IMG/VR virus record: IMGVR_UViG_3300042549_004519
Coordinates: 1 to 23,566 of that record
Length of the DNA: 23,566 nucleotides
Direction: 5' to 3' (one strand)
Origin: a virus
Part shown: positions 1 to 23,566 of the stretch, one piece after another
Layout: every line of letters begins with the position of its first letter
Position numbering within the stretch: position 1 is the first letter of the stretch
The notes under the pieces: model-generated
The model's input: the letters and a program-made list of their open reading frames with translations, nothing else
The model's database searches: none
What the model was told of the DNA's origin: nothing
Translations under genes and position numbers: made by a program

Positions 1-215
1 CAGCGCAGTCTATAATGGAGAATGGTAAGATGCTTGCTAAAGGCTACCAAAACATTAAAGAAGCTGGCAAAAGCGACGCGCAGCAGTATGCTGACGAGTT
101 TGGGAAGTTTGACCCTCAATTTGCTGCACAACAAGCTAAAACACCCGACCAAGGCGACTTTACAAAAGGTTTGCAGAACAAATGGAATGGGCTATTTGGA
201 GGCTCTAATGGCTAG
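1..215 (+). CDS. C-terminal end of an unrecognised virion-region protein (5' partial)
   Basis: The reading frame is open from the left edge (first full codon at 3) to TAG at 213-215. No stop precedes the first ATG at 15, so the gene probably begins outside the window and only about the last 70 residues are visible. They are hydrophilic, rich in Gln, Lys and Asp, and end in a Gly/Asn-rich tail (GLFGGSNG). I do not recognise a family. Its stop overlaps the start of the next gene (ATG at 208), the same tight coupling seen across the late + strand operon, so it probably encodes a structural or morphogenesis protein transcribed with the internal virion proteins. Confidence 0.6.
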   Translation, partial: AQSIMENGKMLAKGYQNIKEAGKSDAQQYADEFGKFDPQFAAQQAKTPDQGDFTKGLQNKWNGLFGGSNG

Positions 216-1842
216 TTTATACGATGAAAAAGTGCTTGGGGCTAAAGATAGAATTGCTTTAGCTCGCAAATTGCAAGAACAAGGCGACAATGTAGCCGCA
301 GGTCAAATGGTCAGCGGTTGGTACGTCCCTAATACTGGCGCAGCTATCACAGGTGCAATTAAAAACATTATAGGCGGATATAAAGAAGGTAAAGCGCAAG
401 AAGATTTGGATAAAGCAGAACGTGAAAAAACGGCCGCTACCATGCGAATGTTTAACTCGGCAGGTATTCGCGTACCTGAAGAAATGGCTTTGCAAGCTGG
501 AACGCCTGAGCAAAAACCTTCTTGGTGGGATAAAACATCGGCGTTCGTTACGGGTGGAGAACAGCCTCAAACCGTGCCTGCCAAACCTTTAGAGCAAAAT
601 GTTGCTCAAAATGTTACACCTGACCAATTTGAACAGCTTGCGCCCGCAATGGCGTTAACGTCGCCAGAGCTTGCGCCTGTGATAACATCTGTTGCTAATA
701 ACAGATACACTAGAGCTACTCAAAAAGAGCTTGCAGACGCGCTTAGAACGGATAAACGTGAGCAATTTGATATATCTGAAGAAGGTAGAAATGCTCGCGC
801 CAAAGAAGCCAACGCGCTTCGCGAAACGCTTTCAAGTGAAAGTAACGAAACTCGAAAAGCAATCGCAGCTTTGGTTGCCGCATCCAGACAAAATCAAGGT
901 GGAAACCAAGACCATTATGCGTCTGCTGGCGTAGACCCTTATACGGGAGAGCCTATTACATTTAATAGACAAACTGGGCAACATTTTAAAGCAGGCCCTA
1001 ACGGAGCGCTTGTCCCATTTGGCAATACCACTGCACCTCCTGCTGTCAATGTTGCGCCTCAACCTACTGGAGCGCCTACTGGAGCGCCTACTGGAATGCC
1101 GCCGCAGCCTAACGGTGCTATGGGCGGCGCTTCTGCACCAAGTAATTTTTCACCAGAACAGAATGCTACCTTTAGCCAAATATATCAAAATCAACTTTCT
1201 GGTATAACTCCACGAATCAGCTTTAAAATTCAACCCGCCTATTTACAATGGCAAAAAGCAAACGGAATAAACCCTAGCGATATTGTAAGAGGAACAGGAG
1301 AGGCAAACGCGGCAAAAAGAACAGAAATAGACTTTAGCTCTGCGGGAAATTCTGGTAAAAACATAATGCGTATTGGAACAGCTGTGCAACATATTGACGT
1401 TTTAAAAGACGCCTATAAAGCCTTAGAAAACGGTGATATTCCTGCTGCAAACAGTATATTTAACAAAATAGCCCAAGAAAGAGGGCAAGCACCGCAAGCG
1501 ACATTTGGTGCTACGGCGCAAATGGTTGCGCCAGAGATTGCAGCGGCGGTATTAGCTGCTGGCGGAGCATCGGCGCTTGGTGACCGTCAAGATTATAAGG
1601 CGCTACTTAACGGCAATATTTCACCCGCGCAGTTTAAAGGGTTGGTACAATCGTTTGATAGTTTGTTTGGCGGCCGAGTTAAAACACTTGCAAGCGCATA
1701 TAAACATGGGACAAATAAAGATTTTGATTATGCAGGATATAATCTTACAAAATTTGCGCCTAAAGAAGAAGCATCTCAGCAACCCGCAGGGCAAACAGCG
1801 CCGCCTAAAAGTAAAGTCATCATTAAGAATTGGAGCGAGTAA
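208..1842 (+). CDS. putative internal virion / structural protein, 544 aa
   Basis: ATG at 208 overlaps the stop of the preceding gene; the frame is open further upstream but that stretch lies wholly inside the preceding gene, so 208 is the likely start. The N-terminal third is helical and charged with a small Gly-rich patch (ITGAIKNIIGGYKEG). The middle (about residues 190-340) is low-complexity Gln/Asn/Ala, followed by a Pro/Gly linker containing a PTGA tandem repeat. The C-terminal part holds an Ala-rich segment (EIAAAVLAAGGASALGDR) that could insert in or lie on a membrane. Position between the upstream virion gene and a 958-residue ejection-type protein suggests a virion protein, perhaps an internal core protein used in DNA ejection. 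Family assignment is inference; no enzymatic motif is visible. Confidence 0.65.
   Translation: MASLYDEKVLGAKDRIALARKLQEQGDNVAAGQMVSGWYVPNTGAAITGAIKNIIGGYKEGKAQEDLDKAEREKTAATMRMFNSAGIRVPEEMALQAGTPEQKPSWWDKTSAFVTGGEQPQTVPAKPLEQNVAQNVTPDQFEQLAPAMALTSPELAPVITSVANNRYTRATQKELADALRTDKREQFDISEEGRNARAKEANALRETLSSESNETRKAIAALVAASRQNQGGNQDHYASAGVDPYTGEPITFNRQTGQHFKAGPNGALVPFGNTTAPPAVNVAPQPTGAPTGAPTGMPPQPNGAMGGASAPSNFSPEQNATFSQIYQNQLSGITPRISFKIQPAYLQWQKANGINPSDIVRGTGEANAAKRTEIDFSSAGNSGKNIMRIGTAVQHIDVLKDAYKALENGDIPAANSIFNKIAQERGQAPQATFGATAQMVAPEIAAAVLAAGGASALGDRQDYKALLNGNISPAQFKGLVQSFDSLFGGRVKTLASAYKHGTNKDFDYAGYNLTKFAPKEEASQQPAGQTAPPKSKVIIKNWSE
1063..1098 (+). repeat. 12-bp tandem repeat, three copies
   Basis: The unit CCTACTGGAGCG occurs twice exactly and a third time ending in AATG, encoding PTGA-PTGA-PTGM in the Pro/Gly-rich linker of the 544-residue virion protein. 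In-frame unit length keeps the protein intact if copy number changes. Confidence 0.85.
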
Positions 1843-4718
1843 TGGCCAGAAGCGTAACATTAGACCTCGATGACGGAACACAGGTTAAGTATGAAAATAT
1901 CCCTAGTCATATTACACAAGACGCTATTATCCAAAGAGCGGAAAAAGAATCGGGGCGCGTAGTAACCGGAGGGAGCGCAGAAGCGCCAGAAGAAAAATCA
2001 ACACTTCAACGGTTTGGTGAATATGTTGCTAATACACCGTCTGCAACGATGCAAAACCTAGGTAATATTTACGCTGGGGGAGCGCAAGGTGTGTCTAATA
2101 TTGGTGTTAACGCAGCGCAAACAGTTAATGCCGTGTCGCCTGAAAAAGCTAACGAATATAAAGCCGCAATTCAACAGCAACTTCAAGGGATGGGCGCAAA
2201 CCCAGAAAGCCTTTCATTTAAAGTAGGTGAATTTGGCGGTGAAACAGCGCCTTTAATGGCGCTTGGCGGCGCAGCAGGCGCTGGCGCTAGAATGGCAAAG
2301 CTACCTGAAAATGTCGCGGCGGCAGCGGAATCGTTTGGTCTTAGCACAGGGCCGTCAAAGCAGTACGCCAAAGACTATATCGCTAAAGTAGGTACTGGCG
2401 CGTTAATGAATACAGCGGCAGGACAGCTAATTGACCCTAATAGCTCAGCTATGGGCAATGCAGGGCTTGGCGCGGCAGCAGGCGCAATATCCGGCACGTT
2501 AGCGCCTGTTGCTCGTGGCGCAGCAACTATAGCAAAGCCTTTATTTGAGTCAGGCAAACAAGCTATTTTAGACGCTAAAATTATAGAAAGTTTGCGCGGT
2601 GCAAAACCGCCTGAAGCAGTTGAAAAGTTACGCGCGGGCATGACGCCCGAACAGCTTGCAACAGATATTCAATCTCCTGACCTTGCGGCTATTATTCAAT
2701 CGTCAGAAAACAATAAAGCGACTGCGCCTGAATGGATGGCTAAACGTGAAGCTGAAAAAGAAGCACTAGCATCAAGAGTTAATCAGGCGCAAAGCTCGCT
2801 TAATGCAGTGCAACAAGGCGAATTGCCTGTTAGCAATGTGCCTAAAGCCATGCCATATCAAAACGTGCGTGATGCGGTAATTGCGCAAAAAGGCGCTCTT
2901 GAGGATACTAAAGCGGCGCGTACAGCAGAGCTATTACGGCAAGCAGAAACTCAACAAGCAGGGCTTGAAGAAGCTAAGCAAGGTATAGTTAACGCGGTGG
3001 CTCAACCTTCTCAACGTGATGTTGGCTTAACGCTTGCGGAAAAGAAAGCAGAGATGGAATCATCCGCTCGCGTAGAACCACGCAAGCTATACACAGAATC
3101 TTATAGTCAAGCGCCAGAAAAGTTTAGTTTTCAACCTTTAGTTGATGCGGCGGGGGACATTAAAAATAGCCTTTCTACGGAGATTGACCGCCATGTTGCG
3201 CCTAAAGTACATGAAATTTTAAAAGCGCTTAAAGGTAAAGAAAACGAAGCGCCTGAAATTTTAGGCGCTAATGGCAAGCCGCTCAACCCTAAAACGGGCG
3301 ATTTACCCTTTGAAGGAACGCTAAAAGACGCGCATGATTTGCGGTCTGCCATATTAGCCGACCTTAGAAACATAAATAAATCGACTGATTCAAAAGCTAA
3401 TTTAACAAAAAGTAATTTAGAAAAATTAGAAGCAGGTATTAATCAGACTATAGCGCAAGGCGTACCTGAAAACGCAGGAGAAACTTTTACTGGCGCAAAT
3501 AAATTATTTAGAGAAACCGTAGCCGCGCCATATATGGAAGGTGAAGCTAAAAGATTAACGACAGAAAATACGTTTTCTCGCCCTAGAATTAACCCTTCAG
3601 AAGTAACAGATAGAGCGCTACATCCTGATTATGCAGTGGACTATGTTAATGCGTTTGGAAGTGACCCAGAAGCAATGCAGACCATTGAAACTGGTATCGA
3701 AGGTAAATTTAGAAATGCGTTAAAGAAAGGGGGTCAAGCAGGCGCAGACTTTATAGAAAAACACAATGAAGCGTTATCCACTTTAGATTCTGCGCCTGCT
3801 AGCGCGGGAATTAAAGACCGCTTAAGCGGATTCGTTCGTGATTTTGGTAGCGCAGAAGCTAAACAAGCAGCGCTTGGTGAGCAGATTAAAGCAATTCCTA
3901 AAGTGGTTGATGAATCGGTTGCAAATCAGCAGCGAATTATTAGCAAATCCGCTAAAGACTTAAGCGCCGCAACTGACCCTGAAAATTTAGCTAAAATAGC
4001 TGTTAATGCAGACGTTCGCACAATGGGGCGAATATTGCACAAATTAACGCCTGAAGCTAAACCTGAATTGGCGCGGCAAGTAATTGATAATGCGTTTGAG
4101 CCTATGACAACGGGCGTTGAAAATGCAGGTGCTAAGACAATTAAAGCGCTTGATAACTCTCGCATAGCGACGCTTTTAAAAGCTACTTATGGTAAAGAAG
4201 AAGGCGCGGCTAAATTGGCAGATTTTAAAGAAACCGCTAATATTCAGTCAATGCTTGAAGATGTAAGAAAGCAAACACCTAATCACCCTTACGACACCGC
4301 GCAAGCGTTGGACAACTTGACTGAAGGTAAACCGCAAATTAAACGCGCCGTAGAAGAAGTAATGGCGGCACTTCAAGACGAAAAGAAATTTGAAGCGTTA
4401 GCGTTAAAAGGTCGTCAAGTAGGTGAATCTACGCGCAAAGTAGCGTCTGAAGCTACGCCTCACACACCGTTCCAACTTTCTACGGGCGGCGCGGTATTAA
4501 AATGGCTTCACACTATCGCTACTAAACAAGCAGATAAAGCAATCGCGGATAAGCTGTCCAAAGAGCTTATGTCGTCAGAAGCATTTGCTAACGCAATTGA
4601 ACGAGCGCAATCTCGTTTGCCTTATGACGAGCGAAACCTTAGAATAGGCGCAAGCGGTTTAGCAGGTCAAGGCTTATCTGCATTGCAATCACGCACATCA
4701 TATAAAGGGGAACAATAA
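1842..4718 (+). CDS. putative internal virion (DNA ejection) protein, 958 aa
   Basis: ATG at 1842 overlaps the preceding stop as TAATG; a TTG four codons upstream is less likely. The first 40 residues (VTLDLDDGTQVKYENIPSHI) form the short domain that begins many podovirus internal virion proteins: a strand-rich DDG segment followed by a helix of the type ITQDAIIQRAEK. Residues about 100-240 are Ala/Gly-rich and amphipathic (GGAAGAGARM), the remainder is long, charged and largely helical with many Glu/Lys/Ala, consistent with an ejected core protein that spans the periplasm. I see no clear lytic transglycosylase motif. The gene overlaps the tail fibre gene by TAATG. Family placement is by N-terminal domain and context; the ejection role is inferred. 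Confidence 0.72.
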   Translation: MARSVTLDLDDGTQVKYENIPSHITQDAIIQRAEKESGRVVTGGSAEAPEEKSTLQRFGEYVANTPSATMQNLGNIYAGGAQGVSNIGVNAAQTVNAVSPEKANEYKAAIQQQLQGMGANPESLSFKVGEFGGETAPLMALGGAAGAGARMAKLPENVAAAAESFGLSTGPSKQYAKDYIAKVGTGALMNTAAGQLIDPNSSAMGNAGLGAAAGAISGTLAPVARGAATIAKPLFESGKQAILDAKIIESLRGAKPPEAVEKLRAGMTPEQLATDIQSPDLAAIIQSSENNKATAPEWMAKREAEKEALASRVNQAQSSLNAVQQGELPVSNVPKAMPYQNVRDAVIAQKGALEDTKAARTAELLRQAETQQAGLEEAKQGIVNAVAQPSQRDVGLTLAEKKAEMESSARVEPRKLYTESYSQAPEKFSFQPLVDAAGDIKNSLSTEIDRHVAPKVHEILKALKGKENEAPEILGANGKPLNPKTGDLPFEGTLKDAHDLRSAILADLRNINKSTDSKANLTKSNLEKLEAGINQTIAQGVPENAGETFTGANKLFRETVAAPYMEGEAKRLTTENTFSRPRINPSEVTDRALHPDYAVDYVNAFGSDPEAMQTIETGIEGKFRNALKKGGQAGADFIEKHNEALSTLDSAPASAGIKDRLSGFVRDFGSAEAKQAALGEQIKAIPKVVDESVANQQRIISKSAKDLSAATDPENLAKIAVNADVRTMGRILHKLTPEAKPELARQVIDNAFEPMTTGVENAGAKTIKALDNSRIATLLKATYGKEEGAAKLADFKETANIQSMLEDVRKQTPNHPYDTAQALDNLTEGKPQIKRAVEEVMAALQDEKKFEALALKGRQVGESTRKVASEATPHTPFQLSTGGAVLKWLHTIATKQADKAIADKLSKELMSSEAFANAIERAQSRLPYDERNLRIGASGLAGQGLSALQSRTSYKGEQ

Positions 4719-5668
4719 TGGCTTTTAATGGCTCTGGGACATATAACCTGCCTGCTGGCAACCCCGTTGTTACCGGCACAACGATTTCATCAACAACGAC
4801 AAATAACACTAACAGTGACATTGCAACGGCGCTGACAAACTGTATCACGCGTGACGGTCAGTCTACGCCGTCAGCTAACTTGCCAATGAACGCTAAGAAA
4901 CTCACAGGACTTGCCGCTGGCACGTCTGCGGGGGACAGTGTACGCTATGAGCAGGTGGTGCTTACTGGCGGCGCATTAGGAACGCCTACGAGCGGTAATC
5001 TTTCAAACTGTACCGATGCAATAGCGTACGGTATAAAATCGGCAACAACAACTGTATCTGTCAGCGGAGCATCCGCGCCAACAACCGGACAAGCATTAAT
5101 AGCAACAAGTTCAACTGCTGCAACTTGGCAAACTGTTGGCTCTGGCGCGTTGACGTTGTTATCAACTGTTACAGCGTCTGGCGCATCTACGGTTGATATT
5201 GAAACTACTTTTAACAGTACCTATGACGCATACCTGTTGATTGGGTCTGGGATTACCCAAGACGTAAATAACAACTCTATTTGGGCAAGAATGAAAATTG
5301 GGGGGTCTTACGTTACTTCGGCGTATAGATATGGAGCATTTCAAGTTGGCTCTGATATATCTCCAAACCCTACTGATGCGGGGGCGTCACAATCTGCCAC
5401 ATCATTACCTGTTATTGATATTTTAGGAAGCGCCGCTGAATGCAGCGCTGATTTTACTATGTGGATATATAACCCTTCTAGCACAGCGTTTTGTAAATAT
5501 TATCTTTGCGATTCTATTACTAAACATAGCGCGTCGCAAATTAGGTCGCAGCGTAGTGTAGGTTCAAACGATGGTACTGCCGCTTTAACGGGAATACGAT
5601 TTTATAATAAAGCGACGGCGGGACTTATATCAGGAAAATTTCGCCTTTACGGTATATCAAATTCATAA
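4718..5668 (+). CDS. tail fibre protein, 316 aa
   Basis: Residues 1-75 (MAFNGSGTYNLPAGNP, then ISSTTTNNTNSDIATAL and LTGLAAGT) match the particle-anchoring N-terminal domain common to podovirus tail fibres. Residues about 87-97 carry the GALGTPTSGNLSNCT motif, typical of fibre shaft regions. The C-terminal 150 residues (from about LLSTVTASGASTVDIE) are rich in Ser, Thr and aromatic residues and look like a beta-rich receptor-binding tip. The protein would form trimers on the virion and bind the host surface. At 316 residues it is short and probably adsorbs via one compact tip. Start overlaps the upstream stop (TAATG). It is followed by a small fibre-associated gene, as usual. Confidence 0.85.
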   Translation: MAFNGSGTYNLPAGNPVVTGTTISSTTTNNTNSDIATALTNCITRDGQSTPSANLPMNAKKLTGLAAGTSAGDSVRYEQVVLTGGALGTPTSGNLSNCTDAIAYGIKSATTTVSVSGASAPTTGQALIATSSTAATWQTVGSGALTLLSTVTASGASTVDIETTFNSTYDAYLLIGSGITQDVNNNSIWARMKIGGSYVTSAYRYGAFQVGSDISPNPTDAGASQSATSLPVIDILGSAAECSADFTMWIYNPSSTAFCKYYLCDSITKHSASQIRSQRSVGSNDGTAALTGIRFYNKATAGLISGKFRLYGISNS

Positions 5669-5679
5669 GGGGTAAAGAT

Positions 5680-5931
5680 ATGGCAAGATTTCACGCAACT
5701 TCAGAAGGTAACATACCTTTTACGGAAGAAGAAGAATTACAGCTTGATGCAGAGTTAGCAGAACACGCAAAAGAGCAACCTAAAATATTGATTAAAGCAG
5801 AGATAGCTGCGCTTGAAGCAACGATTACACCGCGCAGACAGCGCGAAGCTATCCTCAGTATCGACACCCCATGGCTTGCAGATATTGAGCTTCAAATCGG
5901 TCAACTCAGACAACAGTTAGCAGGGATGTAA
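5680..5931 (+). CDS. small protein downstream of the tail fibre (possible fibre assembly factor), 83 aa
   Basis: AGGGG at 5668-5672 precedes the ATG with good spacing. The N-terminus is acidic (FTEEEELQLDAELAEHAKEQ) and the rest is a predicted coiled coil with the motif AEIAALEATITPRRQREAIL and a closing LRQQLAGM. This motif is common in small phage proteins and C-terminal tails of proteins encoded next to fibre genes. Role as a fibre assembly factor or minor tail component is inferred from position. The stop overlaps the next start as TAATG. Confidence 0.6.
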   Translation: MARFHATSEGNIPFTEEEELQLDAELAEHAKEQPKILIKAEIAALEATITPRRQREAILSIDTPWLADIELQIGQLRQQLAGM

Positions 5932-6287
5932 TGGAACATTTCATCTCTTTATTATTCCTTGCACGGGATGCCGCGCACCGTGAGCATTTGCGGACGCGTA
6001 GCTTTGCCGCGCACATAGCGCTTAACGACTTTTATCATGAGATTATCGAGCAAGCGGACGGCATTACAGAGGCGTATCAGGGCAGCTATCAGCTCCTTAA
6101 AGACCTTGAGATTATCGGCAGTAAAAATGTCGATAATATTGAAGATTTCTTAAAGAAACAAGTGACGTGGATTGATGAAAACCGCTATACAGTCTGCGGT
6201 AAAGATGACACGCCAATTCAAAACTTGATTGATGGTATTATGGAAACCTATTTTACCGTGCTTTATAAACTTAGATTCTTGAAGTGA
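5931..6287 (+). CDS. ferritin-like / Dps-like helical phage protein (DUF5856-like), 118 aa
   Basis: The protein is predicted as four helices. The N-terminal segment FLARDAAHREHLRTRSFAAH followed by ALNDFYHEIIEQADGITEAYQG has the spacing of His, Asp and Glu seen in small phage proteins annotated as Dps-like or DUF5856. Those keep the ferritin-like fold, but it is not shown here that the metal site is intact. It lies between the tail fibre module and the lysis genes and overlaps the previous stop by TAATG. Possible roles include a DNA-protecting or structural protein; function unknown. The assignment rests on remembered sequence pattern and needs a profile search. Confidence 0.5.
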   Translation: MEHFISLLFLARDAAHREHLRTRSFAAHIALNDFYHEIIEQADGITEAYQGSYQLLKDLEIIGSKNVDNIEDFLKKQVTWIDENRYTVCGKDDTPIQNLIDGIMETYFTVLYKLRFLK

Positions 6288-6294
6288 GGTCGAG

Positions 6295-6507
6295 ATGCCC
6301 GACGAAGCCTGCCGTTTAGCTAAAGTAGAACAGCGCATTGATGCACTAGAAGAAGTGTTTGAAGACAGAGGGAAAAAGCTAGACGCTATCATAGCCGCGC
6401 TTGACGAAATGAAAACCGAGCAAACGCGTTACAAAGGCTTTATTGGAGGCATCGTATTTACCGTTGGAGCGATATTTTCTTTTATTGCTTGGTGGACGAG
6501 TAAATAA
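6295..6507 (+). CDS. small coiled-coil protein with C-terminal membrane anchor (lysis cassette), 70 aa
   Basis: GAGGT at about 6286-6290 precedes the ATG. Residues 8-45 form a coiled coil (LAKVEQRIDALEEVFEDRGK onward), then one membrane segment at about residues 49-66 (IGGIVFTVGAIFSFIAWW) and a short basic end. This matches XhlA-like / holin-accessory proteins that sit in the inner membrane with a cytoplasmic coiled coil. Position directly before two more small membrane proteins and the endolysin supports a lysis role. It could be an antiholin or holin partner; which one cannot be told from sequence. Stop and next start overlap as TAATG. Confidence 0.6.
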   Translation: MPDEACRLAKVEQRIDALEEVFEDRGKKLDAIIAALDEMKTEQTRYKGFIGGIVFTVGAIFSFIAWWTSK

Positions 6508-6776
6508 TGGAGTTCTTACAGTTTGCTTCGGACGTAGGATTCCCTATCGCGGCGGCGACTGGCGGAATGTATTTTGTCTACCTGACGCAGAAATTCTTGC
6601 TCGATAGTGTGCTTGAGAAGATTAAAAGCCTAATAGGCATCATCAAGCAACTTGATAAGCGCGTTACCGCTATGTCATGTGACATCACCAAAATTGATGA
6701 TTTGGCGTCAACGGCGCTTAACATACCGCAAGAAAAAGACAGACCAAGACCACCTCCTGTTGAGAGGAAAGATTAA
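6507..6776 (+). CDS. YvrJ-like small membrane protein, putative holin component, 89 aa
   Basis: Residues about 8-30 contain a membrane segment with the motif VGFPIAAATGGMYFVY, followed by a helical coiled stretch and a Pro/Arg-rich tail (RPRPPPVER). The GFPI-x-AA-x-GGM pattern recurs in the next gene, so the two look like diverged tandem copies. The layout (N-terminal membrane helix, amphipathic helix, charged end) resembles YvrJ-type proteins found beside phage endolysins. The proline-rich tail is reminiscent of spanin stretches, but no lipobox or signal peptidase site is seen. Lysis role inferred from position. Confidence 0.6.
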   Translation: MEFLQFASDVGFPIAAATGGMYFVYLTQKFLLDSVLEKIKSLIGIIKQLDKRVTAMSCDITKIDDLASTALNIPQEKDRPRPPPVERKD

Positions 6777-7018
6777 TGGACGCCGATGCAATCGCTAAAT
6801 ATATTAACCAGTATGGATTCCCAATTATTGCCGCTGGCGGCATGGGTTATATTGTCTACTTTGTATGGCTTTGGGCAACCACCGTCGTAAAGCCTATTCT
6901 GCAAGAAGCCACAGACGCGCTAATTGAGCTAATCGACCAAGTGCGGGTGCTGGATAATGACATGATAAGACTGACGCAAAAACTGACCACTATTCTATTG
7001 CTACGGGAAAAGAAATGA
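6776..7018 (+). CDS. second YvrJ-like small membrane protein, putative holin, 80 aa
   Basis: Residues about 12-38 (YGFPIIAAGGMGYIVYFVWL and on) form one membrane segment; the remainder is an amphipathic helix ending in basic residues (LLREKK). The GFPI-x-AA-GGM-x-Y-x-VY pattern repeats that of the preceding gene. It overlaps the endolysin start by ATGA (7015-7018), so the two are translationally coupled. Of the three small membrane proteins this is the best holin candidate by proximity. Single-helix topology would fit a class III-like or pinholin-like protein; this is inference. Confidence 0.6.
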   Translation: MDADAIAKYINQYGFPIIAAGGMGYIVYFVWLWATTVVKPILQEATDALIELIDQVRVLDNDMIRLTQKLTTILLLREKK

Positions 7019-7461
7019 AGATAGGCGAAAAAGGGTTAGCCCTAATTAAAGAATTTGAAGGTTGTAAGCTATTGTCATATAAATGCCCTGCGGGCGTGTG
7101 GACGATTGGCATAGGCTCAACTCGCTACGCCGATGGAACACCTGTGAAAGTCAATCAGGCGCTACCAACCGAAGCAGCGGCTTTGCATTTGCTTGCGCAA
7201 ACGCTTGCCCCATACGAACACGCTGTAAACGCGGTTAAGGTCGAGCTAACGCAGAACGAGTTTGATGCGCTGGTATGCTTTTGCTATAACATTGGCACGG
7301 GCAACTTTGTTTCGTCAACGCTTGTTAAGATGCTAAAAGCCGATGAACCTAAGTCTGAAATAGCGGCGCAGTTTCTGCGCTGGAACAAGGCTGGCGGTAA
7401 AGTATTAGCCGGTCTTACTCGACGCAGAAATGCAGAAGCGGAGTTGTTTTTAAGCGAGTAA
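7015..7461 (+). CDS. endolysin, GH24 lysozyme (T4/P22 type), 148 aa
   Basis: The protein hydrolyses the MurNAc-GlcNAc bond of peptidoglycan. The catalytic pattern E-8-(D/C)-5-T is present: E15 in EFEG, C24 in YKCPAG and T30 in WTIGIGST. Here the middle residue is Cys rather than Asp, a known variant. The family's later block ALVCFCYNIGTG and the C-terminal LTRRRNAEAELFL are intact and the length is normal. No signal peptide or signal-anchor is seen, so export should depend on a holin from the genes just upstream. The last 12 bases overlap the end of a convergent - strand gene. Confidence 0.93.
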   Translation: MKIGEKGLALIKEFEGCKLLSYKCPAGVWTIGIGSTRYADGTPVKVNQALPTEAAALHLLAQTLAPYEHAVNAVKVELTQNEFDALVCFCYNIGTGNFVSSTLVKMLKADEPKSEIAAQFLRWNKAGGKVLAGLTRRRNAEAELFLSE

Positions 7462-7629
7462 ATCATCACGTTCACGAGTTGCGCGAAGGATGCAATAGCG
7501 CTGATGCAATCGCACTAAGATAGAGCGTCTACGTTTACCGTGACGCTCTGATTCAATCATCACCTGTAATTCACCTTCTGTGTAATTGTTCAAATTAAAG
7601 AAGATGTCGCGCCATGTTAAGTTGTTCAT
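7450..7629 (-). CDS. small basic protein at the end of the early operon, 59 aa
   Basis: ATG at 7629 overlaps the helicase stop as ATGA, so the gene is translationally coupled to it, and the frame closes with TAA at 7452-7450. The product starts MNNLTWRDIFFNLNNYTEGE, has a Lys/Arg patch (RHGKRRRS) and ends RERDDLLA; it looks like a compact helical protein. I do not recognise a family. Its 3' end overlaps the convergent endolysin gene by 12 bp. The coupling and the normal amino acid composition argue that it is real although very short. Confidence 0.65.
   Translation of the reverse strand: MNNLTWRDIFFNLNNYTEGELQVMIESERHGKRRRSILVRLHQRYCILRATRERDDLLA
7522..7549. other. 8-bp inverted repeat near the convergent transcript ends
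   Basis: AGAGCGTC (7522-7529) and GACGCTCT (7542-7549) are perfect inverted copies around a 12-base loop, inside the 59-residue gene. There is no T tract on either side, so this is at most a weak or factor-assisted stop for the rightward late transcript; it could also be chance. Confidence 0.35.
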
Positions 7630-8912
7630 TTTAATTCCTCTAAGGCAATATCTGAAATTGCGCGTTTGTCATGTAGACTTGCAAATATGCGCTCGTCTAC
7701 GGTTTTGTCTGTTAGCAGTACATAGCAATATACGGCGTTCTTTTGACCACTACGGTGCAACCGTCCAATAGTCTGCTCATATCTATCAAGTGACCAAGGA
7801 AGCGACAGGAATACCATTTTACTGCCGCCGAATTGGAGGTTAAGTCCATGCCCTGCTGATTTAGGGTGAACCAGTAGCAATTCAACTCGCCCTGCGTTCC
7901 ACGACGAGATGACGCCTTGCTGGTCGATTGTTCGTGCGTTTGGGTACCGGCGTTTAAGTTCTTCAAGCTCTGCCTGAAAGTTGTACACGATAATCGTATT
8001 GGCGTGTTGGTTTTCTGCCAGTATTTCATCAAGACGGTCAAACTTGTGGCGCGAAAACCATGTGGTAGGGTGTCCTTCAATGTAGGAAAACCCGCTAGCC
8101 ATTTGCTGTAGTTTGTTGACCACCACAGCGGCGTTAACCGCAATGATTTCTTTGTCTTCGTAGTACACCACAAAGTCTTTCTTCATCTCACCGTATTGCT
8201 TCATGTCCATCGCGCATTTGACTGGCACAACGTTAAGCGGAGGCAAAGTATCCATATACTCTTGCGTGTCGATAAGATACGTTGCAGGCTTAATTTCCGC
8301 CATTACGTCACGCAGTGAAGTGGACTTGGCTACCCACTCACCAAAGTCTTTGTTGAGCAGTACAAAATACGTTTGAAGAAAGGCGGTTTTGGATTTTCCG
8401 AGTAGCGCTGCGTCCACTATCTTGCACTGCCCAAACACGTCCTCAAGTCCGTTACTGGTAAACGAACCGGTAAGCCCCCATTTAATCTTGAAGTCTTTGA
8501 TACGCGCAAACAGCGCTTTGAAGCGCTTGCCTGACGGATTCTTCAGAACAGTTAACTCGTCAAACACCACGCCATCAAAGTCAGGCAATGGCGGTAGCGT
8601 TTGAAGGGTATCGTAATTAGTCACAACCACCTGAGATGGCGCGTCAAATGCCGCTAGACGCTGATTTAGTGAGCCAACGGCGATAGATACGGTCAGACTT
8701 GGTGCCCACTTCGCTGGCTCTATTGTCCACACGTCCGTGCAAACACGCTTTGGCGCTATCACTAAGAACCGGCGTACTCTGCCCGTGTCGAGGGCTTCCT
8801 TCATGGCTGTCAATGTTATCGCAGTTTTGCCTGCCCCCACTGGGGCGAGAATCATACCCTTGTCTATTTGGCTCAAAAAGGCAACAGCTTCTATCTGATT
8901 GGGTCTTAGCAT
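7626..8912 (-). CDS. SNF2-like superfamily 2 helicase / ATPase, 428 aa
   Basis: Motif I (Walker A) is APVGAGKT at residues 23-30; motif II is FDEL at 117-120 (a DExx box without the usual AH); motif III is LTGSF; motif VI is QTIGRLHRSGQKN near residue 390. The Q-motif-like start LRPNQIEAVAFL is typical of phage SNF2-type ATPases. It couples ATP hydrolysis to translocation on DNA and is usually encoded with a VRR-NUC nuclease; here that gene is the first of the same - strand operon. AGATGGAAA precedes the ATG. The start overlaps the frame of a small upstream ORF by 7 nt, and the stop overlaps the next gene by ATGA. Length is normal for the phage family. Confidence 0.9.
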   Translation of the reverse strand: MLRPNQIEAVAFLSQIDKGMILAPVGAGKTAITLTAMKEALDTGRVRRFLVIAPKRVCTDVWTIEPAKWAPSLTVSIAVGSLNQRLAAFDAPSQVVVTNYDTLQTLPPLPDFDGVVFDELTVLKNPSGKRFKALFARIKDFKIKWGLTGSFTSNGLEDVFGQCKIVDAALLGKSKTAFLQTYFVLLNKDFGEWVAKSTSLRDVMAEIKPATYLIDTQEYMDTLPPLNVVPVKCAMDMKQYGEMKKDFVVYYEDKEIIAVNAAVVVNKLQQMASGFSYIEGHPTTWFSRHKFDRLDEILAENQHANTIIVYNFQAELEELKRRYPNARTIDQQGVISSWNAGRVELLLVHPKSAGHGLNLQFGGSKMVFLSLPWSLDRYEQTIGRLHRSGQKNAVYCYVLLTDKTVDERIFASLHDKRAISDIALEELK

Positions 8913-9049
8913 TGATAAATTTCCATCTTAAATACGCCGTTTGTGGGTGGTCTGCCATCATTGGGATGGTGCAGCAGGGGGTATAGCATATCCATACCCC
9001 ATTCATCGTTTTGAGCTTTGGCTTCATCTATCCCGCCAAGGCAGCACAA
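8906..9049 (-). CDS. downstream half of a probable frameshifted gene, or separate small ORF
   Basis: Between the end of the 53-residue gene (9024) and the helicase start (8912), the best protein-like frame reads GIDEAKAQNDEWGMDMLYPL, then LLHHPNDGRPPTNGVFKMEI and YQC, ending TAA at 8908-8906, 7 nt inside the helicase gene. It has no good start: the options are TTG at 9049 or ATG at 8995 (29 residues). It lies +1 relative to the preceding gene; dropping one base of the CCC run at 9032-9034 would join the two into one protein of roughly 90 residues reading IVLPWRIDEAKAQNDEWG across the junction. So this is probably the C-terminal part of one gene, through programmed frameshifting or a sequence error. 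Family unknown. Confidence 0.45.
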   Translation of the reverse strand: MCCLGGIDEAKAQNDEWGMDMLYPLLHHPNDGRPPTNGVFKMEIYQC

Positions 9050-9185
9050 TGTCGCTTACCTTCAGGGGGATAAACGGTACCGTATCTAGCCATTTAAGCA
9101 AATTCATGTAGTTTTCCATATCTTCGCCACGAAGGCCTTTAATGGTTGGGTCTTGGTCTACTGGGTAACTTTTAAACGCATACAT
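9024..9185 (-). CDS. small early protein, 53 aa (possibly truncated by frameshift)
   Basis: ATG at 9185 overlaps the DUF3310 stop (TAATG on the - strand) and has GGAG nine bases upstream, so it is preferred over the longer upstream frame. The product begins MYAFKSYPVDQDPTIKGLRG and contains MENYMNLLKWLDTVPFIPLK before VSDIVLPWRDR and TGA. The protein stops abruptly and the next gene-like stretch lies in the +1 frame immediately after it. I do not recognise the family; a small helical protein is likely. See the frameshift finding for the joined version. Confidence 0.55.
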   Translation of the reverse strand: MYAFKSYPVDQDPTIKGLRGEDMENYMNLLKWLDTVPFIPLKVSDIVLPWRDR

Positions 9186-9424
9186 TAGAAATTCTCCAAT
9201 TTGATTAGTCTGTCTAAATACCATCTTGCTTTGCGTAAATCTTCAACACCGCCTTTTTCTCTAAAGCGCCATTGATACTTAAAAACATTACCGCGCAAAT
9301 ACCCACGAAACTCATCTTGCGTAAGCATTGCTTCCATCGCGTCAATGCACTGCATCTTGTCGCCTTGATAATGCGCTGGCGCGTTTACACTATCGCTCTC
9401 ATGTACACTGTCACCTCTTAACAT
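9185..9424 (-). CDS. DUF3310 family protein, 79 aa
   Basis: Residues from VNAPAHYQG onward (then MQCIDAMEAMLTQDEFRGYL, NVFKYQWRFREKGG, DLRKARWYLDRLI) match DUF3310, a small phage family of unknown function sometimes annotated as a nucleotide kinase on weak grounds. The Pro-x-His-Tyr at the start of the domain and the Lys-Tyr-x-x-Arg core are present. ATG at 9424 with GGAG eight bases upstream is a better start than the in-frame TTG at 9439. It overlaps the end of the HNH-like gene and the start of the next gene, fitting a translationally coupled early operon. Confidence 0.8.
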   Translation of the reverse strand: MLRGDSVHESDSVNAPAHYQGDKMQCIDAMEAMLTQDEFRGYLRGNVFKYQWRFREKGGVEDLRKARWYLDRLIKLENF

Positions 9425-10002
9425 AGCGTCATCTCCCAACGTTTAGGCACTAAATAGTGCGTTCTTAGAAATTCCATAAAATGCTCATTACGTCGCCTGC
9501 CCATTGGGCGTTTAGGTTTGCTTCTGGTTTCTTCGTCACGTTGTTTTTTAGCCATCAATTTAGCGCAGTTTGCTTCTAATAAACTTTTACGAAAATACGC
9601 GCGAGAGTATCCATTTTCTATTCGACGAATAAACGGTTCTCCGCGCATGAGCGCAGACACGCTAGGGTAGCGCAAATCGTTTTCGTCGCAAAAGTCAATC
9701 ATGGTCATCTCATCTTCGCCTGCTTTAATAACCTTTATGTTACTAATGCTTAAGTTGCACGGGTTGCCATCTAAATACTCTACTGCGTCAGTATGCTTCG
9801 GATACCATCCATAAGCTAAAAACACGGCAATCTTCCACGCTAAAAAGTAGGAGTGCATACCGCTTTTCTTGACGTTAATGGTGGCGTTTTTGTTTTTCCA
9901 ACTAAGCGCGGCAGGTGTGCTTGCGCCCCCTTTGTAAAAGTGACCTGTTGTGCTGTTGTATCGTATCGCGCTTCTTATAATCTCTAAATCTTTATCTTTC
10001 AT
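9418..10002 (-). CDS. degenerate HNH-like protein, about 194 aa
   Basis: The layout YNSTTGHFYKGG, then INVKKSGMHSYFLAWKIAVF, AYGWYP, AVEYLDGNPCNLSISNIKVI follows the HNH_3 endonuclease pattern seen in many phages. There the core reads IDH-x-x-G-N-x-x-DNR-x-x-NL. Here Asp-His is replaced by Glu-Tyr and DNR by NLS, so the metal-binding and general-base residues appear lost. The C-terminal half is very basic (KPKRPMGRRRNEHF). It may bind DNA without cutting, or act through other residues. ATG at 10002 is chosen; a GTG at 10008 is possible, and neither has a strong ribosome site. It overlaps the genes on both sides. Confidence 0.6.
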   Translation of the reverse strand: MKDKDLEIIRSAIRYNSTTGHFYKGGASTPAALSWKNKNATINVKKSGMHSYFLAWKIAVFLAYGWYPKHTDAVEYLDGNPCNLSISNIKVIKAGEDEMTMIDFCDENDLRYPSVSALMRGEPFIRRIENGYSRAYFRKSLLEANCAKLMAKKQRDEETRSKPKRPMGRRRNEHFMEFLRTHYLVPKRWEMTLC

Positions 10003-10228
10003 TTCCACTTACCACGTCAAAAAATCGTAATCTGTCGTCCATCGTCAAGTTGTTTAGCGCTTTATATAGCTTGCGCGTTTCGCCGTTGTGCTGACGTACC
10101 AAGCGCCGGCATCTAGCACGGAAGCGTTGCTCGTTTAGCTCATTAATAAGTCCGAGCGTAAACACTTCGCTAGTAAATCTGTCTTTTAAGAAAGGGCTAA
10201 GCCCTATAAATATTTGTGAAATGTTCAT
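9992..10228 (-). CDS. small basic early protein, 78 aa
   Basis: ATG at 10228 overlaps the preceding small zinc-finger gene as ATGA. The product (MNISQIFIGLSPFLKDRFTS, later LNEQRFRARCRRLVRQHNGE) is predicted all-helical and basic, ending in DDRLRFFDVVSGNER. A basic helix such as FRARCRRLVRQ suggests nucleic acid binding, but no family is recognised. Its stop lies 11 nt inside the HNH-like gene, so the two are probably translated together. Confidence 0.65.
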   Translation of the reverse strand: MNISQIFIGLSPFLKDRFTSEVFTLGLINELNEQRFRARCRRLVRQHNGETRKLYKALNNLTMDDRLRFFDVVSGNER

Positions 10229-10383
10229 CTTTGGTGCCGTATATCGTTAAAAATGGGTCTTCGTTCTTTGCAGCGGTCACACTCGCGGTATCCAAGGCTA
10301 TTATATATGCGCCAATGGTCATGTTTACAGTCAACCGTTGTTGGCGCAGGCGTCACTGGTGATACGGGTTTTACTAATGACAT
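10225..10383 (-). CDS. small zinc-ribbon-like protein, 52 aa
   Basis: A Pro-rich N-terminus (PVSPVTPAPTTV) leads into a compact metal-binding pattern: C19-x-H21-x-H23, then C35-x2-C38 in GYRECDRCKE. The spacing fits small phage zinc ribbons with a Cys/His pair and a Cys-x2-Cys knuckle. ATG at 10383 lies within the end of the previous micro-gene, and its TGA overlaps the next ATG as ATGA. The protein is short, but the conserved metal pattern and the coupling on both sides support it. Likely role: binding nucleic acid or a host protein. Function unproven. Confidence 0.6.
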   Translation of the reverse strand: MSLVKPVSPVTPAPTTVDCKHDHWRIYNSLGYRECDRCKERRPIFNDIRHQR

Positions 10384-10451
10384 AGCCAAATTCCTGTTAA
10401 AAATAGTATCCCGATATAAAACATTAGCGCTGCAACGTCATCGATTTGCAT
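10374..10451 (-). CDS. candidate 25-residue membrane micro-protein
   Basis: ATG at 10451 overlaps the preceding stop as TAATG. The product starts MQIDDVAALMFYIGILFLTG and ends IWLCH; nearly the whole protein is one predicted membrane helix. It fills a gap between two better-supported genes and its end overlaps the next start. Very short, so it could be a leader peptide that only couples translation; moderate to low confidence. Confidence 0.4.
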   Translation of the reverse strand: MQIDDVAALMFYIGILFLTGIWLCH

Positions 10452-10585
10452 TACCCTTCCTCCAGTGCGCGAAGCATTAGTTTTAACTGCTCTATTTCTT
10501 TAAGGAGTTGAAGTTTAATTTTATTCAGCTCCTTTTTGTTCTTTCGCGCCATTTCTAAGCGCTTGAAGCATTCGTCTTTTGTCAT
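10451..10585 (-). CDS. small coiled-coil protein, 44 aa
   Basis: ATG at 10585 overlaps the stop of the upstream membrane protein as ATGA. The product is almost entirely a charged helix (MTKDECFKRLEMARKNKKEL, then NKIKLQLLKEIEQLKLMLRA) with heptad-like Leu/Ile spacing, so it probably forms a coiled coil. It ends LEEG with TAA that overlaps the next ATG (TAATG). No family recognised. The helix-only composition and coupling on both sides favour a real micro-gene. Confidence 0.55.
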   Translation of the reverse strand: MTKDECFKRLEMARKNKKELNKIKLQLLKEIEQLKLMLRALEEG

Positions 10586-10782
10586 TTTGACACCATGTTG
10601 CCTTGTACATCGCGCGTCATTTCATAAACGCCATACACTTTGCCGTCTCGTAACATAAACTCTCCAATATTTGTTTTGATGATTTCATGGTAGTGTCTGT
10701 GTGTTGCGTAAATTGTTAACGTTGACGCAATAGCGCCAATTAAGAACGCGCCGACTGCAATCCAAAGTAGTTCATCTTTCAT
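10582..10782 (-). CDS. small inner-membrane protein, 66 aa
   Basis: Residues about 5-26 (LLWIAVGAFLIGAIASTLTIY) form one membrane helix after a short acidic N-terminus (MKDE), followed by a hydrophilic C-terminal part (THRHYHEIIKTN onward) ending QGNMVSK. Single-pass early phage proteins of this kind often modify host membrane functions or exclude other phages; nothing specific can be claimed. Both ends overlap neighbours by ATGA. Confidence 0.6.
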   Translation of the reverse strand: MKDELLWIAVGAFLIGAIASTLTIYATHRHYHEIIKTNIGEFMLRDGKVYGVYEMTRDVQGNMVSK

Positions 10783-10976
10783 TTTTTCTTTCCTTTAATT
10801 AGCGCTTTGATTTCATCTAAATCGGTAACGCGCCACAAGAATGATGGTGCGCCTGCTTCGGAGAATCGTTTACTGCCGATTGGAAATACACCTGACCGGC
10901 GAATATGGTAATCCATGCCAGAGCGACTGATTTTATATTGCTCACAGTATTTTTTTATCGTTGTTTCAGTCACCAT
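10779..10976 (-). CDS. small helix-turn-helix-like DNA-binding protein, 65 aa
   Basis: The sequence TIKKYCEQYKISRSGMDYHI followed by RRSGVFPIGSKRF and LWRVTDLDEIKALIK resembles excisionase/MerR-type winged helix-turn-helix proteins: a short helix, a turn, a recognition helix with Arg/His, a wing with a Pro-x-Gly turn and a final helix starting at an Asp-Leu-Asp. It could regulate the adjacent early promoters or assist replication. The ATG has GGAG only three bases upstream; the GTG one codon later would have better spacing. It overlaps its upstream neighbour by 11 nt and its downstream neighbour by ATGA. Confidence 0.55.
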   Translation of the reverse strand: MVTETTIKKYCEQYKISRSGMDYHIRRSGVFPIGSKRFSEAGAPSFLWRVTDLDEIKALIKGKKK

Positions 10977-11277
10977 CTACTCCAATGCCGTGCGTTTTTT
11001 CAGCAAATAGAACGCCCCTTATAAAAGCAGCACATTCCATAGGATTTTCAGGCAAGTTATCCCAAATCGCATCTTCACTCAAAGGCTTACGATTTAAATC
11101 ACGCTCTGCCGCTGCATACCCCCGTTGATACATTTCGCGTGCCGTCTGCGGTGGTTGTTTTTCGTTCCATTCAATCAATTTTTTTATAAAACATTCTTCG
11201 TGCGGTTCGGTGCATTCGCCAATGTCATCATGAAAATTTTGTATTTCTTCAAGTTGTTTTTCAGTTAATAAGCTCAT
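10966..11277 (-). CDS. early hypothetical protein, 103 aa
   Basis: ATG at 11277 has GGAG nine bases upstream and overlaps the previous stop as ATGA. The product is acidic and helical (MSLLTEKQLEEIQNFHDDIG, ECTEPHEECFIKKLIEWNEK, REMYQRGYAAAERDLNRK) and ends with FIRGVLFAEKTHGIGVDGD. Two Cys and several His in CTEPHEEC might bind a metal, but the spacing is not a known finger. Not recognised as any family. Good composition, a clear ribosome site and coupling make it a confident gene of unknown function. Confidence 0.65.
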   Translation of the reverse strand: MSLLTEKQLEEIQNFHDDIGECTEPHEECFIKKLIEWNEKQPPQTAREMYQRGYAAAERDLNRKPLSEDAIWDNLPENPMECAAFIRGVLFAEKTHGIGVDGD

Positions 11278-11522
11278 TCTACTACTCCAGTTGCGCTGTC
11301 ATTGCAGACAGCCATAATCACCCGTGCTGGGCGTTTTGACATCTGGTAAGCACCAACAGCAAGATTCCATTCTTCTTTGGCGTTAGCGCATGCTTGGCGC
11401 GTGTCATAAGGTATTACACTTGTAGTGTACGCAATCGTTTCGTGCGTAGTCGTTTTGCCGCGTTTGTCAATATTAGTATCGACGGTTAAGAACGACAATG
11501 TTAAAACTAACGATGCGCTCAT
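11274..11522 (-). CDS. small protein with hydrophobic N-terminus, possibly exported, 82 aa
   Basis: GGAGAATATC precedes the ATG at 11522. The first 12 residues (MSASLVLTLSFL) are hydrophobic, but there is no basic n-region, so a signal peptide is uncertain. The rest (THETIAYTTSVIPYDTRQAC, later VIMAVCNDSATGVVE) is polar with two Cys that could form a disulphide if exported. Such small exported early proteins exist in phages, but no family is recognised. ATGA overlaps on both sides. Confidence 0.55.
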   Translation of the reverse strand: MSASLVLTLSFLTVDTNIDKRGKTTTHETIAYTTSVIPYDTRQACANAKEEWNLAVGAYQMSKRPARVIMAVCNDSATGVVE

Positions 11523-11713
11523 GATATTCTCCAGCTATTTAAATAGTTTTGTATTGCTTGACGTTCGCGTTCTTGATATGCGTTGTATGCAATCATTACA
11601 GCGTTTGGCTCTTTTGAGCCGTCATCGCCGCCTATTACATGAGAAACACCTTTTAAGTCTTTTGGTAAATTTTGACTTAGCCCGTTTTGGTAATGTGGAA
11701 GTTGATTTTTCAT
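11519..11713 (-). CDS. small hydrophilic early protein, 64 aa
   Basis: AGGTGA lies five bases upstream of the ATG at 11713, inside the end of the preceding gene, and the two overlap as ATGA. The product (MKNQLPHYQNGLSQNLPKDL, then GVSHVIGGDDGSKEPNAVMI) has a flexible N-terminus and a C-terminal helix (AYNAYQERERQAIQNYLNSW). No family recognised. Composition is protein-like and the gene fits the chain exactly. Confidence 0.6.
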   Translation of the reverse strand: MKNQLPHYQNGLSQNLPKDLKGVSHVIGGDDGSKEPNAVMIAYNAYQERERQAIQNYLNSWRIS

Positions 11714-11856
11714 CTCATCACCTGTTTCATGATTTTACGAAGACGTGTAATTTCAGTTAGCGCTGACAAATGTAAACGCGCCATTATTAAGAAGCAAAAC
11801 AGCATAATAAAGTATGCCAAATTGCTTTCATCAAGGTATTGTAAAAATTCAATCAT
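11710..11856 (-). CDS. small membrane protein, 48 aa
   Basis: ATG at 11856 is chosen over upstream in-frame starts because GGAGAGAG lies just ahead of it and because the longer version would overlap most of the VRR-NUC gene. The product MIEFLQYLDESNLAYF continues into a membrane helix (IMLFCFLIMARLHLSAL) and a basic end (RLRKIMKQVMR). Topology: short acidic N-terminus, one helix, cytoplasmic basic tail. Function unknown. It overlaps VRR-NUC by 8 nt. Confidence 0.55.
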   Translation of the reverse strand: MIEFLQYLDESNLAYFIMLFCFLIMARLHLSALTEITRLRKIMKQVMR

Positions 11857-12124
11857 TATTCTCTCTCCAGTTGTTAATATCTTCTTTGCTCCAAAGACAA
11901 GCGTACTTTTGATTAAGTTTGCCCATGTCTGATGCAAAAATTTTTTGCAGTGCTGACAGCTTGCCATCTGCGGTTTTAAGCTCAATAAACCATGTACTGC
12001 CATTAGGTAAACACACGATTCTATCTGCCACTCCCCGACAAGCAGGGGAGGTGAACTTATACGATTTGCCGTCCATTTCTTTGACGACTTTTACTAAATA
12101 TTTTTCGATGTCTTTTTCTAACAT
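11849..12124 (-). CDS. VRR-NUC domain nuclease, 91 aa
   Basis: The domain pattern is clear: N-terminal helix EKDIEKYLVKVVKEMDGKSY, then RGVADRIVCLPNGSTWFIEL with the D-(X)n-E-x-K catalytic signature (Asp in VADRI; Glu and Lys in IELK), followed by LSALQ. The family usually has GxPDR; here it is GVADR. VRR-NUC proteins are small PD-(D/E)XK-like nucleases, often paired with SNF2 helicases in phages, as here at the far end of the same operon; they are thought to process branched DNA. No Shine-Dalgarno is visible ahead of the ATG at 12124 and the inferred transcription start falls at or next to it, so the message may be leaderless. First gene of the leftward operon. Confidence 0.88.
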   Translation of the reverse strand: MLEKDIEKYLVKVVKEMDGKSYKFTSPACRGVADRIVCLPNGSTWFIELKTADGKLSALQKIFASDMGKLNQKYACLWSKEDINNWRENND

Positions 12125-12130
12125 GGCTAA

Positions 12131-12159
12131 AGTTTATCATTGCAAACTTTTCTTTGCAA
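12131..12159 (-). promoter_or_regulatory. leftward early promoter (candidate)
   Basis: On the - strand TTGCAA (12159-12154) is followed after 17 bases by TAAACT (12136-12131), with a TG one base before it (extended -10). Start would fall near 12124-12125, at the VRR-NUC ATG. Strength is moderate (4 of 6 matches in each box). Its -35 lies inside one of the two direct repeats described separately. Confidence 0.5.
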
Positions 12160-12165
12160 ACTTTT
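12140..12165. repeat. 12-bp direct repeat, 14-bp period, between divergent promoters
   Basis: TTGCAAACTTTT occurs at 12140-12151 and 12154-12165. The copies are 14 bp apart and cover the spacer of both divergent promoters. This is the expected place for an operator of a phage regulator that would control both early directions at once. Confidence 0.6.
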
Positions 12166-12167
12166 TT

Positions 12168-12176
12168 TGATATACT
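12168..12176 (+). promoter_or_regulatory. rightward early promoter with extended -10 (candidate)
   Basis: TGATATACT gives a TG-n-TATACT extended -10 element; the -35 region (about 12148-12153) is not close to consensus. Start would be near 12183, giving a leader of about 25 nt before the first rightward gene at 12208, which has AGAGG as ribosome site. Confidence 0.5.
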
Positions 12177-12207
12177 GCAACCTCACTAAACAATTAGAGG
12201 CTAAACT

Positions 12208-12369
12208 ATGAGAGTACGCCAAAGAGGATTCAATCGATACGATGTGAAATGGCGCAGTTTTAAATACGCGATGTTTACTAGAGAGATGACTATGACGCAT
12301 TTATTTAGAAAAGAACGCCCTTATAAAGTCCATGCGGTGCTAAAAAGAATAGGAGCAATCCGATGGTAA
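12208..12369 (+). CDS. small basic protein opening the rightward operon, 53 aa
   Basis: AGAGG lies seven bases upstream of the ATG. The product is very basic (MRVRQRGFNRYDVKWRSFKY, then MTHLFRKERPYKVHAVLKRI) and resembles small nucleic acid-binding or transcription-related phage proteins, but no family is recognised. Its stop overlaps the next gene by 7 nt (next ATG at 12363). First gene after the divergent promoter region, so it should be among the earliest products made; a regulatory role is possible. Confidence 0.6.
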   Translation: MRVRQRGFNRYDVKWRSFKYAMFTREMTMTHLFRKERPYKVHAVLKRIGAIRW

Positions 12370-12536
12370 ATGATTTGTACGAAGAAGAAATAAGTAAAGT
12401 GATTGCTCAACGTAATGAACTTGTTGCGCTGCTTGAAAGAGTTTTATTTGCTTGGTCAATGGGTAGACCACTATTAGAAGAAAAGGATTTGTATATGAAT
12501 GCCCATTATTATTTAAAAGGATTGAAAGATGAATAA
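12363..12536 (+). CDS. small helical protein, 57 aa
   Basis: AGGAG with seven-base spacing precedes the ATG, inside the end of the previous gene. The product MVNDLYEEEISKVIAQRNEL followed by LLERVLFAWSMGRPLLEEKD has a coiled-coil-like first half and a short aromatic end (MNAHYYLKGLKDE). Unknown function. Coupled to both neighbours by overlaps. Confidence 0.6.
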   Translation: MVNDLYEEEISKVIAQRNELVALLERVLFAWSMGRPLLEEKDLYMNAHYYLKGLKDE

Positions 12537-12681
12537 AGAACAAGCACTCCGCATTCTAAAATTGCTTTCCGGTTTAGAGATGTATGTTTTTATGCAAACC
12601 GATGTACCCGACCACCACAGTGATGAGCTGATTAAAATTATTGACGACTTATCTGACTATGTTTTGGAGAAAGACAAATGA
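12529..12681 (+). CDS. small acidic helical protein, 50 aa
   Basis: AAGGA lies upstream of the ATG at 12529 and the stop overlaps the DUF2800 gene start as ATGA. The product (MNKEQALRILKLLSGLEMYV, then MQTDVPDHHSDELIKIIDDL) is helical and acidic with no recognised domain. The context suggests that it is translated together with the nuclease. Confidence 0.6.
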   Translation: MNKEQALRILKLLSGLEMYVFMQTDVPDHHSDELIKIIDDLSDYVLEKDK

Positions 12682-13796
12682 GCCATTCAAGTATTGCTGG
12701 CGGTAGCACCGCCAAACGAGTTATCGCGTGTCCTGCCAGTGTTAATCTGGTGCAACAAATGCCACCTAAGCCATCGTCATCATATGCCGATGAAGGGACG
12801 CTTTGCCACCTTGCAATGGAAAAGTTACTCACTGAGGATAACTTTAACATTTACAGTTTGTCGTATGCGGGCATTGATATGACAACTGAGTTGGCAAAAG
12901 AAAAGATTGAACCGGCGCTGGCGGCGCTTGATGAAATTGACCCTTCTAAATCGATGGAGTTTACCGTTGAAGCTAACGTAAGCTACGGTGATTTCTTGCC
13001 TGACGTGTTTGGTAGCGTTGACCTTATTGGCAGATTAGGCGACCGCGCTGTTATCCTAGATTGGAAGTTTGGCAGTGGCGTCAGCGTGGAAGTGGAAGAA
13101 AACGAGCAGCTCATGTTTTACGCCGGCGCAGCAATGCGCACAAAAGGACTAGAATGGGTGTTTGATGGCGCGGCGGCTATTGAACTTGTGATTGTTCAGC
13201 CTCCGTCTGTTAAGCGCTGGAAAACCACCGCTAAACGCATTCGTGAGTTTGAGAAAACGCTCAAGAAAGCTATCGATTTGTCTGAAACACCTGATGCACC
13301 GTTAGCCAGTGGCAAACACTGCAAGTGGTGCGCGGCTAAACCAACTTGCCCGTTAATGACAGGTGAGGTAGATAGGGCGCTGAAAGCAACGCTAGATAAT
13401 ATTGATGCAGAATCTATTGCAAACTATTTACAACAATCTGAGATTCTGGAACAATGGATTACCGATTTGAGAGCGCTTGCGTTTCAAATGCTCGAAGCGG
13501 GTAAACCCGTCCCAAACTACAAACTTGTTGCAAAGCGTGGGACAAGAAAATGGACTAATGAGGCGCAAGCAGTTGAATCGCTTTTGGCTCTTGGTCTGAC
13601 AAATGATGACATCTACGATTCCAAATTGGTTTCGCCGGCGCAAGCGGAGAAAAAATTAAAAGCTCTGAAACTGCCCATGCCGGATGATGTTGTCGCAGTG
13701 GTATCTTCTGGCAGTACGATGGCGCACGAATCTGACCCGCGCCCTACTGTCTTACTAATCGGGCAACAATTAACAAACGCCCTCAATAAACTTTAA
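12678..13796 (+). CDS. DUF2800 family Cas4/RecB-like nuclease, 372 aa
   Basis: The protein belongs to the PD-(D/E)XK group. D115 in GSVDLIG and D128-W-K130 in VILDWKFG form the metal-binding signature. Four cysteines, C18 in ACPAS and C215, C218, C224 in HCKWCAAKPTCP, are placed as in the iron-sulphur cluster of Cas4 and AddB nucleases. It probably processes DNA ends in replication or recombination. It overlaps the preceding micro-gene by ATGA and is followed by the probable ssDNA-binding protein, an order common in phages that carry the DUF2800-PolA module. The C-terminal third (from about residue 270) has a KRGTRKW segment likely to contact DNA. Confidence 0.85.
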   Translation: MSHSSIAGGSTAKRVIACPASVNLVQQMPPKPSSSYADEGTLCHLAMEKLLTEDNFNIYSLSYAGIDMTTELAKEKIEPALAALDEIDPSKSMEFTVEANVSYGDFLPDVFGSVDLIGRLGDRAVILDWKFGSGVSVEVEENEQLMFYAGAAMRTKGLEWVFDGAAAIELVIVQPPSVKRWKTTAKRIREFEKTLKKAIDLSETPDAPLASGKHCKWCAAKPTCPLMTGEVDRALKATLDNIDAESIANYLQQSEILEQWITDLRALAFQMLEAGKPVPNYKLVAKRGTRKWTNEAQAVESLLALGLTNDDIYDSKLVSPAQAEKKLKALKLPMPDDVVAVVSSGSTMAHESDPRPTVLLIGQQLTNALNKL

Positions 13797-13808
13797 AGGT
13801 AATCTAAA

Positions 13809-14453
13809 ATGAACAACGTATCTGTATTTGGCAACGCCAACCTTCCAGCCGTAAATTCAATCAGCAACGCATTACGCAACATTCAAACTGACACCAACAG
13901 CGCAGGTGGCGTCACTATCCTTAAAATGGACAGAACAGGTCACTGGGTATATGGCGCGTCTGAAACTGAAGTGGACAACGATAGCGTGTGGGCAGTTAAT
14001 CCTTTTAGTTTCACGCACGGCTTTATTGCGTGGGGTGAAGGTGAAGTGTTAGGTGAGAAAATGGTTAGCGTGACTGAGCCATTGCCACAAGTTGAACCTG
14101 CGCCTGCCGCTGCTAAACGCGGTTGGGAAACGCAAGTGGGATTTTCCCTCAAATGTATCGATGGCGAAGACAAAGGCGAAGAAGTACGCTACACCGTCAC
14201 CAGCGTGGGCGGTAAACGCGCCGTACAAACATTAGCAGTCAATATCGCTAATCAGGTAGAAACAGACCAAACTAAACCTGTTGCCGTTGTATCTCTTGGT
14301 AAAGAACACTATCAGCACAAAGCCTATGGGCGTATTTACACGCCGATGTTTGACATCGTGGAGTGGATTAGCCTTGACGGTGAACCTTCAGAAGACACAC
14401 CTCAAGAAGTCATCGAAGATGACGCGCCTGCCACCCGCCGCAGACGCGCATAA
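13809..14453 (+). CDS. probable phage ssDNA-binding protein, 214 aa
   Basis: The protein starts MNNVSVFGNANLPAVNSISN and contains WAVNPFSFTHGFIAWGEGEV, a pattern I associate with a conserved phage protein encoded between DUF2800 and PolA genes, the slot taken by DUF2815-type ssDNA-binding proteins in related modules. The predicted fold is beta-rich and the C-terminus is acidic (EDTPQEVIEDDAPA) before a basic RRRR patch, much as SSB tails recruit partners. Role: coating single strands during polymerase and primase-helicase action. AAAGG precedes the ATG. It is followed by a hairpin and the polymerase gene. Role by context, not by a catalytic motif. Confidence 0.65.
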   Translation: MNNVSVFGNANLPAVNSISNALRNIQTDTNSAGGVTILKMDRTGHWVYGASETEVDNDSVWAVNPFSFTHGFIAWGEGEVLGEKMVSVTEPLPQVEPAPAAAKRGWETQVGFSLKCIDGEDKGEEVRYTVTSVGGKRAVQTLAVNIANQVETDQTKPVAVVSLGKEHYQHKAYGRIYTPMFDIVEWISLDGEPSEDTPQEVIEDDAPATRRRRA

Positions 14454-14458
14454 CCGAT

Positions 14459-14494
14459 AAGGAGAGGGCGGCTGAAAGGCCGCCTTTTTTTATG
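14459..14494 (+). promoter_or_regulatory. Shine-Dalgarno, hairpin and T tract directly before the polymerase ATG
   Basis: AAGGAG (14459-14464) is followed by a perfect 6-bp hairpin, GGCGGC (14467-14472) and GCCGCC (14479-14484), and then seven T to 14491, with the ATG at 14492. As a whole the element is a textbook intrinsic terminator. The only strong ribosome site for the polymerase is on the far side of the hairpin; if the stem forms, the distance from site to ATG shrinks to a usable value. So the element can both attenuate transcription and, folded, place the ribosome. Confidence 0.7.
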
Positions 14495-16411
14495 CCTATA
14501 CTTTATATTGATTTTGAAACAAGAAGCGAATGTGATTTGCCTAAGCACGGCGTTTACAATTACGCGCAAGATTTGACCACTGACGTGCTGTGTATGTGCT
14601 ACGCCTTTGATGATGGCAACGTGCAGACATGGACGCCTGATATGCCGTTTCCTGACAACGTTCGCAACTTCACGGGTCAGATACGGGCACATAACGCCGC
14701 GTTTGAGCGTTTGATATTCTGGTACGTTCTACAGATAGATTTTAAACTTGAACAGTTTTACTGCACCGCTGTGCAAGCACGGGCAAATTGCCTTCCGGGC
14801 AGTCTTGAGGATGTTGGTCGCGCTATCTCTAGTGAGATGCGCAAAGACCACCGTGGCAAAATGCTGGTCAAGCAGTGCTGCACTCCTCCTTTTAACACCA
14901 AATTGCTACCTGAGCTTATTGAGTATTGCCGGCAAGACGTGAGAACCATGCGAGCTGTATCGCAGTCGTTACGTCAGTTGTCAGATAGTGAGCTTGCAGA
15001 CTATCACGTTAACGAACGCATTAACGACGCGGGTGTTCTCGTGGACGTTGACTTGTGTCGCGCCGCTATGCGTTACGCCAGTGTTGAGCTTGAGGAAATC
15101 CAATCTCGCGTCGTGGAGCTAACTGATGGCGCAATTAAGTCTGTTCGTTCACCGAAGATGCGTGAGTGGGTACTTGAGCGCGTTGGTGAGTCTGCACGAG
15201 CGCTGATGTGGAATGGTGAGAAGTATTCTATCGACAAAAGCGTTCGCGCTAACCTTTTATTGATGGACGACCCTGAGCAAATACCACCGCACGTTGCGGA
15301 GGTTATTCAATGCGCTGACGACTTGTGGGCGTCATCTGTAGCGAAGTTTAGCCGTCTGCTTTCTCTTGCAGATTTTGAAGACCATCGTGTGCGTGGCGCA
15401 TTTGTGTTCAATGGTGGCAGTGCGACTGGTCGAGCGTCGTCTTACGGTGCGCAGGTGCATAACTTCACGCGTAAATGCGCTAAAGAGCCACAGCGGGTGC
15501 GTGATGATATGGTCGTTGGGCGTGATATTGTTCCGGTGCATGGTAAGCGTGTGACGGACGTTCTCAAAGGTATGCTTCGCCCTGCGCTGATGCCTGCCGC
15601 CGGTAATGTTTTTGTGGTAGCAGATTGGGCAGGTATTGAAGCGCGTGTGACGCCTTGGGCAAGTTTGCAGCATGGCAGTGAGGATGTGCTTGATGTGTTT
15701 CGCAGTGGCGAGGACATTTACGTCCGTGCCGCCGCAGGTATCTTTAATCGTCCGATGGATATGATAACGCCTGACCAACGTCAGATTGGTAAGGTGGCTA
15801 TTCTGTCGTGCGGCTATATGGGTGGCGCGGGCGCGTTTGGCGCGATGGGTAAAGCCTATGGCATATCACTGCCTGAAGCGGAGGCTAAACGTACCGTTGA
15901 CGCGTGGCGTCGCAGTAACTCATGGGCGGTGCAGTATTGGGGTGAGCTTGAGCGAGCATATATGTGCGCCATGCGCCATAAAGGTCGTGAGTTTACCGCG
16001 GGGCGCGTGACGTATTTGTTTGATGGTGTTAATTTGTGGTACGCCCTGCCGTCTGGTCGGGTGCTATGCTACCCGTCGGCATATATTGAAGATGGCAGCG
16101 TATCTTACGCTAAGGCGGCGTGGAAACCCGCTGCTGATGCAGTCGAATGGCCGCGAGCTAGGCTATGGGCTGGACTCGCTTGTGAGAATATTACACAGGC
16201 GATTGCAAATGATTTACTTCGTGACGCTTTGCGTCGAATCGAGCATAATGTCGTGCTTCATGTTCACGATGAAATCGTGCTAGAAGTGAAAAAAGAAGAC
16301 GCGGCGACAGCCGCGCAAGACTTGGAAACCGTGATGTGTAGCGCCCCTGCGTGGGCAGAAGGTCTACCTTTAGCGGTTGGCGTATCAACATTAGAGAGAT
16401 ATGGAAAATGA
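14492..16411 (+). CDS. polA: family A DNA polymerase with 3'-5' exonuclease domain, 639 aa
   Basis: The exonuclease domain comes first: Exo I in YIDFETRSE (D7, E9), Exo II in RAHNAAFERLIF, Exo III in EYCRQDVRTM. The polymerase domain has motif A VVADWAGIEAR (D378), motif B RQIGKVAILSCGYMGG and motif C VLHVHDEIVLEV (H592-D593-E594). It replicates the phage genome with proofreading. It lacks a 5'-3' exonuclease domain, as usual for phage PolA. Motif A is DW-x-GIEAR instead of the classic DYSxIELR, a known variant in this phage group. Its stop overlaps the primase-helicase start by ATGA. A clamp-like protein is encoded at 19448-20413. Start as above, directly after the hairpin. Confidence 0.95.
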   Translation: MPILYIDFETRSECDLPKHGVYNYAQDLTTDVLCMCYAFDDGNVQTWTPDMPFPDNVRNFTGQIRAHNAAFERLIFWYVLQIDFKLEQFYCTAVQARANCLPGSLEDVGRAISSEMRKDHRGKMLVKQCCTPPFNTKLLPELIEYCRQDVRTMRAVSQSLRQLSDSELADYHVNERINDAGVLVDVDLCRAAMRYASVELEEIQSRVVELTDGAIKSVRSPKMREWVLERVGESARALMWNGEKYSIDKSVRANLLLMDDPEQIPPHVAEVIQCADDLWASSVAKFSRLLSLADFEDHRVRGAFVFNGGSATGRASSYGAQVHNFTRKCAKEPQRVRDDMVVGRDIVPVHGKRVTDVLKGMLRPALMPAAGNVFVVADWAGIEARVTPWASLQHGSEDVLDVFRSGEDIYVRAAAGIFNRPMDMITPDQRQIGKVAILSCGYMGGAGAFGAMGKAYGISLPEAEAKRTVDAWRRSNSWAVQYWGELERAYMCAMRHKGREFTAGRVTYLFDGVNLWYALPSGRVLCYPSAYIEDGSVSYAKAAWKPAADAVEWPRARLWAGLACENITQAIANDLLRDALRRIEHNVVLHVHDEIVLEVKKEDAATAAQDLETVMCSAPAWAEGLPLAVGVSTLERYGK

Positions 16412-18684
16412 ATTTTATTACTTACTTGGAACGTATCGCGCCTGAAGGCGAAAGTATCCTTTTGGTCAAACAAATTGCTAAAGATAACGGTCAGTTTGCA
16501 TGGCCTGCTTATCTTCCTTCTCGATACGATGGCAAAGGCGCGTGGTATGGCAATACCGCGTCTTTTATCACGTCACGCTTTAAAGATGGTAAACCGTCTG
16601 CGAGTGCGGGCAACTGCGAGTACGTTGCTTTTCTCGTGCTTGACGACATTGGCACCAAGAGTTTGCGTCCTCCTATCGAGCCGACATGGATAATGGAAAC
16701 CTCACCGCAGAATTATCAATGGGGGTACACGTTTGCTTTAGATGATATGCCAACTAAAGGTGAGTTTAGCGCCGCTATTAAAGCAATCGCTGACGCGGGC
16801 TATACTGACAGTGGCGCGATTAACCCCGTGCGTAATTTTCGTCTTCCTGCGTCAGTGAATTTGAAGCCTGACCGTGCGTCGTTTAAATCTATTCTCGTAG
16901 AGTTTCACCCTGAGCGTGAATTTACCCTCGCGCAGATATGTGCCGCGCTTGATGTTCACCCCGCTGACGCTGACACAGCGTTTGTTCGCCCAATGGCTAT
17001 CATTGACACAGGCAACGATGAAGTGCTGGAGTGGTTGTCTTCTCGTGGCGATATTTTAGAGTCTGCTAACGCTGAGGGGTGGGTGGGCGTTGTTTGCCCT
17101 AACCACGCTGAGCATACTGATGGTCAGTTGATGGGCAGATACCACCCACTTAACCGCGCTTACTGTTGCTTTCATGGGCATTGCTCGTTGTGGGACAGCC
17201 GTACTTATCTCGCGTGGGTGGCTGAGAATGGCGGCCCTAAACACTCACATGGTCTTCGTGAAGAAATATTGGCAGAGGTCATGCACACAGCGATTGGCAA
17301 ACTCGAACCCACTGATATGTTCAGCACTGACGCGGCGGCGGCTATCATTGCAGAAGTCGAACAAAAGGAAATTGCGCGGCTTGAAAAGGCGGAGTGGTAT
17401 CAACGCTTTGCTTACGTCATGTCAGACGATTCCTACTTTGATTTGCAAAACCGTCGTGAATTTTCACGTCAGACGTTCAACGCCGTGTTTCGTCATGTGT
17501 CGTGCAAAAGTATTCACTCTGACCGCAAGATTGAGGCCGCCATGAGCTTTGACGAGAATCGTCAGGTGATGGGCGCTAGAGTGCTTGCTGGTATTACCTT
17601 TGCCGCTGGTGACTCGGTAATTGCTACGCGTGACGGTGAATTGTATGGCAACCGATGGCGTGACGCCCGCCCAGATTCATCTCGTGGCGGAAATTTGGGT
17701 GGCAATATATCCCTATGGCTTGACCACTGTAAATCGCTTGTTCCTGACGAGCGTGAGCTTAACCATATATGGGATTACATGGCATTCAAAGTGCAGAATC
17801 CACGCGTTAAGATTAACCACGCTATTCTTCACGCAGGTGGACAAGGTATCGGTAAAGATACGATGTACGCCCCCTTCATATACGCCGTGTGCGGCCCTCA
17901 CCTGCACAATTATTCGCTTATGTCTACTGACACCATTCAGTCTGCCTGGGGTTATCATTTAGAAGCAGAAATCGTGGTCATTAATGAGCTTAAAGAAGCT
18001 GACAGCGCCGCCCGTAGAATGCTAGCTAATAAACTTAAGCCTGTCATCGCCGCGCCACCTGAGATGCTGTCTGTTAACCGTAAAGGCCTTGCCCCGTATA
18101 ACCTTGTAAACCGTCTTGCCGTGCTTGCGTTCTCTAATGACCGTGTGCCGTTATCATTGGAAAGCGGCGACCGTCGATGGTTTGCTACTTGGAGTACGGC
18201 AGAGCGCTTGCCTCCGCAATCAGCTACCGCTATATGGAAATGGTTTAATGACGGCGGTGGGTATGACCTTATTGCCAACTGGTTGTTCTTGCGTGATGTG
18301 TCTGCGTTCAACCCTGCTGCGCCTGCGCCTATGACAGACTTTAAAATGTCACTTGTGCAGAATAGTCTGTCCGCTGTTGAGTCGTCGCTGCTTGACATGA
18401 TTACGCTGCGTATGGGTGAGTTTGCATCCGGTGTGATTGCCTCTCCTTTTCAAGCCATCTGTGAACGCGCCGCTATGTCGTTTGGCAGTAAACAATTTCC
18501 ACCTGCTGCTTTGTTTCATGCACTTGAAGAAGCTGGGTGGGCGGATAAGGGGATGTGCAATTCGCGCTCGTCTAAGACTAAAAAGCACGTCTTTTGCGCA
18601 CCTGAGTTTGCGCACATGAGTAAGTCTGCGCTGCGTGATATAACAGAGCAAAAACCTGTTGCAAAAGTTGTAGCGATTAAGTAG
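16408..18684 (+). CDS. primase-helicase (AEP/RepB-like primase plus VirE/DUF5906-type helicase), 758 aa
   Basis: ATG at 16408 overlaps the polymerase stop as ATGA; longer upstream frames lie within the polymerase gene and are rejected. The N-terminal part has primase-polymerase features: FLVLDDIG near residue 75, WIMETSPQNYQWGYTF near 95-110 and NPVRNFRLPASVNLKP near 150, the Arg-x-Pro-x-Ser-x-Asn-x-Lys signature of RepB-type primases. A Cys/His region (CPNHAEH, CCFHGHC) may bind zinc. The C-terminal helicase has Walker A GGQGIGKDT (residues 477-485), Walker B VVINE (E527) and sensor LAFSNDRVP. It should prime and unwind at the fork for the neighbouring polymerase. Followed by a strong terminator. 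Confidence 0.9.
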   Translation: MNFITYLERIAPEGESILLVKQIAKDNGQFAWPAYLPSRYDGKGAWYGNTASFITSRFKDGKPSASAGNCEYVAFLVLDDIGTKSLRPPIEPTWIMETSPQNYQWGYTFALDDMPTKGEFSAAIKAIADAGYTDSGAINPVRNFRLPASVNLKPDRASFKSILVEFHPEREFTLAQICAALDVHPADADTAFVRPMAIIDTGNDEVLEWLSSRGDILESANAEGWVGVVCPNHAEHTDGQLMGRYHPLNRAYCCFHGHCSLWDSRTYLAWVAENGGPKHSHGLREEILAEVMHTAIGKLEPTDMFSTDAAAAIIAEVEQKEIARLEKAEWYQRFAYVMSDDSYFDLQNRREFSRQTFNAVFRHVSCKSIHSDRKIEAAMSFDENRQVMGARVLAGITFAAGDSVIATRDGELYGNRWRDARPDSSRGGNLGGNISLWLDHCKSLVPDERELNHIWDYMAFKVQNPRVKINHAILHAGGQGIGKDTMYAPFIYAVCGPHLHNYSLMSTDTIQSAWGYHLEAEIVVINELKEADSAARRMLANKLKPVIAAPPEMLSVNRKGLAPYNLVNRLAVLAFSNDRVPLSLESGDRRWFATWSTAERLPPQSATAIWKWFNDGGGYDLIANWLFLRDVSAFNPAAPAPMTDFKMSLVQNSLSAVESSLLDMITLRMGEFASGVIASPFQAICERAAMSFGSKQFPPAALFHALEEAGWADKGMCNSRSSKTKKHVFCAPEFAHMSKSALRDITEQKPVAKVVAIK

Positions 18685-18723
18685 ACTAGTTGCAACAATT
18701 CTCTCTAATTGTTAGTTCATGTG

Positions 18724-18761
18724 TTCCTCAATTATCGGCTCGGATGATTGGGGAATTTTTT
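18724..18761 (+). terminator. intrinsic terminator after the replication operon
   Basis: A 13-bp stem, TTCCTCAATTATC (18724-18736) with GATGATTGGGGAA (18743-18755) including two G-U pairs, a six-base loop and six T. A smaller hairpin (AACAATT 18694-18700 / AATTGTT 18707-18713) lies just ahead of it. Confidence 0.88.
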
Positions 18762-19012
18762 AGTTATCAAGTCATAACAGACTGGCTCTAAGGTGGTCGC
18801 AATCATTAACGTGATGATGTTAACGCTCTATGGTGTAAGTCCTCACCTGTTATGACTTGATAGTTAATGCGTAGGCTGATGCGCTATGGAACGGGGTAGA
18901 AGCCCAAAAGCCTAGTGGAGTGTTACTGTAGGAGTAACTATCTCGAAAGAGTAAGCGTGTGTTAAACAGCACCACAAGCCGGAGATTAGCACCGGCAACT
19001 ATCATTTTCAAG
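18762..19012 (+). ncRNA. candidate structured non-coding RNA, class not recognised
   Basis: About 250 nt with no protein-like frame but dense, strong inverted repeats. Segment 18765-18780 pairs perfectly with 18847-18862 (16 bp); inside lies an 11-nt direct repeat GCTCTAWGGTG (18785-18795 and 18825-18835) and a TTAAC/GTTAA hairpin. Segment 18858-18865 also pairs perfectly with 18997-19004 (8 bp), closing a multibranch with helices 18872-18877/18909-18914, 18922-18927/18933-18938, CTC-GAAA-GAG at 18942-18951 and GCCGG/CCGGC at 18978-18982/18992-18996. The two long helices share 18858-18862, so they exclude each other. Strand is assumed; the same helices would form on the other strand with small changes. 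No tRNA, tmRNA, RNase P, group I/II intron or known riboswitch core was recognised. Confidence 0.5.
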
Positions 19013-19037
19013 AATTCAGAAAAAATTTTGGCATTTG

Positions 19038-19136
19038 GTTTCGTGGCAAAATTTTGCAAATCGTTTCGTGGCAAAAATTGAGCGTTCATTAGATTTGAAA
19101 TCCTAAGCATTCCCAAATTTGAAATCCTGAGCCTTC
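19038..19136. repeat. iteron-like array of four imperfect 24-25 bp units
   Basis: GTTTCGTGGCAAAA at 19038 and 19063 (25 bp apart); ATTTGAAATCCT at 19093 and 19117 (24 bp apart); units 2, 3 and 4 end in GAGCGTTC, AAGCATTC and GAGCCTTC. The array thus looks like two diverged pairs on a common period. Such iterons are typical of replication initiator or regulator binding. Confidence 0.6.
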
Positions 19137-19317
19137 ATATATACGCGTTTCATCACATTTACTTGTGATTTTACGCCCGCGCTTGTCATTGTATAGGGTG
19201 TTTTTATAACCTTTATTGGCTTGCTGCAAGCTGATTGAATGTTAGGCAATACTAGGGTATTGCTAAACTATTTATTGCAGTGTAACGGGCTTTATACGTC
19301 GTTAAATGATAAGCAAT
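19137..19317. other. non-coding stretch with dyads between iterons and terminators
   Basis: ATCACA (19152-19157) / TGTGAT (19164-19169), flanked by GCGT and ACGC, forms a hairpin. GCTTGC-T-GCAAGC (19219-19231) is a compact dyad. GCAATAC (19246-19252) / GTATTGC (19257-19263) is a 7-bp hairpin. No gene is seen. The dyads lie downstream of the promoter at 19183-19210 and could be operators or parts of a short RNA. Confidence 0.5.
19183..19210 (+). promoter_or_regulatory. candidate sigma70-type promoter
   Basis: TTGTCA (19183-19188), 16-bp spacer, TATAAC (19205-19210). No gene lies downstream on the + strand before the convergent terminators, so if active it would make a short RNA or an antisense transcript to the clamp gene's 3' end. 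Confidence 0.45.
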
Positions 19318-19339
19318 AAAAAAGGCCTGTTAAGGCCTT
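19318..19339 (-). terminator. second (distal) intrinsic terminator of the clamp operon
   Basis: Read on the - strand: AAGGCCT (19339-19333), four-base loop, AGGCCTT (19328-19322), then a T run. It is followed by ATTGC, as in the neighbouring terminator at 19358-19380. Confidence 0.75.
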
Positions 19340-19357
19340 GCTATTGTTTGGGGCAAT

Positions 19358-19380
19358 AAAAAAAGCGGCCTTTCGGCCGC
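19358..19380 (-). terminator. first intrinsic terminator of the clamp operon
   Basis: Read on the - strand: GCGGCC, GAAA loop, GGCCGC (19380-19365), then seven T (19364-19358). It lies 68 bp past the clamp stop. Its sequence resembles the hairpin before the DNA polymerase gene (14467-14491). Confidence 0.88.
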
Positions 19381-19447
19381 CCTCTTGTTTAGTTTTCTAG
19401 TAGTATTGCCAAAATGGCAAACTTTACCAGTATTAAAAATATTATTA

Positions 19448-20413
19448 TCATAATCTCATTGCCATAACAATATTGGTTTGAAACGTATCGCGATTAATTT
19501 GAATTAAGCTATCACGAAAACTTAGCATAATGTTTTCGTCTTTATAGCATTCAAGCGCATTAAGTAAATAGCCGACGTCAATGCCTTCACTTGCTTTTGT
19601 GCCACTTGAAGTAATAACTGGTACGCTTGCAAGCGTGGTGCCCTGATAATTAAAATTTAACGTTTTATTTGTAACAGTTAAAACCACGCCTTGTAATTTG
19701 GGTGGTAAAAACGGCGTAACGTCTTTTATCGCTTGTATTAACGCTTTTCTGTTAACGTCAATATCACCGTTAATTGTCGTATTAAACACTTTCGAAAAAT
19801 CAGGATATCGATGGTCGATTAAGCGCGTCTCAATGGTCCAGTCATCACCCGTAAATTTAGCGTGACTTTCGGTCACTGTCATCAAACAAGATGTTTTAAT
19901 TTTACTTAATATCAGTAACGCCTCTGTTGGAAATAGCGCACTAAAATCAGGACCCGTTTCGCCCATTGCCGTATTCATGATGAGCTGATGCCCGTCACTG
20001 CCGACAATTTGCAATTTATTGTTTTCTCTTTTAAATTGCATGCCTTTTAAATAATAACGTACCTCTTTTGGACCGCCCGTCATTTTTAACCACTTGGCAT
20101 TTATAAAGCCGGCCGGGATATGCTGAATGCCTATAATTTTATTGTCATCTTTAACGCCTTGAAAAAACTCACGTTCAGATAACGGCAGCGCGTTACTTTT
20201 AACAGTTAAATCTGCATCAATATCAGTTAACTTGAATGCTTTGATTTTAGCTAATTCTAGTACCGCGCTTTTATTATGACGCTTATACAATTCAACGTTT
20301 AACATACCAGTGTTTATTTTTACACAATCACTTTCAAACTTTGCGACGTGATACCCTGCCGCGCGTTCTTTTAATGCTTGTTTTACTACTTCAGCGAAAA
20401 TTATATTTTTCAT
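19448..20413 (-). CDS. DnaN-like sliding clamp, 321 aa
   Basis: The C-terminal two thirds match the bacterial beta clamp: LQIVGSDGHQLIMNTAM corresponds to the conserved ATDGHRLA block, IDHRYPDFSKVF to the following Pro-Asp block, and the last residues NIVMAMRL to the VVMPMRL end that lines the partner-binding pocket. The first domain (residues 1-110) is diverged. At 321 residues it is shorter than the usual 365 or so. A clamp would ring DNA and tether the phage polymerase or other proteins; alternatively it could compete with the host clamp. AAGG lies upstream of the ATG at 20413. Last gene of the - strand cluster, followed by two terminators. Confidence 0.85.
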   Translation of the reverse strand: MKNIIFAEVVKQALKERAAGYHVAKFESDCVKINTGMLNVELYKRHNKSAVLELAKIKAFKLTDIDADLTVKSNALPLSEREFFQGVKDDNKIIGIQHIPAGFINAKWLKMTGGPKEVRYYLKGMQFKRENNKLQIVGSDGHQLIMNTAMGETGPDFSALFPTEALLILSKIKTSCLMTVTESHAKFTGDDWTIETRLIDHRYPDFSKVFNTTINGDIDVNRKALIQAIKDVTPFLPPKLQGVVLTVTNKTLNFNYQGTTLASVPVITSSGTKASEGIDVGYLLNALECYKDENIMLSFRDSLIQINRDTFQTNIVMAMRL

Positions 20414-20453
20414 TTTTAAACCTTATTGTTATTAGGTGCGAAATTACACCGCA

Positions 20454-20478
20454 TAACGCGCTATTGCTAACGCGCTAT
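20454..20478. repeat. 11-bp direct repeat ahead of the clamp gene, 14-bp period
   Basis: TAACGCGCTAT at 20454-20464 and 20468-20478, in the gap between the 52-residue gene and the clamp. Each copy contains a short palindrome. Possible operator or RNA element controlling clamp expression. Confidence 0.5.
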
Positions 20479-20489
20479 ACGTTGAAATC

Positions 20490-20648
20490 TTACGCGGTCC
20501 ACGCCTTGCAAGCGCGGCGGCTTAAATAGTATTCGGCGCTGCTATCTGATAACCGATATTCTTTAAGCATTGCACGCGCCTCTTTCATAGTGCTAAACGC
20601 GTCAACAGTTTCAAGATAGCCGGCGCTTTTACGTTGAATGTAAATCAT
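20490..20648 (-). CDS. conserved small phage/bacterial hypothetical protein, 52 aa
   Basis: GGAG seven bases upstream of the ATG and an ATGA overlap with the previous gene support the start. The product MIYIQRKSAGYLETVDAFST, then EARAMLKEYRLSDSSAEYYL and SRRACKAW, matches a pattern I recall in small proteins of phages and mobile elements (LETVD, EYRLSD-x-SA-x-YY-x-SxR-x-CKAW). Function unknown. It sits between the 92-residue gene and the clamp. Confidence 0.75.
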   Translation of the reverse strand: MIYIQRKSAGYLETVDAFSTMKEARAMLKEYRLSDSSAEYYLSRRACKAWTA

Positions 20649-20923
20649 ATCGCAGCTCCTACATTTGACGCGTCAAAACAAAAGGAATAGCCGCGCCCGT
20701 CCGCGCTGTCACCATATCGCATATTTTCAGGGTCCCATTCTAGTTTGTTTTTCTCTATTAAGGCCTTAACGGCTTGAAAGTGACACGCCACGCCACTCAT
20801 CTCGCTTGGATATGAAATAGTCACTTGAAAGCCTTTGAAGGTTCCATGAGCTGCGGTATAGGCTTTAATTCTGCTACCACGCGAATTTGACGCGCTTATA
20901 TATTTAGTGTGTATTGCAATCAT
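20645..20923 (-). CDS. conserved hypothetical phage/plasmid protein, 92 aa
   Basis: The sequence MIAIHTKYISASNSRGSRIK, then FQVTISYPSEMSGVACHFQA and NMRYGDSADGRGYSF, matches a conserved small family of unknown function found in phages and plasmids (IHTKY-x-x-A-T/SN-x-x-GSRIKA, HF-x-AVKAL, MRYG). The - strand sequence TAGAGAGAG lies just ahead of the ATG as ribosome site. Usually found beside replication or anti-defence genes; role unproven. Coupled to the next gene by ATGA. Confidence 0.75.
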   Translation of the reverse strand: MIAIHTKYISASNSRGSRIKAYTAAHGTFKGFQVTISYPSEMSGVACHFQAVKALIEKNKLEWDPENMRYGDSADGRGYSFCFDASNVGAAI

Positions 20924-20950
20924 GTCATTACTCTCTCTATTGTTAGATGG

Positions 20951-20978
20951 TAGCGCGGCCGGTCACGACCGCGCGCTA
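20951..20978. other. GC-rich inverted repeat between two - strand genes
   Basis: TAGCGCG (20951-20957) pairs with CGCGCTA (20972-20978), and inside GGT-CACG-ACC can close further. No T tract follows on the - strand, so it is more likely a processing, attenuation or translation-control hairpin than a terminator. Confidence 0.5.
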
Positions 20979-20981
20979 AGG

Positions 20982-21182
20982 TTAAATGAATCTGATTTTG
21001 AATTTTAGGTTATCAATTACTAAAATTTCATTAGCATGCAGCATTGCATTCAGGGTGTTGCTAATCGCCAGTATCTCACTTGTTGTTACGCGTTCAAATG
21101 TAATCGTGTTTTTATCGCTATCAAACGCGGTAACAGATAAACCTTGCGCAAGTAAAGAAGTATAAATAGCTAATGTGTTCAT
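20982..21182 (-). CDS. small early protein opening the clamp operon, 66 aa
   Basis: ATG at 21182 has AGAGAGA just upstream; in-frame extensions reach into the leader and are rejected. The product MNTLAIYTSLLAQGLSVTAF, DSDKNTITFERVTTSEILAI, later LVIDNLKFKIRFI looks like a compact alpha/beta protein. Family not recognised. It is the first gene after the promoter at 21243-21270, with a GTAGGTAGT element in its leader. Confidence 0.6.
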   Translation of the reverse strand: MNTLAIYTSLLAQGLSVTAFDSDKNTITFERVTTSEILAISNTLNAMLHANEILVIDNLKFKIRFI

Positions 21183-21242
21183 GTCGTTCTCTCTATAGTG
21201 TAGGTAGTGTAAACAGTCATCAAAATGGATGACTTGCAAAAC

Positions 21243-21270
21243 ATTATAAAGCAATAAACAGTAATTGCAA
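21243..21270 (-). promoter_or_regulatory. strong candidate promoter for the clamp operon
   Basis: On the - strand TTGCAA (21270-21265), 16-bp spacer, then a perfect TATAAT (21248-21243). Start near 21236 gives a leader of about 54 nt to the ATG at 21182. A GTAGGTAGT element (21200-21208) lies in this leader, between promoter and ribosome site, where a repressor could act. Confidence 0.7.
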
Positions 21271-21384
21271 TAGTTTTTGTTACAAAGGGTGTTTTGTAGG
21301 TAGCGCGTGGATAATATGTAGGCAGTTAAAGTATGGCTAGACTGCCTACGCGCAAGCCCCCGCCGTACTTGACTTGACGAAAGG

Positions 21385-21509
21385 TGTAGGTAGTGTAGGT
21401 AGTCTATTTATTATACAGAAAAAGTTATAATATATACCATAATAAAAATAAGGTATATAATAATATATATAAAAGAACGGCAGAAAAAAGACTGCCTACA
21501 CTGCCTACA
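21385..21509. other. nested dyad around an AT-rich core (candidate replication origin)
   Basis: A 21-bp arm at 21385-21405 (two GTAGGTAGT units) is mirrored at 21489-21509; two positions differ and both allow G-U pairing in RNA. The 83-bp core is very AT-rich and contains TATATACC (21431-21438) / GGTATATA (21452-21459). Inner and outer dyads share nearly the same centre (about 21445 and 21447). A TATAAT lies at 21426-21431. Confidence 0.65.
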
Positions 21510-21632
21510 ACCGCGCAACCCCTCGCCACCACTGGTCTGAGGCGTAGTCAGTTGCCCTGTTTTTAGTTACCTACATATACCCACTTAACTGACTACAAAG
21601 TAAAAGTGCAATGCTGACCCCCCTCATGATAA

Positions 21633-21660
21633 GTTATACCTTGCAAGCCTTATAAATCAA
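21633..21660 (-). promoter_or_regulatory. second leftward candidate promoter
   Basis: On the - strand TTGATT (21660-21655), 16-bp spacer, TATAAC (21638-21633). A transcript would run through the whole dyad region before the clamp operon, with a leader of about 440 nt; it could serve origin activation rather than gene expression. Confidence 0.4.
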
Positions 21661-21781
21661 TGACATACAATAACGTCAAATAATTGACACTTAGCCTTAA
21701 GCCCTTGCAACCCGCGTATTTCGTGGCCTGCCGCGATAGGGGGGGGCGTCTTTTGAGAAAAAAAGCGCAGGCGGGGTGGAC

Positions 21782-21809
21782 TTGACAAGACGACTGGCGG
21801 GGGCATTAT
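21782..21809 (+). promoter_or_regulatory. candidate late promoter ahead of terminase
   Basis: TTGACA (21782-21787, perfect -35), 16-bp spacer, CATTAT (21804-21809, 4 of 6). The start would be about 185 bp upstream of the small terminase ATG; the dyads and the TTTGCATTTT repeats lie in between. Confidence 0.45.
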
Positions 21810-21817
21810 CTCCAACG

Positions 21818-21855
21818 TTTGCATTTTTCATATACTATTTGCATTTTCCATATAC
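21818..21855. repeat. 18-bp tandem repeat, two copies
   Basis: TTTGCATTTTTCATATAC (21818-21835) and TTTGCATTTTCCATATAC (21838-21855) differ at one base, with a 20-bp period. Shorter versions (ATTTCCATAT) recur near 21952 and at 22012 inside the start of the small terminase gene. Confidence 0.75.
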
Positions 21856-22003
21856 ACCGTCAAATAAATGACACAACGTCAAATAAATGACGCATAGGGG
21901 GGGGGCGTTCATTTTCAAAGAGGGTGCAAAAGATTCACAGACAAAAAAGCCATTTCCATATATATTATAAATAATTTTTAACAAGCTAAGGATTCATGCG
22001 ACC

Positions 22004-22381
22004 ATGCAATCATTTCCATATTCACCAAGAGAATTAAAAGTTACAGAGGCGCGTCTGAGCGCAATTTACGAAGCGTCTGCGCTAGGGCTAAAAGGGGACA
22101 AGCTCGCGCTTGCGGCAGGGCTACTTCCAAGCGAGTATCGGCAGTTGTGCCAACTCGACCCAAACGTTGAGCTGATGGCGATGAAGGGGGCCGCTGACGC
22201 AGAGGCGCAAATGGCACGGGTGTTAAAAGAAGCTGCGCTAGGGGGCGATACAAAGTCGGCATTAGCAATTCTTCAAAATGTACACGGGTGGGCAAGTGCT
22301 AAGGAACAGAATAAGGTGGCGTTTGGCATCACTAACGCGGACGGTACAGCGGCAAGCCTTGTCATAGGGTGGGAGTCATGA
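22004..22381 (+). CDS. terS: terminase small subunit, 125 aa
   Basis: AAGGA lies 11 bases upstream of the ATG. The N-terminal half is helix-turn-helix-like (ARLSAIYEASALGLKGDKLA, AAGLLPSEYRQLCQLDPN), followed by helices typical of oligomerisation (AEAQMARVLKEAALGGDTKS, AILQNVHGWA). It would recognise the packaging site, likely in the repeat-rich DNA just upstream, and hand DNA to the large subunit, whose start it overlaps by ATGA. Position next to the large subunit makes the call firm although the family is poorly conserved. The C-terminal tail (VAFGITNADGTAAS) may contact the large subunit. Confidence 0.85.
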   Translation: MQSFPYSPRELKVTEARLSAIYEASALGLKGDKLALAAGLLPSEYRQLCQLDPNVELMAMKGAADAEAQMARVLKEAALGGDTKSALAILQNVHGWASAKEQNKVAFGITNADGTAASLVIGWES

Positions 22382-23566
22382 AGGTTGTCATCCCCTACAA
22401 GCCAAGAGATGTGTTTAAGCCGCTACACTCAAGAAAAGAAAGATGGGCAGTTGTGGTCGCTCACAGAAGGGCGGGCAAGTCGGTAGCGTGTATTAACGAA
22501 TTGATAAAGTGTGCTTGCACAGACTCTAGTGGGGATGGTAGGTATGCCTACATCTGCCCATACTACTCACAGGCAAAACAAGTAATCTGGGATTATTGTA
22601 AGACGTTTACAAAACCCATACCCAACATAAAGGTGAACGAAAGTGAATTACGACTCGATTTTCCAAACGGGGCGCGTATTCAGTTATTTGGTGCTGACAA
22701 TCCTGACAGGTTGCGCGGTCTTTACTTTGACGGGATTATTGCTGACGAGTATGGCGATTGGAAGTCAACTGTATGGCCGTATGTTATCCGTCCTGCGCTG
22801 GCTGACCGCAAAGGGTGGGCGATAATTATTGGGACGCCAAAGGGTAAGAATAGCTTTTACGAACGCTTTGAAGCGGGCAAGCAAGACAAGGACTGTTTTA
22901 CCTTGCTGCTTACTGCATCTAATTCGGGCATCCTCGACCAAGAAGAAATTGACGCGCTGAGGAAAGAGTTGTCGGAGGATGCATGGCTACAGGAGATGGA
23001 GTGCAACTTCGACGCGGCGATACCGGGGGCTATTTACGGCAGAGAAATGTACGAAGTGGGGCAATCGGGGAGAGTACGGCCTTGCTATGACCGCAAACTC
23101 AAGACGTATGCGGCTATCGATTTGGGGTGGAGCGACGACACGGCGATTTGGTGGTTTCAGGTGGCCGGCAAAGAGCTTAGGTTTATTGACTGCTACAGCA
23201 ACAGTGGAATGCCTATCGCGCATTATCATGACATTTTGCAGAGCAAAGGCTATGATTATGGCGAATGGTTATATCTGCCGCACGACGCGAAGGCTAAATC
23301 TTTGCAGACGGGCAGAAGTATTGAGGAGCAATTTCGCTCGCTTGGTTGGTCACCTAGAATTGTCCCAAATATATCACTTATGGACGGGATACAAGCCGCT
23401 AGGTTATCATTAGCAAACTGTTGGTTTGACCCAAGCTGTAAAGAGGGGATGGAAGCGCTCACACAGTACCAAAGAGAGTATAATGTGGAGAAAAAGGTGT
23501 TTAATGAACGACCCAAACACGATTGGACATCTCACTTTGCTGATGCTTTCCGGTACGCGTGTCTTG
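22378..23566 (+). CDS. terL: terminase large subunit (3' partial), at least 396 aa
   Basis: ATG at 22378 overlaps the small subunit stop as ATGA; the frame stays open to the window edge. ATPase: Walker A VVAHRRAGKSVA (K34), Walker B GIIADEYGDW with D123-E124, and the coupling segment IIGTPKGKNSFYERF. Nuclease: D248 in AAIDLGWSDDTA, D303 in LPHDAKA and D389 in DWTSHFADAFRY, the three acidic residues of the RNase H-like headful or cos nuclease. The motor pumps DNA into the prohead and cuts it. Only the very C-terminus appears to be missing. It is of the Terminase_6-like type; packaging strategy (pac or cos) cannot be read from this part. Confidence 0.95.
   Translation, partial: MKVVIPYKPRDVFKPLHSRKERWAVVVAHRRAGKSVACINELIKCACTDSSGDGRYAYICPYYSQAKQVIWDYCKTFTKPIPNIKVNESELRLDFPNGARIQLFGADNPDRLRGLYFDGIIADEYGDWKSTVWPYVIRPALADRKGWAIIIGTPKGKNSFYERFEAGKQDKDCFTLLLTASNSGILDQEEIDALRKELSEDAWLQEMECNFDAAIPGAIYGREMYEVGQSGRVRPCYDRKLKTYAAIDLGWSDDTAIWWFQVAGKELRFIDCYSNSGMPIAHYHDILQSKGYDYGEWLYLPHDAKAKSLQTGRSIEEQFRSLGWSPRIVPNISLMDGIQAARLSLANCWFDPSCKEGMEALTQYQREYNVEKKVFNERPKHDWTSHFADAFRYACL

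Follow-up and report, generated by a model that had tools for sequence, protein, structure and literature searches.

The window, by which we mean the whole 23.6-kb viral record analysed here, contains a predicted structured RNA between a primase gene and a convergent gene. In this RNA, a helix (P1) and the contact between the loops of two hairpins (A and B) frame a variable insert, and a long 5′ hairpin precedes the core and shares one strand of the P1 helix. Covariation of the P1 helix, both hairpins and the loop-loop contact in homologous sequences is decisive for the predicted fold. The whole is best explained by an undescribed family of phage noncoding RNAs, in which a constant frame surrounds exchanged inserts and which would be transcribed and processed to display these cassettes as decoys; we consider this reading to fall somewhat short of probable. 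An earlier note on this DNA had described a structured RNA of 251 nt with mutually exclusive long helices. Its observation was right and is larger than first noted: instead of one 251-nt fold, a kissing-loop core built around a variable insert is preceded by a 5′ hairpin that is variable too, each forming a module of its own. The note had overlooked the contact between the loops and the replaceable nature of the insert.

Anatomy of the predicted RNA

The primase terminator that had been placed 5′ of the RNA is real as a pattern (Table 1). The gene upstream of it matches a phage DNA primase family, and the hairpin is retained in two relatives (L016 and L032). A consensus scan found no plus-strand promoter between the terminator and the RNA in the window, and ARAGORN found no tRNA in the window. 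The gene 3′ of the RNA lies on the opposite strand and is convergent.

Table 1 Features of the RNA and its upstream terminator in the window
Feature	Position	Strand	Observations
Intrinsic-terminator-like hairpin of the primase transcript	18723–18756	+	Consensus scan; followed by a T-run, with the RNA immediately 3′
5′ hairpin module	18765–18862	+	16-bp stem 18765–18780/18847–18862 with variable interior; 3′ arm continues into the 5′ strand of the P1 helix
P1 helix, 5′ strand TGATAGTT	18858–18865	+	Common to two mutually exclusive helices; covariation at 8/8 pairs
Hairpin A	18869–18884	+	Stem GCGT/GCGC, loop AGGCTGAT; stem covaries, loop nearly invariant
Kissing-loop strand GCTGAT, loop A	18875–18880	+	U-A replaced by C-G, in concert with loop B, in five lineages
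Variable insert (cassette)	18885–18977	+	Local helices and GAAA tetraloop; fold z −1.35
Hairpin B	18978–18996	+	Stem GCCGG/CCGGC, loop AGATTAGCA; covariation at 4/5 stem pairs; in >120 viral contigs
Kissing-loop strand ATTAGC, loop B	18985–18990	+	Partner 18875–18880 (one G-U in the window); covariation
P1 helix, 3′ strand AACTATCA	18997–19004	+	Abuts hairpin B directly; covaries with 18858–18865

Two short tandem repeats lie between the RNA and the convergent gene (19023–19072 and 19093–19136), with units of 25 nt and ~24 nt, TTTCGTGGC and ATTTGAAATCCT. T-run hairpins at 19322–19380, between the convergent transcripts, are probably terminators in both directions. A beta-clamp-like protein (Pfam DNA_pol3_beta_2, PHROG processivity factor) is encoded on the minus strand at 19448–20413, opposite a family A DNA polymerase and a primase-like DUF5906 protein.

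Both long helices proposed in the earlier note are exact, with 16 perfect Watson-Crick pairs in the inverted repeat and 8 in the P1 helix, and they do compete. The 16-bp stem and the P1 helix cannot both be complete, because positions 18858–18862 are common to them. A repeat finder lengthens the stem to 21 nt at 90% (18760–18780/18847–18867). Within the P1 helix, the hairpin helices of the window span 18869–18873/18880–18884 and 18978–18982/18992–18996. The local helices that had been seen inside this second fold are present as well (18894–18897/18902–18905, 18922–18927/18933–18938 and 18942–18944/18949–18951, the last closed by the GAAA tetraloop). Their support comes from folding energy, since the same cassette occurs only in the near-identical L016 and L032.

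With hairpins A and B forced and the loop-loop contact excluded, the state with the full 5′ hairpin is calculated at −74.4 kcal/mol and the P1-helix state at −72.0 kcal/mol. The two states lie 2.4 kcal/mol apart before the kissing loop is counted and are therefore near balance.

Homologues in phages and prophages

The family search started from a sensitive nucleotide search against phage genomes. Its short, weak matches repeat two blocks of the window (18863–18896 and 18970–18999) in intergenic gaps of unrelated phages, often beside tRNA genes. The block consensus is GCGY-AGGCTGAT-GCGC for A and GCCGG-AGATYAGCA-CCGGC for B. Scans of viral contigs returned at least 120 contigs for each block, and 190 two-block instances were reduced to 166 distinct cores, from which a few spurious ones were later dropped. 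In the retained instances, the bases 5′ of hairpin A pair with those directly 3′ of hairpin B, forming the P1 helix. A model of the P1 helix, hairpins A and B and the complementary loops (R1) scores the window at 77.1 bits (E 1.3e-21), which is partly so by construction because the window is in the training alignment.

Over 160 distinct sequences of phages and prophages contain the core, among them IMG/VR records, the N4-like phage ZC03, D3, phage P1 and lambdoids. By blastn, it is present in at least 935 of 5,426 complete E. coli genomes (at least 17%), and 237 of the places found are in plasmid records; the plasmid-borne example that was examined is P1-like. Genome searches by taxonomic order with the model scored a small share of the first-look candidates, and the resulting low counts were not used for prevalence. 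A 19-mer scan of genome contigs mixes true copies with chance matches in GC-rich genomes and was not used for host range.

Phage P1 carries in tandem one full unit (69816–69919) and a degenerate one (70077–70202), antisense to the annotated plp and upl, and a P1-like sequence (L345) contains three units. Lambdoid copies are located between an antiterminator and a holin gene (e.g. L349) or upstream of yfdP. A structured RNA family carried by phage P1 and by at least one-sixth of the complete E. coli genomes seems to have remained unclassified so far, and it is testable at once in laboratory phages. Part of the classic phage P1 genome map may need correction, since the array is overlapped by the annotated genes plp and upl, which run antisense to it. 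In a contig whose positions 473–1042 equal 69472–70041 of phage P1 NC_005856 (L396), plp and upl run across the RNA array and may be spurious frames over structured RNA.

tRNA genes within 2 kb of the core lie on the same strand in 55 cases and on the opposite strand in 2. Such a gene is found within 300 nt in 25 of 179 copies and within 2 kb in 31; the other 148 have none, many contigs being incomplete.

Covariation, shared strand and orientation

Fold energy of the window is modestly better than that of shuffled sequences (z −2.4 on the plus strand, −2.8 on the minus strand), so the evidence above chance comes from the homologues. The covariation that the earlier note had named as a check is present in the P1 helix, in hairpins A and B and in the loop-loop contact. 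Across 142 distinct cores, 2262 of 2414 cells are Watson-Crick, 66 are G-U and 33 are A-C. In alignment A1 (64 sequences), 96.4% of cells are paired compared with 83.1 ± 0.5% after shuffling, and the covariation score is 0.373 versus 0.119, a value reached in 0 of 500 shuffles. Two-sided changes occur at all pairs of the P1 helix and hairpin A and at 4 of 5 pairs of hairpin B. Alignment A2 (53 sequences) is 97.1% paired versus 80.5% shuffled. The first seed holds hairpin B fixed and the second hairpin A, and both were used against circularity.

Loops A and B are complementary, with GCUGAU/AUUAGC in the window and GCUGAU/AUYAGC family-wide. This contact hardly varies: a direct search for changed loops found a changed central base in 12, 3 and 22 contigs, compared with more than 120 unchanged. 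C replaces U in loop A together with G for A in loop B in five lineages (L351/L356, L355, L358, L360 and L378/L379); in L350 the loop change is uncompensated. At this pair, alignment A2 has 44 UA, 5 CG, 3 UG and 1 other. The kissing loop is well supported by the compensatory C-G changes and the U-G intermediates.

The shared strand is likewise a property of the family. A hairpin ends just outside the P1 helix in 70 of 169 contexts, and 55 of these 70 hairpins extend by at least 4 nt into the P1-helix strand. Swapping the P1-helix strands between contexts gives an expectation of 17.6 (maximum 25 in 200 trials) in a test that allows one defect. A strict test for 8 bp with no gap is weakly positive (31 versus 16.6), because many stems are bulged there, and we relied on the one-defect test. 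The conserved overlap shows that mutually exclusive pairing is selected. The relative L032 has the same terminator and core as the window and a wholly different 5′ hairpin, both arms of which have changed together, with TGATAGTT and its partner kept. The predicted 5′ hairpin is a separate module.

One inner closing motif, ATTG...CAGT with its constant U-G wobble, recurs in many upstream hairpins (L003, L009, L047, L106, L122, L149 and L189); it is absent from the window hairpin and is a possible recognition element. In eight others (L024, L050, L064, L091, L099, L109, L202 and L211), a third small hairpin with a GNRA-like loop (for example GGAAAGAC, CACGAAACG, CTCGTAAGG) stands 5′ of the first paired strand and often abuts the 5′ hairpin, as hairpin B abuts the P1 helix. 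Several prophages, among them L346 and L348, share a further element, CGGCGTATGGCACATGCGTCG...GGTAGCCGGAATGTGCAAG, that lies upstream of the 5′ hairpin and looks structured.

Conserved mutually exclusive helices would suit a cis-acting switch (an attenuator, antiterminator or leader), in which the shared strand flips and controls downstream transcription, for example of lambdoid late genes. The terminator-like hairpin directly 5′ of the RNA in the window and the antiterminator-holin position in some prophages point the same way. We nevertheless regard such a switch as distinctly unlikely, because in many copies, that of the window included, the next gene downstream is on the opposite strand (29 of 95 contexts). 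No consistent downstream gene is found, the fixed position before a co-directional gene seen in riboswitches and leaders is lacking, and no family of that kind matches. A switching RNA, a ribozyme or a regulatory phage RNA had been suggested in the earlier note. What stands of this is an unassigned structured phage RNA, for which covariation and conserved strand-sharing make a switch or strand exchange plausible; nothing points to catalysis.

Several asymmetries indicate the strand. G-U exceeds A-C by ~2:1 on the plus strand in the 142 distinct cores. Terminator-like hairpins occur within 250 nt downstream in 40 of 157 contexts on the same strand versus 5 on the opposite strand, and promoter-like sites are weakly enriched (14, compared with 2 on the opposite strand and 5.5 in shuffled sequences). 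A mechanically called minus-strand ORF of 88 aa with a TTG start (18850–19116) overlaps the RNA in the window. No reading frame is conserved, as 60 of the 179 homologous cores lack any open frame, which agrees with the earlier view that no frame is protein-like. From the G-U excess, the terminators and the tRNA orientation, the element is predicted to act as an RNA on the plus strand. The same three asymmetries, with the U-G intermediates of the kissing loop, make it very improbable that we are dealing with a DNA-level element devoid of RNA function, such as a folding site of recombination or exchange through which cassettes spread. Cassettes and hairpins are indeed exchanged between otherwise different phages, but ordinary homologous recombination at the conserved blocks explains this.

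Related RNAs, cassettes and possible function

The earlier note had recognised no known class, and a covariance-model search bears this out: at the gathering score, Rfam 15 has no family over the window core (E up to 5) or in 30 relatives. Permissive E-values gave weak unrelated matches only, mostly on the opposite strand near 19279–19455. The core sequence is absent from open-access paper texts. A large catalogue of predicted viral RNA structures reportedly compiled by Fremin and co-workers in 2023 may contain the motif unnamed. We count the family as categorically new, because no known family matches and no described equivalent of a frame plus cassette was found. A hammerhead-like reading of CUGAUG..GAAA was rejected, as the core lacks the required bases on inspection and has no Rfam match; cobalamin-riboswitch-like pieces in R656 (GGGAGCCGGTGG) have no Rfam match either.

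GOLLD and ROOL, though unrelated, are the closest in setting. Both are Rfam families of phage and prophage RNAs of unknown function near tRNA islands, with profiles from Rfam; GOLLD has a conserved and a variable part, sometimes with tRNAs in its linker, and ROOL is pseudoknotted (PMC12286853). The new RNA shares with GOLLD the phage setting near tRNA genes, the conserved and variable parts and the occasional tRNA inside. The proximity to tRNA genes holds for the family and not for the window. GOLLD, however, is often longer than 800 nt and assembles into a 14-mer cage, whereas the new RNA has 85–250 nt and another sequence and fold; ROOL is much larger and of another structure. Neither family's sequence and structure matches the window core or the 30 relatives by covariance model.

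The layout also recalls tRNA and tmRNA, with a closing stem, a D-arm-like hairpin, a T-arm-like hairpin abutting the stem and touching loops; the insert takes the place of the anticodon arm. tmRNA also has a large insert. Unlike in tRNA, a kissing loop of 5–6 pairs replaces the D/T elbow, hairpin B has no TTCRA T-loop and there is no CCA end. No cloverleaf with T-loop and anticodon was found in the window by ARAGORN, and no Rfam tRNA match over the core.

The anti-sRNAs AgvB and AsxR of EHEC are encoded in the moron region of lambdoid prophages after the antiterminator gene and have conserved 3′ and variable 5′ ends (PMC4104026). Some lambdoid copies of the new RNA lie after the antiterminator gene in this same neighbourhood and also combine conserved and variable parts, which raises the possibility of a trans-acting regulatory RNA or anti-sRNA, with variable regions that would pair to RNAs of the host. 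This is quite improbable: AgvB-type RNAs are 51–60 nt long, Hfq-bound and variable at the 5′ end, with no kissing-loop frame described, whereas the new RNA is longer and highly structured, with inserts that are mostly folded (mean z −0.83 relative to shuffled sequences). C4 antisense RNA of P1/P22-type phages is a structured phage RNA too, and lies a few kb away in L147; it has its own Rfam family, another position and another structure.

Clustering of the inserts from 179 cores gives 132 clusters, several of which recur with different P1-helix sequences and different 5′ hairpins. Whole inserts and hairpin interiors are traded between phages, with the frames conserved. A search for cassettes common to the insert and the 5′ hairpin gave two short matches only. 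tRNA T-arms are enriched ~tenfold in inserts and upstream modules alike: they occur in 9 of 160 inserts, compared with 0.9 in shuffled sequences and none on the reverse strand, and 16 of 169 upstream modules have them, compared with 1.7 and 1. A recognisable T-arm is missing in 151 of 160 inserts. ARAGORN finds a tRNA inside the core of L069, the insert of L196 has a tRNA-like sequence, and the 5′ hairpin of ZC03 is a tRNA-Arg with an extended acceptor stem.

These three cases and the same-strand tRNA genes nearby are what a scaffold for processing or protecting phage tRNAs would show, by folding and spacing tRNA or tRNA-like units in a polycistronic transcript for cuts by RNase P, RNase E or RNase III. 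However, tRNA-like inserts are the minority and most copies have no tRNA gene within 2 kb, so we judge the scaffold unlikely.

This anatomy is what one would expect if a phage RNA were processed to a stable form and displayed exchangeable RNA domains. The unit would be transcribed, commonly together with phage tRNAs, and then trimmed to the stable RNA. During synthesis, the shared strand would at first be paired within the 5′ hairpin, from which the P1 helix would partly capture it as soon as hairpin B and the loop-loop contact have formed. This capture would set the two domains apart and seal the frame from nuclease attack.

We suggest, with some reserve, that the displayed cassettes may serve as decoys or sponges for a host factor that binds or cuts RNA; a tRNA-targeting defence or a host regulator would be examples. 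The suggestion draws on the constancy of the frame, the changing inserts, some of them tRNA-derived, and the positions among phage accessory genes; decoys would explain why constant frames surround hypervariable inserts. It is a more doubtful proposition that Pseudomonadota phages share a modular RNA display system, with a kissing-loop frame, exchangeable, often tRNA-derived domains and arrays beside tRNA genes, acting as decoys against host RNA-directed defences and with its fold set by co-transcriptional strand exchange. The RNA may also combine several of these roles. Should the cassettes be decoys, phage counter-defence would gain an RNA-based arm; GOLLD and ROOL, the role of which is a standing question, would gain a much smaller analogue.

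Inserts of L149 (1613–1724) and L011 (1501–1611) contain a cassette with AGUACGAGAG (AGAACGAGAG in L011) that resembles, perhaps by chance, the sarcin-ricin loop of 23S rRNA.
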